From the NCBI RefSeq assembly GCF_003390325.1, contig NZ_QUOK01000001.1, forward strand, positions 124,001-188,000: DNA of 64,000 bases, in the 5' to 3' direction. This stretch comes from Rhodohalobacter sp. SW132. Lineage in GTDB: Bacteria; Bacteroidota; Rhodothermia; Balneolales; Balneolaceae. Position numbers and translations under genes: made by a program. Under the pieces are notes generated by a model. The model was not told the DNA's origin. It made no database searches and worked only from the letters and a program-made list of their open reading frames with translations. Positions 1 through 64,000 of the stretch are shown here, piece after piece (within the stretch, counting starts at the first letter, position 1; the number at the start of each line of letters is the position of its first letter).

Positions 1-947
1 ATCAAACTGTTCAATTTTTTTGTATTGCTGAGAACAGTTCCGAAATAATTGTGCAGTTCATCTCTGGTAATGGTATCACCTTTCATCTGAATAGTCTCCA
101 GGTATCCTTGAATAGAGGCGATCGGACTTCTGAGATCGTGCGAGACATTTGCAACCAGTTCTCTGCGGAGCCTGTCGGTTTTTTGGATCTCCTTCATGTT
201 CTCGACAAGGGTATCCGCCATTCGATTAAAACAAATGGAGAGTTCGGAAAGCTCGTCGTTGCCTTCAACTTCAATTCGTTCGTTCAGTTGGCCGCGTTCA
301 AATCCCTTTACGGTCTTTTTAATTTTTTCCAGCCGTGAAGTGAGGTTTGAAAAGACGAATAAACCTGTAACCAGGCTGATTATAAACACAACGCCAAGAA
401 GGATTAGCGTGCCGCGCATAATGTAACTCTCTGTGATCATGGCAGTAGCCTGCGTAAACTGATCACCCTCAAGTACCACGTAAATGTAGCAGCCCTCCGA
501 TCCCATAATACTGATATTGGCTGCACTGAATGGTTTTTCCCTGTCAGGGTTAAGCGGATCACTGGCCAGAATGGGTAGAGGATCACCGTTTATAAATCGG
601 TCGAGAGGTTCTGTGTCTAATGCAATTTGGTCGAGGGCAATTTTCTCTTTGGAAGCCGGAATTACACTTTTCACGTACCCGGTACTGCTGAGAAGGTAGA
701 AGTCAAACTGGGGATTTTTACCGCTCAGTTCAGTAAGTTTTTCCTCAATTTCATCCTGGTTGAACGATTTGGCAAGCATTGGCTGAAACTCTTTCGCAAG
801 AACTGCGGTAATATCCTGGTTGGTTTTTTGAATGGCTTCCTTCGCAATGTCTGATGAAGCTCTCATTGTAATGGTTACCACCAGTAAGCCAAACAGAATC
901 AGGATGGCTGAAAAGATAACCGCGATTTTCAGATAGAAACTACGCAT
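1..947 (-). CDS. Sensor histidine kinase, 3' part missing (cut by window edge)
   Basis: Membrane sensor kinase of a two-component pair. I translated it from the ATG at 947 down to base 1 with no stop. Residues about 7-29 form a first membrane segment, followed by an extracytoplasmic sensor domain of about 150 residues. A second membrane segment begins near residue 187. A HAMP linker and a HisKA domain with the H-box 'ANVSHDLRSPIASIQGY' follow, with the phospho-acceptor His near residue 269. The catalytic ATPase domain lies beyond the left edge. The start overlaps the stop of the upstream response regulator by 8 bases, so the two are translationally coupled. The ligand cannot be told from the sequence. 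Confidence 0.93.
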   Translation of the reverse strand, partial: MRSFYLKIAVIFSAILILFGLLVVTITMRASSDIAKEAIQKTNQDITAVLAKEFQPMLAKSFNQDEIEEKLTELSGKNPQFDFYLLSSTGYVKSVIPASKEKIALDQIALDTEPLDRFINGDPLPILASDPLNPDREKPFSAANISIMGSEGCYIYVVLEGDQFTQATAMITESYIMRGTLILLGVVFIISLVTGLFVFSNLTSRLEKIKKTVKGFERGQLNERIEVEGNDELSELSICFNRMADTLVENMKEIQKTDRLRRELVANVSHDLRSPIASIQGYLETIQMKGDTITRDELHNYFGTVLSNTKKLNSL

Positions 948-1668
948 GCTGTTTGCTCTCCTCTTTATCCGCGAAGCGATACCCTACGCCCCATACTGTG
1001 CGTATGTAGTGGGGTTCTGAGGGATCGGCCTCAATTTTTGTTCGAAGACGATTGATGTGGGAATTTACCGTGTGGCTGTATCCTTCGTAACTGTACCCCC
1101 ATACTGAAGTCAGCAGCTCATCCCTGCTGAACGCCTTACCGGGGTTCTTAAAAAACAGAGTTAAAAGCTCATACTCTTTGCTGGTGAGGTCTATCAGCTT
1201 TTTGTTGAGTGTCACCTTTCTTTTCCCGGTATCAATACACAACCTGTCAAACTCCAGGATTTCTGATTTCGATTGCCGTTCATTTTTATTGGCACTCATT
1301 CTTCTGAAAATGGCCTTGACGCGGGCCAGGAATTCGCGAATACTAAACGGTTTGGTCATGTAGTCATCTGCCCCGAGTTCAAGGCCCAATACCTTGTCAA
1401 TTTCCTCAGCTTTGGCCGTAAGCATCAGGATTGGGGTAATTTTATCTTCGCGGCGAATCTCTCTGCACACATCGAAGCCGTCCAGCTTAGGGAGCATGAT
1501 ATCAAGAATAATGAGATCTGGCTTGCGATTACGATAAAGATCCAGGGCAGCGATGCCATTTTCAGCTTTGTGAACAATGTAGCCATCATCCGTTAAGTTG
1601 ATGGTCAAAAGGTTCTGCAAATCGGCATTGTCTTCTACTACGAGGACGGAATGTGGCGAATTGGCCAT
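940..1668 (-). CDS. OmpR/PhoB-family response regulator
   Basis: A 242-residue DNA-binding response regulator. The receiver domain (about 7-120) has the acidic pocket E12/D13, phospho-acceptor D56 in 'LIILDIMLP', T84 and K106 ('MTKPF'). The C-terminal winged helix (about 140-235) ends with the typical 'TVWGVGYRF'. It is the partner of the overlapping sensor kinase and is probably phosphorylated by it. The start ATG at 1668 gives a standard-length receiver. Target genes are unknown. Confidence 0.96.
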   Translation of the reverse strand: MANSPHSVLVVEDNADLQNLLTINLTDDGYIVHKAENGIAALDLYRNRKPDLIILDIMLPKLDGFDVCREIRREDKITPILMLTAKAEEIDKVLGLELGADDYMTKPFSIREFLARVKAIFRRMSANKNERQSKSEILEFDRLCIDTGKRKVTLNKKLIDLTSKEYELLTLFFKNPGKAFSRDELLTSVWGYSYEGYSHTVNSHINRLRTKIEADPSEPHYIRTVWGVGYRFADKEESKQHA

Positions 1669-1819
1669 GAGGATTGGGTGTGATGTTCAATATCAGTTTA
1701 AAATCTTCAGTCTGGATGCGGAATTCATCACACATTCATAACATTCCGGTTTTAACTGAATGTCCAAAATCCCTGGTATTGCAAAGCCCTCCGGGTTGCA
1801 GTCAAAAACAACAAATCCA

Positions 1820-2347
1820 TCAATTTCTGCTGCGACTACGATTGGATTGATGATAGTCCTCAATAAAAGTATCGAGCAGATTTTGTGCCGCCTGGTTGAT
1901 TACCGGCAATCGATCGTACGATACCAGTCCAACCATGCCGGTTTCCCAGGTGCTTGCGGATGTTTGCATATCCCGGTTGAGTGTGAGCTTTACGGGTTGA
2001 TAGAGACGTAATTCAATGGAAAAAGGGATCAGCCCGTTCTCCATCTCCATTGCGTTGATGTGCATATACAAGAATGGGATATCGGCCGAGGAATGGACTT
2101 CTTCATCGGCTACATATCGTAAATCGGCATTCAGCAGACGGTTGATGGCATCCTGGCGAATCACGGAAGGCGTTAGGGTTTCACTGTCGGCGATGGTTCG
2201 GCTCCCTTCAATATTGGCGGTAAACCCAAATTCCTGAAGCCCTTCGAGCGAAATCCGCTCCCGTTCAATTTCATTTTGGGCAAGAACGAAGGCAGGAACA
2301 AAAGAGATAAATAACAAAAACGTGAGCAGTAGCTTTATCTGTTTCAT
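1820..2347 (-). CDS. Secreted protein of unknown function
   Basis: I chose the ATG at 2347 because it opens directly on a clean signal peptide (MKQIKLLLTFLLFISFVPAF, cleavage near 'VLAQ'); the frame stays open for 12 more codons upstream. The mature part is about 155 residues with no cysteines, no membrane segment and no motif I recognise. It resembles small periplasmic proteins with alternating hydrophobic strands ('LPFLYMHINAM'-like pattern, 'ELRLYQPVKLTL'). It sits upstream of the two-component genes on the same strand, 151 bases away, but a functional tie is not shown. Confidence 0.7.
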   Translation of the reverse strand: MKQIKLLLTFLLFISFVPAFVLAQNEIERERISLEGLQEFGFTANIEGSRTIADSETLTPSVIRQDAINRLLNADLRYVADEEVHSSADIPFLYMHINAMEMENGLIPFSIELRLYQPVKLTLNRDMQTSASTWETGMVGLVSYDRLPVINQAAQNLLDTFIEDYHQSNRSRSRN

Positions 2348-2452
2348 AATCGGAAGATTTGTTAACAGGAACTCATAATTCAATATAGTGAACGGAATTC
2401 AAAATCGGATATTGGATATTTAACCCGTTCGGAACAAAAATAAGCTGATAAA

Positions 2453-2851
2453 CTACAGCGGAGTACCTTTAGGATCGTTTTGTTTCATCACCCCGACAGC
2501 CAAAAAAATCCAGCCAAGAATAAAAGCCACTCCGCCTATCGGGGTAATTGCGCCCAGCCAGCCGGTATCGGTTAGAGTTAAAATGTATAAGGAGCCCGAA
2601 AAGATCAGTACTCCGGCAGTGAGGCAGTAAAAACTCATGGAAAGCCACTGATTTCCGCGCAACTGAAGAGCCATCACACCGAGAAACAGAATTCCCAGAG
2701 CGTGATAAAAGTGATATTCCACACCGGTCTGGTACACATCAAACCGTTCGGGCGTAAGCATATCCTGGACGATGTGCGCTCCAAATGCTCCAAAAGCTAC
2801 GGCAAGGGCCAAAAAAACCGACCCGGTTGTAATTATCGTTTTTGAGTTCAT
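2453..2851 (-). CDS. DUF423 family small integral membrane protein
   Basis: A 132-residue protein with four predicted membrane segments. It carries the family's hallmark strings: 'FGAFGAH' near residue 22, 'YHFYHALGIL' near 47, 'FSGSLY' near 84 and 'GAITPIGGVAFILGW' near 99. This is the YgdD/DUF423 family of the inner membrane, whose biochemical role is not established. The length matches the family (about 120-130 residues). It is a single gene with no evident operon partner. Confidence 0.93.
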   Translation of the reverse strand: MNSKTIITTGSVFLALAVAFGAFGAHIVQDMLTPERFDVYQTGVEYHFYHALGILFLGVMALQLRGNQWLSMSFYCLTAGVLIFSGSLYILTLTDTGWLGAITPIGGVAFILGWIFLAVGVMKQNDPKGTPL

Positions 2852-3050
2852 TGTGGTTTGTACCTACGTTTAAATTGTTCGTTTGGTCGGTGTTGAGTCA
2901 TCGGAGGGGTTTTTCGATCAATCAGGTTATGCTGGATTGATACATGATTCATGGACGGTTCATTTTTGGACAGTATTAGCCGCTTTTTTACTCAATTTTA
3001 GATCCAACTCAGGTTAAAACCTGAGTTGGATTGTTAAATTATGAATGTAA

Positions 3051-3153
3051 AAGTCCCCCTTAAAAAAGGGGGATTGAGGGGGATGTTCATCAAAATCTTG
3101 GTAAAAACCAATGGACACCCCTCTAAATCTCCCCTTGTTAGGGGAGACTTCTT
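3051..3153. repeat. Family B interspersed palindromic repeat, copy 1
   Basis: In the 895-base gap 2852-3746. A G-run hairpin ('tcccccttaaaaaaggggga') begins the unit, and a C-run hairpin ('tctccccttgttagggga') ends it, with 'ggacacccctctaaat' between. The same design recurs near 11.3, 17.3, 20.4, 35.0 and 42.4 kb, always between genes. The rest of this gap, before 3518, shows no gene I can support. Confidence 0.7.
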
Positions 3154-3517
3154 AATGGCTAATTCAAAAAGATTATTAAAAGAACTCAGCTTTAATAGAT
3201 TCAAATAATCTACATGAGAAAGATAGAGGGCTTTCTTTAAAAACCATACCGACGTTTTCGATTATCTGACGGTTTGATGATTTCACAGTCGTAAAATTAT
3301 TTTAGTTCTCATGAGCTCTTTTCTGTGCAAAAAACGCATACCTATGTAGTGGTTATCCTTCTGCTTTCGGGTATACTGTTCAAAAAACAGGTTCTATTCT
3401 GATTCGTGTGGGTTGAAAAACCTCATTGCCAATAATTTAATATGGATTTACTGAAATTTGTCATTCCCATCCCGGTAGGGTTTGTGGATTATTTGTTTTT
3501 CGGTTTAGAAAGTTTCC

Positions 3518-3705
3518 TTTGAAAAAGTTGTGAGATAAGATATGAACATTGATATAGGCCATTTTTTACCACGAAGTCGCAAAGTCCCGAAGGTACACGA
3601 AGGAAAAAATATATCAATTCCACAACTCCAAATAGTTTATTGATCTTCGTGAAGTCTTCGTGTCCTCGCGTCTTCGCGGTCCTTTAGTACGATTGTTTAA
3701 TAAAC
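3518..3705 (-). repeat. Family A MITE-like palindromic repeat, copy 1 (inverted)
   Basis: A degenerate copy, in reverse orientation, of the elements at 11381-11566 and 20553-20757. It carries 'gatataggccattttttacc', then 'acgaagtcgcaaagtc', and on the far arm 'cttcgtgaagtcttcgtg'. The two arms pair as a long imperfect hairpin. The right end runs almost to the subtilisin gene and opens an artificial N-terminal extension (GTG at 3660) of that reading frame. Confidence 0.7.
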
Positions 3706-3746
3706 TCTCCCATACTAGTCGACATAGAGCCAAAAAAAATAACATC

Positions 3747-5438
3747 ATGAAAAAGCTGCCTTTACTCATAATTATCTTTTTTATCCCCGGTTTAATTTAC
3801 GCACAAATACCCGGTGTGGATTATCATCCTGAACGGGTGATAATTAAGTTTTCAGATAATGCTCAGGTGCTGCATCAGCTTGATTCGTATCTGGCCAAGT
3901 CAGATTTTAACTATTCTAAGATCAACTCCAGCGATCAGGCAATTCATTCAATAGCTTCAGATTTTTTCTCAAACTACGGATTTCTCTCCTTGCGAAAATT
4001 GAAAACAGGTTTTCAGTCCGCGCGCAAGAAACAAATCACAAACCACCCGTTTAACCGAATTTATATCGCTGAACTGCCGGCCGGCAGAGATGTGTTGTCG
4101 GTGATCGATCAATTAAATAATGATCCCGCTGTAGAGATTGCTGAACCTGATTTTATTGGCCATGGAGGAGGTAAACGTGCAGAACTTTTGCCTTTTTATC
4201 TCAGTGAAGATGACCCGTACCCAAACGATAATTTTTTTGAGTACCAGTGGGGCCTGGAAAACCGGGGTCAGGCGATCAATCAAATCCAGGGCGTGTCGGG
4301 TGAAGATATCAATATAAAACCCGCATGGCATCTTACAACCGGGAGCCGCGACATTACCATCGCAATTCTCGACAGTGGCCAGCCCGATTCTGTTCCAGAT
4401 TTCAGCGGCCGCGTGGTTCCGGGATATAATTTCGCCTACGATACCACTTCTACTATTGATGACCACGGCCACGGAACCAATGTTGCAAGTATTGCGGTTG
4501 CCACAGGAAATAATGGAGGGATAATTGCGGGGGGTGACTGGCAGTCGAACATTATGCCGGTTAAAATTTTAGACGATGAGAATTCCGGTTTCTATAGCTG
4601 GTGGATTGACGGAATTTACTGGGCTGTAGAAAATGGTGCCGACATTTTAAATATGAGCGTTGGCGGATCGCAGGTCAGTCAGCTTATGGAAGAGGCCGTT
4701 GAGTGGGCCATCGGTGAGGGAGTTCATGTAATCGCCTGCACAATGAATACAAATGATGATGTTATGTATTATCCGGCTGGATATGATGGCGTAATTTCAG
4801 TTGGCGCAATTAACAACGAGGGGAACCGTGCCGCGCCGTTTTGCTGGTCGGAGGATAGCGGCAGTAACTACGGCGAACATATCGACCTGGTCGCGCCTGG
4901 AGAGTTTGTTCTCGGTCTTAGCCATTCCAATCCCGAAGGTGCATCATACTGGTGCGGAACATCACAGGCTGCGCCGATGGTTGCCGGTGTAGTTGGGCTG
5001 ATGCTTTCCGTAAATCCATCACTGACTCCGGCTGAAGTTAAAAATATTCTGATCACGCAAGCACGGGGCGATAATAGCTGGAATAGATATACCGGTTGGG
5101 GTACACTGGATGCGTACGCTTCCGTCACCTCGATTATTACCTCGCGGGAAGAAGAGCTAAAGAACGAAACTCCTTCCTCACTTCAGCTCGATCAAAATTA
5201 CCCGAACCCGTTTAATCCATCTACCCAAATACGCTATTCCATTCCGGAACGGGATCACATCACTCTTACAATTTACTCGCTCGACGGCAGGAAGGTGACC
5301 GTGCTTTATGATGGCGTTCAAAATGCCGGATCCCACAGCATCACGTTCGATGCAGCTATGCTCGCCAGCGGAATCTATCTGTACAAACTCGAGGCTGGCG
5401 GCATGCAAACATCCCGAATGATGACGATGATTAAATGA
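3747..5438 (+). CDS. Secreted subtilisin-like serine protease (S8) with T9SS sorting domain
   Basis: 563 residues from the ATG at 3747, which starts a signal peptide (MKKLPLLIIIFFIPGLIYAQ). The frame upstream is repeat sequence, so longer starts were rejected. A prodomain (about 20-135) is followed by the S8 catalytic domain with Asp near 209 ('IAILDSGQP'), His near 242 ('DDHGHGTNVA') and Ser near 406 ('CGTSQAAPMVAG'). The last 80 residues are a type IX secretion sorting domain ('LDQNYPNPFNPSTQIRYSIP' to 'GIYLYKLEAGG'). This predicts export by T9SS and surface attachment or release. Likely role: extracellular protein degradation. Confidence 0.95.
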   Translation: MKKLPLLIIIFFIPGLIYAQIPGVDYHPERVIIKFSDNAQVLHQLDSYLAKSDFNYSKINSSDQAIHSIASDFFSNYGFLSLRKLKTGFQSARKKQITNHPFNRIYIAELPAGRDVLSVIDQLNNDPAVEIAEPDFIGHGGGKRAELLPFYLSEDDPYPNDNFFEYQWGLENRGQAINQIQGVSGEDINIKPAWHLTTGSRDITIAILDSGQPDSVPDFSGRVVPGYNFAYDTTSTIDDHGHGTNVASIAVATGNNGGIIAGGDWQSNIMPVKILDDENSGFYSWWIDGIYWAVENGADILNMSVGGSQVSQLMEEAVEWAIGEGVHVIACTMNTNDDVMYYPAGYDGVISVGAINNEGNRAAPFCWSEDSGSNYGEHIDLVAPGEFVLGLSHSNPEGASYWCGTSQAAPMVAGVVGLMLSVNPSLTPAEVKNILITQARGDNSWNRYTGWGTLDAYASVTSIITSREEELKNETPSSLQLDQNYPNPFNPSTQIRYSIPERDHITLTIYSLDGRKVTVLYDGVQNAGSHSITFDAAMLASGIYLYKLEAGGMQTSRMMTMIK

Positions 5439-5538
5439 CTTACTGACGAGACTTCATTTAATATTAAACGAAAAAGAATTATCTTCTGTTTTGATAGTGA
5501 AAACCAAGTAAATCATAAATCAAAACAGAGACAGAATC

Positions 5539-6213
5539 ATGTTCCGTGCAGATAAAAAGTCGAATTTCCAGGGTCCTCATCAAAATCAGCAGACAGCGAC
5601 AGCGGGTGCATCGAAAGAGAATGCGAAAGCGGCAATGATTTTAATTCACGGCAGAGGTGCGTCAGCCCAGAGTATTTTAACACTGGCAAACGAATTTAGC
5701 GACCCCGACCTGCACTACGTGGCGCCGCAGGCGAACGACCATCAGTGGTACCCGAATTCGTTTTTAGCCCCGTCAGAAAAAAATGAACCGGGGCTCTCCT
5801 CCGGTTTGCAGATGATCTACGACCTCGTTTCTGATCTCGGAGAATCAGGCATACCAAAAGAGAAAATCATCATCCTGGGATTCTCACAGGGTGCGTGTCT
5901 TGCTTCTGAATTTGTTGCCCGCCACCCCGCAAAATATGGCGGACTTGCTGCTCTGAGCGGAGGGCTCATTGGGAAAGGAGATCACGTACCACCTGATAGC
6001 TATAGCGGCGACCTGGAAAAAACGCCTCTATTTTTCGGCTGCAGCAATATCGATCCGCACATCCCGAAAGAGCGCGTAGATGAATCGGAAGAAATTTTCA
6101 ACTCACTCAATGGTGATGTGAACAAGAAAATTTATAAAGGGATGGGGCACACGGTTAATGAAGATGAGATTCTGGAAATTCAAAAGTTGATACAGAACGT
6201 GACTGAAGCGTAA
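5539..6213 (+). CDS. Alpha/beta hydrolase, carboxylesterase/phospholipase family
   Basis: A 224-residue cytoplasmic esterase of the YpfH/EstB-like carboxylesterase group. The visible catalytic set is S116 in 'LGFSQGA', D172 ('SNIDPHIPKERV') and H204 ('GMGHTVNEDE'). The oxyanion strand is 'AMILIHGRGASA' near 33-43. There is no signal peptide. The length is normal for the family. It precedes the antiporter gene by 52 bases on the same strand and may be co-transcribed. The substrate is unknown. Confidence 0.9.
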   Translation: MFRADKKSNFQGPHQNQQTATAGASKENAKAAMILIHGRGASAQSILTLANEFSDPDLHYVAPQANDHQWYPNSFLAPSEKNEPGLSSGLQMIYDLVSDLGESGIPKEKIIILGFSQGACLASEFVARHPAKYGGLAALSGGLIGKGDHVPPDSYSGDLEKTPLFFGCSNIDPHIPKERVDESEEIFNSLNGDVNKKIYKGMGHTVNEDEILEIQKLIQNVTEA

Positions 6214-6265
6214 GTAATCCTTACTTTACCCGATTGATCAGATCAATTTAAAATAATAGCTGTCA

Positions 6266-7849
6266 ATGGATATCATTTGGGTTGGATTCGCATTGGTATT
6301 TGGGATGGGAGTTGCCCGACTTCATTTACCTCCGTTAGTTGGATACCTTGCTGCCGGATTAGCGCTTGCCGCATTCGGTTATGAAGCCGGAGAAATGTTG
6401 CAAGAGATCTCTCACCTTGGAGTGATATTTCTCTTGTTCACAGTCGGGCTTCATATCCGGTTGAGAAATATCCTACGCTATGATATTCTGGGTATCGGAC
6501 TGACCCACCTTGCTGTATCAACGGCCATATTTACCCCGATTTCACTTTATTTTGGTTATGACCTTCAGGCTGCGATCATCATATCCATTACACTGGGCTT
6601 TTCAAGCACCGTACTTACTGCGAAAAATTTAGAACGCAGAAATGAGCTTGGAGCTTTATACGGTCGTGCCGCGATCGGTATTCTGATTATCCAGGATTTA
6701 GTTGCAATTGGAATTATTGCATATACCGGTGGCGGCATCCCTTCTTTTTGGGGGATTTCCATATTAGCACTTCCGTTGATACGCCCTCTGCTCCTAAAGT
6801 GTTTGGATATTTTAAAAGATGAAGAGCTTTGGATGCTGTTCGGGCTTGGGCTGGCTCTTGGCGGAGCTTCACTATTTGAATTTTTCAACTTATCCGGAGA
6901 GCTCGGGGCACTTGCCGCGGGTATGTTATTGGCATCTGATGAAAGAGCAGATGAAATTGCCAAAAAAATGTGGGGTGTTAAAGAAGCTTTTCTTGTAGGA
7001 TTTTTCCTTGAAGTAGGATTAACCGGTTTTCCCTCACTGGAGGGATATTATTTCATTGCTGTACTACTGCTTCTACTTCCCCTGAAATCTATTATGTTTT
7101 ATGGATTATTCATGTTTTTCAAATTCAGGGCAAGAACCGGCTTTTTGGCTTCAGTATCTCTCACAGCATATAGTGAATTTACTCTTATCGCTGGAGTTGT
7201 AGCGAGCGCCGGCGGGTTTATACCTGAGGAAACCATCGTTGTTTTAGGTTTATTAACCGCTATATCGTACGCTATTAATGCACCTATTACTATGAATGAA
7301 GAGAAGATTTGGAAAAAATGGCAGGGTTTTCTGCTAACCTTTGAAAGAGATGTAAGACATCCTGAACATCAAACCGTCTCCCTTGGTTCTGCAGAGTTCC
7401 TCATTGTAGGTATGGGGAATGCCGGCAGGGCAGCTTACGATAAACTCAAGGAACAAGGGAAGCCCGTAGTCGGTATGGATATTGATCCTGATCGGATTGA
7501 ACGTAATATTGATGCGGGACGACGGGTTCTTTACGGTGATATACAAGACACGGATCTGTGGACTAATATCGAAATGGATAAAATCCGGTCGGTTATGATT
7601 GCAATGGGGAATACGGAAGTGAAGGAAAATGCCACCCGCACGCTTCGAACAAGTGGATTTGAAGGTTTAATTTATGTATTAACAATGCGTGAAGAAGAAG
7701 CCATTATAATGCAAGAGGCCGGAGCCAGTGCTGTCTCAATTCCAATTAAAGAGGCAGGAGAAAAACTGGCTGAGCTGAGTGCTGACCTTGTGGATGAGCC
7801 TCCCGCCATCGATGTGAAAATAAAAAAGTCGGAGCATAATGGTGAATAA
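6266..7849 (+). CDS. CPA2 cation:proton antiporter with RCK/TrkA-N domain (KefC-like)
   Basis: 527 residues. About 12 membrane segments (residues 1-350) form a Na+/H+ exchanger-type fold, with the signature region 'FSSTVLTAKNLERR' near 112-125. A cytosolic Rossmann nucleotide-binding domain follows (GMGNAG at 382-387, with an acidic 'GMDIDPDRIE' after strand 2). This is the layout of KefB/KefC-type potassium or proton exchangers gated by nucleotides or thiols. The stop overlaps the next gene (DsbA-like) by 11 bases, which suggests translational coupling of a transporter with a thiol protein. Confidence 0.92.
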   Translation: MDIIWVGFALVFGMGVARLHLPPLVGYLAAGLALAAFGYEAGEMLQEISHLGVIFLLFTVGLHIRLRNILRYDILGIGLTHLAVSTAIFTPISLYFGYDLQAAIIISITLGFSSTVLTAKNLERRNELGALYGRAAIGILIIQDLVAIGIIAYTGGGIPSFWGISILALPLIRPLLLKCLDILKDEELWMLFGLGLALGGASLFEFFNLSGELGALAAGMLLASDERADEIAKKMWGVKEAFLVGFFLEVGLTGFPSLEGYYFIAVLLLLLPLKSIMFYGLFMFFKFRARTGFLASVSLTAYSEFTLIAGVVASAGGFIPEETIVVLGLLTAISYAINAPITMNEEKIWKKWQGFLLTFERDVRHPEHQTVSLGSAEFLIVGMGNAGRAAYDKLKEQGKPVVGMDIDPDRIERNIDAGRRVLYGDIQDTDLWTNIEMDKIRSVMIAMGNTEVKENATRTLRTSGFEGLIYVLTMREEEAIIMQEAGASAVSIPIKEAGEKLAELSADLVDEPPAIDVKIKKSEHNGE

Positions 7850-8495
7850 GATCACATTAATTTACGTATACGACCCTCTCTGCGGATGGTGTTTCGGTTT
7901 TCATCCGGTCGTCCAAAAAATTAAAAAGCGTTTTAATGGGCAGATGAATCTTGAAGTCAAGCCCGGCGGCCTGGCCATTGGCGAGGGGGCCGGTCCGATA
8001 TCCGAACACTTTTCAGATCTACATTCGGCATTAAACCAGGTTGAAAAGAGAACCGGCGCCGAGTTTGGTAAAAACTTCAGGCTATTAGCTGAAGAGGGGA
8101 GTTATCACTTCAATTCCGAACCACCCTGCCGTGCCCAGGTCGCAGTTAACATGATTTCGCCAGATCATGCCCTGGATTTTGCCGGTAAGCTGCACCACGC
8201 GATTTTTGCAGAAGGAAAAAATTTAAATCAAGCTGATACATATCCTGAACTGATTGAAGAGTTTGATATCGATCCGGACCGGTTCATGGAGCTTTTCAAA
8301 AGCGATAAAACCGCGAAGATTCTGCAGGAAGAGATCCGGTGGAGCAGAGAATCCGGCGCGACTGGATTTCCCGCACTGCTGATTCGTATCGGCGATCAAA
8401 CCAGCCTGATGACGCGCGGTTACCGTCCGTTCGACACCATTGAGTCTCACCTCCATCATCTGATCAACAACCTCGAAAAAATAAGCAAAGCATAG
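7839..8495 (+). CDS. Cytoplasmic DsbA-family thioredoxin-fold protein
   Basis: 218 residues with C15-G-W-C18 ('YDPLCGWCFGFHP') right after the first strand, then a helical insert and a cis-Pro-type loop near 'GATGFPALLI' (about 171-180). This is the DsbA/FrnE-like group. It lacks a signal peptide, so it should act in the cytoplasm as a disulphide reductase/isomerase or glutathione-S-transferase-kappa-like enzyme. It overlaps the antiporter gene by 11 bases. Confidence 0.9.
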   Translation: MVNKITLIYVYDPLCGWCFGFHPVVQKIKKRFNGQMNLEVKPGGLAIGEGAGPISEHFSDLHSALNQVEKRTGAEFGKNFRLLAEEGSYHFNSEPPCRAQVAVNMISPDHALDFAGKLHHAIFAEGKNLNQADTYPELIEEFDIDPDRFMELFKSDKTAKILQEEIRWSRESGATGFPALLIRIGDQTSLMTRGYRPFDTIESHLHHLINNLEKISKA

Positions 8496-8567
8496 CAAGA
8501 TTGAATTCAGGTTTTTAGTAACATCCCTCATCCATAAATATATACTCAAAATTAAATCGCCCACTGT

Positions 8568-9689
8568 ATGATTCTACTTGAAAAGCTGACTCAACCCGGG
8601 CCTTTCAGTCTCTCTGCAGTTCTTTTATCGGCTATGATCAGTTCATTGCTTCTGCTGCCAATGGATAGTCATGCACAATCAAACAGCGGTGAAAATTACT
8701 CAATCCATGAAGGGGAGTTAAATGGCGCCCCATACAAAGTTGCCGTACCGGAAAACTGGCAGGATGGAAACCTGTTTTTTCACCTGCACGGCTGGCGGCC
8801 CGCCGATGCACCGCATGAAGCGAATCTTAACCCGGAAAATCCATTTTATCGCGAACTCCTGGAGATGGGATGGGCCGTTGCCCGAACCGCCTATTACGAA
8901 AACGGGGTGGATAACGAGGCGCACATCCGTGCCATCACTGAGCTGCGCGGGTGGATTGATAGCGAACTGGGAACTGTCGGTCGGGTAATATTGGAGGGTG
9001 AATCCACAGCCGGATCTCTCGTGCTTCGAATTGCGGAGATCGAACCCGGACTTGCCGATGGAGTTATCGCCAAAGGAGCTTTTGTAAATATTCACGATGA
9101 AGATGCCGACTCTTACCTGGAAGGCACACCTAAAATTCCCGCTATTCTGATGAGCAACCTCACTGAACTTGATGAGCCGGTGGCGTATACTGCGATTTCG
9201 GAAGATGCCGATGTTAGACCCGCATTACGTCCATTATTGCGCCCCGGACACGTGAATGTCAACTGGGTAGAGCGTCTTGATGCGTTTAATGATCTGAATA
9301 ACTGGATCAGCTCCGGCACGGTTTCGCTAATCAGCGAAGGAACACGTTCGGTACCTGTGCGTGAAACAAATACAACTGTAGATGACGGTGAACTCATCAA
9401 CCGTGTTGAGGAGACCGATCCCTATTTTGGTAACGCAATTCTTGGATTTCACCCTGTAGAATTGGGGGATATCGGAATTTTCCCCGGCGATTATTTTATC
9501 CTGGAGACCGGTGACGCCAGCTTTGAAATTTTTTACGGCGACTCCTACGGTGATGTGGCGGAGGGTGAATGGGTGGCGTTTCCCACGGCGGATGACAGAA
9601 TCCTGGTGGCCCGCAACTTCGAAAATGCAGTTGAAACAGCCGGCTTCTCCCGGGGTGACCGCGTTGTGATTCGCTGGATTGGAGAGTGA
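8568..9689 (+). CDS. Secreted alpha/beta hydrolase-like protein, unknown substrate
   Basis: 373 residues with a long N-terminal export signal ending near 'DSHAQS' (residue 37). The first 200 mature residues read like an alpha/beta hydrolase: an oxyanion-type strand 'LFFHLHGWRP', then a nucleophile-elbow-like 'ILEGESTAGSLVL' near 144. The elbow is G-E-S-T-A, with Ala in place of the usual final Gly. The C-terminal third carries a beta-rich domain ('YFILETGDASFEIFYG'). I recognise no exact family. The gene stands 72 bases after the DsbA-like gene. Confidence 0.6.
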   Translation: MILLEKLTQPGPFSLSAVLLSAMISSLLLLPMDSHAQSNSGENYSIHEGELNGAPYKVAVPENWQDGNLFFHLHGWRPADAPHEANLNPENPFYRELLEMGWAVARTAYYENGVDNEAHIRAITELRGWIDSELGTVGRVILEGESTAGSLVLRIAEIEPGLADGVIAKGAFVNIHDEDADSYLEGTPKIPAILMSNLTELDEPVAYTAISEDADVRPALRPLLRPGHVNVNWVERLDAFNDLNNWISSGTVSLISEGTRSVPVRETNTTVDDGELINRVEETDPYFGNAILGFHPVELGDIGIFPGDYFILETGDASFEIFYGDSYGDVAEGEWVAFPTADDRILVARNFENAVETAGFSRGDRVVIRWIGE

Positions 9690-10036
9690 TAATTGAACAA
9701 ATCAGGAAGAATTTCCGGAATGGATCACGTGAAATGCTTCTGATTCGTGTCATATCACTGATGAAGTGATGGGGGGATTGGATGAGGATCTTCACCGAAT
9801 GAATTCGCTTCATCCGGTGAATTGCCCGGCTTTTTCATTATCCAATGCATAACCAGACAGAGTAATACTAGCCCAATCCACTCATCCGATGACGTGGAGT
9901 CAGCGGATGGGGGACCTGCCAACTCCAGATTTGACATGATCTGGAAAAAATGAATGAACCCGGATTTTATCCTGTTGGTCGATGCCACACCTGAGTCACA
10001 TCTTTTGTATCTTGTGCCTCTTTTTAAACTTCCGGA
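9690..10036. other. Intergenic stretch with one weak small-membrane-protein ORF
   Basis: 347 bases between the hydrolase-like gene and the transporter. On the minus strand a frame from an ATG at 9937 to 9755 encodes about 60 residues with one hydrophobic segment ('EWIGLVLLCLVMHWIMKK'). It could be a short membrane protein. It has no ribosome site that stands out, so I leave it unassigned. Nothing else is supported here. Confidence 0.3.
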
Positions 10037-11209
10037 ATGTCACCTGAACAAAACCGTAAAATTTTACTGATACTCGCGATTGCCGTAATCGCATTCAACC
10101 TGCGCCCATCCATCTCTGCAGTCGGTCCGCTGATCTCTGAAATTCGCAGCGACACCGGACTCTCCAACTCGCTCCTGGGAATGCTCACCACGTTGCCCGT
10201 ACTCGCTTTCGGTATTCTCTCGGTATTTACACCGCTGTTTACCAAACGGCTGGGTACAGAGGGAACCATGATGCTTGCGCTGATTATTCTAACGGCCGGA
10301 ATTCTGCTTCGTGTGATTCCCGGTTCGCTCATGCTCTTTGGCGGAACCATCATCCTGGGGGCTGGAATTGCCCTGGGAAATGTACTGTTACCGGGAATTG
10401 TAAAAAAACAGTTTCCAACCAAAACAGGTTTGGTAACCGGAATCTACTCCGGGATGCTGGGAATCGGCGCCGCGCTCTCTTCCGGAGTGAGCGTGCCGCT
10501 AAGTGAAAACGCGGGGTTTGGCTGGCGATGGGCTCTTGGATTCTGGGCACTTTTTTCAAGCATTGCGGTGCTTACCTGGTTCCCTCAGCTAAAACGAAAT
10601 TTCCAGGTGATTGCCAAACGTCCGCTCGGAAACGCCCTTAAACAACTCAGCCAGTCGGGACTCGCGTGGAATGTGTCTCTTTTTATGGGTTTTCAGTCGT
10701 TTACGTTTTATATCATCATTGCGTGGCTTCCGGAGGTATTGCAGGATCGCGGAATCAGCGCAATGGAGGCTGGGTGGATGCTTTCGCTTTGCCAGGGCAT
10801 GGGAGTGTTGGGTACATTTTTTATGCCCGCCTGGGCCGAAAGACTCGAAAATCAGCACATTCCGATTCTCGTTCTGATCATTTTGGAAATTCTCAGTCTT
10901 CTCTGGCTGATGATTCCCGGCACGGCATTCACCGGCGTGATTGTATCGCTGCTCGGTTTCAGCATGGGGGGCAGTTTTGGAATGGCCCTCCTCTTTATCG
11001 TACTCAGAACCCGGGATTCCGATTCTGCCAACGAACTATCAGGAATTTCACAGTCGGTTGGTTACACACTGGCCGCAACAGGCCCGGCGCTTTTCGGTGC
11101 GGTATTTGATATCGCACAGGTATGGACCGTTCCCCTGGGGATGTTGCTGCTCTTCAGCTTTTTAAAACTCTGGTCAGGCTGGAAAGCCGGAGATCAGGCC
11201 TTTGTTTAG
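10037..11209 (+). CDS. MFS transporter, CynX/NimT (cyanate permease) family
   Basis: A 390-residue inner-membrane transporter with about 12 membrane segments. The first helix has the family's 'AFNLRPSISAVGPL' signature. The loop between helices 2 and 3 has 'FTPLFTKRLGTE', and helix 5 has 'GMLGIGAALSSG'. The length is typical. CynX/YeaN-type carriers move small organic anions or nitroimidazole-type compounds; the real substrate cannot be read here. A possible weak terminator follows. Confidence 0.92.
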   Translation: MSPEQNRKILLILAIAVIAFNLRPSISAVGPLISEIRSDTGLSNSLLGMLTTLPVLAFGILSVFTPLFTKRLGTEGTMMLALIILTAGILLRVIPGSLMLFGGTIILGAGIALGNVLLPGIVKKQFPTKTGLVTGIYSGMLGIGAALSSGVSVPLSENAGFGWRWALGFWALFSSIAVLTWFPQLKRNFQVIAKRPLGNALKQLSQSGLAWNVSLFMGFQSFTFYIIIAWLPEVLQDRGISAMEAGWMLSLCQGMGVLGTFFMPAWAERLENQHIPILVLIILEILSLLWLMIPGTAFTGVIVSLLGFSMGGSFGMALLFIVLRTRDSDSANELSGISQSVGYTLAATGPALFGAVFDIAQVWTVPLGMLLLFSFLKLWSGWKAGDQAFV

Positions 11210-11215
11210 AGCTGG

Positions 11216-11245
11216 ACTCGAAATCTTCATTGGACGAGTTTTTTT
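11216..11245 (+). terminator. Possible weak terminator after the CynX-like gene
   Basis: A 5-bp stem ACTCG/CGAGT with a 14-base loop is followed by seven T residues. It begins about 7 bases after the transporter stop. The stem is short, so this is tentative. Confidence 0.35.
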
Positions 11246-11303
11246 GTTGTTAATTTGATAAACAAAATGATATGATGAATTCGTTGACGACTCGTCCGAT
11301 GAA
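11226..11303. repeat. 14-bp inverted repeat with a 50-base spacer
   Basis: TTCATTGGACGAGT (11226-11239) pairs with ACTCGTCCGATGAA (11290-11303), with one G-T style mismatch. It partly overlaps the candidate terminator. It could be a long stem-loop or an unlabelled repeat end. I see no gene inside. Confidence 0.5.
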
Positions 11304-11321
11304 TATTAAGGCATTAATCAT

Positions 11322-11630
11322 ATGTGGTTTAATTCCCCGATCCTCTGGGTTGGAAAAAATAAAAAAGTCTCTCTTCGAGAGGCTGTGAGGAAATATATCA
11401 ACAGCATTAAAAAACTCCTTCTATTTGACCACGAGGTCACGATGACACGAAGATTCACGAAGGTTAGGAATTTGATTTTGTTATACTTCGTGTACCCTCG
11501 TGACTTTGCGTCTTCGTGGTAAAAAAAATGGCCGATATCTTTGATTAAGTATTTCCTCACACCTTCTCGAAGGGTGACACATCAAAATAAGCTTTGTATT
11601 GACCAAAAAGTTATGAGTCACATCAAACTC
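11322..11630 (+). repeat. Family B repeat interrupted by a Family A element (copy 2)
   Basis: The outer ends match the Family B locus at 42.35 kb (left: 'ggtttaattccccga...'; right: 'aaaaagttatgagtca'). Between them lies a Family A element at about 11381-11566. Its ends read 'ggctgtgaggaaata' and 'tatttcctcacacc', an inverted terminal pair. Its inner arms, 'cacgatgacacgaag' and 'cttcgtgtaccctcgtga', fold back on each other. There is no coding capacity. Confidence 0.75.
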
Positions 11631-11660
11631 CAATAATCCAGCAATCCAATAAACTTCCAA

Positions 11661-12215
11661 ATGAAACAGAAAGCATTTTTTCTTGACCGCGACGGAACAC
11701 TCAATGTTGATTACAATTATGTACATACAAAAGAGGAGTGGGCCTGGTGTGATGGTGCCCTGGAAGCACTGCGGATTATTCAGGATCAGGGGTTTAAAAT
11801 TGTGGTTGTAACAAACCAGTCTGGGATCGCCAGAGCGCGTTATACGGAAGAGGACGTTATACAGCTCCACAAATGGGTTGATGAACAACTCAGTGAAGAA
11901 GGGCTATCGGTTGATGCCTGGCATATGGCGCCGCATCATCCCGAATACGATCCAAAACCGCACACCTGGCCGTCTGAAGACCGAAAGCCCGATACTGGTA
12001 TGTTTGATAAGGCCGCTGAAAATCTTGGGCTCCGCTTTAACGGTTCGTTTATGGCGGGTGATAAAATTTCAGATCTCCAACCCGCAATTAAACTGGGTAT
12101 GAAGCCCATTTTTATCCGATCAAGGCATGAACCCAAACAGGACAAAGCATGGCTGAAAAAACACTCCATCCGGCCCTATGATACACTTCTGGATGCGGTG
12201 AAAGAATTGTTGTGA
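11661..12215 (+). CDS. HAD-IIIA phosphatase, GmhB-like, lacking zinc ligands
   Basis: 184 residues of the histidinol/heptose-bisphosphate phosphatase family. The nucleophile D9 and acid D11 lie in 'FFLDRDGTLN'. Motif II is 'VVVTNQSGIAR' and motif IV is 'MAGDKISDLQPA'. GmhB removes the 7-phosphate of D-glycero-manno-heptose 1,7-bisphosphate for LPS core sugars. The family's Zn loop normally has Cys-x-His and Cys-x-Cys before 'RKPxPGM'. Here it reads 'MAPHHP' and 'PSEDRKPDTGM', so all three Cys are gone. The fold and catalytic core are intact, but the exact sugar phosphate substrate is uncertain. Confidence 0.85.
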   Translation: MKQKAFFLDRDGTLNVDYNYVHTKEEWAWCDGALEALRIIQDQGFKIVVVTNQSGIARARYTEEDVIQLHKWVDEQLSEEGLSVDAWHMAPHHPEYDPKPHTWPSEDRKPDTGMFDKAAENLGLRFNGSFMAGDKISDLQPAIKLGMKPIFIRSRHEPKQDKAWLKKHSIRPYDTLLDAVKELL

Positions 12216-12657
12216 TTTGGGATTTATTGTTAATTCATCTTTGTAAACAGTAATCAACTTTGAAATACCTACGTAGTACCGTCCATTTCACGAACTTCGG
12301 GTTGTGAGTGCCCTTTTTCCCGGGATCCCTTGGGGAGTTTGAAGAAAGGTGAGATACCATTGTTCAAACACCGCCCCCCTTTTATATAGAGCTGAATTTT
12401 CAGACCAACGTAGATAGTTTGAGTGTCGATGGTTCTGAAAATGATTCTTAAAAGGTATATCGTTGATTTGACTTCTGTCGGGTAACCATCGGATACAGTT
12501 TCAAACCCTACACAAGATTTAGCCCGATGGTTGATTGTTGTTTGTCTTCACCACCCCACGTTGAAACGTGGGGCTACAGTTTCTTTCACCCGCCTCCGGG
12601 GGTTGTTTGGAGCTTTTTTAATACCTGGGTTCAATTTTATAATTTGTATAAAAAATG
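12216..12657. other. Intergenic stretch with a REP-like hairpin
   Basis: 442 bases without a gene. The clear structure is 'ccccacgttgaaacgtgggg' at 12554-12573, an 8- to 9-bp stem with a tiny loop, followed by 'ctacagtttctttcacc'. This has the look of a single REP unit of a transposase-associated family different from that at 51-53 kb. I see no other copy in the window. Confidence 0.6.
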
Positions 12658-14760
12658 TTATTCAGACTCAGATTTCAAATGCTCTTCAAAAAACTCAAAG
12701 ATTCTTCGGTATTCATCATACCATGAATTCGGGCTGGTAAAACCGTGACGTTCTGATGGGTAGATCATCATCTCGAATTGTTCATGCCCGCTCTGGATTA
12801 ACTCTTCCGCATACTGGAATGCATCCTGTGAACCCACATTATCATCTATCAAACCGTGAAGGAGAATCACCGGGTGTTCTAGTTCGGAAGCGTGCGTGAG
12901 CGGTGAGCTTCGGTCATAATGTTCCGGCACTTCATCCGGATCTCCAAGCCGCGGAAGTGTATACCACGGATTGGCATAGTAGTAATTTCTCCAGTTCGAC
13001 ACTTTTCGCAAAGCAGCACCGGCGTGAAAACGATCGGGTTTGTCGGTCAGCACATAAAGCGCCATAAATCCGCCGTAACTTCCGCCATAAATACCCACGT
13101 TGTCGAGGTCCAGTGCGCCGCCGGTCTCTTCCTGCAGCCAGTCGAGGCCGTCCACAATATCTATTGTTTCATACTTGCCCATCCAGTTGGTCACATCTTC
13201 CCGAAACTTCCGGCCGTATCCTGTACTGTGGCGAAAATCAACCTCTACGACAATGTAGTCGTGGTACGTGAGATATTGATGAAACATATATTCCCGCCAG
13301 TAATTGTTCGACCACCCTTTGTATACGTTCTGAAGTGAGCCCGCCCCGTGAGCAAAAACCACCACGGGATACGTATTTTCAGGATTGTAGCCTTCCGGGT
13401 AGAGAACTGACATCGAGAGGCCGGTCTCGCCATCTCTTCCGGTGAACCGAATGTACTCCTCTTCTTGCCAGTCAATCACCTGAAATTGTTCAGGAACGGA
13501 ATTTGTGAGCTGAATCTCTCCGGAAGGATTTGAGAGATCTATTTTGAACAGATCATACGGTTCGTTGAAATAGGTTTTCGCATAAATCAGGGTTGATTTA
13601 TCCGGGCTGAGCGAAAACTGGTATCGGTATGCCTCCCGTTCGGTAAGCTGCTCTGCGGTTCCGTTTTGAGTATTGTATACAAACAGGTGTCGTTCTCCAT
13701 AATCTGCTTCGTTGTTTGCATATACAATTGTATTGTTGCCGATCCAGCTGGCCCATGTGATTTCAAAATCACCGTCAGTGTGCTGCTCAACACTTCCGGT
13801 GCGGAGATCGGCGATGTACATGTGATTCCAGCCGCTCTGTTCAGAAAGAAACATCAGTTTTTCATCAGATGGGGCAAATTCCATAGAATGACCGTGAAGC
13901 CATCCGTCCGTAGAATCTTCAAAAAGAACGGATGCTGTGGTATCACCATGGGTATCAAAAATTTTGAGCTTTCTCTCTTTCAGAGCTGCATCAGCATGAT
14001 CCACCGCAATAAATCGTCCGGATGCAGAAGCACTGGTTGATGACCGGTGAACGCCATCCACTAACGTTTTTCGCTCTCCGGTTTCAAGATCTGCACGCTG
14101 AACCGTAACGGCTGGAATTCCCCGGGTTGTTCCGCCCGGTGATACAAAATCTCCGAGATAAGTGGGGAAATATATGGTTCGTGAATCGGAATGGTCTGAT
14201 TGCGAAATGATCAGCGCCTGGTTGCCGGCCCAGCCGTTGAGTGAAAAGTTTGGTTCGTCACTGCTTTTGCGGGTTACCTGCTGAAGTCCCGGACGCGAAA
14301 CCTGGGTAACCCAAATATCCCCACTTTTTCCAAATGCGATACTCCGTCCATTCGGCGACCACTGAATACTGTATACGTTATCTTCAGACGAAAACAGATT
14401 TCGCTCAGCGGATCCATCAGCATTCGAAATATACAGATCACCATCTTTTGTATATGCAATCAGTCGGTTGTTTTGGGAGTGAAATACGCGATTGACATCC
14501 TCTGCTGGCTCGGGAGTCCCGCCATCGAGATCAAGTTTATAGAGCCCGGTATCAAAATATGCGGAATCATTCCAGGAGATGTAGACTGACTGCTGGTCAC
14601 CTGCAAAAGAGTGGAGCGAAGGGCGAATACCGGGGATCACCGGTTCCAGGAAAATATTTTCAAGAGTCAGGCGGTCTGGTTCGTCCGCCTGTGCAAGTGG
14701 CGCGTCAAAAAAGGGTACAACTATCATCGCAATGATGACCGGCAGTAGAATACGTTTCAT
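12658..14760 (-). CDS. S9 family prolyl oligopeptidase / dipeptidyl peptidase-like
   Basis: 700 residues with a signal peptide (MKRILLPVIIAMIVVPFFDA, cleavage near 'LAQA'). An N-terminal beta-propeller built from WD40/TolB-like blades (about 40-420) is followed by an alpha/beta hydrolase domain. The hydrolase carries Ser near 560 ('GIYGGSYGGFMALY'), Asp near 638 ('GLIDDNV') and His near 671 ('ERHGF'). It should be a periplasmic or surface exopeptidase cleaving short peptides, often after proline or alanine. The length is normal. It is a single gene with its 3' end facing an intergenic REP region. Confidence 0.93.
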   Translation of the reverse strand: MKRILLPVIIAMIVVPFFDAPLAQADEPDRLTLENIFLEPVIPGIRPSLHSFAGDQQSVYISWNDSAYFDTGLYKLDLDGGTPEPAEDVNRVFHSQNNRLIAYTKDGDLYISNADGSAERNLFSSEDNVYSIQWSPNGRSIAFGKSGDIWVTQVSRPGLQQVTRKSSDEPNFSLNGWAGNQALIISQSDHSDSRTIYFPTYLGDFVSPGGTTRGIPAVTVQRADLETGERKTLVDGVHRSSTSASASGRFIAVDHADAALKERKLKIFDTHGDTTASVLFEDSTDGWLHGHSMEFAPSDEKLMFLSEQSGWNHMYIADLRTGSVEQHTDGDFEITWASWIGNNTIVYANNEADYGERHLFVYNTQNGTAEQLTEREAYRYQFSLSPDKSTLIYAKTYFNEPYDLFKIDLSNPSGEIQLTNSVPEQFQVIDWQEEEYIRFTGRDGETGLSMSVLYPEGYNPENTYPVVVFAHGAGSLQNVYKGWSNNYWREYMFHQYLTYHDYIVVEVDFRHSTGYGRKFREDVTNWMGKYETIDIVDGLDWLQEETGGALDLDNVGIYGGSYGGFMALYVLTDKPDRFHAGAALRKVSNWRNYYYANPWYTLPRLGDPDEVPEHYDRSSPLTHASELEHPVILLHGLIDDNVGSQDAFQYAEELIQSGHEQFEMMIYPSERHGFTSPNSWYDEYRRIFEFFEEHLKSESE

Positions 14761-14946
14761 AAGTAAATATTTGTTTTCGGTAGAATCTGCTGAATTTGGT
14801 CTGAAAATAGAAAAAATGGCGGTATAAAAAAGCAGCGGCAGATGGATAAAATGCAGATATCACCAAAGCTGATCATCGTTGTAGGCCGTTCAAAATTATC
14901 CTATCTTACGAAGCTGTATAATCAATCAAAATAACTACCATTTTTT

Positions 14947-15264
14947 ATGACTTTACTACACGCGTTTTTTATGATGGGATCCCCTGACGGCGGCGGAGAC
15001 GGCGCCCTGATCAATCTGCTCTTCCTGGGTGCACTCTTTTTTGTATTCTACTTTTTTATTATTCGTCCCCAGAGCAAACGTCAGAAAGAGATACAGAAAA
15101 AAGTTTCTGAAATGAAAAAAGGCGATAAAGTGGTTACTGGCGGCGGAATGATTGGCATCGTGAACACAATCGACGAAGAAACTGTATTGTTAGAGATCGA
15201 CAGCGGCGTGAAAGCACGATTCCAAAAAGGGTCTATTACCGATGTAAACCCCGGTAAAAAGTAA
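14947..15264 (+). CDS. yajC: Sec translocase accessory subunit YajC
   Basis: 105 residues. One membrane helix at about 24-40 ('LLFLGALFFVFYFFIIRPQ') ends in the family signature 'RPQSKRQKE'. A small beta domain follows with 'GDKVVTGGGMIGIV' and 'VLLEIDSGVKARFQKGSI'. YajC joins SecDF-YidC at the inner membrane and assists protein export. secD/secF are not next to it here; ribB follows 83 bases downstream. Confidence 0.97.
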   Translation: MTLLHAFFMMGSPDGGGDGALINLLFLGALFFVFYFFIIRPQSKRQKEIQKKVSEMKKGDKVVTGGGMIGIVNTIDEETVLLEIDSGVKARFQKGSITDVNPGKK

Positions 15265-15347
15265 ATTTTGCAACATACTTTATCCGGCCGGATGTTCGCA
15301 ATCCGGCCAATTTCTATTTTCGGCAATCATACCTATCATTTTTTGTG

Positions 15348-16571
15348 ATGTCAGACAAAACGTTCGATACCATCCCCGAGGCCATTGAGGATATCCGCAA
15401 TGGAAAAATTGTGATCGTAGTGGACGATGAAGACCGTGAAAACGAGGGTGATTTTCTTATGGCGGCTGATAAAGTTACCCCCGATGCGGTGAATATCATG
15501 GTGAAGCATGCACGTGGCCTGGTCTGTGTGCCGATCACGAAAGAACGTGCTCATGAACTTGAGCTGGATTACATGGTCACGGAAGGTGCCGATCCCGATG
15601 AGGCAGCATTCACCATTTCGGTAGATCACAAAGAGCTGACCACCACCGGAATTTCCGCACCCGACCGCGCCAATACGATTCGCGAGCTGATCAATCCCGA
15701 TGCTTCTCCAACTGACTTCCGCCGGCCGGGGCATATATTCCCGCTTATCGGTGTAAATGGCGGTGTACTCCGCCGGGCCGGACATACCGAAGCAGCCATC
15801 GATTTTGCACGTCTTGCCGGTTGCCAGCCCGCCGGAATTATTTGTGAAATAATGCATGATGATGGCGAGATGGCGCGTCTGCCCGAGCTGATCGAGCTGA
15901 AAAAGAAATTCGGGATGAAGCTGGTGACGATTAAAGATCTGATCGCCTACCGGATGGAAAACGAATCGCTGGTAAAACAGATTCTCACTGTGGATATGCC
16001 CACAATTTACGGTGATTTCAAGCTGCAGGTTTTCCAGGACAAACTCACCGGCGAAGATCACCTGGCATTTACCAAGGGAACGTGGGGCGAAGATGATCCC
16101 GTATTGGTCCGGGTTCATTCGGCCAATCCGCTCGCTGATATTTTTGGCAGTAAGCGAAGTGATAAAACGGCTGTGCTTCAGCAATCTCTCAGTATGGTGG
16201 AAAAATCGAACCGCGGTGTGGTGCTCTATATGGATCAAATGAGCAGTGAATACACAATTATCGACCAGATTACCGCTATCCGCATGCAGGAAGAAGGGAT
16301 GAGTAAAGATGAGATTCGCAAGAAACTCGGGCTTAAGATGGATGCGAGGGATTACGGTGTGGGGGCGCAAATTCTGCATCAGCTTGGCATCCGGAAGCTT
16401 CGGCTGCTTACCAACAACCCGGTAAAACGCGTTGGGCTGAAGAGTTTTGGCCTTGAAATGGTTGAAGAGGTGAAAATAGAACTCGACCATGTAGATACCG
16501 ATCACCACGAGGAAAAGCTCGACAAGCCCGAAACCAGGGAAGGCTTTCTCAAAAAAATGATGCTTGAGTAG
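15348..16571 (+). CDS. ribB: RibBX-type protein: DHBP synthase fused to a degenerate GTP cyclohydrolase II domain
   Basis: 407 residues from the ATG at 15348; a GTG lies one codon earlier. The N-terminal half (about 1-205) is 3,4-dihydroxy-2-butanone-4-phosphate synthase with '[11 protein letters not shown]', '[11 protein letters not shown]', 'RRPGHIFPL' and '[10 protein letters not shown]'; it makes the four-carbon unit of riboflavin from ribulose 5-phosphate. The C-terminal half aligns with GTP cyclohydrolase II, but the zinc cysteines are lost: HSEC reads 'HSAN' and RCDC reads 'RSDK'. The 'RQEGRxIGL' active-site loop reads 'DQMSSEYTI'. Only 'RLLTNNP' and '[12 protein letters not shown]' remain. 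This matches the RibBX variants known from Proteobacteria, so an active ribA should lie elsewhere. Confidence 0.92.
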
Positions 16572-16615
16572 CTCCCTTACTACAACTCTTAACCTATCAC
16601 CGCACGGAGAAACGG

Positions 16616-17236
16616 TTGCTGCAGTTTGATCTCTTCACGACAATCGATGCAATCGGCACATTTGCATTTGCTGTTTCCGGTGCTACAGCCGCTATCCGCA
16701 GCCGGTACGATATTTTTGGCATTCTCGTTCTCGCATTTGTAACAGCAATCGGCGGAGGTACCATCCGCGACCTGCTGATCGGTAACACCCCGGTCAACTG
16801 GCTGACCGACACGATTACCATCTGGTCGATACTCACCGGCTTTATATTCGCACTGATTTTTAGAAAACGGATTGGTAAATGGGATGGCTGGCTCTTCTTT
16901 TTTGATGCCGCCGGGCTCGGGCTTTTTACTGTAACCGGCACCCAAATCGGGCTTGCATCCGGCATGGGCGTTGGTATTTCGGTAACGCTGGGCACGATTA
17001 CCGGCTGTTTTGGCGGCGTGATCCGTGATGTGCTGGCAGGCATCAAACCGCTTATTTTCAGAAAAGAGATCTACGCATCTGCCGCTGTGATCGGAGGGCT
17101 TCTTTTTGCCGGAACGCTGCACTTTACCGGATCGCTATTCTGGGCTCAAATCACTGGAATCATCAGCACAGTGCTGATCCGTGTGATTTCCGTACGGTTT
17201 GAACTTGAGCTTCCGAAACTTAAAAGCAGTTCTTGA
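16616..17236 (+). CDS. Trimeric intracellular cation (TRIC)-family channel
   Basis: 206 residues with seven predicted membrane segments in two repeats. Each repeat carries the family's glycine-rich motif: 'TAIGGGTIRDLLIG' near 42 and 'TGCFGGVIRDVLAG' near 130. This is the bacterial TRIC/UPF0126 (YadS/YicG) family of homotrimeric cation channels in the inner membrane. The start is TTG at 16616, preceded by 'cggaga' at a good spacing. It follows ribB by 44 bases and may be co-transcribed. Confidence 0.93.
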   Translation: MLQFDLFTTIDAIGTFAFAVSGATAAIRSRYDIFGILVLAFVTAIGGGTIRDLLIGNTPVNWLTDTITIWSILTGFIFALIFRKRIGKWDGWLFFFDAAGLGLFTVTGTQIGLASGMGVGISVTLGTITGCFGGVIRDVLAGIKPLIFRKEIYASAAVIGGLLFAGTLHFTGSLFWAQITGIISTVLIRVISVRFELELPKLKSSS

Positions 17237-17272
17237 AGTATCGCGTATAGCTGGAAATTTTAGGTTGATGAT

Positions 17273-17434
17273 AAAAGTCCCCTCTTGAGAGGGGAAATGG
17301 ATTTGAAAACTGCGGAACGCAGATTTTCAAGCCGAGGGGTGTGTTGGTAGGGTGCATGATCTAAAAAGTAACTTCAATTTTGACCAATGCTCTTCGGAAC
17401 ACACCCCTAAATCCCCTCTCAAGAGGGGACTTTT
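17273..17434. repeat. Family B repeat, copy with 23-bp perfect terminal inverted repeats
   Basis: The left end (17273-17295, 'aaaagtcccctcttgagagg...') is the exact reverse complement of the right end (17412-17434). Each end is also a hairpin by itself. Inside are 'gaggggtgtgtt' and 'aacacacccct', which also pair. The remaining parts of the gap 17237-17718 show no supported gene. Confidence 0.8.
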
Positions 17435-17718
17435 TGACCGTCACCTCAAAAAATGTGCCTTCATACGATATATATCATAACCACAATTCAAAATTTGTTC
17501 ACACGGTAGATTAGAAAAGAGGGAACTTAATACAGGATAAAAGAAATGGATTATCAAACGATCTCAGGTAACAACCCAAAAATCATCTTCAATCTTCACA
17601 GATTTTTTCAACTGGCTGTGTTAGATTACGAGCGGATTTTCACGGCACCGTAAATATTACTGCAATACCGATCTCCGTTTGGAAACAGACGATCTGCAAC
17701 TTCAATGCATTACAACTT

Positions 17719-20307
17719 ATGATGAAACGATATACAACTGCGTTAACCCTTCTTTTTCTTTTCATAATCCCACAACTCGCTATCAGCCAGGTCTCTCTCG
17801 ACTATTACCTGCCCGATGACATTACATATAATCCAGCGGTTCCCACACCCGAAGAGGTGATTGGCCACCAGGTTGGCGAATGGCACATCACACACGATAA
17901 GCTCGTTTTTTATATGCGCGCCGTTGCTGAAGCGTCCGACCGGGTTACATACCAGGAATTTGCATACACATACGAAGATCGGCCGCTGGTTATGCTGACG
18001 ATCACTTCTCCCGAAAACCACTCTTCCCTCGACCGGATAAAAGAGAATCATCACCGGCTGAAATCGCCTGCGGAATCGGGTGATCTGGATCTGAGCACAA
18101 TGCCCGTGATTATCAATCTTGGGTACAGCGTACACGGAAACGAGCCGAGTGGTTCAAACGCATCCCTGCTGATGGCCTACTACTATGCTGCTGCTCAGGG
18201 TGATGAGATCGACGAAATTCTTGAAAATTCAGTAATCCTGCTCGATCCGAGTCTGAATCCTGATGGCCTGCAGCGATTTTCAACATGGGCCAATCAGCAC
18301 AAAAGTATTCACGGAACCGTTACCGATCCATCGAGCCGCGAGTATGGTGAAGTGTGGCCCGGCGGAAGAACCAATCACTACTGGTTCGACCTGAACCGGG
18401 ACTGGATGCCTGTGCAGCATCCATCAAGCCGGGGACGCATTCAGCTTTTCCAGGAATGGATGCCGAATGTACTTACTGATTTTCATGAGATGGGAACCAA
18501 CGCCACCTACTTTTTCCAGCCGGGAGTACCGGAACGAACCCACCCGCTCACGCCGCAGCGGAACCAGGATCTGACGATGGCCATTGCAGAATATCATGCC
18601 GATGCACTGGATGACAGGCAAGAGCTCTATTACACTCGCGAACGATTTGATGATTTTTATTACGGCAAAGGTTCCACCTACCCCGATATTTTTGGGTCCG
18701 TTGGCATCCTGTTTGAACAGGCCAGCTCCAGGGGGCATGCGCAGGAGAGTATTCACGGCGTGATTGAGTTTCCATACACGATTCTCAACCAGGTCACCAC
18801 ATCGTTTTCAACGGTGAAAGCGTCCATCGAACTTCGTGAAGAGCTGCTCGATCATATGAGAACCTTCTACCGGGAGGCAGAAAATGAAGCGTCCGGTTCA
18901 TCAGTGAAGGGAATTGTTGTTGGTGATTCGTACGATCGCGCACGAACCTGGCACCTCGCTGATCTGCTCAGTTTCCATGATATCGAGATGTATACGCTGG
19001 CAGAAGATTTTGAAAATAATGGCACCTCATTCAGTGCGGGGGAGGCAATTGTGATTCCGATGGAGCAGACTCAGTTTAAATTCCTGGAAGGCATATTTGA
19101 ACAGCGAACCGAATTCCCTGACAGCCTTTTCTATGATGTTTCCACCTGGACACTTCCATACGCGTTCAACCTTCCGTTCGCTGAACTTTCACAGCGCCAG
19201 TTCAGCAGCTCGCTGATGGGCGACCGAATCGAATCCCCTGAATTTCCAGAAGGGCGTGTGATTGGCGGCAGAAGTCAGTATGCCTACCTGTTCGAATGGG
19301 ATGGATATTATGCGCCAAGAGCTCTTCATCGCTTGCAAAACGCCGGTGTAAAGACCAAAGTCTCCGGCACAACATTTCAATCCGTCACAACCGGAGGAGT
19401 TCGTGATTTTGATTACGGCACAATCCTGGTTCCGCTCGGCATACAGGACGTTGATGAAATGGAGATCTTTCGGATGATGCAGCAAGCTGCTCAGGAAGAC
19501 GGTTTGGATATCTACAGCGTTGGCCGCGGATTGAACCCGAGCGGAATTGACCTTGGCAGCCCCAGCTTCAGCATTCTGGAGAAACCGGAAACGGTTATTT
19601 TGGGAGGATCCGGTGTTCGCGGTAATGATGTCGGTGAAATCTGGCATCTGTTTGATCAGCGTTTTCACATGCCGATTACAATTCTTGAGAAAGACCGTGT
19701 CGGTCGATCGGATCTAAGCCGCTATAACACGATGATACTCGTGCAAGGAAACTACAACGATCTTTCATCCAACGATGTAGATGAAATCAAGCGGTGGGTT
19801 CGCAGGGGCGGCACGCTGATTCTCAACAAATCGGCTGTAAACTGGGGCGTTCGGGAAGGACTTGCAAATGTTGAATTCGTAGAGCGGCCGTCCGACGACT
19901 CTGAAAAAAGACCCTATGCCGAACTGAGTGATGCACGCGGAGCACAGGTCATCGGCGGCTCGATATTTCACGGTGAGCTGGATCTCACCCACCCGCTGGC
20001 CTATGGCTATAACCGTGAGGACATCACCGTTTTCAGAAACTCCAATACGTTCATGAAACCTGCAGAGAATCCATACGCAACACCGCTCCGGTATACGTCG
20101 GATCCACTCGCAAGCGGCTACATATCAGATGAAAATCTCGAACTCATCGGCGATACCGCATCCATTATTGTTAGCAGTTACGGAAGAGGACGCGTGATCA
20201 GTATGATTGATAACCCGGCATTCCGGGCGTTCTGGTTCGGTACAAATAAACTGCTGATGAACGCCGTATTTTTCGGGGATACCATCAGCGGAGCCGCATC
20301 AAACTAA
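17719..20307 (+). CDS. Secreted M14 family zinc carboxypeptidase with C-terminal amidotransferase-like domain
   Basis: 862 residues with a signal peptide (cleavage near 'LAISQ'). The metallocarboxypeptidase domain has the zinc ligands H139 and E142 ('SVHGNEPSG') and H256 ('TDFHEMGTN'). Substrate-binding 'NRDWMPVQHP' lies near 223, and the general-base E333 is in 'LFEQASS'. The C-terminal 300 residues contain a class-I-glutamine-amidotransferase-like fold ('EIKRWVRRGGTLIL'), as in many large Bacteroidota M14 proteins. It should trim C-terminal residues from peptides in the periplasm. A second ATG one codon downstream is equally possible as start. Confidence 0.93.
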   Translation: MMKRYTTALTLLFLFIIPQLAISQVSLDYYLPDDITYNPAVPTPEEVIGHQVGEWHITHDKLVFYMRAVAEASDRVTYQEFAYTYEDRPLVMLTITSPENHSSLDRIKENHHRLKSPAESGDLDLSTMPVIINLGYSVHGNEPSGSNASLLMAYYYAAAQGDEIDEILENSVILLDPSLNPDGLQRFSTWANQHKSIHGTVTDPSSREYGEVWPGGRTNHYWFDLNRDWMPVQHPSSRGRIQLFQEWMPNVLTDFHEMGTNATYFFQPGVPERTHPLTPQRNQDLTMAIAEYHADALDDRQELYYTRERFDDFYYGKGSTYPDIFGSVGILFEQASSRGHAQESIHGVIEFPYTILNQVTTSFSTVKASIELREELLDHMRTFYREAENEASGSSVKGIVVGDSYDRARTWHLADLLSFHDIEMYTLAEDFENNGTSFSAGEAIVIPMEQTQFKFLEGIFEQRTEFPDSLFYDVSTWTLPYAFNLPFAELSQRQFSSSLMGDRIESPEFPEGRVIGGRSQYAYLFEWDGYYAPRALHRLQNAGVKTKVSGTTFQSVTTGGVRDFDYGTILVPLGIQDVDEMEIFRMMQQAAQEDGLDIYSVGRGLNPSGIDLGSPSFSILEKPETVILGGSGVRGNDVGEIWHLFDQRFHMPITILEKDRVGRSDLSRYNTMILVQGNYNDLSSNDVDEIKRWVRRGGTLILNKSAVNWGVREGLANVEFVERPSDDSEKRPYAELSDARGAQVIGGSIFHGELDLTHPLAYGYNREDITVFRNSNTFMKPAENPYATPLRYTSDPLASGYISDENLELIGDTASIIVSSYGRGRVISMIDNPAFRAFWFGTNKLLMNAVFFGDTISGAASN

Positions 20308-20408
20308 CAAACCATTTGTAAAATGAATCTAAATCTTCAAAGGTCCGCATCTCAGTGGATCTTTGAAACTTCAGTTCGATTTATAGATAATTTCATTTAT
20401 TCGGTATT

Positions 20409-20780
20409 AAGTCTCCCCTAACAAGGGGAGATACAGAGGGGTGTCCATCGGTTTTTCCACAATCAGATGAACATCCTCCTCAATCTCGTCTCGAAAGTCG
20501 GGACTGGAAATACACCAGCTGATGCGGGAAAAAAGAGGAGCCCTGTTTTAAAGGCTGTGAGAAAATAAATCAACAAGTAAAAAAACTCCTTTTATTTGGC
20601 CACGAAGGTCACGATGACACGAAGAATCACGAAGTCTAGTAATTTGATTTTGTTATACTTCGTGTACCCTCGTGGCTTTGCGTCTTTCCCTGAGGACCCC
20701 TTGCGGGGCGTGGTAAAAATAAATGGCCGATATCTTTGATTAAGTATTTCCTCACACACTCTCTAAGGGGGGCTTTTAAA
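20409..20780 (+). repeat. Family B repeat interrupted by a Family A element (copy 3)
   Basis: The gap 20308-21004 is mostly repeat. The left part ('tctcccctaacaaggggaga', then 'gaggggtgtcc') is Family B. At about 20553-20757 a Family A element nearly identical in layout to that at 11.4 kb begins 'ggctgtgagaaaata' and ends 'tatttcctcacac'. This copy has an extra 22-base insert with a 'ccccttgcgggg' hairpin. The B right end ('aaggggggctttt') follows. Then comes 'taagaatcgaactcaggttt', a short tract also seen near 62.3 kb and, reversed, near 49.1 kb. Confidence 0.75.
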
Positions 20781-21004
20781 GATCATTATTTAAGAATCGA
20801 ACTCAGGTTTGAAAGATTTTGATAATTGGTGGGAAAATCCGTCTAATTACTGACTCATTTGGTTCGTAAGAATCTAATCCAAAAAGGCTAAAAACTATTG
20901 TGCCGAACGACAGTTTAGAACAGGCAATTTCCCTGTCAAAAGGCAAATCAAGGAGTTACAAGGTGATAGCTAAATCACTGTAAATTTGACATTTACCGGA
21001 TATT

Positions 21005-21343
21005 GTGAATATTAAGGAAGGATCAGTACATACTCTCCCGTTGATTCCCTGGGAAATGTTAACGGATGGACAAGTACATATAGGTTTCAGAGAACCGGAT
21101 CAGCTTGCCGGCAGGGATGATAATGGAAACGTTACTGTTTCCGATGAAACCGTATTATGTGGAAAAGTCAGACTCCGGGATATGGGTGTTCAAATCTTAC
21201 ATGAATTCAGGCTGAGTCCATCTATAACGGCTGAAATACCGGCAGATCCGGATTTTATCGCTGAATTGAGGAATTTTGCACTGATAGATTACCTGGAACC
21301 TGTTACCACCGGAGAGTATTATACGACTCCCCTTTTTTATTAA
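21005..21343 (+). pseudogene. Possible remnant of a subtilisin-type protease N-terminus
   Basis: A 112-residue frame from a GTG, closed by stops on both sides. Its last 60 residues ('GVQILHEFRLSPSITAEIPA', then 'FALIDYLEPVTTGEYY') have the spacing of the prodomain that precedes S8 catalytic domains, but no catalytic domain follows. There is no signal peptide and no convincing ribosome site. It could equally be a small hypothetical gene. The family guess is from pattern only. Confidence 0.3.
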
Positions 21344-21344
21344 A

Positions 21345-21367
21345 GTCAGGGAATTCAGACCCCTGAC
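21345..21367. terminator. Stem-loop between convergent frames
   Basis: GTCAGGG (21345-21351) pairs with CCCTGAC (21361-21367) around a 9-base loop, 21 bases from the stop of the large T9SS gene. There is no strong T-run, so its role in stopping transcription is a guess. Confidence 0.35.
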
Positions 21368-21388
21368 CACAAGTTATCCGGTTGCTCC

Positions 21389-24300
21389 CTATTTTATCAG
21401 CATCATCTGCCTTGCCAGGGTCTGTGAGTCTGTTTGAAGCCGATAGAAATACACTCCGCTTGACAGACCGGATGCATCAAAACGAACGGTATGTCTGCCC
21501 GAACTTTTCCCTTCATTTACCAGTACCGCCACCCGCTGCCCCAGCATATTGTATATATCAAGTCTAACGTTCGATTGTTCCGGTAATGAGAAACGAATCT
21601 GGGTAGTTGGATTAAATGGATTCGGGTAGTTTTGATCCAGCTCCAGATCTGTAACAAGTTCAGACGGTTCATCGGGATGAACGGAAACCGGGGTTTCAGA
21701 CTCTCCCTCCGGGCCTGTATACTTTAGAAGTGTGCCATTGTTTGCCACTGCCCAGCCGCTCTGTGCACTTGTGAAATGGGCGTCCATAATAGATCTCTCC
21801 GTTGGCACGGGCACACGAGCCCAGGTTAGCCCGCCGTCGGTTGAAAACATGGTCAGCGCAACCTGGCTCGATCGGCCGCCGACCGCCCAAACCGTGTCCC
21901 GGTCAATGGCAAAAACAGTTTCGAGATCGGGGGTTCTGAAGCTAATATCTTCAGCCAAATGCTGGGTTGACCAGGTAGTCCCGCCGTCATCGGTAAAAAG
22001 GATGATCTCATCTTCGCCAGCCGCCCAGGCCGTTTGTGCATCATGAACAGCCAATCCCTCAAGATCGTGATCTGTACCGGAATTTTGCTCCTGCCAGGTA
22101 TCACCTCCGTCCGTAGTCCGAATAATCGTGCCTTCGTCTCCTACTGCCCAGCCGGTCTGATTGTCGGCAAAACGGATTTCGTTGAGCGACTCATCGGTTC
22201 CTGAACCGAGCTCCTCCCAGGTTTCTCCGCCATCACCGGTTCGCCTGATTTCTCCGCTGTTTCCCGCAAGCCAGCCGGTATCGGGTCCATGAAACCATGC
22301 AGAGTTGATCGAGTGATCCGTTCCGTCTGCGATCCGGTCCCAGGTATCACCACCATCTTCCGTGCGAAAAATCCCCTCATATCTGCTGATGATCCATCCG
22401 GTCTGATCATCCGAAAAGTAGATATCCTGATAATATCGCTGCCATTCATATTGCGGGTCTTCGTCAGCCGGCACCACCTCGTCAAATGACTCGCCGCCAT
22501 CCGTAGTCCGGAAGATTTGAGAATAGCCCAGAATCCATCCGACCTGCGGCGAGTTGAAGTGTGTTTTGAAAAAATTGCCTTCAATAACGTCGCTTTCCAC
22601 CAGCGTCCACGTTCCGTGTACCGGGTTATCCATGGTTCGGAATGACCAAACCGGGCTTTGGGAATCGGAAATTTCGTTTGATTTGGTAACCATCCAGTAA
22701 TATTCGGTGTACCAATCCAGCGGCCCGCTGTAGTAGGTTGAGTCGAGAGCGGCAACTGGTGCGCCCTGATAGATAATCTCATCGGCACCTAATTCGGGAT
22801 GGGTGCCAAAATAGACGGTAATCTCGTCAGCGTTTTCATCTCCGGACCATTGTAGTGTAGTATTTACGTCTACATCCACCGTATCGGGCGCAGGTTCCGG
22901 ATTCGTAGCTGTAAAAAGGCTGTTGATGGTCACGTCCAGCTCCAGAAGGAACGGCTCGCTGGCATCATTTGTGGTAACTTCGACCTCAACTCGATAGGTT
23001 CCGGTTGTATTCGAACCGCCCTCAAGTTGAAGCGGTATCACGCCCGCCGTTGCCGGTTCTACCGACCCGTTTCCCAAATCCGGTACCACCAATCCATCGG
23101 GCAGGCCAAATCCGTGCTCATCAGTGTAAGAGACGGTCACATCCCAGGTCAGATCGGCATCACCGATATTGGCTACATAAAGATAAATCGTCTCCTCTTC
23201 TCCGCTGCGCGTGAATGCATTTGCCGTTGAAAGCTGTGCCATGGCGACCGGTGCCGGATCGGAATCAACAATCGTCGTCCGGGCCAGCCGCTGGCTGAAC
23301 GATCCGCCAACCCAAAGATCATCCCCTTGTCTGGCAAATGCACGAGGGTTGCCGTTGAGTCCGTCCCCGACCTGATGAGCCTGACCGGTACCGATATCCA
23401 ACCGGATTCCCCTGTCTTCATCACTTGTTTGATTGGCATAATAGATAGTGTTGCCGGATTTATAGATATCCCGGATCCTGTTGCCGGGCGGTTTCACCGC
23501 TTCGGGCGGATAAAACCAAGTATCCGTTTCGGGATGAACAATCATCAAGGTGCGGGGAGAATCCCGCTGGATTAGTTGACCATCCTCATCCCATTGCCGG
23601 AAATTCAAAAAACCACCGGCGATATACAGAAATTCTCCGTCACGCATCATCGTTTCGTTAGAGCTATTAGCTGAATTCCCCCGCAGACGACCGTTTAACT
23701 GGCTCACTGCACCAGTCTCCAGGTTTTTTCGAAACAGGGTACCCGTTTCATTATCATTAACATTGTAGATATTAGCTGTGATATAGAGATGTTCATCGTC
23801 GCTTTCAAGGGAGATGAAATTTCGGTCCCGCAGCGCCCACTCCTCCGGAAAATCGATAGACGCCGACTCCCCGCTGGTGAGATCAAGCTGCATCAGGTTA
23901 AGCTGATGATCCGCCCGGTCGGGGATGGTGGAGAAGTAACCGGCAATATAGAGCTGGCCGTTTTTGATATGCAGGTCGTTGACCATCGGATTCCACATAG
24001 CGGTACCCCCGGTGAGGTTCTGCACCTCTTGCCATTGTGTACCGTCCCAGCGGATGAGGCTGCGTGTCGCCTCCGTCAGTCCGTCCTCGTTGATGCCATA
24101 AATGAAATTACCGCCGAAATAGATGTCACCGGTGTCCGGATCTTCAATAATTGTATGAATCTGCGCGCCGGGAGTGCCCACACCCGATCGGGAGATACCA
24201 CCCTGCAGCGGAACAAAATCGCGGGCTTCCGGATCGTAGGCAATGGCCAGTGAGGCATCATACGTTTTCGATCCCGCGTATGCCCGCCTAAAATTGCCTC

Positions 24301-25786
24301 CAACACCCAAATAGAGCAGCCCGTCCGCCATAGCCAGGGCGGTGACCCCGCCGCCATCAATACCAAAACCGAGTTGGTGAAAGGTTTCGCCATCAAAGCG
24401 GGTAATGTTTTCCATATCCAGCAGTGTTCCGGTTGTAGTGCCGCGGTGAAAGGCATTGAATTCGCCGGCTATGAAGATATCGTCGCCCATTTTTAACCCA
24501 ACCCGTGTCGGGCGTGAACCCGGTACAGTCCTTGCCGATCTGTGCCATGCTCCGTTACCCAGAATACTGTACCCTTCGCTGTCCAGCTCATATTCCATGT
24601 TGGTATCGTTAAAGACAGCTACTCCGCCTACCGTAAAACTGCCCTGGTTCTGAGTACCCAGCGTTACGACATTTCCAAATATATAGATGTGCTCCCCGTC
24701 AATAAACATATGTCTCAGGGTGGCACGTCCCTGGCTGTTTAAGGGATTTTTGCGAGTACTTAACGAGGTGGTTTCGAAGCCGTGCCAGGACCCGTTTTCA
24801 CGGTATGCGAAACTGGTGGCATGTGTGGCGTTGTTTTGGTCGATATCGGCCATGTCCATCAGCTCTTCTTCAATAAGATGATCGAAACTGCCGCCAATAT
24901 AGAGCCGGCCTGAATCAGGATGACGAGTGATCGTTTGAACAAACCCGGTTGATACATTTTCTACCGCTCCGGCTCTCCGCCATGTACCGCCGCCGACCAT
25001 ATGCCAGTTGCCGCCTGACCAGCGCACGATTCCGCCTACCGGTGTATCGCGATATCCATCAAAGGATTCATAATCACTATCATAAATCCGGGCATTCCGG
25101 AAACCGCCTCCTACGTACAGACTGTTGGAAACCTCATCGTAATAAATCGCACTAACACATCCGCCCCACAGACCGGTATATTCATAATCCTCTGAACCCA
25201 CCGTGAAAGGAACCCATTCGTTTCCAGTCCAGGCCGAAATTCCATTGAACGATTCGCCACCCGACTGAGAAAAACATCCGCCGGCGTAGAGTGTGCCGCT
25301 GTTGTTCATTTCAAGTGTGGTAACACCTCCTAACGTAAATCCCGCACCCATTGTGCTCCATTGACCGCTGCTGGTATTATATTGCGCAATTCCAAGGGCA
25401 CTGAAAGCTGAACCATCTGCCGGGTTGATTTCGGTAAAGGATCCGCCTACATATAAGACATCCTCATGCGTATACAAGGCAGCAACGGTACCATTCAGAT
25501 CTCCGATATTCTGCCACTCCTCTCCGGTCCAGAGTGCAATATTCCCGGCTTCCAGGGCTCCCGCATGATCAAAATTTCCGCCTACATACAGCTCTCCGTC
25601 CGGGCCTTCTGCCAGATCATTAATCTGGCCATCGGTTCCGAAACCAAAATCTCCTGTCCAGCCTGTATCCTCTGTTAATGGATTTCCATGCTGAATGAAC
25701 TGTGCCTCAGCAACAGGCAAACCCGCCGCAATAAGCATTAATAAAGAAAAGAATAGTGCCGGTATGATAGCTTTTGTTTGATCCAT
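21389..25786 (-). CDS. Large secreted propeller/Ycf48-repeat protein with T9SS sorting domain
   Basis: 1465 residues with a signal peptide ('LIAAGLPVAEAQF'). Residues about 30-850 contain repeated propeller-like blades with 'LYVGGNF', 'LYVGGSF' and 'LYAGGCF'. An Ig/Fn3-like pair (about 860-1080) follows, with 'TLQWSGDENADEI'. Residues about 1085-1360 carry Ycf48/BNR-type repeats ('FRTTDGGESFDEV', 'IRRTGDGGETWEEL'). The C-terminus is a T9SS type A sorting domain ('LDQNYPNPFNPTTQIRFSLP'). No catalytic motif is visible. It is probably a surface or released binding protein. The ATG at 25786 opens the signal peptide. Confidence 0.9.
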   Translation of the reverse strand: MDQTKAIIPALFFSLLMLIAAGLPVAEAQFIQHGNPLTEDTGWTGDFGFGTDGQINDLAEGPDGELYVGGNFDHAGALEAGNIALWTGEEWQNIGDLNGTVAALYTHEDVLYVGGSFTEINPADGSAFSALGIAQYNTSSGQWSTMGAGFTLGGVTTLEMNNSGTLYAGGCFSQSGGESFNGISAWTGNEWVPFTVGSEDYEYTGLWGGCVSAIYYDEVSNSLYVGGGFRNARIYDSDYESFDGYRDTPVGGIVRWSGGNWHMVGGGTWRRAGAVENVSTGFVQTITRHPDSGRLYIGGSFDHLIEEELMDMADIDQNNATHATSFAYRENGSWHGFETTSLSTRKNPLNSQGRATLRHMFIDGEHIYIFGNVVTLGTQNQGSFTVGGVAVFNDTNMEYELDSEGYSILGNGAWHRSARTVPGSRPTRVGLKMGDDIFIAGEFNAFHRGTTTGTLLDMENITRFDGETFHQLGFGIDGGGVTALAMADGLLYLGVGGNFRRAYAGSKTYDASLAIAYDPEARDFVPLQGGISRSGVGTPGAQIHTIIEDPDTGDIYFGGNFIYGINEDGLTEATRSLIRWDGTQWQEVQNLTGGTAMWNPMVNDLHIKNGQLYIAGYFSTIPDRADHQLNLMQLDLTSGESASIDFPEEWALRDRNFISLESDDEHLYITANIYNVNDNETGTLFRKNLETGAVSQLNGRLRGNSANSSNETMMRDGEFLYIAGGFLNFRQWDEDGQLIQRDSPRTLMIVHPETDTWFYPPEAVKPPGNRIRDIYKSGNTIYYANQTSDEDRGIRLDIGTGQAHQVGDGLNGNPRAFARQGDDLWVGGSFSQRLARTTIVDSDPAPVAMAQLSTANAFTRSGEEETIYLYVANIGDADLTWDVTVSYTDEHGFGLPDGLVVPDLGNGSVEPATAGVIPLQLEGGSNTTGTYRVEVEVTTNDASEPFLLELDVTINSLFTATNPEPAPDTVDVDVNTTLQWSGDENADEITVYFGTHPELGADEIIYQGAPVAALDSTYYSGPLDWYTEYYWMVTKSNEISDSQSPVWSFRTMDNPVHGTWTLVESDVIEGNFFKTHFNSPQVGWILGYSQIFRTTDGGESFDEVVPADEDPQYEWQRYYQDIYFSDDQTGWIISRYEGIFRTEDGGDTWDRIADGTDHSINSAWFHGPDTGWLAGNSGEIRRTGDGGETWEELGSGTDESLNEIRFADNQTGWAVGDEGTIIRTTDGGDTWQEQNSGTDHDLEGLAVHDAQTAWAAGEDEIILFTDDGGTTWSTQHLAEDISFRTPDLETVFAIDRDTVWAVGGRSSQVALTMFSTDGGLTWARVPVPTERSIMDAHFTSAQSGWAVANNGTLLKYTGPEGESETPVSVHPDEPSELVTDLELDQNYPNPFNPTTQIRFSLPEQSNVRLDIYNMLGQRVAVLVNEGKSSGRHTVRFDASGLSSGVYFYRLQTDSQTLARQMMLIK

Positions 25787-25993
25787 TTATAAAGAGATTG
25801 ATGAATGCCAATTCGTGTTAATTTCACAAAATCTCTCAGCTACCAACAGTCAAGCTTTACATAAAGATTGAGACTTTAAGAATAGAAAGCGCAGGAAATA
25901 CGTATGAACTGTCAAAAAACTCTGAAGTTTAATAAATGACCGTGGTGAGAAGATTGGAGATCAGATCCAATTACGTTTAACTAAAAAACTGAG

Positions 25994-26026
25994 TTCGGGG
26001 ATAATGTCGTTGCGGGAATCCCCGAA
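25994..26026. other. Stem-loop in the 340-base gap upstream of the large T9SS gene
   Basis: TTCGGGGAT (25994-26002) pairs with ATCCCCGAA (26018-26026), a perfect 9-bp stem with a 15-base loop. It lies between two minus-strand genes and could be a terminator for the reductase gene or a regulatory fold. There is no T-run. Nothing else is recognised in 25787-26126. Confidence 0.45.
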
Positions 26027-26126
26027 TCTGTACCTGAATGAATAGAAATGCCAAATTTTGTTACGGGCTTTCCTGCTTTATAACGAGCTGGTGTTTATTT
26101 ATAAGTTATAGGGTAGATTAGCAATA

Positions 26127-26723
26127 TTAAGCTCCAAGAGTACCTGTCTCCACTTCCCCGGCTCGCTTGTAATTGGAAATAATAACCCCGTATGGTGTAA
26201 TCGTACTTTTTGTTAATGTAAATGCTGCCGGAATTGGGCCATCATCAAACAACTTTTTACCTTTACCAAGAGTCAGCGGGTGTATGATAAGCCAGAGTTC
26301 GTCTACTAAATCATTCTTTAGGAGCTGTTGAACGAGTTTGCCGCTGCCCCAAACCTGAAGATCAGGACCTTCTGAATTTTTGAGCTTTTTGATACCGGCT
26401 ATGTTTTTGAGGAAAACTGTGTTCTTCCAGTCTGACTTTTCTCTGGTCCTGGACATGACGAATTTGGTGCCATCATTGATGCCCGGCCAATTATCTTCAT
26501 GTTCAGGCCAATAGCCTTCCCAAATTTCAAATGTTTTTCTGCCCAGGAGATATTCTGCAGGGTTCATCAGTTCTTCCATAATCTTATTACCGACTTCGTC
26601 AGAATTAGGTGCAGCCCAGCCGCCAAATTTGAAGCCGCCTGATGTATCTTCTTCAGGTCCGCCGGGAGCCTGCATCACTCCATCCAATGTGATCATTGAT
26701 ATGACGATTATTTTTCTCTTCAT
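26127..26723 (-). CDS. Dihydrofolate reductase-like (RibD C-terminal) protein
   Basis: 198 residues of the DHFR/RibD-C superfamily: 'ISMITLDGVMQAPGGPEED' at the N-terminus, 'YLLGRKTFEIWEGYW' near 58 and 'WGSGKLVQQLLKNDLVDELWL' spread over 125-145. 'PLTLGKGKKLFDDG' lies near 148. Such proteins are NADPH-binding reductases of unknown substrate, usually single genes. No signal peptide is needed, although the first residues are hydrophobic. The length is standard. Confidence 0.92.
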   Translation of the reverse strand: MKRKIIVISMITLDGVMQAPGGPEEDTSGGFKFGGWAAPNSDEVGNKIMEELMNPAEYLLGRKTFEIWEGYWPEHEDNWPGINDGTKFVMSRTREKSDWKNTVFLKNIAGIKKLKNSEGPDLQVWGSGKLVQQLLKNDLVDELWLIIHPLTLGKGKKLFDDGPIPAAFTLTKSTITPYGVIISNYKRAGEVETGTLGA

Positions 26724-27065
26724 TTATTCACCTTTTAGGTTTAATACTCTATCCTGAGACCTGTAATATATCGACTGGATAGGCCAATTCTACGGTGGAA
26801 ATGCGACACTATCACAGGGCAATTACGACATAAAAATTTATGTTTGAGTATAATTTTAAGTCTGATAACTGTTTGGTGCTTAACCGGGGTGGTAAAGTTT
26901 TAAATGTAAACAGCTAAACGTAATCGCGTCCGGTTGATTTACATTGTCAGCGCTGAAAAATAGCTGACTTGCTGTTCTTTAGCCGGTTTTGTGAGAATAC
27001 AAGAGCATATGAAGTGGGTTGAAGAGTTCCTGAAAAGAAAATGAGGCCACTGATTCTGCGTCTGC
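26724..27065. other. Intergenic stretch without a recognised gene
   Basis: 342 bases. An 8-bp inverted repeat, AATGTAAA (26903-26910) and TTTACATT (26938-26945), encloses a 27-base spacer. It lies downstream of the broken propeller gene. I looked for a second attC site here and found no convincing one. Confidence 0.4.
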
Positions 27066-28168
27066 TTAGTGGATGTTAAGCCTGTAAACCCGCACATCCG
27101 GATCGCGATCATCAAAATATCTTCTCACAAACAGACGATTTTCATTGTCTATATGACTATGAAATAATTTCACATCTTCACCATACTCTATATGGTCAGA
27201 CAGCGAAAACTGATCAATAAAAGTGCCATCCAGAGCGAAGACTTCAATATAATCTCCTATGGTCAATGCTTCTTTCTCATTTTGCCGATAAATGTGGTAG
27301 AAATAATTATCATTGACATCCAATAACATAGAGTAGTACAAAATTTGATATCTATAATTCCCGCCTCTGCCAGAAGAGCTCACCAATCCATTCATATCCT
27401 GCAATTCAGATATTGAATCTACATCGTATTCTACATAGTACGGAGCTTCAATAGTTGGATTTCCGACTACTTTAACATCACCTGAGACCGTATCAATTAA
27501 AAAAGGTTGCCTTTGTAAACTGTGTGGCCTGCAACAACCCTGTTGCCATCAACTGAAATGAGTTTATGACCTATTGTCCTGCCCATATTCTCTTCGATGG
27601 GGATCTTGTTATCAAATTGATATTTAAATATTGGAAAGTGAGATGAAATGTTTTCCTCTTCACCAAGTTCGTAAACTCTCAGTGCGTTTGCAGTCACATC
27701 AGTACTGCCGGGTACACCTGAACCTACATAGATTGTCGCAAATTTATCGTTTTTGAGAGGCGCCAGTGTCATAGTTGTCATATCGGGCATGTCTTTGTAG
27801 ATAAACTCCTCAACGCTGCCTGCTTCCATATTAAATTTAGCCACTTTGAACTGAAAACGATCCAATACTAGTAAATTATCATTTTCATCAACGGCTATTT
27901 CTGTAATTCTATTAAATTCTCCCGGACCTCTGCCCTGGGCGCCTACGCTCTGAAGATATTTGCCATCGGGTGTGTATTTATGAATCGCTCTGCCCCGGTG
28001 GTCTGCCACAATAATATTGCCGTGGCTGTCAGTACTTACACCAACCGGATTGTATAGATATCCGGGCTCACCGAATTCAAGATCTTCACCTACTGTAAAA
28101 AGGTATTCTACCTCAAGACTCATATCCTGAGCCTGCAGTGAAGCACAAAAGAAGAACAGGCTGGCCAC
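27066..28168 (-). pseudogene. 6-bladed beta-propeller protein, start-less and frameshifted
   Basis: Two frames on the minus strand join into one NHL/6-bladed propeller of about 367 residues. The first (28168-27497) has blades such as 'GYLYNPVGVSTDSHGNIIVA' and ends '...VYKGNLF' then stop. The sequence right after continues in another frame as 'FLIDTVSGDVKVVGNPTIEA' and runs into the second open frame (27404-27066). One base is missing at a run of six T (minus strand), near 27501-27506. Upstream of the GTG at 28168 the frame reads Y-K-K-I-I-I-T-F-V-A, a signal peptide whose initiator Met codon is TAT. The gene thus lacks both a proper start and an intact frame, unless the homopolymer is a sequencing error. 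It abuts the attC-like site. Confidence 0.8.
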
Positions 28169-28199
28169 AAAGGTTATTATAATTTTTTTATAGCGCTAA

Positions 28200-28331
28200 C
28201 GGAGAGCCATTTAACCGGCTTGGCCATTGATGCGAATAAAGTGAGGAAAACTAACAACTAAAACAAGAGCAGAGGCGTGAAAACATGCCTTACGTGGCCA
28301 AGTCCGCGTTGAAATGGTTGTTATAAAGCGG
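28200..28331 (-). other. attC-like integron recombination site
   Basis: Read on the minus strand. R'' is 'CCGCTTTATAAC' (28331-28320). It is followed by an arm 'CCATTTCAACGCGGACTTGG' that continues to 28295. A 68-base variable middle comes next, then an opposing arm (28226-28207) whose complement is 'CCATTTAACCGGCTTGGCCA', then 'CTCCGTTAGCG' with the R' cut motif G|TTAG at 28200. The two arms pair over CCATTT and CTTGGCCA with unequal bases between, the imperfect fold typical of attC. Total length is 132 bases, inside the known attC range. The site begins 11 bases past the stop of the PLD gene, as in cassettes. Confidence 0.75.
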
Positions 28332-28342
28332 TTTTAGGAATA

Positions 28343-29482
28343 TTATTTAGACAAATCGTCAATTTTAAAAAAATCAAATATGTATTCAAGTTTACCATTC
28401 TTAATTGGATATTCTTCTGGCATTAGCCAACCGGGTATTTCTCCAATTGATGATTTTCCTATGTAGTCAATTTTTAATCCATTTTTCTCTTTTTTGGTCA
28501 AAGCAATTGAATATTTATGCGACATGTCTAATTTCTCAAAAACAAGAAATTCAAGTAGTTTTCTCAATGACTCAGCATTTATAGACTTAATATTTTGCAT
28601 TCTTTTTCCTGAACCTGAACCACTCGAAATGCTATGGATACCCAAAAAGAATTCTCTAATTTCTTGCTCATCTACGGTTTGAAGGTTTTCGGCAATGTGT
28701 TTTGACTTCAAATATCTTTCCAATCTCCAATTGAAGTCTTTTTCTTCTATATATTTGGATATAAAAATTTCAAAATACTTCTGTAGTTCTTTCTTGTCGA
28801 AACGAGAATAGTTAGTCAAACTATAATCTTTAACAATTTTTGTTTTGAAGAAGTGACAAAAAGCATCAAATGTGTATGTAAATGGCAGTTCAGTATTGTT
28901 TAAATGCTCTAATATTCCCTTGACGAATAAGTGTTTTTCAAGAATTCTTGAATAGTTACTTGAATGTGTTTTCGAAATTCTTGCTCTTTTGTATCTCTCG
29001 TTAACCTCAATTTTCTTGTAGAATGTTCGATAGTAAGTAATAGTCTTTAGATCCAATTCGCTGAATGCTTCTTGTTTTAGTTTATGAAGGTAATTTGCTA
29101 TAAAATCAAGATTGTCAGTTGTTAAAACATTCAATTCCTTGTTGCTACCTATCCCGCTATTTGTAAAATTGGAAGACCCGATTATTGCACATAATCCCAG
29201 CCCATTTTTCTTGAAGTAATACACTTTTGAGTGAAGTGAGCTTGTATCATAAACTGAAATAGATTTTTGTGAAGTTTTTAAATCTAAAAGTCTTTGAAAT
29301 AATTCAGGTGTAGCTGGATAAGATAACCTACAAATTAAGGTGAATTTCACACTACGTTCCATGAGATCGAATAGAACATCGTTAGATGCAATAAATGGAG
29401 AGCAAATTAACACCTCGTCAGCTTTATTTATCCATTCTTTTAGCACGGTTCGTAGGCTTATCGTTTCATTATCTATTAGCAT
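28343..29482 (-). CDS. Phospholipase D-superfamily nuclease-like protein (cassette gene)
   Basis: 379 residues. An N-terminal PLD-like domain (about 1-150) has a first strand 'ADEVLICSPFIASNDVLFDL' and one HKD-type motif, 'LHSKVYYFKKNG' followed by 'IIGSSNFTNSG'. The HxK and GSxN parts are present, but the Asp of HxKx4D reads Lys. One motif per chain suggests a dimer, as in Nuc and NgoFVII/BfiI-type restriction nucleases. The C-terminal 230 residues are helical and AT-rich with no domain I know. Phosphodiester cleavage, probably of nucleic acid, is inferred. It occupies the attC-bounded cassette alone, and its base composition is clearly more AT-rich than neighbours outside the island. Confidence 0.8.
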   Translation of the reverse strand: MLIDNETISLRTVLKEWINKADEVLICSPFIASNDVLFDLMERSVKFTLICRLSYPATPELFQRLLDLKTSQKSISVYDTSSLHSKVYYFKKNGLGLCAIIGSSNFTNSGIGSNKELNVLTTDNLDFIANYLHKLKQEAFSELDLKTITYYRTFYKKIEVNERYKRARISKTHSSNYSRILEKHLFVKGILEHLNNTELPFTYTFDAFCHFFKTKIVKDYSLTNYSRFDKKELQKYFEIFISKYIEEKDFNWRLERYLKSKHIAENLQTVDEQEIREFFLGIHSISSGSGSGKRMQNIKSINAESLRKLLEFLVFEKLDMSHKYSIALTKKEKNGLKIDYIGKSSIGEIPGWLMPEEYPIKNGKLEYIFDFFKIDDLSK

Positions 29483-29711
29483 ATCTGTAAGATTTTAAGT
29501 CTTGAATGAACACAAGTTGTTTTCCGCTTTATAACATATAATTCATTTCAGGGCTTTAGACCCTGATTTCTATCGGATAGTAAACCAATTATCTTGATCG
29601 TGCAAAAAGGTTACAAAAAATGCCCGATGAATGTTTATCGGCAGATTCTGTATGTCTGAATAAAAGTATCCACCCGGCCAACAGTATCTTTCGGGTGATG
29701 ATGTCACATAG

Positions 29712-30144
29712 TTGTGGAAATTGGAATTTCAAAAGCAGGGTGCTCCACACTATCACATCATTGTAGGACTGCCAAAACTTTACAAACATGAATATTTTAA
29801 ACATTGGTTAAGTAATTGCTGGTTTGAAGTCACTCAAGGCTTTTGGGATGAAAAAACAAGAGAATTACTTATCAGCCGATACGGAAGTACAGAAAATCAA
29901 GAATACTCGATCTACTGCTCATTATCCCTTTAAGTACCTGAATAAGGAGTTATCTGATGAATCTAAGAATCAAGGTCGCTACTGGGGATGCTCACGTAAC
30001 TGGGGTGATCTCATGCACGAAGCGGAACTTACAGGGAGACAGCTCGTCCAATTCAGACGATTAGTTAAGAAACTCACCAAAAAGAATAACGCGCGAATGG
30101 CTAAGATGATAACCCTTCCTTTAAATCTTACCATTTTTGGCTAA
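29712..30144 (+). pseudogene. Broken HUH-type rolling-circle replication initiator
   Basis: Frame one (from a TTG at 29712) gives 'KLEFQKQGAPHYHIIVGLP', the metal-binding HUH block seen in phage and plasmid Rep proteins. A second frame, open until 30144, gives 'YPFKYLNKELSDESKNQGRY', then 'WG'. This is the catalytic-Tyr helix plus the 'GRxWG' motif that follows in the same families. A one-base shift near 29910-29930 separates them. The N-terminus is missing. It is likely a relic of an inovirus/microvirus or small plasmid integration. Confidence 0.7.
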
Positions 30145-30333
30145 TGGGGTAGTTTTATAGATGCTCTTAATTGGGTTGAACAAGCGTATTAGGCTACAAT
30201 ACTTAAGCCGAACTCACCTTAGTAAAATTGTTCTAGTATTCAATTGCACTCTTTTAATGCACTAAAGAACTAACTACTTGAATATTAACTATATCGGTGT
30301 AGCTTAAATGTGTTATTGAAATAAGGAAATAAT

Positions 30334-30365
30334 TATGGGACTATGGGCTAGTTTATAGTCCCATA
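30334..30365 (+). promoter_or_regulatory. Perfect 11-bp stem-loop just upstream of the PHP-ATPase gene
   Basis: TATGGGACTAT (30334-30344) pairs with ATAGTCCCATA (30355-30365) around a 10-base loop. It ends 31 bases before the ATG at 30397. It lacks a T-run on the plus strand. It may be an operator or a leader RNA fold controlling the gene; no function is shown. Confidence 0.5.
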
Positions 30366-30396
30366 CTTCGCTGACAAAAAAAATAACTACTAAAAA

Positions 30397-33081
30397 ATGG
30401 CAAATATTCAACAAGAATTAGACGAAATTGGATACGGAGCAAAATTTAGAAGAGGCGATTTACATATACATTCTTATGGTGAAAGATATGGTTCCTATGA
30501 TGTAATAGATACTACAATGACTCCTAAAGCTATTGTAGATAAAGCCTTAGAAGAAGGACTTGAAGTAATTAGCATAACTGATCATAATGATATACGAAAT
30601 GCTGAAATTGCAATAGATTATGCAAACGATAAGAATATTTTAGTCATACCTGGAGTTGAGTTTTCAACGACACAGGGTCACTTACTTGTATATTTTCCAA
30701 CATTCAAAAATCTGGATGATTTCTTTGGAAAGATTGATGTGAGTGAAGACAGAAAAACCTGTTTTAAAGGATTTGTCGAGTGCTTAGAATTGGCTGGGAT
30801 TTACGATGGGTTTGGAGTGGCGGCACATATTGATGGACCAAAAGGTTTCGAAACTGAAATTAAAAACTACAACCCTGATAAAGAAAACATAATTAAACAT
30901 CCTAATTTACTTGGTTTAGAGATTGTCAAAAAAGATTCAAGTAAATTTTACACTATAAATGATACAGAAATTGAAAGGATTAACTTCTTAAAGAAAAGGA
31001 ACAAAGAACTTTCAAAAGAAAAAGGATATCCTATTGCGGTAGTCATGAACTCAGATTCTCATAGTCTTTCAAGACTTGGAAGAAATGCAGCAGATGATAA
31101 GAAAATTACAAGATTTAAAATGGATACTTTAACATTTGAATCTTTAAAACATGCCTTCCTTGATTCATTCTCAAGAATACGTATTGAAGAATTTGTTCCA
31201 GAAAATGTACCGCATTTTTACGGTGTTAGAGTTAAAGGAGGGTTTCTACATAATCAACTTATAAAATTTAGCCCTAACCTCACATGCATTATAGGTGGAA
31301 GAGGTGCAGGTAAGTCAACACTTTTAGAGTCTATAAGAGAAGCTTCTGGCAACCAATCTCAGAGTAGTAAAATTGTCGATTCCTCAGTTTGGCCAGAAGA
31401 AATTGAATTAGTATTCAGAGATGAAGTTGGAGAATATCATGTTTTTCAAAGAGATATTGATGAGGAAACTTATAACAAGACAGATCAAGAAGATGGAATC
31501 AAATGTGTACCAATAGAAAGTTATACACAAGGTAGAACTGCTGATTTGATACAGCATGCTAATGATAAACCAGACGTTCTTCTAGAATTTTTTGATGAGT
31601 TTATAGTGTTTGAAGAGTTAAAAGAAGAGGAAGAAAAAGTTAGGGTAGATCTGATAGATAAGATAGACTTAATAGATCATCTTAGAAATGAAGTAAATAA
31701 AATTGAGGAACTTAAGGGGCAAAAAAAAGAAGTCGAAAGAAAACTTGAAGTTCAAGCAAAAAACAAACTAGATGAATTGATAAAACTTGAACAGAACTTA
31801 CAAAAGGGTCGAGAGTTTAGAACTGATTTGATAGAGGATCTAAACAATGCGATTACGACTGTGAGAAAGGTGTTATCCGATAAAACATACTTTAATCAAA
31901 TTAAAGAACAGGACTTTGATTCAATTGAAGTTGGGAAATCAGAATTAGATGAAATTCTTAATGATGTCCAAAAAATAGAAAAGATTATAGAAAAGGCTGG
32001 GTTGAAAATTGATTCCGAGTCTAAAGAGATGATCAAATCCATTAAAGGTAATTTGAAATCTTGGAGACTCGAAGAATCCAAAATTCTATCAAGAATTGAA
32101 GAAAAAAAGAAAGAGTTAGAGGAAAAGGGCATTAGGTTTGATTTGGCTTTTATAAAGTCTCTAACAAAGCAAAATGTCAAAATTGATAAAAAGCTAACTC
32201 AATTAAGAGTTAAGAAAAAGCAATATTTGAAGGAGTTGAAAAATGAAAGAGAACTTATTAAAGAGAGAAAACAATTAAAAAACAGAATTTATCTATACAG
32301 GAAAGTGTGGGCGGATAAAATAAATCAGCTACTAGCAGAAACGGTAACTGATTATAGTATTTCGATTAAATTTAATGAAGGAAAATTCTCAGAAGATTTA
32401 ATTCAATATTTGATGACTGAAATAAATTGGTATCACACTAAGACACCAAAAATGAGGGCTATAATTGAGACTTATCCTCCATATGAATTGCTTAAAATTT
32501 TAAGAAGTAAAGACAGAAAAGAATTTGAAAAAATGGAAAGTCCAGAGGGAGGTAGATTATTCTCCAAGACTGAAGTAGATAGTATAGTTTCTTTGAGCAA
32601 GCCTCATGTTCTGAACAGAATTAAAACAATTAAATTTGATGACTTTCCAAGATTATTAGTGACAAAAGAAGAGAGAGATGAAAGTGGTAAAAAAGTACTG
32701 AGAACTAAAAACTTTACTAACTTATCACTTGGTCAGCAGCAGTCGATTTTACTATCCATATTACTTTACTCAGATAATAAATACCCACTTCTCATAGATC
32801 AACCAGAAGATAATTTGGACAGTGAGTTCATTTATAAGACTATCGTTAAGAATTTAAGGCGGGTTAAAGAAATAAGACAAGTGATAATAGTCACGCATAA
32901 TGCAAATATTGCAGTTTTAGGTGATGCAGAATTAATTATACCATTTAAAAGTACAAGCCAGAGAGCTCATCTAATTGATTCTGGGTCAATTGATAATACA
33001 GAAACAAAAAATATCACTTGTAATATTTTAGAGGGAAGTAAACAAGCTTTTAAAAAGAGAAAGGAGATATATGGAATCTGA
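30397..33081 (+). CDS. PHP phosphoesterase fused to SMC/ABC-type ATPase (Ppl/TrlF-like, predicted anti-phage)
   Basis: 894 residues, strongly AT-rich. The N-terminal PHP domain (about 15-260) has H23-x-H25 ('GDLHIHSYG'), 'ISITDHNDI', 'VAAHIDGPKGF' and 'VMNSDSHSLSR', the metal ligands of PHP phosphoesterases. An SMC-type ATPase head begins at about 285 with Walker A 'IIGGRGAGKSTL'. A long coiled coil covers about 400-660. The second half-head carries the signature 'LSLGQQQS' and Walker B 'PLLIDQPEDNLDS'. PHP-SMC proteins of this layout are named TrlF-family and Ppl, the latter a reported single-gene antiviral system. It probably cleaves nucleic acid under ATP control. Its neighbours are a broken Rep gene and tRNA-Val. 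Confidence 0.88.
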   Translation: MANIQQELDEIGYGAKFRRGDLHIHSYGERYGSYDVIDTTMTPKAIVDKALEEGLEVISITDHNDIRNAEIAIDYANDKNILVIPGVEFSTTQGHLLVYFPTFKNLDDFFGKIDVSEDRKTCFKGFVECLELAGIYDGFGVAAHIDGPKGFETEIKNYNPDKENIIKHPNLLGLEIVKKDSSKFYTINDTEIERINFLKKRNKELSKEKGYPIAVVMNSDSHSLSRLGRNAADDKKITRFKMDTLTFESLKHAFLDSFSRIRIEEFVPENVPHFYGVRVKGGFLHNQLIKFSPNLTCIIGGRGAGKSTLLESIREASGNQSQSSKIVDSSVWPEEIELVFRDEVGEYHVFQRDIDEETYNKTDQEDGIKCVPIESYTQGRTADLIQHANDKPDVLLEFFDEFIVFEELKEEEEKVRVDLIDKIDLIDHLRNEVNKIEELKGQKKEVERKLEVQAKNKLDELIKLEQNLQKGREFRTDLIEDLNNAITTVRKVLSDKTYFNQIKEQDFDSIEVGKSELDEILNDVQKIEKIIEKAGLKIDSESKEMIKSIKGNLKSWRLEESKILSRIEEKKKELEEKGIRFDLAFIKSLTKQNVKIDKKLTQLRVKKKQYLKELKNERELIKERKQLKNRIYLYRKVWADKINQLLAETVTDYSISIKFNEGKFSEDLIQYLMTEINWYHTKTPKMRAIIETYPPYELLKILRSKDRKEFEKMESPEGGRLFSKTEVDSIVSLSKPHVLNRIKTIKFDDFPRLLVTKEERDESGKKVLRTKNFTNLSLGQQQSILLSILLYSDNKYPLLIDQPEDNLDSEFIYKTIVKNLRRVKEIRQVIIVTHNANIAVLGDAELIIPFKSTSQRAHLIDSGSIDNTETKNITCNILEGSKQAFKKRKEIYGI

Positions 33082-33142
33082 AGCTTTGAAACTCTCAGAA
33101 AAAATCTAAACTGTTTTCACTAATGTTTGCACCATAAAAACA

Positions 33143-33177
33143 AAAACCCATGCAAATCAATGACTTACATGGGTTTT
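33143..33177 (-). terminator. Rho-independent terminator of tRNA-Val
   Basis: On the minus strand AAAACCCATG pairs with CATGGGTTTT around a 15-base loop, followed by 'tgttttta'. It begins 2 bases after the tRNA discriminator base. Confidence 0.8.
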
Positions 33178-33179
33178 AG

Positions 33180-33254
33180 TGGGCGCTGAGGGATTCGAAC
33201 CCCCGACCCCCTCGGTGTAAACGAGATGCTCTAAACCAACTGAGCTAAGCGCCC
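33180..33254 (-). tRNA. tRNA-Val (anticodon UAC)
   Basis: The minus strand folds as a full cloverleaf. The acceptor is GGGCGCT/AGCGCCC with discriminator A. The D arm is 'GCTCAGTTGGTTTAGAGC'. The anticodon stem CTCG/CGAG has loop TTTACAC (anticodon TAC), and the T arm is 'CGGGGGTTCGAATCCCTC'. The 3' CCA is not encoded. The AT-rich accessory block ends next to it, which fits a tRNA-side insertion hotspot. Confidence 0.97.
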
Positions 33255-33272
33255 GTGTTTTTCAACAGAGCA

Positions 33273-33584
33273 TCAAAGATAAGAAGGTAAACGATTCAGA
33301 CAAAATAGTTTTTTATGATTCCCCAAAAATTTCAAGGCCCAACATGCCGGAACAGCCACTATCGTTTTGGAATTACTGGCGTTATCAACTAAATAAAGTT
33401 CAGAATTAATTTTTAATATCGAGACATTCAATGAAGTATTCGGTTTTTGAGCAACATCCGCTAAAGAATCGATTTGCCTGTAATATTCAACTTTCACAGC
33501 ATCTGATTTTTTATTATCTATAAGCAGGTTAACGCTGTTAAGTTGAACGATCTGATACTGTTTTATGGTTTGATTAACAAGCAC
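33273..33584 (-). CDS. Doubtful hypothetical ORF upstream of tRNA-Val
   Basis: 103 residues from a GTG, with a stop directly upstream and no ATG near. The composition is rich in N, S, V and L. No signal, no motif and no family is recognised. It may be the remnant of a larger gene or spurious. The gap 33255-33703 otherwise holds nothing I can name. Confidence 0.22.
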   Translation of the reverse strand: MLVNQTIKQYQIVQLNSVNLLIDNKKSDAVKVEYYRQIDSLADVAQKPNTSLNVSILKINSELYLVDNASNSKTIVAVPACWALKFLGNHKKLFCLNRLPSYL

Positions 33585-33703
33585 TTAGATGTGAAATACC
33601 GGCGTCAGCGTTTACGATAATTCTGTACAGGATTATTGCGATATATGTTTGAATGAGCATGTAATTTGAATTGAAGCAAAATTAAGCCTAACAGGAGAAT
33701 ACT

Positions 33704-34999
33704 ATGGCTCAATCCAAGAAGGGAAAAGAAGTTGTATTTATTGATGGCGGACGAACACCTTTTCTTCGTGCCGGAACCGAATTTAAAAAGCTGAGCGCGT
33801 ATGATCTCGGGCGCAGGGCTATCGCAGGGCTAATCAGCAGGACCAAACTGGATGGAGAACATATCGACCGTGTATTTTACGGTAATGTGATCCAGGATAT
33901 TAATACCAGTAATGTGGCGCGGGAATCTTCCCTTGCTGCAGGTCTGCCCGAAAGCATTCCCGCAACGACGGTCTCCATGGCATGTATCTCCTCAAATATG
34001 GCGCTCACCATGGCAAAAGACACGATCGAAACCGGTAATGCCCGGGCAGCCATTGTGGGCGGAACCGAAGTGATGAGCGATATCCCGATCCGGTTCAGAA
34101 AGAAATTTCGCCAGAAACTGCTGGAAACGCAGCGTTATAAATCTCCGGCAGACTACCTGAAGTTCTTTAAAAACCTGAAACCATCTGACCTGCTGCCCGA
34201 AATTCCTTCCATCGCAGAATTTTCCACCGGTGAAACAATGGGACAAAGCTGCGATAAGATGGCGGCGAAGTATGATATTTCCCGCGAGGAGCAGGATGCC
34301 TATGCTCTGCGTTCACACCTGAAAGCAGACCAGTCACGGGATCAACTTTTAAAAGAGATTTTCCCGGTTTCGCTGAATAAGGGCGAGAGTATTGTTAAAG
34401 AGGATAACGGCATTCGCGGAGACAGTTCTCCTGAAAAGCTGGCATCACTCAAACCGGCTTTCATCAAACCGCACGGAACCGTTACGGCAGGGAATGCCTC
34501 GTTTCTTACGGATGGCGCCTCTGCCGGGCTGGTGATGGATCGAGATTTTGCCCTCGAAAACGGTTACAAGCCAAAAGCGATTCTAAGATCATACAGCTAC
34601 GTTGCCCGGCGTCCGGGTGATGAATTATTGATTGGTCCGGCATTCGCGGTACCCAAAGTCTTGGATGATATGAAGCTGAAACTGGACGAAATTGATGTTT
34701 TTGAATTCCATGAGGCATTCGCGGGGCAGATGCTTACAGTTCTGAAAGCTCTCGCCAGTGATGACTTTGCCAAAGAACGCCTTGGTAAAAGCAAAGCCGT
34801 TGGAAAAGTACCGTATGATCTGCTTAACAGCCGTGGCGGATCTCTATCAATCGGCCACCCTTTTGCGGCAACCGGCGTGCGAATGGTCACCACCGCCGCC
34901 AATCGCCTGATCGACAACGGTGGTACATACGCCCTCATCGCTGCCTGTGCTGCCGGCGGACAGGGTCATGCGATGTTAATTGAGAGGTATGAGGAGTAA
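33704..34999 (+). CDS. fadI: Acetyl-CoA C-acyltransferase (3-ketoacyl-CoA thiolase), FadI type
   Basis: 431 residues, the length of the FadI/trifunctional-protein beta-subunit class. The acyl-accepting C94 is in 'VSMACISSNMA', H385 in 'SIGHPFAATG' and the base C415 in 'AACAAGGQG'. It performs the last step of fatty acid beta-oxidation, releasing acetyl-CoA. The gene for the partner alpha subunit (fadJ) is next on the same strand, 326 bases away. The ATG at 33704 has 'aggaga' upstream. Confidence 0.95.
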   Translation: MAQSKKGKEVVFIDGGRTPFLRAGTEFKKLSAYDLGRRAIAGLISRTKLDGEHIDRVFYGNVIQDINTSNVARESSLAAGLPESIPATTVSMACISSNMALTMAKDTIETGNARAAIVGGTEVMSDIPIRFRKKFRQKLLETQRYKSPADYLKFFKNLKPSDLLPEIPSIAEFSTGETMGQSCDKMAAKYDISREEQDAYALRSHLKADQSRDQLLKEIFPVSLNKGESIVKEDNGIRGDSSPEKLASLKPAFIKPHGTVTAGNASFLTDGASAGLVMDRDFALENGYKPKAILRSYSYVARRPGDELLIGPAFAVPKVLDDMKLKLDEIDVFEFHEAFAGQMLTVLKALASDDFAKERLGKSKAVGKVPYDLLNSRGGSLSIGHPFAATGVRMVTTAANRLIDNGGTYALIAACAAGGQGHAMLIERYEE

Positions 35000-35022
35000 G
35001 GTGTGAGATGACAGTTGTGAGA

Positions 35023-35302
35023 AAATCTCCCCTGGAGGGGAGATGAATAAGCTCCGTTCGGTCGGAGCTTTTCTGAGGGGTGTTCAGGTTTTTTTATAAA
35101 CGGAAGTAGACAATCTATCTCTGAAAATTTAAATGTAGTGGCTGATATTTTTATCTGACTGTGAATGATTTATTGAGCTCCCCTCCATGTGGAGTGCTTT
35201 TCGACATAGGGAGGGGCCGGGGGTGGGTCAGAATTCGTGGACACCCCTCAAATCATTGCGCTGAACGCGCAAGATTTTCTCCCCTCAAGGGGAGAGTTTT
35301 TA
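35023..35302 (+). repeat. Family B repeat between fadI and fadJ
   Basis: Hairpin 'tctcccctggaggggaga' at the left, a central 'agctccgttcggtcggagct' hairpin, and the right end 'tctcccctcaaggggaga'. It contains the usual 'gaggggtgtt' and 'ggacacccctc' pair. It fills the fadI-fadJ gap and opens a false N-terminal extension of fadJ. Confidence 0.75.
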
Positions 35303-35325
35303 TTCAAATTCAAATACCTAAACCC

Positions 35326-37452
35326 ATGGCCAAACATAAATCGATTCTCAATACGGAAATCATCAGCGGAGTAGCAATTGTAACGCTGGATACGCCAGAT
35401 GAAAAGGTGAACAAATTGAATGAGGCCCTGATTGAGGAGTTTTCCGGGTTTCTTGACCAGCTTGAATCGGATGAGGAGCTGAAAGGGGCCGTGCTCCTGA
35501 GCGGCAAGGATGAGAATTTTATCGCCGGGGCTGATATTGAAATGTTTAAAACCCGGGAGACGTCCGAAGAGCTTGCGGAGCTTAGCTGGACGGGACATGA
35601 AATTCTGTTGCGGGTGGAGCAGTGCAAAAAGCCGATCGTCGCGGGAATTCACGGATCGTGCATGGGCGGCGGCACTGAACTGGCCCTGGCTTGTCATTAC
35701 CGGATCGTATCCGATCACTCCGATACTAAAATCGGTCTGCCGGAAGTAAAACTTGGACTCCTTCCCGGAATGGGAGGAACGCAGCGCCTGCCCCGGCTGA
35801 TTGGCCTGCAAAAAGCTCTGCCCTACCTGCTCACCGGCAAAAATATGTACCCGCGACACGCCCGCCGAACCGGATTCGCCAATGAAGTCGTACATCGCCA
35901 CGCCTTAAAGGATGCAGGAATAAGTGTGGTTAATAAACGAACTGAGAAAACTGCAAAACATCCGGATAAACGGTCGCTGGCCGAAAAGGCGCTTGAAAGC
36001 AATCCGCTTACCCGGAAAGTGATCTTTTCACAGGCACGAAAACAGACGATTGGAAAGACCAGGGGTAATTATCCCGCACCGTTTAAAATTATTGAATCTG
36101 TGGAGTACGGTTACAAAAACGGGTTCGAAAAAGGCTTGAAAAATGAATCGAAACTGTTTGGAGAGCTGGCCGTTACGCCGGAATCCCGTGCGCTCGTGCA
36201 GCTCTTCTTCGCGATGAACAGGGCGAAGAAAAACCCGTTTGAAAAGAAAGCAAAAGAGGTTAAAAATATAGGAGTGCTTGGTGCCGGGCTGATGGGATCA
36301 GGCATCACCGAAGTTTCAGTTGAGGATGGAATTCACGTCTGGCTGAAAGATCAGTCGCTTGAAAATGCGGCGAAAGGCGAGGCAGATATTGATGAAAACC
36401 TTCAGGAGAAAATCGATAAAAAGATTATTTCATCCTTTGAAAAAGATGAGCTGATGAGCCGGATCCATCCGACCACCAGCTATGAAAATTTTGACCAGAT
36501 CGATTTGGTAATCGAGGCAGTTTTTGAGGATCTGGAACTGAAACAGAAGATTGTGAAAGAGGTGGAAGAGAATTCATCTGAACATACGATTTTTGCATCT
36601 AACACATCCTCGCTGCCGATCAGCGATATTGCAGCCAAAGCCAAACGCCCGGAAAACATCCTGGGAATGCACTACTTCTCGCCCGTACAAAAGATGCCGC
36701 TGCTGGAAATCATTAAAACGGAAAAAACAGCCGATTGGGTGATCGCTACGGCGTACGAAGTGGGGCTGCGTCAGGGTAAAACAGTCATAGTGGTGGAAGA
36801 CGGACCCGGATTTTACACAACGCGCATTCTTGCACCTTTCATTAACGAAGCTTTATTGATGCTCGAAGAGGGTGCATCCATCGAACAGCTGGATAAGGCG
36901 ATGAAACAGTTTGGGTTCCCTGTAGGCCCGGTTGCGCTGCTGGATGAGGTGGGCATTGATGTGGGCGCACATGTGGCGGGTGTGCTGAGCGACACATTTG
37001 AAGAGCGAGGCGCCAAAACGAGCAAGAAAGCAGCAGAACTGATGGAGGCCGGCTACAAAGGTCGAAAAAATAACAAAGGATTCTACAAATATGGAGACGG
37101 CTCGAAGAAAAAGGAAATCAACGAGGAGATCTACAAGTTCTTTGGCGGCACAACCCGAAAGGAGTTTAAGGAGATCGAAATTCAGCAGCGCCTTGCGCTG
37201 GTGATGGTTAACGAGGCCGTTCACTGCCTGGGAGAAGGGATTCTTGATAATGCCACCGATGGCGACCTGGGTGCTATTCTTGGCCTTGGATTTCCGCCGT
37301 TTTTGGGCGGACCGTTCCGGTATATCGATCGTGAAGGATCCGGGGCGATTGTCGAAAGAATGGAGATTCTTCAAACCGAACTGGGTGACCGGTTCAAACC
37401 GGCAGGTCTGCTAACGAAACACGCGAAAAATAATACTCCTTTTCACGACTGA
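35326..37452 (+). CDS. fadJ: Multifunctional enoyl-CoA hydratase / 3-hydroxyacyl-CoA dehydrogenase, FadJ type
   Basis: 708 residues from the ATG at 35326; upstream in-frame codons are repeat sequence. The enoyl-CoA hydratase domain (about 1-190) has oxyanion-hole 'DENFIAGADIEMF' and 'GSCMGGGTELALAC', with the catalytic Glu region 'GLPEVKLGLLPGMGGTQRL'. The dehydrogenase NAD-binding motif 'GVLGAGLMGSG' is near 316-326. 'ILGMHYFSPVQKMPLLE' holds the catalytic His, and the C-terminal helical domains include 'GRKNNKGFYKYGD'. It catalyses hydration and oxidation in beta-oxidation and forms a complex with FadI. Confidence 0.95.
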   Translation: MAKHKSILNTEIISGVAIVTLDTPDEKVNKLNEALIEEFSGFLDQLESDEELKGAVLLSGKDENFIAGADIEMFKTRETSEELAELSWTGHEILLRVEQCKKPIVAGIHGSCMGGGTELALACHYRIVSDHSDTKIGLPEVKLGLLPGMGGTQRLPRLIGLQKALPYLLTGKNMYPRHARRTGFANEVVHRHALKDAGISVVNKRTEKTAKHPDKRSLAEKALESNPLTRKVIFSQARKQTIGKTRGNYPAPFKIIESVEYGYKNGFEKGLKNESKLFGELAVTPESRALVQLFFAMNRAKKNPFEKKAKEVKNIGVLGAGLMGSGITEVSVEDGIHVWLKDQSLENAAKGEADIDENLQEKIDKKIISSFEKDELMSRIHPTTSYENFDQIDLVIEAVFEDLELKQKIVKEVEENSSEHTIFASNTSSLPISDIAAKAKRPENILGMHYFSPVQKMPLLEIIKTEKTADWVIATAYEVGLRQGKTVIVVEDGPGFYTTRILAPFINEALLMLEEGASIEQLDKAMKQFGFPVGPVALLDEVGIDVGAHVAGVLSDTFEERGAKTSKKAAELMEAGYKGRKNNKGFYKYGDGSKKKEINEEIYKFFGGTTRKEFKEIEIQQRLALVMVNEAVHCLGEGILDNATDGDLGAILGLGFPPFLGGPFRYIDREGSGAIVERMEILQTELGDRFKPAGLLTKHAKNNTPFHD

Positions 37453-37463
37453 TGTTATAATGG

Positions 37464-37494
37464 CCGGACAACAATCTTCGGCTGCCCGGTTTTT
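37464..37494 (+). terminator. Possible terminator after fadJ
   Basis: CCGG (37464-37467) pairs with CCGG (37486-37489), with the stem extended imperfectly by CA/TG, and is followed by five T residues. It lies between the convergent fadJ and oxoamine synthase genes. Confidence 0.4.
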
Positions 37495-37517
37495 AACAAA
37501 TTCGCTTTAGCTTTACC

Positions 37518-38747
37518 TCAGGCCGAAACGCGTTCTTCCACATTTTTGAGCGCAAGATCTTTAATCGACTCAAAAGCGTGGAGTGTTTTTTCGATATGTT
37601 CCTTGGTGTGGCCGGCAGTAGGAATCAGCCGGATCAGCACCATTCCTCTCGGAACCACAGGATATGCCACGCCGCTCACAAACACGCCGTAGTCTTCGCG
37701 CAGTGTTCGCATAATGGTTGTGCAAAGCTCCGTACTGCCTTTCGTTAGTACGGGTGTTACAGGGCTTTCTGAAGGCAGGACGTTGTAGCCGATATCTATC
37801 AACCCTTCACGAAGTGCCATTGTATTTTCCCACAACTTTTCTCTCCATTCAGGATGTTTTCGGATCAGATCAAGACGTTTCCTGGCGGATACTACGATCG
37901 GCATCGGCAGTGATTTTGCAAAAATCTGGCTTCGGGTATTTGCCTTTAAAAACTCTACGACCCTGGGTTCAGATGCGATAAAAGCTCCAATCAGTGCAAA
38001 AGACTTGGCAAAGGTTCCGAAATAAACATCAATCCCATCCTGACAGCCGAGCTGTGTTCCGGTTCCTGATCCGTCATCGCCGAGGGTTCCCAGTCCGTGC
38101 GCATCATCCACTAAAAGACGAAAATCGTACTTCTCCTTCAGAGCGATAATCTCTTTCAGCTTGCCGAGATCCCCTGTCATTCCGAATACACCTTCAGTAA
38201 CTACTAAGATAGATGAATTCGGTTTTCTGCGGCGATCGGCGCGTGCGAGCTGCTTTTCAAGGCTCTCAATATCGTTGTGTTTGAACACAGACTTCTCCGC
38301 CATGGCAAGCTGTTTGCCGTCTACAATGCAGGCGTGACTAAGTTCGTCATATATCAAAAAATCATTTCGGTCAACCAGAGCATGGATCACGCTCATAATG
38401 CCCTGGTAGCCGTAATTCAGCAGCAGCGCTTCCTCTTTATGAACAAAATCGGCAAGCTCCTTTTCGAGTGCTTCATGCTCCGTTGAATTTCCGGTCATTA
38501 GCCTGGCCCCCATCGGCACGCTCAGGCCATACTCTTCAGCAGATTGAGCATCCGCTTCGCGAACTTCAGGATGATTTCCAAGGCTCAGATAATCGTTTAC
38601 ACTCCAAACGACCATATCTTTGCCATTAAATTTCATAACCGGGCCCAGAGGCCCTTCAAGTCGTGGAAAAGTGTAGTACCCGTAGCCGTCAGATGTGAAT
38701 TCTCCTAAAGGACTCGGTCGTCCTTCGAGTTTGTCAAAAAGATCCAT
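37518..38747 (-). CDS. Alpha-oxoamine synthase (PLP-dependent acyl-CoA:amino acid acyltransferase)
   Basis: 409 residues of the class II fold-type I group that includes serine palmitoyltransferase, KBL and BioF. Visible are 'WSVNDYLSLGNHPEV' near 48-62, the glycine-rich 'GYQGIMSVIHAL', 'DELSHACIVDG', the PLP-binding 'LLVDDAHGLGTLG' and the Schiff-base Lys in 'FGTFAKSFALIG'. It condenses an acyl-CoA with an amino acid, releasing CO2. In this phylum the product may be a sphingoid base, or a sulfonolipid base if cysteate is used. The substrate is not readable from sequence. The gene is alone on its strand here. Confidence 0.88.
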   Translation of the reverse strand: MDLFDKLEGRPSPLGEFTSDGYGYYTFPRLEGPLGPVMKFNGKDMVVWSVNDYLSLGNHPEVREADAQSAEEYGLSVPMGARLMTGNSTEHEALEKELADFVHKEEALLLNYGYQGIMSVIHALVDRNDFLIYDELSHACIVDGKQLAMAEKSVFKHNDIESLEKQLARADRRRKPNSSILVVTEGVFGMTGDLGKLKEIIALKEKYDFRLLVDDAHGLGTLGDDGSGTGTQLGCQDGIDVYFGTFAKSFALIGAFIASEPRVVEFLKANTRSQIFAKSLPMPIVVSARKRLDLIRKHPEWREKLWENTMALREGLIDIGYNVLPSESPVTPVLTKGSTELCTTIMRTLREDYGVFVSGVAYPVVPRGMVLIRLIPTAGHTKEHIEKTLHAFESIKDLALKNVEERVSA

Positions 38748-38872
38748 AAAATCATTGTCAGTTAGTCATTATCCTGAAGTGCATCTAAATCGCAGGGTTC
38801 AGACACAAAACTCAAAAAATGTACGGAAATTGAGCCCCATGTCAAAAAGATGTGGGAGATTAAGGGGGCAAT

Positions 38873-39775
38873 TTATGGTACAGGATGTCCTTGTGAAGCG
38901 ACCAGAAGTTCAAACCAGTCCTGCCGATCCAGCTTAATCTCAAGCGCAGCGGCAGCTTCCTGCAGCCGTTCTGCTTTCCCCGTTCCAAGCACCGGCTGCG
39001 GGTTGCAAGGCAGAGCAAGAAGCCAGGCGATTACAATCTGTGCGGCCGAAGCACTATATTTTTCAGTTAGTTGGCCGATCGTATGCCTTACCCTTTGAGC
39101 GCGTTCATCATCACCCCAAAAGAGCGCACCGCCGGCAAATGGAGACCAGATCATTGGGGTGATCCGGTTCATCTGTGCATGATCAAATGTACCATCAAAT
39201 ATGGGTTCGAGGTGGTGAAGTGAACACTCCACCTGGTTCGTTACCAGTGGCGCATCAAGACGGCTTTGCAGCAAATCGAACTGGGAGGGTGAGAAATTTG
39301 AAACTCCCGCATGCCGGACTTTCCCGCTTTTGATCAACTCGTCCAGGGTTCCAGCTGTTGAATCGGCATCCATCAGGGGATCGGGACGATGCAGCAGCAG
39401 CAAATCGATATAATCGGTTTGAAGATTCCGGAGTGAATTTTCAACCGATTGCCGGATGTGTTCCGGTGTGGTATTGTAGTGATTGATCCGGTACTCCGGT
39501 TTCTGATCACAAACCAGGCAGATGTCGCACTTGGTTACGATCTCCATTTTTTCCCGCAGCGATGGATTTATCTTCAGTGCTTCCCCAAAACGGGCCTCAT
39601 TGGTATATAATCCGTAGATATCGGCGTGATCAAACGTGGTAATTCCAATCTCCAGTGCGGACTCAATCCAGTTCAGAAGTTCCTGCGGTGAGTAGTTCCA
39701 GCTGTCTGATCTCCAAAGGCCTGCTGCTATGGCTGAGCCTCCAGGGCCGTCGGCGTGATATGCAATTCTTTTCAA
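38873..39775 (-). CDS. Aldo/keto reductase, YdhF-like
   Basis: 300-residue NADPH-dependent reductase of the AKR superfamily. It has the catalytic Asp/Tyr in 'TTFDHADIYGLY', Lys in 'IVTKCDI' and His in 'LLLHRPDPLMD'. The substrate pocket loop is 'GVSNFSPSQFDLL', and the cofactor-binding end is 'PVLGTGKAERLQEA'. The TIM-barrel length is standard. It acts in the cytoplasm on unknown carbonyl substrates. Confidence 0.93.
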   Translation of the reverse strand: MKRIAYHADGPGGSAIAAGLWRSDSWNYSPQELLNWIESALEIGITTFDHADIYGLYTNEARFGEALKINPSLREKMEIVTKCDICLVCDQKPEYRINHYNTTPEHIRQSVENSLRNLQTDYIDLLLLHRPDPLMDADSTAGTLDELIKSGKVRHAGVSNFSPSQFDLLQSRLDAPLVTNQVECSLHHLEPIFDGTFDHAQMNRITPMIWSPFAGGALFWGDDERAQRVRHTIGQLTEKYSASAAQIVIAWLLALPCNPQPVLGTGKAERLQEAAAALEIKLDRQDWFELLVASQGHPVP

Positions 39776-39803
39776 TGAATCGGTGGGTTGATTTTAAAAT
39801 AGG

Positions 39804-41099
39804 TTAGCGGCTGTAGCGCAGTACAAAAAGTCCGTTTTCAATATCACTTACAAGTATTTTATCGCCGTGCAGATACGGGTAAACCGACCATAAACCAGCA
39901 AATACGGGCTGATTGGTAAGGGGAGTTGTGTTAAAATACCCCAGGGTGCGAACATCTTGAGGGAGGGGGCTGGATACATCCAGTATCCGCAGACCGGCGG
40001 TGTAGTTAGCCTGGTACATCAGATCTCCACGGATATAAAGGTTGTGTGTCACGGCGATGGTATCGTGTTCATAATACCCTATCAATTCCGGCTCTTCGAG
40101 ATTCATTACATCCCAGATTAAAGTGCGGGTGTTAATTCCATTTCTGATTTCATCCAGCTCATCATTCATAAAAAAGTAGCGCTGATCTTCCGTCAGCCAG
40201 CCCTGGTGTGAATATTCGGCACCCTCATACGCCGTATTCGATATCGTTACAGGATTTTCTTTATCCGTTACGCCAGATATCAAAAAAGTGAGCTCTGCCG
40301 AACTGAAGCAGATTTCCTCGTCGCTGTATCTCGAATCGGGGCCGTTGTAGATTACGCATTGGGTGTCGTGAATATATCCGTCCCGGATCACCCCGCCCGC
40401 ATCCGGCTCAACATGGCAGCCGGCGTAGGTTGGCTGCATTGGATTTTCATGCAGGTTGATGATATGAAGCCCGCCGTTCGAGGCACAGATTTCGCCGGTG
40501 GTTGCTCCGATGACATAAGCGTACCCGCTCTCCTCGTTAATTGCGATATTGTGTGCATTACCAAACCGGGAATAGAGATAATCTTCCCTGAACTCTTCCG
40601 GCGGATTCTGAACGTTTCGCAGCCGGGTCAGATCAAACACCTGCATGCCGTGCGTTCCCTGTTCACTTACCACATACATGGTATTCTGATACACCTTCAT
40701 ATCCCTCCAATCCGATGCATCTTTAAATTCTCCTTCCTCAGGATGGGCTAATAGCGGAGGGTGTTTCTGCTGCTGATCCACAGTTGATTCCAGGAGTTTT
40801 CCCACAACAACCGGTTCGGCGGGATTCGATACATCCACAAAAGAGATTCCGTCCGTAAGCCCTACAAGAGCATATTCACGGCCTGTTTCCGGATCGATCC
40901 AGCCCCAGATATCATTTAGCCGGTCACCGCCCAGATCCTCCGGTGTCAGATGAGCGTAAAAATCTATATTACTGCACGGATAACCTTCACTCGTTCCGTT
41001 TTCGCAGGCGGTATACTCAAATTTTTCAGAATCTGAACTGGTGCTGCACCCCAGCAAAACCAGAATAAAAATAAGGGAGAGATGTAAATAACGGAACAT
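39804..41099 (-). CDS. Choice-of-anchor B / LVIVD-repeat lipoprotein
   Basis: 431 residues with a lipoprotein signal ('FILVLLGCSTSSD', lipobox Cys near 18). Repeated LVIVD-type blades such as 'ISFVDVSNPAEPVVVGKL', 'MQVFDLTRLRNV' and 'LRILDVSSPLPQD' form a predicted propeller. Two Cys pairs ('TACENGTSEGYPCSN') suggest disulphides. It resembles the 'choice-of-anchor B' secreted protein family. It is probably an outer-membrane-attached binding protein with no catalytic motif. It ends 28 bases before the aldo/keto reductase start on the same strand. Confidence 0.87.
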   Translation of the reverse strand: MFRYLHLSLIFILVLLGCSTSSDSEKFEYTACENGTSEGYPCSNIDFYAHLTPEDLGGDRLNDIWGWIDPETGREYALVGLTDGISFVDVSNPAEPVVVGKLLESTVDQQQKHPPLLAHPEEGEFKDASDWRDMKVYQNTMYVVSEQGTHGMQVFDLTRLRNVQNPPEEFREDYLYSRFGNAHNIAINEESGYAYVIGATTGEICASNGGLHIINLHENPMQPTYAGCHVEPDAGGVIRDGYIHDTQCVIYNGPDSRYSDEEICFSSAELTFLISGVTDKENPVTISNTAYEGAEYSHQGWLTEDQRYFFMNDELDEIRNGINTRTLIWDVMNLEEPELIGYYEHDTIAVTHNLYIRGDLMYQANYTAGLRILDVSSPLPQDVRTLGYFNTTPLTNQPVFAGLWSVYPYLHGDKILVSDIENGLFVLRYSR

Positions 41100-41208
41100 A
41101 TTCGTACAAATAGGTGTTTAATGTGTAGCTGTGTCGAATAAAAACTTGATATCTTCATAAAAAGTATCATTTTTATCCTATTAACCCGAAAATTTTTACT
41201 TTTAACTT

Positions 41209-41412
41209 ATGGAAGAGGAAAAAGAAGTGGATAAGTTCGAAGAGATGATTGAGAACCCGACGAAGCATCAGTTAAAAGCAATTCATAGCGCCAGGGAACG
41301 AGCCTGTATTGATGCAATGAAATCATCCACGTCTAAAAATCCGCATAACAAAGGTTCCGATCTTGCAGGGCTTTGGAATTATGTTTACGAAGAGTATTAC
41401 CAGATGCAGTAA
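41209..41412 (+). CDS. Small conserved-looking acidic/basic protein, unknown
   Basis: 67 residues, soluble, with alternating charge at the N-terminus (MEEEKEVDKFEEMIENPT) and two predicted helices. It starts at an ATG after an AT-rich region and ends 12 bases before the stop of the opposite-strand lipid kinase. The regular amino acid composition argues for a real gene. No family is recognised. Confidence 0.55.
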   Translation: MEEEKEVDKFEEMIENPTKHQLKAIHSARERACIDAMKSSTSKNPHNKGSDLAGLWNYVYEEYYQMQ

Positions 41413-41424
41413 CCCGTTACAATC

Positions 41425-42333
41425 CTACACAATCGGCCCTGATATAATTTGAAGTGCGTGTTTATGAACTTCAAACTTCAGATCACTAATTTTTGTACCG
41501 GCCAGTTCGCCATCAATATGAATATGTAACGGGATGGCTGTATGAAGTTCAACCTTTTGAAACTGTTCATGTCGTATTTCCTTCATGTTTTCCGGAAACC
41601 GAAACAGGAACTGAGGCAGCGCAATCAATAGTTTTAGTTTGTTCATTTTTGATACCGTCAGCAGATCCAGCTTCCCATCCCGGTTATCTGCATCCGGTGC
41701 CACGATAAAAGCCCCACCCTCTCTTTTACCTGCACATGCGGTAATCATCATGAGCAATTTTTTTTCAGGTTCATTGTTGTCAGCGCGTATTACGACCTCA
41801 CATGCGGATGTTTTAAAGATCGCTTTCAGCGCTCCCAGAACGTAGCCTAATCGCCCAACCGTTTTTTTAAATTCGTTCGTGTATACATTTGCCAGTCCGT
41901 CGAGGCCAATTCCGGCCGTATTAAGACACCAGCCGTTTACATCACCGCTGCACCGGATCAGATCAATTTTTGTGAGATGATTAGCTGCGATAAGGTTCAG
42001 GGCATCGGCCGGAGATTCCGGTATGTTATTCATCATCGCAAAATCGTTGCCGCTGCCAAGCGGAATCACTCCAAGAGTAGTGCCCGTGTCGGCCGCGATC
42101 GATCCCGTTTTGTGAACCGTCCCGTCACCGCCGCAGGCTACCATCAGATCGAAGTTTTTTGCCTGCTCTGCAAGATGGACCCAAAACTGCGGATCCGGCT
42201 CTGTTTCCATCCACGTCCGGTGCGGCCATAAACGTTTTGTTTTGTCCCGGATTTCCTCTCTCATTTTTTCCGCCTTGCCGCCGTTGGCAGATGGATTAAA
42301 AACAAAGCAGATTCCGGGTTGATGGGTCGTCAT
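41425..42333 (-). CDS. Diacylglycerol kinase-family lipid kinase (YegS/DagK type)
   Basis: 302 residues with the DAGK catalytic signature: 'ICFVFNPSANGGKA' at the N-terminus, 'VACGGDGTVHKTG' near 80 and 'GVIPLGSGNDFAMMN' near 98. The C-terminal beta domain holds 'APDADNRDGKLDLLTV' (about 225-240). It phosphorylates a membrane lipid such as diacylglycerol or a sphingoid base from the cytoplasmic side. The length fits the family. Confidence 0.93.
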   Translation of the reverse strand: MTTHQPGICFVFNPSANGGKAEKMREEIRDKTKRLWPHRTWMETEPDPQFWVHLAEQAKNFDLMVACGGDGTVHKTGSIAADTGTTLGVIPLGSGNDFAMMNNIPESPADALNLIAANHLTKIDLIRCSGDVNGWCLNTAGIGLDGLANVYTNEFKKTVGRLGYVLGALKAIFKTSACEVVIRADNNEPEKKLLMMITACAGKREGGAFIVAPDADNRDGKLDLLTVSKMNKLKLLIALPQFLFRFPENMKEIRHEQFQKVELHTAIPLHIHIDGELAGTKISDLKFEVHKHALQIISGPIV

Positions 42334-42348
42334 TTTTATTGAAAAGTG

Positions 42349-42600
42349 GGTTAATTCCCCCGACCCTTTGAGTCGGAAAAGATAAAAGTCCCCCTTCGAA
42401 GGGGCTCATTTTTTGAACGCGTAAGCGAAAGCGAACGGAGAGAGCTGGGGGATGACTTTCTGAGTTCAGAATTGTCCAATTCTTGGCTTTGATCCAAAAC
42501 CAACTATCCCCCATTGCCCCCTTCCCCAAAAGGATGCCTATGGCAAAAGGGGGACACCCCTGAATAAACTTCATACGTAACTAAAAAGTTATGGGTCAAA
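42349..42600 (+). repeat. Family B repeat, copy near 42.4 kb
   Basis: It begins 'gttaattcccccgacccttt' and 'aaagtcccccttcgaagggg', and ends 'gggggacacccctgaataaa' then 'aaaaagttatgggtca'. The two outer ends match the locus at 11.3 kb, where a Family A element sits inside. In this copy the middle is a different sequence with 'agcgaaagcgaacggagaga'. It fills most of the gap 42334-42711. Confidence 0.72.
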
Positions 42601-42711
42601 ATGATTCAATAATTTAACTCACAGACTCTAATTAAATAAGTATCCACTATTTGTAAATATCAGTCCCGGAAAATGGTGGCACTCCCTGAAAACTGCGCCA
42701 ACATTACGATT

Positions 42712-43587
42712 TCACCCCTGTTTTTCCGCCCACTCCGCGAGGGACAGTTCCGGTTTACCCAGCTTGCTCCAGGTCTGTTCTGATTGAAATTTTTCATCGT
42801 AATGATTGATGGCATAGAGAATGTTGTACTGAAAGTCGATAGTAGATGAAAACGGTTTCATCAGCCGGAACAGGCCAAGCGGTGCTTTCGCTTTTTTCAG
42901 CTTAGGATTGGGGTGATGCCGGATGAAAATATCAGCCGCCTCTTCCATGTTATACGGTTCCGGTCCCTGGATGGAGTATTCAAAATCTTCATGACTTTCA
43001 AGATCTTTCCGAAAAGCGTTTGCAACCTGCATCCCGTAATCTTCCGCGCTGATCCACCAGCTTTTTGTTACCTGGTCACCGGCAAGGTATACGCGATTTC
43101 CCTTCATCTGCAGATGGGCCAGGTTCTCATAAAAACTCGACGGGTAGAAGATCGTCACCGGAATATCGGCCTCTTTTAGAATCCTGCACGCTTCTCTTTT
43201 GATATCAAAAACCCACCAATCGGTTTCGCTATAATCTTTCACCAGCGATGACAGAAATCCGATACGTTTCACACGGGCCGATTTTGCCGCCTCAATTACA
43301 TTCTGCAGGCCGTCAATCTCAGTTTTAAATTCATTTTTCTTTTCATCCGGTGTAGTGCTTAGGTTGAGATACACAAAATCTATATCGGCAAACGCGGAGC
43401 GAAGGCTTCTCTTATCTTTCAAATCACCTTTAAACAGATGCATTCCCGCACCAAGTTTTTGATGCACTTTCTGCATATTGCGGACGACTGCCGTTACCGA
43501 ATAACCCTGTTTTTTTAGTACCTTGGTAACCGGCGCCCCAAGCATTCCTGTGGCTCCAACCACGGCAATGGTTCGAATGATATTCAT
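42712..43587 (-). CDS. NmrA/atypical SDR NAD(P)-binding protein
   Basis: 291 residues. A Rossmann fold opens with 'IAVVGATGMLGAPVTKVLKK' (GxxGxxG). It is followed by 'FKGDLKDKRSLRSAFADID' and the atypical active-site region 'SLVKDYSETDWWVFDIKREA'. This NmrA/HSCARG-like group binds NAD(P) and acts as redox sensor or reductase. It is a single gene, cytoplasmic, substrate unknown. Confidence 0.88.
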   Translation of the reverse strand: MNIIRTIAVVGATGMLGAPVTKVLKKQGYSVTAVVRNMQKVHQKLGAGMHLFKGDLKDKRSLRSAFADIDFVYLNLSTTPDEKKNEFKTEIDGLQNVIEAAKSARVKRIGFLSSLVKDYSETDWWVFDIKREACRILKEADIPVTIFYPSSFYENLAHLQMKGNRVYLAGDQVTKSWWISAEDYGMQVANAFRKDLESHEDFEYSIQGPEPYNMEEAADIFIRHHPNPKLKKAKAPLGLFRLMKPFSSTIDFQYNILYAINHYDEKFQSEQTWSKLGKPELSLAEWAEKQG

Positions 43588-43730
43588 CAGTTATTATGGA
43601 TTTAATCGTTAAGAGAACGGGATGATGTTCAAATAGATTCCGGATTGCAAATCATTCTGACCGCCAGCGCCCGTGTAAATTTCGATCTGTTTAGCCAACT
43701 TGCTACACCTAAATGTAACGTAATCACCCG

Positions 43731-44774
43731 ATGGTTCACAAAGTAACACTTTCATTTTTCCTGATTCTAATCCTTCTTATCTCTTGCGCTGAAGAAAATC
43801 GTGAAGAGACTTTTTTTGATACATCCCATGAATACCTGACCCCCGTCGTTCAGCATGAAATGTCGTTCGAAGAGATTCATCAGCCGCGAAAGATGAGAGT
43901 GATAGATGGACGGCTATTCGTTTCCGATTTCAGCAACCGCCCGGCATTCCACGAACTGAGTGCAGAAACCGATGGAGAACTGACCTACACCCGCGGTTTG
44001 GGAACAGAGGGCGATGGTCCCGGAGAATTTCTGATGATTGAAGATTTTGCGGATGCCGGCTCGCTCATCTACATTTATGATGGTCAGCAGCTGAAGCTTA
44101 CCGGTTTTGAAAATGATTTCAACCCGGAACCTGTGGATGAGATTTACCTCGAAACAGGCGGGCACCCTCTTGCGGTGTATCACCTTTCGAATGGTTCGTT
44201 TGTCTCCTCCGGACTTTATGCAGATGAAAGGATTCAGGTTTTTGATGACGAGGGAGCTATCAAACGCCGGATAGGTGACCTCACATCGTTTGATGACAGT
44301 TTTTCAGGCAGGGAACTGGCCATTTCGTGGTACAGTTTTTCTGCTATCTCTCCTGATGAGGACTGGATTGCGCTTTTCTCCTCTAATTCAGACCATATCG
44401 AAACGTATGATCTCCAATCCGGTGATCTTCTTCAGTCTGTGATGGGCCAGGAAAATCCCTACCCGAGAATGCAGCTTGAAACGGTAGACGGGCAGACCTG
44501 GCCGGTGGATGACGGCAGCATCTACGGCTACCTTTGGGCCGATGCTGATGATGAGTATATGTACGGACTCTACTCGGGTGAGATCCAGTCGCAGCAGGAA
44601 CGGTTTCGTGCGGGGATTATTCATCTGCTGGATCACGACCTGAACCTGGTGGCTGCCTACCGGCTTGACCACTACCCGTTCACGATGGCCGCCGATCAGA
44701 ATGGCGGGATCTACACCGTTACGCATACCGATACCGGCGCCGTATTTCGATACATCACTTTTCCACAGGATTAA
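43731..44774 (+). CDS. 6-bladed beta-propeller lipoprotein (BF3764-like)
   Basis: 347 residues with a lipoprotein signal ('LILILLISCAEEN', lipobox Cys near 19). Blades include 'MRVIDGRLFVSDFSNRPAF' and 'GLGTEGDGPGEFLMI', the latter typical of TolB-like 6-bladed propellers in Bacteroidota. No catalytic residues are visible. It is likely attached to the outer membrane. It lies 91 bases upstream of pyrR on the same strand, with a possible stem-loop between. Confidence 0.85.
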   Translation: MVHKVTLSFFLILILLISCAEENREETFFDTSHEYLTPVVQHEMSFEEIHQPRKMRVIDGRLFVSDFSNRPAFHELSAETDGELTYTRGLGTEGDGPGEFLMIEDFADAGSLIYIYDGQQLKLTGFENDFNPEPVDEIYLETGGHPLAVYHLSNGSFVSSGLYADERIQVFDDEGAIKRRIGDLTSFDDSFSGRELAISWYSFSAISPDEDWIALFSSNSDHIETYDLQSGDLLQSVMGQENPYPRMQLETVDGQTWPVDDGSIYGYLWADADDEYMYGLYSGEIQSQQERFRAGIIHLLDHDLNLVAAYRLDHYPFTMAADQNGGIYTVTHTDTGAVFRYITFPQD

Positions 44775-44785
44775 ACAGAATCAAA

Positions 44786-44824
44786 CGCAGGATTTCAGAT
44801 TCAGAATTGTAAACCATCCCTGCG
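44786..44824 (+). promoter_or_regulatory. Imperfect stem-loop ahead of pyrR
   Basis: CGCAGGAT (44786-44793) pairs with ATCCCTGCG (44816-44824) with one bulged C. It could be a leader fold, but there is no T-run and no clear PyrR-binding consensus, so attenuation is not supported. Confidence 0.3.
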
Positions 44825-44865
44825 ATCCCTAATTTTGCACTCAAAAAGTATCGCGAGGTATTTTC

Positions 44866-45417
44866 TTGGAACAGACAAAAATCATGACGGAAGAGGATCT
44901 GAATCGCACTTATATGCGGTTTGCTCATCAGTTTCTTGAACCGTATGATGATCCCACCGAACCCGCCATCATAGGAATGCAGACGCGCGGCGTGCATATG
45001 GGGCGCAGAGTTTTGCAGATCATTAAAAAACAGTTTAACGCAGCACCCGATTTTGGCGTGCTTGATGTAACCTTCTACCGCGATGATTTTCGCACAAAGC
45101 TGAAAATGCCGGAGGTAAAAGTAACTGAAATCCCGTTTGACCTCTACAATCGTGATGTGATCCTTGTGGATGATGTACTTTATACCGGCCGCACAGTTCG
45201 TTCGGCACTCGATGCGCTGATGGCATTCGGACGGCCAAGAAGCATAAAATTCTGCTGCATGATTGACCGCGGCCACCGAGAACTGCCGGTTTCAGCCGAT
45301 TTTATCGGGATGACCATCCCCACCTACGCGAAGGAAGAAGTAGCCGTAAAAGTAAAAGAGCTTGATGGCGAAGATGCCGTCTATCTTGTGGAACATGAAG
45401 AGGAGGCAAATTCATGA
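44866..45417 (+). CDS. pyrR: PyrR: pyr regulator / uracil phosphoribosyltransferase
   Basis: 183 residues from a TTG at 44866. I prefer this start because 'EQTKIMTEEDLNRTYMRFA' aligns with the N-terminus of known PyrR and 'cgagg' lies 8 bases upstream; an ATG at 44884 is the alternative. The PRPP-binding motif is 'VILVDDVLYTGRTVRSALDA'. 'GVHMGRRVLQ' and 'DVTFYRDDF' are typical. PyrR makes UMP from uracil and often binds pyr mRNA. The stop overlaps the pyrB start by 4 bases. Confidence 0.95.
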   Translation: MEQTKIMTEEDLNRTYMRFAHQFLEPYDDPTEPAIIGMQTRGVHMGRRVLQIIKKQFNAAPDFGVLDVTFYRDDFRTKLKMPEVKVTEIPFDLYNRDVILVDDVLYTGRTVRSALDALMAFGRPRSIKFCCMIDRGHRELPVSADFIGMTIPTYAKEEVAVKVKELDGEDAVYLVEHEEEANS

Positions 45418-46367
45418 GTGTAAAACAAACCGAACTATTCAGTTTTAACCAGAAGCACCTGCTCGGGCTTGCCGATTATTCAGCCGAAGAGATTGCCTAC
45501 GTTCTGGAACAGGCAAAAACCTTTCGTGAAGTCCTCGACCGTCCCGTTCCGAAAATTCCCACTCTCCGCGATAAAACTATAGTGAACCTCTTCTACGAAA
45601 ACAGCACGCGGACACGCCTGTCCTTCGAGCTTGCACAAAAGCGAATGAGTGCTGATGTGGTCAATTTTTCGGCGGGAACATCCAGCACCAAAAAAGGGGA
45701 ATCTCTGAAAGATACCATCCGAAACATCAGCTCCATGAAGATCGATATGGTGGTATCGAGACATGAAAGTCCCGGAGTACCCCACTTTCTCACGCGCTGT
45801 GTTGACGCCTCCATCATCAATGCCGGAGATGGAGCACACGAGCACCCCACCCAGGCACTGCTCGATATGTTCACCATGCAGCAGACCTTTCCCGATCTGA
45901 AAGGGAAAAAAGTGGCGATTATCGGTGATATATCGCACAGCCGCGTGGTGCGTTCCAACATCATCGGCCTTACAAAACTTGGTGCTAAGGTGACCGTTTG
46001 CGGCCCGAAATCTCTGATGCCGATTTTCGTGAAATCTCTCGGCGTGGAAGTATCACACGATCTCGACGAAACCCTTGCCTGGTGTGATATTGCGATGGCG
46101 CTTCGCATTCAGATGGAACGAATCGGCGGGGGGATCGACCTGATCCCAAGCCTGCGTGAATATCATGAGACGTTCGGGATAAAAATGAGTCACCTGGAAA
46201 AATATCCCGACTTCATCCTGATGCACCCCGGCCCGATCAACCGCGGCGTGGAGATGGAGAGCGACGTGGCCGACAGCGACCGCGCCGTCATCCTCAACCA
46301 GGTAACCAATGGCGTAGCCGTGCGAATGGCCATCATGTATTTGCTGAGCGGCGGTACCCGGGTTTAA
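45414..46367 (+). CDS. pyrB: Aspartate carbamoyltransferase catalytic subunit
   Basis: 317 residues. The carbamoyl-phosphate motif is 'YENSTRTRLSFE' near 61-72, followed by 'SSTKKGESLKDT', 'HEHPTQALLDMF', 'IIGDISHSRVVRSN' and 'MHPGPINRGVEM'. It makes carbamoyl aspartate, the committed step of pyrimidine synthesis. It is translationally coupled to pyrR (ATGA overlap). No regulatory subunit (pyrI) or pyrC follows; a toxin-antitoxin pair lies 170 bases downstream. Confidence 0.97.
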   Translation: MSVKQTELFSFNQKHLLGLADYSAEEIAYVLEQAKTFREVLDRPVPKIPTLRDKTIVNLFYENSTRTRLSFELAQKRMSADVVNFSAGTSSTKKGESLKDTIRNISSMKIDMVVSRHESPGVPHFLTRCVDASIINAGDGAHEHPTQALLDMFTMQQTFPDLKGKKVAIIGDISHSRVVRSNIIGLTKLGAKVTVCGPKSLMPIFVKSLGVEVSHDLDETLAWCDIAMALRIQMERIGGGIDLIPSLREYHETFGIKMSHLEKYPDFILMHPGPINRGVEMESDVADSDRAVILNQVTNGVAVRMAIMYLLSGGTRV

Positions 46368-46489
46368 AATCCCGGCTGACGTATGCCCATAGTAGGGGGC
46401 ACTTCGTGGCCTTTGGCCGTCTGTCAAATAGTTTAAGGACTTTTTGTTAACTGCGTGTTGTTTTGGCTCGATAAATCATTGATCATTAC

Positions 46490-46515
46490 ACGTGTATTAA
46501 TTATTTTATACACGT
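46490..46515. promoter_or_regulatory. Candidate operator of the toxin-antitoxin pair
   Basis: A perfect 8-bp inverted repeat, ACGTGTAT (46490-46497) and ATACACGT (46508-46515), with a 10-base AT spacer. It ends 22 bases before the antitoxin ATG, where the promoter should be. Ribbon-helix-helix antitoxins bind such sites and repress their own operon; binding here is inferred. Confidence 0.55.
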
Positions 46516-46537
46516 ATTTATCTACTTATCTACGCCT

Positions 46538-46804
46538 ATGAAAGAGAAACTCACCCTTACAATTGATAAAGAGGTAAAGAAACAGGCCAGGGAGCTTGCA
46601 AAGAAACAGGGTGTGAGTATCTCCGGAATGGTTGAAACGTATCTAAAAACCCTATCTAAAAAGAGCGAAGACTGGAAACCGAAAAAAGGCTCTGTTGTGG
46701 CAAAACTATCTGGCAGCATTCCGGTAAAGGATAACAGAGATTATGATGAAATTCTTGAAGAGGCGCTTTTAGAAAAGCACAAATATGAAAAAGATTCTGA
46801 TTGA
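46538..46804 (+). CDS. Ribbon-helix-helix antitoxin, DUF6364-like
   Basis: 88 residues. 'KLTLTIDKEVKKQARELAKK' then 'GVSISGMVETYLKTL' is the short beta strand plus two helices of a ribbon-helix-helix DNA-binding antitoxin. The acidic C-terminal tail ('DYDEILEEALLEKHKYEKDSD') would wrap the toxin. The gene overlaps the PIN toxin gene by 20 bases. It probably represses the operon from the upstream inverted repeat. Confidence 0.88.
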   Translation: MKEKLTLTIDKEVKKQARELAKKQGVSISGMVETYLKTLSKKSEDWKPKKGSVVAKLSGSIPVKDNRDYDEILEEALLEKHKYEKDSD

Positions 46805-47198
46805 CAGTGATGTATGTCTGGACTCTATTACCAGTCGGTATCCCTTTTCTGTGAATGCAGATAAGATTCTTCAGTTGGCAGAAGAGAATACCATAGAAGC
46901 ATTAGTTACAGCAGAATCATTTTCGAACATGTTTTATATCCTGCGTAAACTGTCAAACCCGGCTAAGGCAATCAGCGTTTTGAAAGATCTCAGATCCGTC
47001 GTACAAATTGCAGCGGTAGGACATTCGGTGATAGATTCTGCATTGAATTCCGCTTGGACAGATTTTGAGGATGCAATTCAATATCACTGCGCAATTGAAG
47101 TAAAATGTGATGCTATTGTAACGAGAAATGTGTCTGATTTTAAAAAAGCATCAATTCCAGTACACTCACCACCTGAGTTTTTAAGTCAGTACCATTAA
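46785..47198 (+). CDS. PIN-domain toxin (VapC-like)
   Basis: 137 residues of the PIN ribonuclease fold. The acidic active site shows D7/D9 in 'ILIDSDVCLDSI', a Glu in 'VTAESFSNMFY', 'WTDFEDAIQYHCA' and the C-terminal 'IVTRNVSDFKKA'. VapC-type toxins cut tRNA or rRNA when freed from antitoxin. Its start lies 20 bases inside the antitoxin gene, in a typical two-gene operon. Confidence 0.9.
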   Translation: MKKILIDSDVCLDSITSRYPFSVNADKILQLAEENTIEALVTAESFSNMFYILRKLSNPAKAISVLKDLRSVVQIAAVGHSVIDSALNSAWTDFEDAIQYHCAIEVKCDAIVTRNVSDFKKASIPVHSPPEFLSQYH

Positions 47199-47351
47199 AT
47201 TTTACTTATTTTGTAAAACAGATAAATGTTTAAAAGCATGAAAAGATTGCCGGCGTCGTTGCATACACATAACCCAAGATGTGTAGTGGCAGGGGTAATG
47301 ACATAAGGTTACATGTACAGTTCACTACCGAAACACCAGCTAAAACAGTAA

Positions 47352-49085
47352 ATGAAGATAACTTCTCTCACAGTTCTCCTGGTTTGTTTTTTATTGACAA
47401 CTAATGTCTTTTCCCAGGATATAAATCACCCCAAAAATATAGAATGGGACAAAGCCGGGGCTGTAAATCCATTTCCAGACAGTACAGAATTTGACCGTAT
47501 CTACCGTGTTCCGCCTCCATCAGCATCAAACGATTGGTTGCTCATTCAATCCGCGATCGATTCAGCCGGGGCATCAAGCGGGACGAACCTCGTGCTTCTG
47601 GAAGAGGGCACATACCTGCTTGCCAATCCGTTGATTTTAAAAGCCGGCACGCACGATAATGTCTATATAAAAGGCGTCGGGCCCAACCATCTGATGAATT
47701 CCGGCCTATCAACCATTCTGAAGTTCGATTTTTCAGACCCGGATAAATTCAGGGTGCCGGCTTATGGCGGAATCAACGCGGCCATTGCTTTTCGCGGAGG
47801 GCCTGATGTAACCATTGGCAAAGTTACAGATTTTGATCCATCTAATAACCGGATTACAATTTCTGGAGCTGAAAATAATCTTTCACCGGGTGATATCATT
47901 CGGGTGCGGTCTAACTTGGCGAGTGGCTGCGGGGCATATCCGTGCATGGGGCAGATGAATCGAATCGGGAAGATCATCAGCCATTCTCCCCTTGTGATTG
48001 AATTAGAGCACGATTTCAGCCTGACCTGGGAACAGCAGGAAGTGTACGGAGGTCTCAATTTAGAAGTTCATAAAATAGATGCTTTGCAAAATGTGGGAAT
48101 CTCCTCACTGGGATTAGAAACAACGGGCTATATTTCGGACCCGCTACCTGATCATTTTGTGTGTAAAGATGAGCCGTCAGCAAACCGTTCTCCTCATGGG
48201 CATCATATTTTAGCATTCAGGGTTTATAATGCCAGTCTTCAGGATTTATATAGTTACAGGCCAATCGCTCATCATATTTATATGATTGAATCCTTTCATA
48301 ATACCATATCAGATAGCTTTTTTGATGGTGCAATTTACCGTCATGGATGTTCTGGGGGGCATGGATATGGTGTAAATTTGTGGAGAAAAAACACACTGAA
48401 CCTGGTCGAGAACAATATTTTCCGCGATCTGCGGAGATCGTTAGTGTTTAGCAGGGGAGTTCATAAAAATGTGTTCGGATATAATTACTCCCGTGAAATA
48501 GCTGCACAAACCGGTTCTTCCATCCGCGGTGACCTGTCCAGCCGAAATATGTATGACAGCGGCAACCTGGCTGAAGGCAATATATTGGACAGGATTTTGA
48601 ATGATACGTATCATGAACAAACCTATACAGCCTACAAGAATGCATATTTTCGAAATTCGACCTACTACAACTACCTGGAAAATGAAGGAGGTATTGAGAA
48701 TTACTTTATAGGCAATCAAGGTGAATTTAATGGGAATCATGATCCATTGTCGATAAAAGCTGATCTGTACGCATTTCTGGGTTCTGAAACTTCCACTCAT
48801 GAAAATTCATCCTCAGGCTATTCAAACCCTGATTATTTGCTCGATATCACCTCCTTATATCATCACGGAATACCGGCCTTTATTACCCGGAAAGATTCCT
48901 GGAACCAGAATTATACGTGGCCTCCGATAGGTCCGAGGCTGCATGTGAGTGATCCGCCACTAACCCAGGATATTCCGGCCAGGGGCAGGTATTGCGCCGC
49001 ATATAATAATTATGCTGATTCAGCATATCGCTGCTCCGGAATTCCGGCCTCATCTACTGGGGAAACAGGTAACTCTTTGGAGTGA
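47352..49085 (+). CDS. Secreted parallel beta-helix protein, possible polysaccharide lyase
   Basis: 577 residues with a signal peptide (MKITSLTVLLVCFLLTTNVF, 'SQD'). 'DWLLIQSAIDSAGASSGTNL' followed by 'LLEEGTYLL' is the N-terminal cap typical of pectate-lyase-like beta-helix enzymes. Strands repeat through 'HNTISDSFFDGAIYRH', 'NLVENNIFRDLR' and 'YFIGNQGEFNGNHDP'. No T9SS tail and no definite catalytic set is visible. It lies 346 bases upstream of the polysaccharide locus and could process a polysaccharide, which is a guess. Confidence 0.75.
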   Translation: MKITSLTVLLVCFLLTTNVFSQDINHPKNIEWDKAGAVNPFPDSTEFDRIYRVPPPSASNDWLLIQSAIDSAGASSGTNLVLLEEGTYLLANPLILKAGTHDNVYIKGVGPNHLMNSGLSTILKFDFSDPDKFRVPAYGGINAAIAFRGGPDVTIGKVTDFDPSNNRITISGAENNLSPGDIIRVRSNLASGCGAYPCMGQMNRIGKIISHSPLVIELEHDFSLTWEQQEVYGGLNLEVHKIDALQNVGISSLGLETTGYISDPLPDHFVCKDEPSANRSPHGHHILAFRVYNASLQDLYSYRPIAHHIYMIESFHNTISDSFFDGAIYRHGCSGGHGYGVNLWRKNTLNLVENNIFRDLRRSLVFSRGVHKNVFGYNYSREIAAQTGSSIRGDLSSRNMYDSGNLAEGNILDRILNDTYHEQTYTAYKNAYFRNSTYYNYLENEGGIENYFIGNQGEFNGNHDPLSIKADLYAFLGSETSTHENSSSGYSNPDYLLDITSLYHHGIPAFITRKDSWNQNYTWPPIGPRLHVSDPPLTQDIPARGRYCAAYNNYADSAYRCSGIPASSTGETGNSLE

Positions 49086-49159
49086 TGGAATTCCATAACC
49101 TGAGTTCGATTAAAAAATGTGCTTTTTAGGGGCCCAAAAGTGAGGCTCTCCAAAAAGGG

Positions 49160-49257
49160 CGTCATCCCGCGCTCGATGCGGGATCTCCTCTCTTTGGTAA
49201 AGTCAGGAGATATCGCTCCGCGGGGAAAAAATGAGCGGATCGGGGTCCGGTATGACG
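49160..49257. repeat. Palindromic intergenic repeat with 'gtcatcccgc' ends
   Basis: In the 345-base gap 49086-49430. A 7-bp hairpin ATCCCGC/GCGGGAT (49164-49184) starts the unit. Its outer ends CGTCAT (49160-49165) and ATGACG (49252-49257) are inverted. Similar 'cgtcatcccgc' units are common in related bacteria, but this is the only copy I see here. Confidence 0.6.
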
Positions 49258-49430
49258 ATACCGATGATGAACATTCTTATTGAACCCCCTTTTTTTAGAC
49301 AGCCTCAGCTTAATTTTTGCATTTATAAAAAATAACATAGTCCCAATGTTTTAATCAGATAATTTACCCCATCGTTTGTCTTGATTTATTCTTAAATTTT
49401 CAATCATTCTGAGAAAGTATCATATATAAT

Positions 49431-50192
49431 ATGCCAGACAGGGACAGACTCGACCGGGAAAAAGAGTTTCACAATGAGGCGTTCGCCACTGGCAAGCGGA
49501 AGAATGTAAAGAAATACTACAAAACCACCGATCTAAGCAAGAGTTTTTATCGGGAAAAGATACACGAAAACGTTGCTGGGTTATCTGTTCTTGAATATGG
49601 CTGCGGGCCGGGCAGCCAGGCCTTTGACTTGGCAAAAGCGGGAGCCAGCATTACCGCGATCGACATTTCTGACGTGGCGATTGAGCAGACTAAAAAGGAG
49701 GCCGACCGGCAAGGTGTTGAGATCGAATGCTTTGTGATGGACGGAGAGGACCTATCATTTGATAAAAACAGCTTCAACCGGGTATGCGGCAGCGGAATTT
49801 TGCACCACCTGGACCTTGAGCGCTGCTACCCGGAGCTGAAGCGCGTACTGATACCGGGCGGCAACGGAATCTTTTTTGAGCCGATGGGCTATAATCCGCT
49901 AATCAATCTTTACCGAAACATGACACCCGGCCTTCGAACCGATGACGAACATCCTCTGCTGAATGAAGATTTTGAACTGGCCGAAAAATACTTTGACGAG
50001 GTCAACCCCGCATTTTTTCACCTAACCTCCATCGGTGCCTCCTTTGTCCCCGTCGCTTTCCTTCAATCAGCTCTCGCCCGTCCGCTAAACGGACTCGATT
50101 CGGTTCTTTTTAAAACTCTCCCGTTTCTGAAAAAATACGCGTGGATTACGGTTTTAGAACTAAAAACCACAAAACAAGATCTTTCAGCTTAA
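49431..50192 (+). CDS. Class I SAM-dependent methyltransferase
   Basis: 253 residues. Motif I is 'VLEYGCGPGSQAFDLAKAG' near 50-68. It is followed by 'ITAIDISDVAIEQTKKEA', the acidic 'FVMDGEDLSFDKNSFNRVCG' and 'GILHHLDLERCYPELKRVL'. This is the UbiE/Methyltransf_11 fold. It leads the polysaccharide locus and precedes a glycosyltransferase by 19 bases. It may methylate a sugar or a lipid carrier intermediate; the substrate is unknown. Confidence 0.9.
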   Translation: MPDRDRLDREKEFHNEAFATGKRKNVKKYYKTTDLSKSFYREKIHENVAGLSVLEYGCGPGSQAFDLAKAGASITAIDISDVAIEQTKKEADRQGVEIECFVMDGEDLSFDKNSFNRVCGSGILHHLDLERCYPELKRVLIPGGNGIFFEPMGYNPLINLYRNMTPGLRTDDEHPLLNEDFELAEKYFDEVNPAFFHLTSIGASFVPVAFLQSALARPLNGLDSVLFKTLPFLKKYAWITVLELKTTKQDLSA

Positions 50193-50211
50193 ATCAATCA
50201 ATCCAAAAAAG

Positions 50212-51018
50212 TTGAACTCGCCACTTGTAAGCATTGTCATTCCAACGTATAACAGACCGGGTCACCTGGTGAGAGCCATAGAATCCGCATTGCGTCAGAC
50301 CTATGAAAACATCGAAATCATAGTTGTGGATGATTGTTCTGACTTGGATCTTGATCAGTTCCGTGAAGAATTCCCTGCAGTAAAGTTATACAAAAACAGT
50401 GATAACAGGGGCGCATGCTTTTCAAGAAACCGGGGTTTGGAAATTGCATCCGGTGATTACATCAATTTTTTGGATGACGATGATGAACTGTATCCGGATA
50501 AAATTGCATTGCAGATCCAAAAATTTCAAAGGTCGGCTGATCCAAATTTAGGCATGGTAACCTGCCATCTTGAAGATTATCGTTCAGGAAACAAGCAAAT
50601 AGTCCGAAATAGAGTAAATGGTGACGTTTATCGCTTACTTCTCTCAAAATTTGCAATAGCGGGTACCGAATCGATGCTATTTAAACGATCCGTATTTGAT
50701 GAGGTTGGTGGGTTTGATGAAAACCTTCAGTCCAGCCAGGAATACGATCTTTTTCTAAGAGTTTCTGAACTGTTTACAGTTGATTATGTTGATAAGATAC
50801 TGAGCCGTAAAAACAGATCATCCGATCAAATAAGCCTCAATTTTGATAAAAAGATGGCGGGTGCGAAATATCTTTTCAAGAAACACGATGAACGTTATAG
50901 GCAAATTGGGTTCCTTTTTTGGCTCAAAATGCGGCTAAAACTTCGCGGACTGATCTGCCGGTTCTATATTGGGAAATGGTTTGGGGAAAAGGCGTACAGG
51001 CTTACCATCAGGGATTGA
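50212..51018 (+). CDS. Family 2 glycosyltransferase
   Basis: 268 residues from a TTG at 50212. The GT-A nucleotide-binding start is 'VSIVIPTYNRPGHLVRAIES'. 'IIVVDDCSDLDL' and the metal motif 'INFLDDDDELYPDK' follow. It transfers a sugar onto a growing glycan at the membrane face. The ribosome site is weak, so the start is uncertain. The last codons and the stop are part of the REP array that follows, shown by a matching tract in later copies ('atcagagattagaccacggc'). Confidence 0.88.
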   Translation: MNSPLVSIVIPTYNRPGHLVRAIESALRQTYENIEIIVVDDCSDLDLDQFREEFPAVKLYKNSDNRGACFSRNRGLEIASGDYINFLDDDDELYPDKIALQIQKFQRSADPNLGMVTCHLEDYRSGNKQIVRNRVNGDVYRLLLSKFAIAGTESMLFKRSVFDEVGGFDENLQSSQEYDLFLRVSELFTVDYVDKILSRKNRSSDQISLNFDKKMAGAKYLFKKHDERYRQIGFLFWLKMRLKLRGLICRFYIGKWFGEKAYRLTIRD

Positions 51019-51545
51019 CCACGGCATTGTTTTGAGAGGCTTTCGCCCGTTTCGGGCTGACATCTACGTGATGTCATTCTTGTTCACAGGGCGGTGCCCT
51101 GCGCTATTGCTGAGGCCCTTTCAGGGCGGACTCTTGAAATGGATTTTTACTTGAATCTACTTTTATGAGCTAAAAGAGAATGATTTTATCAGTTTTATCA
51201 GAAATTAAATCATCTTCAAATTCGGATTTGGTTTGCGCTAATAATTCGAGTTAAGAGCCGGGCAAAAAGTCCTAATTTTATTCTCAGGATGATAAAAATG
51301 GTTACCATTACCAGCCCCAAAGGGGCGAGAGCAACAGCACTCATTTCCCCATTATGGGTTGTATTGTAAAGAGATAAGCAACACCTTCGGATGAGAATAA
51401 CTTCAATGTATTCTCACGATGACTTTGGTCAGCAAACCGATAATCAGCCCCAACGGGGCGTGGGCATCAGCACGGGGCACCGCCCCGTGCTGATGGAATC
51501 GAAGGAGAAATCATCAGCCCCGAAGCGGGCGCAAGCCAAAACAAT
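51019..51545. repeat. REP array, left block (unit 1)
   Basis: A set of short hairpins in fixed order: 'tttcgcccgtttcgggctga' (51041-51060), 'acagggcggtgccctg' (near 51081), 'ccctttcagggcggac', then 'cagccccaacggggcgtggg' with 'acggggcaccgccccgt' (51444-51489) and 'cagccccgaagcgggcg' (51519-51535). The same boxes recur on the other side of the transposase gene. Confidence 0.82.
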
Positions 51546-51570
51546 ACCCTTTTTCGAATTCTGGTCGGGG

Positions 51571-52023
51571 TCAATCCCAAACATATTTTTCATCATAATC
51601 AACATCGTACGATTTTAGTATTTTCCTGTACTCTTCTTTAAACGCTATCTTTTTATGATGATTTTTTTGATTCCTGATGTAGGCAGCGGTTTTATCAATA
51701 TTGCGGGGTGTCACAGAAAAAATTCCGTACCCATTTTGCCAATAAAATCCAGAATACTTTTCTCCTTTTGTCTTTATCCATTTCGAGGATCGTTTCTTCA
51801 CCTCTTCAAGAAGATTCATTTGCGTAATCTTCCTGGAATGCAGGCATAAAATATGTACATGATCAAGATATCCACCCACCTGTACAGGATAGCATTCCAA
51901 ACCTTTACAGATTCCTCCAAGATAGTCGAATAACAATGGCTGGATCTCTTCATCAATCAGTTTTCTCCGGTGCTTTGTGCTAAAAATAATGTGTATGTAA
52001 ACTTTAGATAATGATTGTGGCAT
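51571..52023 (-). CDS. REP-associated tyrosine transposase (IS200/IS605 TnpA-like, RAYT)
   Basis: 150-residue Y1 HUH transposase. 'VYIHIIFSTKHRRKLI' is the family's N-terminal strand. The metal site is 'YLDHVHILC' (H-x-H). The helix with the nucleophile Tyr is 'NIDKTAAYIRNQKNHHKK'. It lies between REP units with no typical IS ends or second ORF (tnpB). RAYTs nick and join single-stranded REP hairpins, which is how such arrays spread. The gene looks intact. Confidence 0.93.
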   Translation of the reverse strand: MPQSLSKVYIHIIFSTKHRRKLIDEEIQPLLFDYLGGICKGLECYPVQVGGYLDHVHILCLHSRKITQMNLLEEVKKRSSKWIKTKGEKYSGFYWQNGYGIFSVTPRNIDKTAAYIRNQKNHHKKIAFKEEYRKILKSYDVDYDEKYVWD

Positions 52024-53090
52024 TTCTTCGGGGATATAGATTTGACTTTCGCCCGTTCTGGGCTGTCTTCTGCATGGTTTTATTCTTGTTCACAGGGCGG
52101 TGCCCTGTGTTGTTTCTTTAGGCCCTTTCAGGGCGGACTCCTTAATTAGGTTTTTACCTAACTCCACATATAAGAGCTAAAAAAGGGTGATCCCTTACAG
52201 TTTTTCTATTATTTACTCTCTTTTATCGGTTCTGGGTCGCGTTGAAATGAGACATGAACAATCTCTGGATAAAAAACCTCAGTGAAGTTTCATGATCATG
52301 TTGGTTAGCAAACCATTAGCAATGTTAGTGGGCAACCGCACCAGGTACCATTCCGTGATCATCGAATTGAGGGGGAAAATCATCAGAGATTAGACCAAGG
52401 CATTGTTTTGAGAGGCTTTCGCCCGTTCCGGGCTGATTTCTGTATGGTTTCATTTTTGTTCACAGGGCGGGTGCCCTGCGCTGTTGCTGAGGCCCTTTCA
52501 GGGCGGACTTTTGAAATGGGTTAAATTCATTTTGAAAAAAAGAGACCCGCAACAAAGAGTGGCAAAAAGCTCTCACTATACCCTCAGGATGATGTGAACG
52601 GATGCCATCATCAGCCCTTACGTTAGTGGACAATAGCACTTGGCGCCTCCCTGCGGGCATCGAATTGATGGGGGAAATCATCAGAGATTAGACCACGGCA
52701 TTGTTTTGAGAGGCTTTCGCCCGTTCCGGGCTGATTTCTGTATGGTTTCATTTTTGTTCACAGGGCTGTGCCCTGTGCTGTTGCTTTGGGCCCTTTCAGG
52801 GCGGACCCCTTAATTAGGTTTATACCTAACTCCACATATAAGAGCTAAAAAAGGGTGATTCCTTACAGTTTTTCTATTATTTACTCTCTTTTATCGGTTC
52901 TGGGTCGCGTTGAAATGGGATATGCAACATCTCCGGATAAAAAAGTCTTTAGTATTGTCTCATGATGATGTAAATGGATGCCATTACCAGCCCCAACGGG
53001 GCGCGGGCATCAGCACGGGGCACCGCCCCGTGATTATGGAATCGAAGGAGAAATCATAAGCCCCGAAGCGGGCGTAAGCCTGTGACGAAC
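52024..53090. repeat. REP array, right block (three units)
   Basis: Units begin at about 52044, 52396 and 52691. Each starts with the 'tttcgcccgttccgggctg' hairpin, then 'cacagggcggtgccctg' and 'ggccctttcagggcggac'. The last unit ends with 'cagccccaacggggcgcggg' and 'acggggcaccgccccgt'. A tract of about 120 bases after the first and third units ('taattaggtttttaccta' to 'gggtcgcgttgaaatg') is nearly identical between 52136-52256 and 52804-52924. No gene is supported in this block. Confidence 0.82.
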
Positions 53091-53168
53091 AATTTTTAAG
53101 GCATCGGTTATATAGATCACCCACATCGGAATAAACCTCCCTTAAAACCCTGTATTATTCGTTGGAGA

Positions 53169-54164
53169 TCACTGAAATCGCTGCCTGGCTTTTTTTCTCC
53201 TGTACACGGGTAAATTATCAATCGCACTGCTCCAGTCAACAAATGCGTGGTTGATATCATAGTGGCCGCGCTGGGCATCGGGTACTTTATTATTTTCCAC
53301 AGCTTCAATGATATCATCCAGTTTGCTGTAGAACTCTTCCGATCTGAATGGCGGATGCAGGGTCCAGAGCCCGGGTTCTGCGCCAAGGTAATCAAGCCGG
53401 CAATACTCTGTCTTAGCCAGGTAGTCGCTCAAGAGCTGCGCCGGTGTTTTCACAGCGGGATTACGCTGCCAACGGCCGATGAGAGATCGCAGCAAATCCG
53501 GTTTATCGAGAGTGATCTCTTTTAGAATTCCCGTCAGGCGCTTTTTTTCGGTCAGGTAAACCCGTGTTGTAAAATTATCGGAAAAAAATGCGGCTGCCAG
53601 ATCCTGGTACGGAAACAGCGGCTCGCCAAACTGATGGGGTGCGGACCGGTCTTTCATTGGCGGACCCGAAAGCGGTTTGATGATTGCAATCTCTGGATCG
53701 TCTTTCAACAGTTCAATAGCATTGCTGCACCAGTCAGGGTGCCCGCCGCCCAGAAAAATATCGGAATCCAGATGAAAGACATAATCAGTCTCAGCCCTGT
53801 GGAGTCCATAAATGTAGCTATAGAACGGTCCGCCGCGATAATCTTTCACCGGGAGTGAATCTCTCCCCCAAATCTCTTGTGCCACCTCTTTTATGGCTTC
53901 ATCACTGTAATCGACATAATGTACTACAGCTTTGTCATATTGCTGTTCTACATCCTCAAGAATTTGCTTGAATTCCGTGATCTGCTCATCACTAAAATGA
54001 AACCTTCCCTTTCGGCTGGGGCGAATATCGGCGGTAATGTGAATCTCATTCACCTGGTTCCCCAAAACGGAAATCTGATGCTTCAAAAGAGACCGCAGAA
54101 ACCGGTTATCGGTCGGGGCTGTATTAATTTGCAGTGTTATCGTTTTCAGCTTAGCCACTGTCAT
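53169..54164 (-). CDS. GT-A-type glycosyltransferase-like protein
   Basis: 331 residues. 'ITLQINTAPTDNRFLRSLLK' opens a nucleotide-sugar fold. 'TDYVFHLDSDIFLGGGHPDW' near 127-146 is the DxD-type metal motif, and 'YLGAEPGLWTLHPPFRSEEF' lies near the acceptor side. It does not match a family I know by name. It is the last gene of a four-gene minus-strand operon (flippase, asparagine-synthase-like, this, after a GT4), 35 bases after the asparagine-synthase-like gene. Confidence 0.72.
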   Translation of the reverse strand: MTVAKLKTITLQINTAPTDNRFLRSLLKHQISVLGNQVNEIHITADIRPSRKGRFHFSDEQITEFKQILEDVEQQYDKAVVHYVDYSDEAIKEVAQEIWGRDSLPVKDYRGGPFYSYIYGLHRAETDYVFHLDSDIFLGGGHPDWCSNAIELLKDDPEIAIIKPLSGPPMKDRSAPHQFGEPLFPYQDLAAAFFSDNFTTRVYLTEKKRLTGILKEITLDKPDLLRSLIGRWQRNPAVKTPAQLLSDYLAKTEYCRLDYLGAEPGLWTLHPPFRSEEFYSKLDDIIEAVENNKVPDAQRGHYDINHAFVDWSSAIDNLPVYRRKKARQRFQ

Positions 54165-54199
54165 TTTTTTACCTGTACATCTTTATAAGTTCTGCGCAA

Positions 54200-55933
54200 T
54201 TATTGCCGGTACTCTTCATTATCTTCGAAAATAAAATGAAGTTTATAAGCAAGAACGCAGGTTAGTGCATTGCATTTACCTCTTGCTTTGTACTGTGCAA
54301 AAATATGGTTTGTATTTCTTTTTATCTCATTGTTTGGCATATTTTTCAACCCGGATTGAAACAAGTGGTGAACCTGGTCTCTGAGCACTTTATTTTCGCT
54401 GAACCAGTCATCAAATGGATTCATTGAACTTCGGTCTCTCCCCAACAGACGTTTAAAAAGTGATTGTGCCCTGTTCAACTTCATAAAAAGTTTAGTTAAC
54501 GCTCTGTTCTTTGGTGCTATTCCTGTGCTGTCCCACCGATAATTGAAAAAATGTGGGTGCTTATTTCGAATCCATTCAGTGTAGAGTAATTTTTTATGCT
54601 TAAGCGGTTCAGGCAATCCCAGGCAAAAATGGATCAGCTCTTTGTTGTAAAATGGTGATTGTATATCGATAATGTGCGAGCAGAGCCGATCTCCATTCAG
54701 TGTTCCATTGATCTGCCGTTGTTCATAGGAGAATTGCTCTACGGTATTGCGGTACCTCTCCGTGATTTCAGGTAAAATGGAGATTTGATCAAGCACTTTC
54801 TGATCATTTACATACCCGAGTCTCCCAACATTTTTCTGCAAATCAAACCCGGTTCGATTGAATGATCCAAAGAGCACATCTCCGATTTGCCCGGAGTGGG
54901 CCATACCAAACTGTTCAGCTTCAATATACTGCAGTGCACGATACATATGAGATCCCCCGCTTACGGTCACCATGCCGTCATTCGCAGCAACTAACTCTTC
55001 AAATGAATCCAGGAAATACTTTCCGCCATCCAGCGGGTAGAAACGATAGCGAAACCTTTCACCTTCCGAAATCTCTTTTGCAATCAGGTGATCCGGTGCC
55101 CCGGTTTGTGAAAAATTGAGTGCAGTGACCTCACCATACCCCAGTTCAGCCGCAAGCAGAGCGTTTACCCTCGCGTCCAGTCCGCCGCTGATAAATGTGA
55201 GTGAACGGGACGACTCCTGCTTGTCTTTCTTCCATTCCATGTCAACGGCATTGGTAAGAAGTTTATCGGTCTGCTCAATAGCACGATCCATCGGAATATT
55301 CTGCTCTTCAGCCGTGAAATCAAAATACTTTCGCTGTTTACACGATCCGGTTTGAAGATCGAATGTTGCAATCGTAGCATGTTCAAGCCTTCGTATTTCG
55401 CGTACCAGTGTAAGGTCGTTTAGCATGTAGCCAAGCGTCAAAAGACAGTTAAAACCGTCTGAGTCAGGCTCAAAAGGTATTTTCAGGTCTCTTAGCAAGC
55501 TTGTTAATACTTTTAATTCCGATGCGAAAAAAAGATGCTCTTCCGCAGGATTTGAATATATATAGATCGATTTTGTAGCCAGGATATCAGTCAGCAGATG
55601 CAGCTTCTTTTCCGTTTTATCGAAAATAAAACCTGAAAAACTCCCCTTAAGATTTTCTGCAAAATTCACACCCTGTTTACGATACATCTCCGGGATATCA
55701 TGCTTTGGATTATCCTGTGAATAGATAATTCCCTCGATTCCAATCACAACCTGATCATTTTCATATAAAAACCGGTCATCCAAAAATTTGGCCGGCACGC
55801 TTCGTCCGTAAACAAAATTACTCAATCGGTGCTCTTCATTCTGAACACCTTCAAGTTTGCAGCTAAAAAAGCGTGTATAGTTATCTTTTAAGTGAATCGG
55901 GGATTTGCTGTAAAACCCGTAAATACCGGCCAT
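54200..55933 (-). CDS. Asparagine-synthase-like protein without the glutaminase nucleophile
   Basis: 577 residues with an Ntn-glutaminase-like N-terminus and a PP-loop ATPase domain. Class II amidotransferases need Cys at position 2 after Met removal; here it reads M-A-G-I-Y-G. The PP-loop motif SGGxDS reads 'FISGGLDARVNAL', so Ser is also replaced. The rest of the synthetase core ('DVLFGSFNRTG', 'SPFYNKELIHFCLG') remains. Such proteins in surface polysaccharide loci are thought to amidate sugar acids, but without Cys2 it could use only ammonia or be a non-catalytic part. The start overlaps the flippase stop by one base (TGATG). Confidence 0.85.
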   Translation of the reverse strand: MAGIYGFYSKSPIHLKDNYTRFFSCKLEGVQNEEHRLSNFVYGRSVPAKFLDDRFLYENDQVVIGIEGIIYSQDNPKHDIPEMYRKQGVNFAENLKGSFSGFIFDKTEKKLHLLTDILATKSIYIYSNPAEEHLFFASELKVLTSLLRDLKIPFEPDSDGFNCLLTLGYMLNDLTLVREIRRLEHATIATFDLQTGSCKQRKYFDFTAEEQNIPMDRAIEQTDKLLTNAVDMEWKKDKQESSRSLTFISGGLDARVNALLAAELGYGEVTALNFSQTGAPDHLIAKEISEGERFRYRFYPLDGGKYFLDSFEELVAANDGMVTVSGGSHMYRALQYIEAEQFGMAHSGQIGDVLFGSFNRTGFDLQKNVGRLGYVNDQKVLDQISILPEITERYRNTVEQFSYEQRQINGTLNGDRLCSHIIDIQSPFYNKELIHFCLGLPEPLKHKKLLYTEWIRNKHPHFFNYRWDSTGIAPKNRALTKLFMKLNRAQSLFKRLLGRDRSSMNPFDDWFSENKVLRDQVHHLFQSGLKNMPNNEIKRNTNHIFAQYKARGKCNALTCVLAYKLHFIFEDNEEYRQ

Positions 55934-57195
55934 CAGTTTGCTGTTTTAGTAAGTGATAAAATCCAAAATAACAGGTACAGCTGAACGGCTACACCTACGG
56001 CACTGAAGGCAGCGATTGCAATCCAAGCGCTTCCCGCGAGAAGACCGCCCGTTAGTGCTGCCACCCGGAGAAACAGGTATACAATATCAATCTTAAACGC
56101 TTTTCGCTGTTCATTCAGCAAAAGTGGAATATAGGTCAGTGGCGACACAATAAATACCAGGAACAGGAAAGGAGTAAGAATCTGGGAATAGACACCTGCC
56201 TCACGCCACGATTCACCAAAAACAAATTCAAACAGTGCGGGGGCAAACAGCAGTAAGATCCCGAAAGGAACCACTGCAGCCAATGAAAGCTGTTTACATA
56301 CCGAAAGTGAAAAATCGTGAATCTCTTCGTCGCGATTGTATCTTTCGGTTAGAGTACGACTGTAAACCTGCTGGACGGAACTTGAGATTAGCTGAACCGG
56401 TGCAAAACACATTCGATGGCTCAGGCTGTAAAAACCGGCAACTCCAGATGAAAAAAATGATGCGAGAAGTATATTCGGAAGACTGCTTGATGAGGTGTTG
56501 GTTAGTGCGTGAGGTGCGTTTACTTTTGGGAATTCGCGATATTTTTTTGCCTGATTTTTCATTTCACCCCAGTTCAGGTGCACATCCTTCAATCGTTCAT
56601 TTTTCCGTGAAAGCCACCAGCCGTATGCCGTACTGATTAAATCACCAAAAAGCTTACCGAAGAGCAATCCATACGTTGAGAAAGATGCATACCCCAAAAG
56701 AAGCTGAACTCCTGATCCCCCCCCTGAACGGCAGATTTTTGCGGTTGCCATTCCTTTGTAATCACGCGTTCTGTTCAGCAGGTAGATAAATACCTGAAAG
56801 AGCGCGATACCCAAAACTCCGGCCGGTATCAATACGATCAGCAGGTCAAAACCCTCAAATCCAAGGTATGCGATGATGTCTTTTCCAAATAGCAGAAATA
56901 CAAACAGGGTAATCAAAGCGGCTCCGGCTACAAGTAGTATCGCAAATGCAGCTAAATTCTTTGCCTTACTGTCGTTTTCGGGCATCAGGATTGCCATTTC
57001 ATACCGGCCTGTAGCAACCACTCCTATGATGGCAATCCAGGCAGCATAAAAAGCCAGCAGGCCAAACTCTTCCGGAGTATAGAGCCGGGTTAAAATTGGA
57101 GAAACCGCAATAGGTATCACCTGAGCGATGCCAATTCCGCCCATGAGTGTAAATACATCTTTATAAAAATCTTTCCCTAACAGGTTAAATTTCAT
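55933..57195 (-). CDS. Polysaccharide flippase (Wzx-type, PST/MOP family)
   Basis: 420 residues with 12 or more predicted membrane segments. The first segments carry 'GGIGIAQVIPIAVSPILTRL' and 'YTPEEFGLLAFYAAWIAIIG', the hallmark opening of O-antigen/EPS flippases. It moves lipid-linked repeat units across the inner membrane. It begins 77 bases downstream of the GT4 gene and ends in the start of the asparagine-synthase-like gene. Confidence 0.92.
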   Translation of the reverse strand: MKFNLLGKDFYKDVFTLMGGIGIAQVIPIAVSPILTRLYTPEEFGLLAFYAAWIAIIGVVATGRYEMAILMPENDSKAKNLAAFAILLVAGAALITLFVFLLFGKDIIAYLGFEGFDLLIVLIPAGVLGIALFQVFIYLLNRTRDYKGMATAKICRSGGGSGVQLLLGYASFSTYGLLFGKLFGDLISTAYGWWLSRKNERLKDVHLNWGEMKNQAKKYREFPKVNAPHALTNTSSSSLPNILLASFFSSGVAGFYSLSHRMCFAPVQLISSSVQQVYSRTLTERYNRDEEIHDFSLSVCKQLSLAAVVPFGILLLFAPALFEFVFGESWREAGVYSQILTPFLFLVFIVSPLTYIPLLLNEQRKAFKIDIVYLFLRVAALTGGLLAGSAWIAIAAFSAVGVAVQLYLLFWILSLTKTAN

Positions 57196-57271
57196 CTGTT
57201 ATAAGGATCAGTTTTGCAATTTGCGACGCTTTTGAATGGGATTCTTTCCTGTTCATTTACAATTCTCTTCA

Positions 57272-58444
57272 TCAGTACACCTCCCGGTAAACCGCATTCA
57301 GTTTCTCTCTTTTTGAGGATAAGCTGAAATTCTCCGCAATGTACTGGTGTAGATTTTCCGGTATATACCGTTCTTTCGAGGTGATCATCTCTTCCAGAGC
57401 CGTCCTCAACTCACCCGGATGTTCCGGTGCAACCAGCGTTCCGGTTTCCTCTGTTACAATTTCTTCAGGCCCGCCGGAGCGTGTGGCAACAACCGGGATT
57501 CCGCATGCAAGAGCTTCAGCGACCACAAGCCCGAAACCCTCTTTTCGGCTGGATGAGACCAGCAAATCTGATGCCCTGTAGAATTCCACAAGCTGACCCG
57601 GAGATTTTTGGTCATAAAATGTCACACGGTCCCGAAGATTGAGTGTATCCATCAATTTCTGTGTTTCCCTTTTTGCATCGAAATCAGAGCGTGGCGCCAC
57701 GATATGAAGCCTGCAATCTTTTTGCGATTTTATTTTTGAAAAAGCACGGAGCAGAATGTCGTAACCTTTTACCCTGAATAAATTTCCAACTGCAAGCAGA
57801 TGCGTTTTATCAAAATCCCACCCGAGTTTCTTTTTTGAACTGCCGGGATTTTTTTCGGGGCAAAACAGGTCGGTATCCACTCCGTGTGGCAGATGATAAA
57901 GTTTTTTTTCAATTCGCGGTTCGTATTGCGCAATATCCTGAAGAAGCTTTTTTCCAACGCAGAGAATTTTGTCGCAATGATCGAGAGAATTTATAAGGCG
58001 CGGCATCAGCCTTTTGTGCCTCAAATTGTAGTACCAGTCGCCTCCGTGAATGGTAAGAATCACCGGGTAGCCTGCTTTTTTTAACTTGTTTGCAGCCAGT
58101 CCGATGGGATAAAGCGCATGCAGGTGCACAACATCCGGATCTTGTTTTCTCACTGTTTTTAACAGACTTGATGATAGCGATCGCTGCGTAATCGAACTAA
58201 GACGACGCCTTGGAATTGAAAAGTACACGGATGGATGGAAAGGTAATTTATCTTCCAGCGGATTCCGGTTTCGGCTATAAGCTTTGTGAAATGGCAGTGA
58301 TAAAACTGAAGGTAAATGAATCTCCGGATGGTGATCTGAGGAGATCAGATGTGCTTCATTTTTAATGAAAATTGACCTCCCCGGATCATCCGTCGTAGGG
58401 TAGGAGTGACTAATTACCGCAATCTTCAAGGGGATTTTTTCCAC
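57272..58444 (-). CDS. Family 4 glycosyltransferase
   Basis: 390 residues of the GT-B fold. The N-terminal domain has 'VVHLHALYPIGLAANKLKKA' and 'VILTIHGGDWYYNL'. The C-terminal nucleotide-sugar domain has 'LLAVGNLFRVKGYDILLRAF' and the EX7E motif 'EGFGLVVAEALACGIPVVAT' near 305-325. It transfers a sugar with retained stereochemistry during glycan assembly. It starts the minus-strand operon and is divergent, 63 bases from the chain-length gene. Confidence 0.93.
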   Translation of the reverse strand: MEKIPLKIAVISHSYPTTDDPGRSIFIKNEAHLISSDHHPEIHLPSVLSLPFHKAYSRNRNPLEDKLPFHPSVYFSIPRRRLSSITQRSLSSSLLKTVRKQDPDVVHLHALYPIGLAANKLKKAGYPVILTIHGGDWYYNLRHKRLMPRLINSLDHCDKILCVGKKLLQDIAQYEPRIEKKLYHLPHGVDTDLFCPEKNPGSSKKKLGWDFDKTHLLAVGNLFRVKGYDILLRAFSKIKSQKDCRLHIVAPRSDFDAKRETQKLMDTLNLRDRVTFYDQKSPGQLVEFYRASDLLVSSSRKEGFGLVVAEALACGIPVVATRSGGPEEIVTEETGTLVAPEHPGELRTALEEMITSKERYIPENLHQYIAENFSLSSKREKLNAVYREVY

Positions 58445-58507
58445 TTATCGGATTTAATTCATTCAACAAGTTTGCGAACTTTTTGTATTATGCAAACCTG
58501 AAATTTT

Positions 58508-59725
58508 TTGCAGACAAATCAATTTAATGTCGAATACGTGAGTAAGCAAACGGTTAATTTCCTGGATGTACTGTTAACCCTTCTGAAGTACAAGATCACG
58601 ATCCTCACTTTGGTAGTATCGCTGACCCTGGTTGCACTTATCATCAGTCTGATATGGCCGCAAACGTTCAGGTCAGGCTCTGAAATTGTACAGGTTCAGG
58701 AATCGGGCGCGCCATCAGTCGGCGGCTTGCTTCAGAATCTTGCACCCTTTAATATCTCCGGCGGAAAAGTAGGCGGAGAGACCATTCTTGTAGTATTAAA
58801 CAGCCAGACGCTGCGGGATAACCTCATTAATGAGTTCGATCTGTTTGAAGTTTATGAATCCTCAATTATTGAAGAAGTTCGTAAAACGCTCAACAATAAT
58901 CTTACAATTGAGGAAGTGCGGGAAGGCGGATTTGGCTTTAATCCGGTGGTATCCGTCAAAATTGGAGTCATTGATAAAGATCCGGAACGCGCGCGGGATA
59001 TGAACCAGTTTATACTGGATGAACTCAACCGCACGCTGGAACTTCTCAATCGCCGGTCCACGACCGAATCACTGACAGTGCTTGAATCACGATATAGCCA
59101 GAATATCAGCGACCTCAACGAAGCGGAACAGGCTCTAAATGAATTTCAAAATGAATACGGAATTATTGAAGCCCCGGCTCAAATTGAAGCACTGATCATG
59201 AACCTCGCCGAAATCAAAGCTACGATAACCGAGCGGGAAGTTGAACTCGCCGTGATTGAGCGGAATGTCAATCCGAATACATCCATTTACCGTTCCAAGC
59301 TGGTGGAGCTCGAAGAACTTCGCAGTGCATTTCAATCACAGGTTCGGCGAAGTGAAAGTCTGTCACAGATTGAAGACTCCTACTTTACACTTTTTGATAT
59401 GCCCGATCTGCTTCTCGATTTTGTGCGCCTTCAGCGTGAAGTGGAAATTCAGCAACGGATCCAGGAAACGCTCTTCCCCCAGCTTGAACAGCAGCGGCTG
59501 ATGCAGGAAAACAGCGGCAGCGGAATCCAGGTGGTCGACGAACCCGATTTTCCCACGTATAAATACGGACCCAAAAGGGCCTATATCGTACTGGCAGGTT
59601 TCTTCTTTTCTATATTCTTGGCGATGGTCATTGTGTTTTATAAAGAGATGACAAAGGATCCGGAGTCGGAAACAACCGTTAAAATCCGCGAGATTAAGCG
59701 GGAATTGCTCTTTAGAAAAGAGTAA
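58508..59725 (+). CDS. Wzz/GumC-like chain-length determinant
   Basis: 405 residues. Two membrane helices at about 28-50 ('TILTLVVSLTLVALIISLIW') and near the C-terminus ('AYIVLAGFFFSIFLAMVIVF') flank a long periplasmic coiled-coil domain (about 170-270). The conserved 'PDFPTYKYGPKRA' precedes the second helix, the proline-rich site typical of PCP proteins. There is no fused tyrosine kinase. It sets polysaccharide length with the ligase/polymerase gene 5 bases downstream. The start is a TTG at 58508; a GTG at 58538 is possible. Confidence 0.9.
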   Translation: MQTNQFNVEYVSKQTVNFLDVLLTLLKYKITILTLVVSLTLVALIISLIWPQTFRSGSEIVQVQESGAPSVGGLLQNLAPFNISGGKVGGETILVVLNSQTLRDNLINEFDLFEVYESSIIEEVRKTLNNNLTIEEVREGGFGFNPVVSVKIGVIDKDPERARDMNQFILDELNRTLELLNRRSTTESLTVLESRYSQNISDLNEAEQALNEFQNEYGIIEAPAQIEALIMNLAEIKATITEREVELAVIERNVNPNTSIYRSKLVELEELRSAFQSQVRRSESLSQIEDSYFTLFDMPDLLLDFVRLQREVEIQQRIQETLFPQLEQQRLMQENSGSGIQVVDEPDFPTYKYGPKRAYIVLAGFFFSIFLAMVIVFYKEMTKDPESETTVKIREIKRELLFRKE

Positions 59726-59730
59726 TCGCT

Positions 59731-61128
59731 TTGAATCTTTCCATTCGCAATATTGCCGCTCCTGTTACCGCAGCACTTGTTTGCACGGCTCTTTTACTGG
59801 CCAGTCTTGCGATGTCTTCCCTCCTGCCATTTGCGCTTTTTATCGCAGCCGGTGCCGGAATTGCCGGGGTATTTCTTGCTTTTCAGAAACCGTGGATAAT
59901 GGTATTTTTGGTCGCAGCCGGATCCTACATGGGCTCGCTATTCTATTTTGCCGAAGATTTTTTCCTGCCGGTTACCCTCTTCCAGTTTTTCCTTTTTTCC
60001 GCACTTGCACTTTACCTGCTTCACAAACTCTGGTTTAACTCTTTCGAGATCCGTTATACAGGTTATGAACTTCCGGTATTTCTCTTTTTAGCCCTGATTT
60101 TTCTTTCTCTGATTTACAGTCCCGACCGGGAATCCGGGCTTGTAAACGCTCTCCGATTTGTCTTTCTGTTAATATTTGCAGGCTATGTTATCAATTCACT
60201 CTCCTCCGCAAAACTTACGGCTGCCATAATTGCGATGCTTACGCTTATTGCCGTGATACTATCTGCGTTTGCCGTCACGGAAACGATTCTTAATCCGCAG
60301 ATTGCCATAGAAAACCTTACTGGTGGTGGCATAAATGTACGGCGGGCATCGGTCGGTGCCCTATATCACGATCCAAACCGATTTGCTGCTATTCTTTTTA
60401 TGCCGGCTGCTTTCACTTTTGCGGTGATCAATTCCCAGCTTGAACTGAAGTACAAAGTGATTTCTGCGTTCTTTTTTGTAGTGTTGCTTGCCGGACTTTT
60501 TTCCACTTTCTCCCGCAGCGGGTTACTTTCTTTTGTGGTAATCATTCTTACAACAGTTGGTTTGTATAAAAACTGGAAAATGTTCTCACTTTTCAGTCTG
60601 GCCGGGCTTGTTGTGATTCTATTGATTCCCCAACTCCGGGACGCCCTTTTTCTGAATGTGGAACGCGTGATAGAAGTGTTGTTTGGAACGAGAGATGACT
60701 CCTCAGGTATTCGTGTGATGCTTGGAATTGCAGGAATACAAATGTTTATAGACTCTTACATGATCGGTGTCGGGTTTGATGGGTTTTCTGAGAGGTTTAC
60801 GAATTACTTTACGCTTCAGGAATCGATTGGGGTGTATGAACCGCATAATATCACCTATACCATGATGGCGGAACTCGGGTTGGCCGGACTCTTTTTCTAC
60901 CTGTTTTATCTCTATGTGATGAGCTACCACGCCTGGCAGAATGTAAAGCTTGCCGTCACTCCGTTTGAAAAAGTAATTGCCACCACTCTATTAACCGCTT
61001 TTGCAGCCTACACTCTCTTCTATCAATTCTATGGAGGCGCCCTGCTCGACAGCAACCTCATGCTAATTCACGCTCTTATATTTGTTGTTTATTACCAATA
61101 TCTCAATAGAAAAAGCTCGGGAACGTAA
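59731..61128 (+). CDS. O-antigen ligase / Wzy polymerase family protein
   Basis: 465 residues with about 11-12 membrane segments. The large periplasmic loop before 'MIGVGFDGFSERFTNYF' (about 335-370) and 'YEPHNITYTMMAELGLAGLF' carry the His-containing motif typical of the O-antigen ligase family. 'LFSTFSRSGLLSFVVIIL' lies in the middle. It polymerises or ligates lipid-linked repeat units. The start TTG at 59731 follows the chain-length gene by 5 bases, so the two form an operon. Ligase or polymerase cannot be told apart here. Confidence 0.9.
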   Translation: MNLSIRNIAAPVTAALVCTALLLASLAMSSLLPFALFIAAGAGIAGVFLAFQKPWIMVFLVAAGSYMGSLFYFAEDFFLPVTLFQFFLFSALALYLLHKLWFNSFEIRYTGYELPVFLFLALIFLSLIYSPDRESGLVNALRFVFLLIFAGYVINSLSSAKLTAAIIAMLTLIAVILSAFAVTETILNPQIAIENLTGGGINVRRASVGALYHDPNRFAAILFMPAAFTFAVINSQLELKYKVISAFFFVVLLAGLFSTFSRSGLLSFVVIILTTVGLYKNWKMFSLFSLAGLVVILLIPQLRDALFLNVERVIEVLFGTRDDSSGIRVMLGIAGIQMFIDSYMIGVGFDGFSERFTNYFTLQESIGVYEPHNITYTMMAELGLAGLFFYLFYLYVMSYHAWQNVKLAVTPFEKVIATTLLTAFAAYTLFYQFYGGALLDSNLMLIHALIFVVYYQYLNRKSSGT

Positions 61129-61322
61129 TCTGCCTTGAATGTTGTGCACAGAAACAGGGGTGCAGTCGTTACTCTACAATTTGGTACGTAATAGTCCATA
61201 GCTCAATAGAATAATTTTTATTGAAAAGATTCAGATAACAGGGAGAAAGAAAATAAATACCGAAACGCTATCTCATTCGCTCTTGTTTTAAAAACATCAT
61301 CAGAATAAAATCCATTTAGATA

Positions 61323-62273
61323 GTGAGTAAAACCATGAAAGCATCGTATTTCGAATCATTCAATGAACTCGATCAAATAAAAACCGGTGAATTACCGGAC
61401 CCCGAACTCAAAGAGGGTGAGGTACTGGTTCGAATTCGGGCGGCCGGTGTTAACCCTGTAGACGCGGCTGTGGTGCGCGGGATGCTTAAAGATGCCATTC
61501 CAACTGAATTTCCGGTAATCCCGGGATGGGACCTTGCAGGGGAAGTTGAAAAGCGTGGTTTTTCCGCACGGCGTTTTAGCGAGGGGGATGAAGTTTATGC
61601 CTATGCCCGCCGGCCGGTAATACAGCACGGTACATTTGCCGAGTACATATCTATACCGGAGAGCTATCTCTCGAAAAAGCCAGAGTCGATTACAATGGAA
61701 CAAGCAGGCGGGATACCGCTGGTTGGGCTGACCGCTTATCAGTCACTTTTTGATGCTGGAAATTTACGGGAAGGTCAAACCGTACTCATTCTCGGCGGGT
61801 CCGGCGGAGTGGGCACGCTTGCCATTCAGCTTGCAAAGAGCGTGGATGCAAAGGTGATCGGCGTGGCGAGCGAAAAAAATCACGCCTACATGAAAGAGCT
61901 GGGTGCAGACGAAACAATTGATTATAGTGACGGGAATGTGGGAGAAGCCGTACGTAAACTTCATCCGGACGGGGTGGATATGATTTTTCACTGCTCGCGG
62001 GGTGATTCCCTGAGCCAAAGTATGGGTACGCTGAAAAAAGGCGGGCATCTTGTATCTATCACAAAGAGTAAACCTGAAGTGAGAGATGACATTCACTTTC
62101 AGTATGTTTTTGTGGAGCCAAATGCCCGGCAGCTGGATCACATCCGGGAACTTGTGGACAGCGGTAAAATCACCGTTCCGGTTTCTGAAACATTCACCCT
62201 CGAGGAGGTTCCGCAGGCGCTTTCACAGATTGAAAAACTTCATACACGCGGTAAACTCGTGGTTACGCCCTGA
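61323..62273 (+). CDS. Zinc-independent quinone oxidoreductase-like MDR protein
   Basis: 316 residues from a GTG at 61323 (an ATG at 61335 is also good). GroES-like half: 'VRIRAAGVNPVDAAVVRGML'. Rossmann half: 'LILGGSGGVGTLAIQLAKSV' near 155-174, then 'GADETIDYSDGN'. There are no structural zinc cysteines, as in QOR/YhdH-type NADPH:quinone reductases. Substrate unknown; cytoplasmic. A strong bidirectional terminator follows. Confidence 0.92.
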   Translation: MSKTMKASYFESFNELDQIKTGELPDPELKEGEVLVRIRAAGVNPVDAAVVRGMLKDAIPTEFPVIPGWDLAGEVEKRGFSARRFSEGDEVYAYARRPVIQHGTFAEYISIPESYLSKKPESITMEQAGGIPLVGLTAYQSLFDAGNLREGQTVLILGGSGGVGTLAIQLAKSVDAKVIGVASEKNHAYMKELGADETIDYSDGNVGEAVRKLHPDGVDMIFHCSRGDSLSQSMGTLKKGGHLVSITKSKPEVRDDIHFQYVFVEPNARQLDHIRELVDSGKITVPVSETFTLEEVPQALSQIEKLHTRGKLVVTP

Positions 62274-62333
62274 TCTGTTTGGTGAAATTTGACAATTTTA
62301 AGAATCGAACTTACGTTTGAAAATTGATGTGCA

Positions 62334-62373
62334 TAAAAAAAGCCGCCCCGAATATCTTCGGAGCGGCTTTTTT
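62334..62373. terminator. Strong bidirectional terminator
   Basis: AAAAAAGCCGC-CCGAA pairs with TTCGG-GCGGCTTTTTT around a 4-base loop, with a bulge on each arm. The A/T tails serve both the oxidoreductase (+) and the LVIVD gene (-), which converge here. Confidence 0.9.
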
Positions 62374-62394
62374 AATTTCTGAAATCAGCCATCG

Positions 62395-64000
62395 TTAAGA
62401 GGCTGATGCAAGATCACGAAGTGTGTTTGCAATTTTTGTCACTTTATCCCCATTGGAGGAAGATCCGGCATGATTTTCAAGTTCTCCGGCGAGCTCAGTA
62501 AGCATACGTCTTTGTGCTGAACCGTTGGTATTTTCCGCTTCCTGTACACCTCTGCGGATGCTGTTAATAGCGGAAATATCCAGTTCACGATTTCGCTCAA
62601 GCTGATCGAGATAAGCTTTCGCCAGCGCAAAAGATGACGGGAATGAGTATTTAGGCTGACCCTGGGGATTGAAATAATCCATGGAGACTGTATGCATGGC
62701 ATCGATTTCATTCTGGGTAATAAATTCACTTGGAACCAGTTCAAAAATATCAAGTCCGCGTGCAATCTCTGAGTTTACCAGGTATCCGTTGTACCAGTAA
62801 ATCGACCAGCTGCCACCGGTTTCCACTCGTTCAGCGCTGATTGGTCCGCGATCGTGAAACGCAATCTCTACTGGATTTTTTGGATCGGTAAAATCAAACA
62901 CATTGATCCCGCCCTGGTACCACGACTGCACCATAATATCACGGTCGGGGATTGGAATCATCGAGCCGTTATGAGCTACACAATTCTCTGTTTCGGTCTG
63001 CGGTGCATCCATTTTGAAATAGCTTTGAAAAACCATCTCGCCGTTTTCTATGCTATAGATAGCGTTTGCTCCCCATTCGTAGGGATCTTCCTCGCGGCAC
63101 TTTGGCTGTGTACCGCCGCCCCATTCATCCGTAAAGAGTACGGTTGTGCCATCATTGTTAAAGGTAGCAGAGTGCCAGTAAGAGAAATTTGAATCGGCTA
63201 CTGCATCAATCCGAACAGGATTCACCGGGTCTGAGATATCGAGTAAAAGTCCCAGCCCTTCACACGCACCACCTGCGAGACCAATTTCCGGGTAGAGCGT
63301 AATGTCGTGACATTGGTTGGGTCCGAGTGCTTCAGAACCTCGACCTCTTGCGGCTAACATCTCGTCAATAAATTCAGGCAGGCGTTCTTGTAAGGCTGCG
63401 CTGTCGGCTGCAGTGGGTTCACCCTCGCCGTCTCTTTCGCTGACCAGTCTCTGCAGAAACCCTCGGGCCATACCGTTCGGAATGACTCGTTCGCGGCCCA
63501 TCATTTCGCCTACGAAACGTCCCTGTTCACGAGCCTGTTCGATTCGCTCCTGCTCTTCTGCAGTGAGTTCCCGAACGGGGGGTGCTTCAAGGCCGTCAAA
63601 AATCCGGGGTGAGTTTGCAATTGCGGCATCCTGTGGATTTGCAAGCGGTACCTTAATAACCTCAATTCTGAAAAGCGGACTATCGGGATCTTCATCAGGA
63701 AAGGCGGTAGTACAGCCGGGAAGCTCTTCTTCGGGACGGACCGGTGCAGATCCGGAAACATACACATATACGTTTTCGTCATCATTCGGGTCGACCAAAA
63801 CAGAGTGGGTGTGTGATCCCCGGCAGGTTTGAACATTTGCAATGTACTCGGGATTGTACATATCAGAAATATCGAATATTCGGATACCGCGCAGCCGGTC
63901 GGCACTTACGGTCTCCCGTACGCCTTCCGTACCGCAATCTAACCGGCCGCCCAATCCTTCACCGGATACAAAAAGCAGATCTCCGTAAACGGAAACATCA
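62395..64000 (-). CDS. LVIVD-repeat secreted protein, N-terminus cut by window edge
   Basis: The frame stays open to base 64000 ('DVSVYGDLLFVSGEGLGGRL' precedes the first TTG), so the start lies to the right. At least 534 residues contain LVIVD-type blades: 'IRIFDISDMYNPEYIANVQT', 'GLLLDISDPVNPVRIDAV' and 'INVFDFTDPKNPVEIAF'. The C-terminal 110 residues are helical ('ISAINSIRRGVQEAENTNG') and may act as a spacer. No enzyme motif is visible. It is related in design to the choice-of-anchor B protein at 39.8 kb. Confidence 0.85.
   Translation of the reverse strand, partial: DVSVYGDLLFVSGEGLGGRLDCGTEGVRETVSADRLRGIRIFDISDMYNPEYIANVQTCRGSHTHSVLVDPNDDENVYVYVSGSAPVRPEEELPGCTTAFPDEDPDSPLFRIEVIKVPLANPQDAAIANSPRIFDGLEAPPVRELTAEEQERIEQAREQGRFVGEMMGRERVIPNGMARGFLQRLVSERDGEGEPTAADSAALQERLPEFIDEMLAARGRGSEALGPNQCHDITLYPEIGLAGGACEGLGLLLDISDPVNPVRIDAVADSNFSYWHSATFNNDGTTVLFTDEWGGGTQPKCREEDPYEWGANAIYSIENGEMVFQSYFKMDAPQTETENCVAHNGSMIPIPDRDIMVQSWYQGGINVFDFTDPKNPVEIAFHDRGPISAERVETGGSWSIYWYNGYLVNSEIARGLDIFELVPSEFITQNEIDAMHTVSMDYFNPQGQPKYSFPSSFALAKAYLDQLERNRELDISAINSIRRGVQEAENTNGSAQRRMLTELAGELENHAGSSSNGDKVTKIANTLRDLASAS

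Follow-up and report, generated by a model that had tools for sequence, protein, structure and literature searches.

A PLD-Domain Gene Cassette beside a Copy of attI without an Adjacent Integrase Gene in Rhodohalobacter sp. SW132

The cassette and its gene

The window (the whole stretch of 64 kb analyzed here) contains an integron gene cassette of 1335 bp on the minus strand (28200–29534). It runs as TT...G between two crossover points, and both of its boundaries, 28200 and 29534, satisfy the G^TT rule (the caret marks the crossover). The cassette has a GC content of 31%, compared with 45% for the window. On the minus strand its start (29535–29524) reads GTTATAAAGCGG, the exact reverse complement (12 of 12 positions) of the R'' box CCGCTTTATAAC at 28331–28320. 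This 12-mer has two exact copies in the window, at 28320–28331 (+) and 29524–29535 (−); the complementarity of start and R'' occurred 0 times in 100 dinucleotide shuffles (expectation 0.00). The stop codon of the gene ends at 28343 and is followed by 11 bases and then by the site 28200–28331, which ends in CCG^TTAG. In the arrays of relatives, adjacent start and R'' boxes agree at 6.55 of 9 positions, against 3.63 of 9 for other pairs; by this clade-wide measure the cassette in the window agrees at 9 of 9. An earlier, sequence-only reading had described the stop codon, the 11 bases, the site, and the complementary 12-mers, all of which are present and correct to the base. The segment is a real and complete integron gene cassette.

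The cassette encodes a protein of 379 amino acids (28343–29482, −) with an N-terminal PLD domain (PF09565, 47.6 bits; PF13091, 41 bits) and a C-terminal part without a family match. Residues H84-x-K86, N105, and E116 of the domain make up one HKD-like half in the style of BfiI and NgoFVII, the N and E presumably standing at BfiI-like places, given the known features of the family. The protein thus shares with those nucleases, and with DrmC, an N-terminal PLD domain with one HxK half; it differs from them in its C-terminal two thirds, which match nothing searched. Full-length homologs were absent from 245 genomes of the class and from plasmids, phages, and viral or genome contigs, no solved structure was matched, and an AlphaFold model from the single sequence reached a pLDDT of only 39. 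The sequence-only reading had proposed a PLD-type nuclease; the profiles bear out the domain, and the gene is an orphan in these searches. Comparison with PADLOC gave 42.7 bits to DrmC, confined to the PLD domain; the match to DpdK reached 28 bits (cut-off 100). Both matches lie below family level and do not place the protein in DrmC of DISARM or among the anti-phage PLD proteins. The partner genes of DISARM and restriction systems are absent from the cassette, which sets it apart from those systems. A nuclease that acts as a dimer is plausible from the sequence; given the weakness of the DrmC and DpdK matches, an anti-phage role would be a guess.

The attC site

The attC site extends from 28196 to 28331, and the plus strand is its recombinogenic bottom strand, as judged by the covariance model and the arm finder described below. 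R' is CTAAC (28196–28200, +) and R'' is GTTATAAAGCGG (28320–28331, +). Between them, also on the plus strand, lie two arms (28207–28226 and 28295–28317) with 20 paired bp and a loop. In attC the recombinogenic strand is defined by extrahelical bases, which stand on the 3' arm of the bottom strand. Here there are three, T28303, C28307, and G28311, all on that arm; they were read from the sequence and agree with both the fold and the arm finder. Folding is more favorable for the bottom strand than for the top strand (−20.6 versus −17.0 kcal/mol; z = −2.66 versus −1.95).

A covariance model (R1) was built from 47 aligned attC sites of relatives, and the site in the window was left out of its training. 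The training sites came from a home-made finder of R and L boxes (the arm finder), run on arrays adjoining the relatives' intI genes; in these arrays most sites lie on the strand that the orientation of intI predicts, and weaker matches on the opposite strand are mostly co-located with them. R1 matched 28194–28326 with 52.7 bits (E = 1.9e-9 across the whole genome), the sole match in the window. The arm finder scored the site at 52.1, the highest value among the regions scanned in this genome; used alone, its background scores reach about 41. Arrays linked to intI in relatives show the extrahelical pattern G, C, T again on the 3' arm of the bottom strand, and close variants of the arms, CGGTTTAACCGGCTTGGCC...GGCCAAGTCCGCGTTGAAACCG, are found in such arrays of four of them (L070, L071, L087, and L088). 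Counting against the site, neither its R'' (TTATAAC) nor its R' (GTTAGCG) fits the consensus RYYYAAC/GTTRRRY. An Rfam search returned no attC match there. Inverted repeats are common and the background of the arm finder is appreciable, so that an unrelated repeat (a terminator, or a MITE or REP hairpin) 3' of a horizontally acquired gene might pass for an attC. The two scores, with no second R1 match in 64 kb, and the complementarity of start and R'' refute such a look-alike for practical purposes, and we give it next to no credence. The claim of a genuine cassette with its own attC is upheld by model and arm finder alike.

Across the genome R1 found nine further sites with E below 0.01. Several attC sites of this genome (C7:6220, C1:975547, and C4:4640) have ATC in place of AAC in the R'' box, which reflects either decay or a tolerated variant.

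A copy of attI on the left flank and its surroundings

A search of the genome for IntI, as the sequence-only reading had advised, found a genuine one on contig C15 (TIGR02249, 433 bits against a cut-off of 265). It is the only IntI above the cut-off in the genome. Its sequence holds the integron-specific insert (patch) before the second catalytic arginine, and Balneolaceae MAGs are among its closest named relatives. The array runs off the end of the contig; the first cassette at this attI (G000:C15:1-725) resembles the first cassette of an intI locus in the same genus (G003/L104). By tblastn, the window itself contains neither IntI nor a remnant of it.

The left flank of the cassette (29532–29666, +) is a copy of attI and the intI leader. 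Its core, TAAC^ATATAATTC, lies at 29532–29544 (TATAAC from 29530), with the crossover after C29535. Among relatives, arrays at intI loci start about 200–220 bp upstream of intI, with the core TAAC^ATATAATT; the form TAAC^ATRTATT and the spacing are common to the flank and to the intI locus of the host. Positions 29574–29666 are 83% identical to the leader of the host intI (C15:763-854), and the copy is 74% identical to C1:941083-941175; in all three places the homologous block sits 38 bp from the core. Over 134 bp the flank and the C15 leader are 76% identical. The homology (E = 1e-19 and 4e-22) begins exactly at the TAAC of the crossover, and a five-way alignment that includes the leaders L103 and L104, from the intI loci of two close relatives, is collinear. 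Shuffled leaders gave 0 matches. An attI thus stands before the first cassette, as in a complete integron, and no intI adjoins it: what the copy retains is the core with some 130 bp of the leader. The cassette had been read as a free-standing insertion outside any array. That description fails, since the flank is a collinear copy of attI and leader with the cassette directly in first position, at an attI that lost or never had its intI. The locus is therefore an integron platform without intI, holding one cassette.

The intI-side end of the copy (29666) coincides with a decayed HUH element of the Rep ORF2/G2P-like kind with terminal hairpins (29667–30390, +), which occupies the position expected for intI. 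It spans two frames, and its match to PF23343 (25.8 bits) is below the cut-off of 27.8. A REP-like hairpin, CCACCCG...CGGGTGG (29667–29697), recurs at an intergenic site at G000:C4:324880. On the right, the cassette abuts a DUF5128/6-bladed propeller pseudogene (27066–28199, −; ORFs 27497–28168 and 27066–27404). Its 5' end is cut at the cassette boundary and it is frameshifted; full-length relatives have about 380–400 amino acids. No close ortholog of the propeller gene, and no empty or orthologous cassette site, was found in 59 relatives. Farther to the left a gene for a TrlF-family PHP-AAA ATPase (30397–33081, +; NF045780, 510 bits, cut-off 350; GC 31%), the neighbor of the PLD gene, lies beside a tRNA-Val gene (33179–33254, −). 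This region is probably a genomic island with a candidate defense gene.

Origin of the locus and its counterparts in the Balneolaceae

The arrangement is very probably an integron of one cassette that lacks an integrase of its own: the PLD cassette occupies a copy of attI that has no intI. We infer that the cassette was excised elsewhere as a circle and that IntI, today encoded at least on C15, would have inserted it by recombination between attC and attI. On the minus strand the insertion point would fall between G29535 and T28199, and the attI before insertion is predicted to have read ...GAATTATATG^TTAGCGCTATAAAA, with 29535 joined to 28199. In principle IntI, working in trans on the bottom strand of attC in its folded form, should be able to excise the cassette again, and a promoter within the attI/leader segment may drive the PLD gene.

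A different target is conceivable: IntI could have put the cassette into a chance secondary site (attG), with the likeness of the flank to attI due to coincidence or extending no further than the GTT core. Cassettes are known to insert at attG (Loot et al. 2024, as cited in PMC11023631). Some other sites in this genome, C3:186k and C2:4.2k among them, have just some 10 bp in common with the core of attI (GAATTTTATG and GAAATATATG), so attG may well be used elsewhere in the genome. For the window, however, we consider it quite improbable. An attG site would have no attI sequence beyond the core, whereas the flank here stays homologous to the intI leader, with fixed spacing, for 134 bp past the crossover, and shuffled leaders match nothing. 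Within the preferred reading, a cassette at an attI without intI, it is about an even question whether a complete integron decayed, intI having been deleted or displaced by the HUH element so that attI and one cassette were left; this bears only on how intI went missing. The HUH remnant stands exactly where intI should start, the locus is near tRNA-Val (a usual target of islands), and in one relative (G022; L224:3862-4065) a copy of attI runs straight into the final 23 codons of intI, which is a clear scar of an internal deletion in that gene. Against such a decay, no fragment of intI remains at the window locus, and none was found beside the other attI copies examined, that of G022 excepted.

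Elsewhere in the genome of this halophilic bacterium there are at least three copies of attI without intI, one of them decayed. The copy at C1:941083-941175 is followed by a run of cassettes that ends in an attC and a higBA-like pair; those at C7:152k and C3:502.5k are diverged, and the latter is the decayed one. A second cassette that obeys the start/R'' rule at 12 of 12 positions lies at C3:186k (G000:C3:186289-186418, locus L036) and encodes a response regulator and a histidine kinase. A further cassette follows it, with a TIR-like ORF of 306 amino acids and a truncated or weak attC (L036:5260-5349).

A TIGR02249 IntI is present in 92 of 196 genomes of relatives from the Balneolaceae and elsewhere in the class. 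R1 sites occur in 17 of the 18 genomes checked, often in multiple clusters distant from intI. When the intI leaders of 102 reference loci were used as queries (E below 1e-4), copies of attI were found at the head of 19 of 47 dispersed loci. All 19 are on the expected side and strand relative to the attC coordinates and nearly all start at TAAC; the two weakest, at L205 and L230, are under 40 bp. A first control was not clean, with five matches in 364 kb: two lie inside arrays of relatives (L072 and L088), one is the decayed host copy (C3:502k), and two look spurious or belong to a first cassette.

In G064, G096, G080, and G069 there are six copies whose ends lie no more than 2 bp from a TAAC box in the leader, and some recent copies stop exactly at such a box. 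The chance of an end this close is 0.04–0.13 per copy; some share a leader, so the six are not fully independent. One locus (L197:2943-3253, in G064:C2) has two different attI in tandem and no intI, the second being of the type of another species (G033). Because of the 19 loci headed by attI copies, these ends, and the tandem, we suggest tentatively that attI itself is mobile in the Balneolaceae. IntI may move attI together with 110–190 bp of leader, as a module bounded by TAAC on both sides, probably along with the first cassettes and through recombination of attC with the TAAC box of the leader. Such movement would seed satellite platforms without intI around the chromosome and from one species to another, and a single IntI would serve them all in trans; the window locus would be one of these platforms. 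We regard this as doubtful: no TAAC box marks the end of the copy in the window, and a simple deletion accounts for the missing intI beside at least one copy (that of G022).

The locus shares much with the sedentary chromosomal integrons of Vibrio and Xanthomonas, namely the R''/L''/L'/R' boxes and extrahelical bases of attC, a cassette start complementary to R'', an attI by the first cassette, and a TIGR02249 IntI in the genome. It differs from these and from complete integrons in having attI and cassette without intI, which is on another contig. Like CALINs (PMC9024848) it has attC without a neighboring intI; it also has a recognizable copy of attI, which the definition of CALIN does not require. 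The default of IntegronFinder 2 for a CALIN is at least two attC without intI (PMC9024848), and the R1 search of the window gave one, which leaves the locus outside that class. With one attC and no intI, it would by default go unreported by standard software. Insertions at attG, as presented in the account of Loot et al. 2024 in PMC11023631, likewise place a cassette away from the main array, but at a minimal secondary target, whereas the target here is a 134-bp copy of attI and leader. Delta-attI-type gene cassettes of mobile resistance integrons, in which a truncated attI serves as the recombination site of the cassette (PMC12901181), also have attI apart from intI and involved in cassette movement; here, in contrast, attI and leader head chromosomal satellite clusters.

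The remark in the sequence-only reading that integrons are little described in this phylum is fair as to the literature searched. The sole new complete integron that IntegronFinder 2.0 (PMC9024848) lists for Bacteroidetes is that of Salinibacter ruber M1, and our literature search found no report for Balneolota. The genes themselves are not rare, given how common IntI is among the genomes surveyed. Integrons are thus common in the Balneolaceae and seem to be under-described there, and many of the family's lone cassettes are at duplicated docking sites without intI and are not random insertions. If attI modules do move, one integrase could run several expression platforms at once; the reading of CALINs and lone attC sites would change, and such modules would be a source of new integron loci.

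What the first reader, a model, noticed from the sequence alone, without database searches (positions are those of the whole stretch)
30397..33081. PHP-SMC ATPase: candidate single-gene anti-phage system beside tRNA-Val
Seen: full PHP metal motifs, Walker A, coiled coil, ABC signature and Walker B in one chain, with base composition far more AT-rich than flanking fad genes. Known: PHP-ATPase proteins (Ppl, TrlF family) include a reported antiviral system. Inference: a horizontally acquired defence gene at a tRNA hotspot, only 0.9 kb from a cassette-borne nuclease transcribed divergently, so the two might form a functional island.
Basis: partly seen in the sequence, partly recalled or inferred. 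Interest (0 to 1): 0.62.

Follow-up and report, generated by a model that had tools for sequence, protein, structure and literature searches.

The report
Stand-alone PHP–ATPase anti-phage gene (TrlF family)
This is a horizontally acquired single gene that fuses a DNA-cutting enzyme domain to a DNA-handling motor of the Rad50/SMC type; its relatives sit in phages, plasmids and defence islands, so it is most likely an anti-virus gene that works like the known Ppl protein without being Ppl itself.

Summary
Window 30397-33081 (+) is an intact 894-aa protein with an N-terminal PHP domain and a split Rad50/SMC-type ABC head on a coiled coil. All PHP ligand and ATPase motifs are present, GC is 31% against 46% around it, and tRNA-Val lies 98 bp away. 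By the NCBI model it is a TrlF-family ATPase (510 bits, cut-off 350). It is not Ppl: it scores 152 bits against Ppl's cut-off of 1000, is 18.5% identical to E. coli Ppl and lies in another clade. Ppl nests inside the TrlF radiation and has the same ligand set, so "works like Ppl" is reasonable but inferred. The window gene belongs to a well-supported stand-alone clade (12 of 12 with intact PHP, none with the TrlG partner), found in Cohnella, proteobacterial plasmids (some beside BREX) and P2-like phages (the gpA-gpQ defence hotspot). Two close relatives carry it as an integron cassette. It is absent from 57 relatives and follows a decayed rolling-circle Rep gene. The suggested functional island with the PLD gene is not supported: PLD is a separate attC-bearing cassette with no co-occurrence. 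The tRNA-hotspot claim has weak support. A good candidate defence gene of a largely known kind.

The parts
30397..33081 (+). TrlF-family PHP-ABC ATPase, 894 aa, stand-alone clade
   Evidence: ORF; NF045780 510 bits vs cut-off 350; clade and motifs
30442..31203 (+). PHP phosphoesterase domain (residues 16-269), metal ligands intact
   Evidence: Pfam PHP; EndoQ fold match Z 21.4, rmsd 3.0, 220 aligned; ligands invariant
31210..31611 (+). ABC head N-lobe (residues 272-405) with Walker A at 31294-31317
31612..32343 (+). coiled coil (residues 406-649), no CxxC zinc hook
   Evidence: predicted helices; no CxxC motif
32344..33063 (+). ABC head C-lobe (residues 650-889): signature 32722-32742, Walker B, H-switch
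29715..30141 (+). decayed, frameshifted rolling-circle replication initiator (REP_ORF2/G2P type): relic of a mobile element next to the gene
   Evidence: Pfam REP_ORF2-G2P 3.4e-5 for the first piece, just under the family's curated cut-off; second piece 47% identical to an intact Rep in a relative that has a tyrosine recombinase gene close by
33143..33177 (-). terminator hairpin of tRNA-Val; conserved core DNA resumes about here
   Evidence: terminator scan; alignment with a relative starts at 33143
33179..33254 (-). tRNA-Val(tac), conserved beside thiolase/fadB in relatives
28343..29482 (-). PLD nuclease (NgoFVII/DrmC-like), separate gene cassette; not part of the same system on present evidence
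   Evidence: Pfam RE_NgoFVII 1.4e-12
28190..28334 (-). attC-like site of the PLD cassette (other cassette boundary at 29524-29535)
   Evidence: single-strand DNA fold z -3.4 on one strand, -2.0 on the other; matching boundary repeat

Best explanation
The gene encodes a stand-alone TrlF-family PHP-ABC ATPase, acquired on a mobile element, that most likely defends the cell against phages (or against other mobile DNA). Shown from sequence: an intact PHP metal site, an intact ABC ATPase and a coiled coil in one chain, sporadic distribution, and mobile or defence-rich surroundings of its kin. Inferred: two ATPase heads pair over DNA or a DNA end. The nucleotide state of the head holds the PHP domain off in healthy cells, and an infection signal (free 3' ends and/or a fall in the nucleotide pool, as reported for E. 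coli Ppl) releases a metal-dependent nuclease, probably a 3'-5' exonuclease on single strands, that degrades the invading DNA.
For: Family: NF045780 510 bits, cut-off 350. Ligands and ATPase motifs conserved in the clade, and E. coli Ppl has the same PHP motif set. The PHP fold matches EndoQ, a PHP enzyme that cuts DNA (Z 21.4). Ppl is reported as an NTP-inhibited ssDNA 3'-5' exonuclease (PMC12904381). Context of close homologues: Yersinia phage copy between gpA and gpQ, described as a P2 defence hotspot (PMC9122126); beside portal and terminase in a viral contig; beside BREX on two plasmids; next to the integrase gene in a Vibrio virus record; serine recombinases in Cohnella; integron cassettes in L112 and L128. 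Wider family: hsdS-trlF-hsdR in the same genome and hsdR-trlF-trlG-hsdS on a Klebsiella plasmid. Sporadic: 35 of 394 phylum genomes over the cut-off, none of 57 relatives with a close full-length hit.
Against: No phage test exists for this clade. Identity to Ppl is only 18.5%, so trigger and substrate may differ. The founding TrlF was described in a temperature-dependent growth-arrest operon, not as anti-phage (PMC7554251). The plasmid and phage collections bias the context towards mobile DNA, and no matched control set was scored. PHP sites are degenerate in other TrlF clades, so the nuclease is not essential to every member.
Confidence: 0.7

Rival explanations
1. It is a maintenance or competition gene of the mobile element itself (against plasmids or rival elements, or a SbcC/RecN-like DNA-end factor), not primarily anti-phage.
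For: The head is Rad50/SMC/RecN-like; kin are cargo of plasmids, conjugative and recombinase-bearing elements; a relic Rep lies upstream in the window.
Against: Placement at a phage defence hotspot and inside RM and BREX loci; close architecture and site match with Ppl.
Confidence: 0.15
2. It is a stress or temperature growth-arrest gene, like the Photorhabdus temperature restriction locus.
For: The family is named after that operon (PMC7554251).
Against: There the mutations that relieved the arrest hit trlG, not trlF; the window clade has no trlG (0 of 12) and a full PHP site, unlike the main TrlG-coupled clade (TNHN and SDxK).
Confidence: 0.07
3. The PHP-ATPase and the divergent PLD nuclease form one two-gene island system.
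For: They are 914 bp apart, both AT-rich (31%), both absent from relatives.
Against: PLD is a self-contained gene cassette with its own attC-like site; the relic Rep lies between them; among ORFs of about 98 TrlF-family loci only one weak PLD hit (L109, about 6 kb away) was found.
Confidence: 0.04

Closest known systems
TrlF family (NCBIfam NF045780; Photorhabdus temperature restriction locus F)
   Same: Whole-length match over the family cut-off; same PHP-ABC-coiled coil-ABC order.
   Different: No TrlG (AlbA_2 + HATPase_c_4) partner; PHP site intact, whereas the main TrlG-coupled clade has TNHN and SDxK; separate, well-supported clade.
Ppl (Gao 2020 single-gene anti-phage system; NF042955, PADLOC Ppl)
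   Same: Same domain order, similar length (891 aa), same PHP ligand motifs; PADLOC Ppl profile matched at 1e-27.
   Different: 152 bits against an equivalog cut-off of 1000; 18.5% identity; another clade on the tree.
EndoQ (PHP-type DNA endonuclease, 5zb8/7k30)
   Same: Best solved match seen for the PHP domain: Z 21.4, rmsd 3.0, 220 residues, 24% identity.
   Different: EndoQ has no ABC ATPase head (own knowledge).
Rad50/SMC/RecN-type heads, including Wadjet JetC and Lamassu LmuB
   Same: The head folds alike; such heads sense DNA ends or topology in some defence systems (PMC12904381).
   Different: Short coiled coil, no zinc hook; the nuclease is fused in the same chain.

Membership tests
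TrlF family (NF045780) | score over the curated equivalog cut-off across the whole protein | tested here: met
   510.1 bits, cut-off 350, residues 14-893 of 894
TrlF-TrlG pair (founding Photorhabdus locus) | operon with TrlG (AlbA_2 + HATPase_c_4) | tested here: not met
   No such gene beside it in the window; 0 of 12 clade members have one. The partner is not required by the NCBI TrlF model.
Ppl (NF042955) | score over the curated equivalog cut-off | tested here: not met
   152 bits, cut-off 1000
Ppl (NF042955) | intact PHP active site and ABC ATPase in one stand-alone chain | tested here: met
Ppl (NF042955) | groups with E. coli Ppl in a tree | tested here: not met
   Window clade SH-aLRT 100; Ppl groups with L171/L178 (100) in another part of the tree
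Ppl (NF042955) | protects against phage; NTP-inhibited ssDNA 3'-5' exonuclease | not testable with these tools
   Reported for E. coli Ppl only (PMC12904381)
Gene cassette of an integron | own attC site after the gene | tested here: inconclusive
   No attC-like site seen next to the window's TrlF gene by inspection or by a simple scan, but that scan also missed the PLD attC; attC-like sites do flank the gene in relatives L112 and L128

The most novel reading that the evidence does not exclude
The window gene represents a distinct single-gene defence family, parallel to Ppl, with an always-intact PHP nuclease, that moves between phyla as phage cargo, plasmid cargo and even as a 2.7-kb integron cassette, and whose trigger differs from that of Ppl.
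Probability: 0.4. Interest if true: 0.55.

Novelty: new member of a known kind. Interest (0 to 1): 0.42.

Why it matters
Among PHP-ATPases, E. coli Ppl is the one whose mechanism I found reported, yet the wider family is large and split into clades that differ in partner genes and in whether the PHP site is intact. The window clade is the simplest form (one gene, full active site, carried across phyla), which makes it a clean test of whether PHP-ATPases as a class are nucleotide-gated anti-phage exonucleases. The integron-cassette form in two relatives would show that integrons carry this kind of defence gene.

Tried and rejected
1) Idea that PHP sites decay when another nuclease (TrlG or HsdR) takes over: many TrlG-coupled and RM-associated members do have degenerate PHP motifs, but on the tree only 4 independent pairs are available and they do not support a correlation; not claimed, kept as an observation. 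2) Direct repeat of the tRNA end as an integration scar: nothing of 16 bases or more (two mismatches allowed) elsewhere in the window, only scattered 14-base chance matches. 3) TrlF in the window as a gene cassette: no attC seen next to it, but the scan used was insensitive. 4) Recurrent Rep gene beside TrlF: two Pfam Rep hits among clade neighbours were not found with the window's Rep relic or its homologue as query, so no association is claimed. 5) Clean empty-site comparison: the side beyond the tRNA is rearranged even within the genus, so the exact left end of the insertion is not defined. 6) Literature search for TrlF as a defence gene found none in the held library. 7) The Foldseek viral library returned mainly SMC/Rad50-type matches. 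8) The neighbourhood scan of the clade had no matched control set beyond the tRNA-Val loci of relatives, so no enrichment figure is given.

Full report
WHAT IS THERE. Window 30397-33081 on the + strand is one intact 894-codon ORF. Pfam sees PHP (21-111), SMC_N (286-321) and AAA_21 (567-838). NCBIfam calls it TrlF_fam_ATP with 510 bits over residues 14-893 (cut-off 350) and gives only 152 bits to the Ppl equivalog (cut-off 1000). PADLOC's Ppl profile matches at 1e-27, best in the C-terminal head. GC is 31.4% and GC3 23%, against 46.4 +/- 2.4% GC for equal windows elsewhere in the 64 kb (z -6.3); flanking thiolase and fadB are 49-51%.

ANATOMY. A structure model from 34 aligned relatives is confident (mean pLDDT 88.4, pTM 0.75). 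Residues 16-269 align with the PHP-type DNA endonuclease EndoQ (5zb8, Z 21.4, rmsd 3.0, 220 residues, 24% identity), and 272-889 with SMC, Rad50 and RecF heads (Z about 19-23). The coiled coil (406-649) is short and has no CxxC hook. The PHP motif residues (D21, H23, H25; D62, H63; E88; H95; H144; D220, H222), the signature, Walker B with E804, and H834 are invariant in nine close sequences at 36-47% identity to the window protein; Walker A is kept in all but L128, where the lysine reads T. That the listed PHP residues are the metal ligands is taken from established knowledge of PHP enzymes, not from a metal-bound structure of this protein.

FAMILY PLACE. A tree of the ATPase part only (PHP columns left out) of 64 members puts the window protein in a clade of 12 with SH-aLRT 100; with E. 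coli Ppl, Spaf_1101 and others added it is again a clade of 11 with support 100. The clade holds Cohnella (L132), other whole-genome hits (L112, L124, L128), proteobacterial plasmid copies (L054-L056) and phage or viral-contig copies (L052, L139-L141). Every member keeps the PHP motifs and none has a TrlG partner. E. coli Ppl (F plasmid, L193) is 18.5% identical, carries the same PHP motif set (HxH, SDHN, E, AH, SDAH) and lies in another part of the same radiation. So Ppl is nested within TrlF-like proteins, but the window protein is not a Ppl. The tree is a quick one with long branches; only the well-supported clades are used.

OTHER FORMS OF THE FAMILY. Many members are followed by TrlG (AlbA_2 + HATPase_c_4), the founding pair from the Photorhabdus temperature restriction locus (PMC7554251). 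In one TrlG-coupled clade the motifs read TNHN and SDxK, in another HxH is lost; five other TrlG-coupled members have an intact site. A third group has TDY in place of TDH and includes members near type I or IIG RM genes. I tested whether TrlG coupling and PHP decay go together on the tree: with only four independent pairs there is no support.

SURROUNDINGS OF CLOSE RELATIVES. Yersinia phage vB_YenM_42.18 carries a copy between gpA and the portal gene gpQ, the locus described as a hotspot of anti-phage systems in P2-like phages (PMC9122126). A viral contig has it beside portal and terminase genes (L139). A Vibrio virus record has a split copy next to an integrase-like gene. Two plasmid copies adjoin BREX genes (Paraburkholderia, with an in-frame stop; Polaromonas); others lie near relaxase or tyrosine recombinase genes. 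Cohnella has two serine recombinases next to it, with a SPOUT methyltransferase (rlmH-like) gene beyond. These collections favour mobile DNA by design; L112, L124, L128 and L132 come from whole genomes. In L112 the gene lies between two 141-nt direct repeats (89% alike) with attC anatomy, and in L128 between repeated attC-like sites of an array, so in both it is very likely an integron gene cassette.

SURROUNDINGS IN THE WINDOW. No full-length close homologue occurs in 57 relatives; in the phylum 35 of 394 genomes pass the family cut-off. The genome itself has a second, distant member between hsdS and hsdR with four-base overlaps. Upstream of the gene, 29715-30141 holds a frameshifted relic of a rolling-circle initiator (Pfam REP_ORF2-G2P 3.4e-5); its second piece is 47% identical to an intact Rep in a relative, where a tyrosine recombinase gene lies close by. 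On the right, core DNA resumes at about 33143, the terminator of tRNA-Val; tRNA-Val, thiolase and fadB stay together in most relatives while the other side differs. In several relatives egtB/egtD-like genes (named from sequence, own knowledge) lie beyond the tRNA, and in one of them a type IIG RM gene sits between. No tRNA-end duplication was found in the window, so the hotspot reading is weak.

THE PLD NEIGHBOUR. The divergent PLD gene is NgoFVII/DrmC-like. It is bounded by a 12-bp boundary sequence and a hairpin-forming attC-like site (z -3.4), is absent from relatives and, apart from one partial weak match, from the plasmid collection, and does not recur beside TrlF genes. The two genes look like separate arrivals.

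MECHANISM. Shown: the parts. Reported for Ppl, not for this protein: an ssDNA 3'-5' exonuclease held off by NTPs bound to PHP and NTPase domains and released by nucleotide depletion together with 3'-OH ends (PMC12904381). Inferred here by architecture and matching PHP motifs: the same logic of an ATPase-gated PHP nuclease acting on invading DNA. A correlation of a PADLOC-called ppl gene with phage resistance in S. epidermidis (PMC13152194) is in line, but the S. epidermidis plasmid copy examined here lies in the Ppl-side group, not in the window clade.

VERDICT. A real, horizontally acquired, probably functional candidate defence gene; new member of a known kind. The unusual points are its position outside both named systems and the cassette form in two relatives.

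Noticed in passing
L150 4767-8511, L162 5803-9753, L153 5980-9904 and similar viral contigs: TrlF-like ATPases without a PHP domain (about 620-680 aa), followed by a HEAT-repeat histidine-kinase-like ATPase and a response-regulator receiver gene: a recurrent three-gene unit in viral contigs.
   Followed up: partly
L112 8244-11232 and L128 6408-9347: Close relatives of the window gene are flanked by attC-like sites, i.e. look like integron gene cassettes, long ones of 2.7 kb.
   Followed up: partly
L128 6596-9316: The Walker A lysine of this relative reads T (GGRGTGTS), so its ATPase may be impaired although the PHP site is intact.
   Followed up: no
L131 7034-14150 (own genome, contig 10): A second TrlF-family gene lies inside a type I RM operon, hsdS-trlF-hsdR, with four-base overlaps.
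   Followed up: partly
window 29715-30141: Frameshifted relic of a rolling-circle replication initiator; an intact homologue in L138 8479-9504 has a tyrosine recombinase gene close by.
   Followed up: yes
L090 11076-14711: In a relative, a type IIG restriction-methylation gene lies between tRNA-Val and an egtB-like gene, the same side of the tRNA where the window has TrlF.
   Followed up: partly
L196 8-8014 (Klebsiella plasmid): hsdR-trlF-trlG-hsdS in one row: TrlFG embedded in a type I RM locus.
   Followed up: no
TrlF-family alignment, positions 62 and 222 of the window protein: PHP sites are degenerate in several clades (TNHN/SDxK, lost HxH, TDY); no independent correlation with TrlG could be shown.
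   Followed up: yes
window 62429-63999: This stretch matches DNA that lies about 2 kb on the other side of tRNA-Val in a same-genus genome (L083 5815-7385): the region is rearranged between the two.
   Followed up: no
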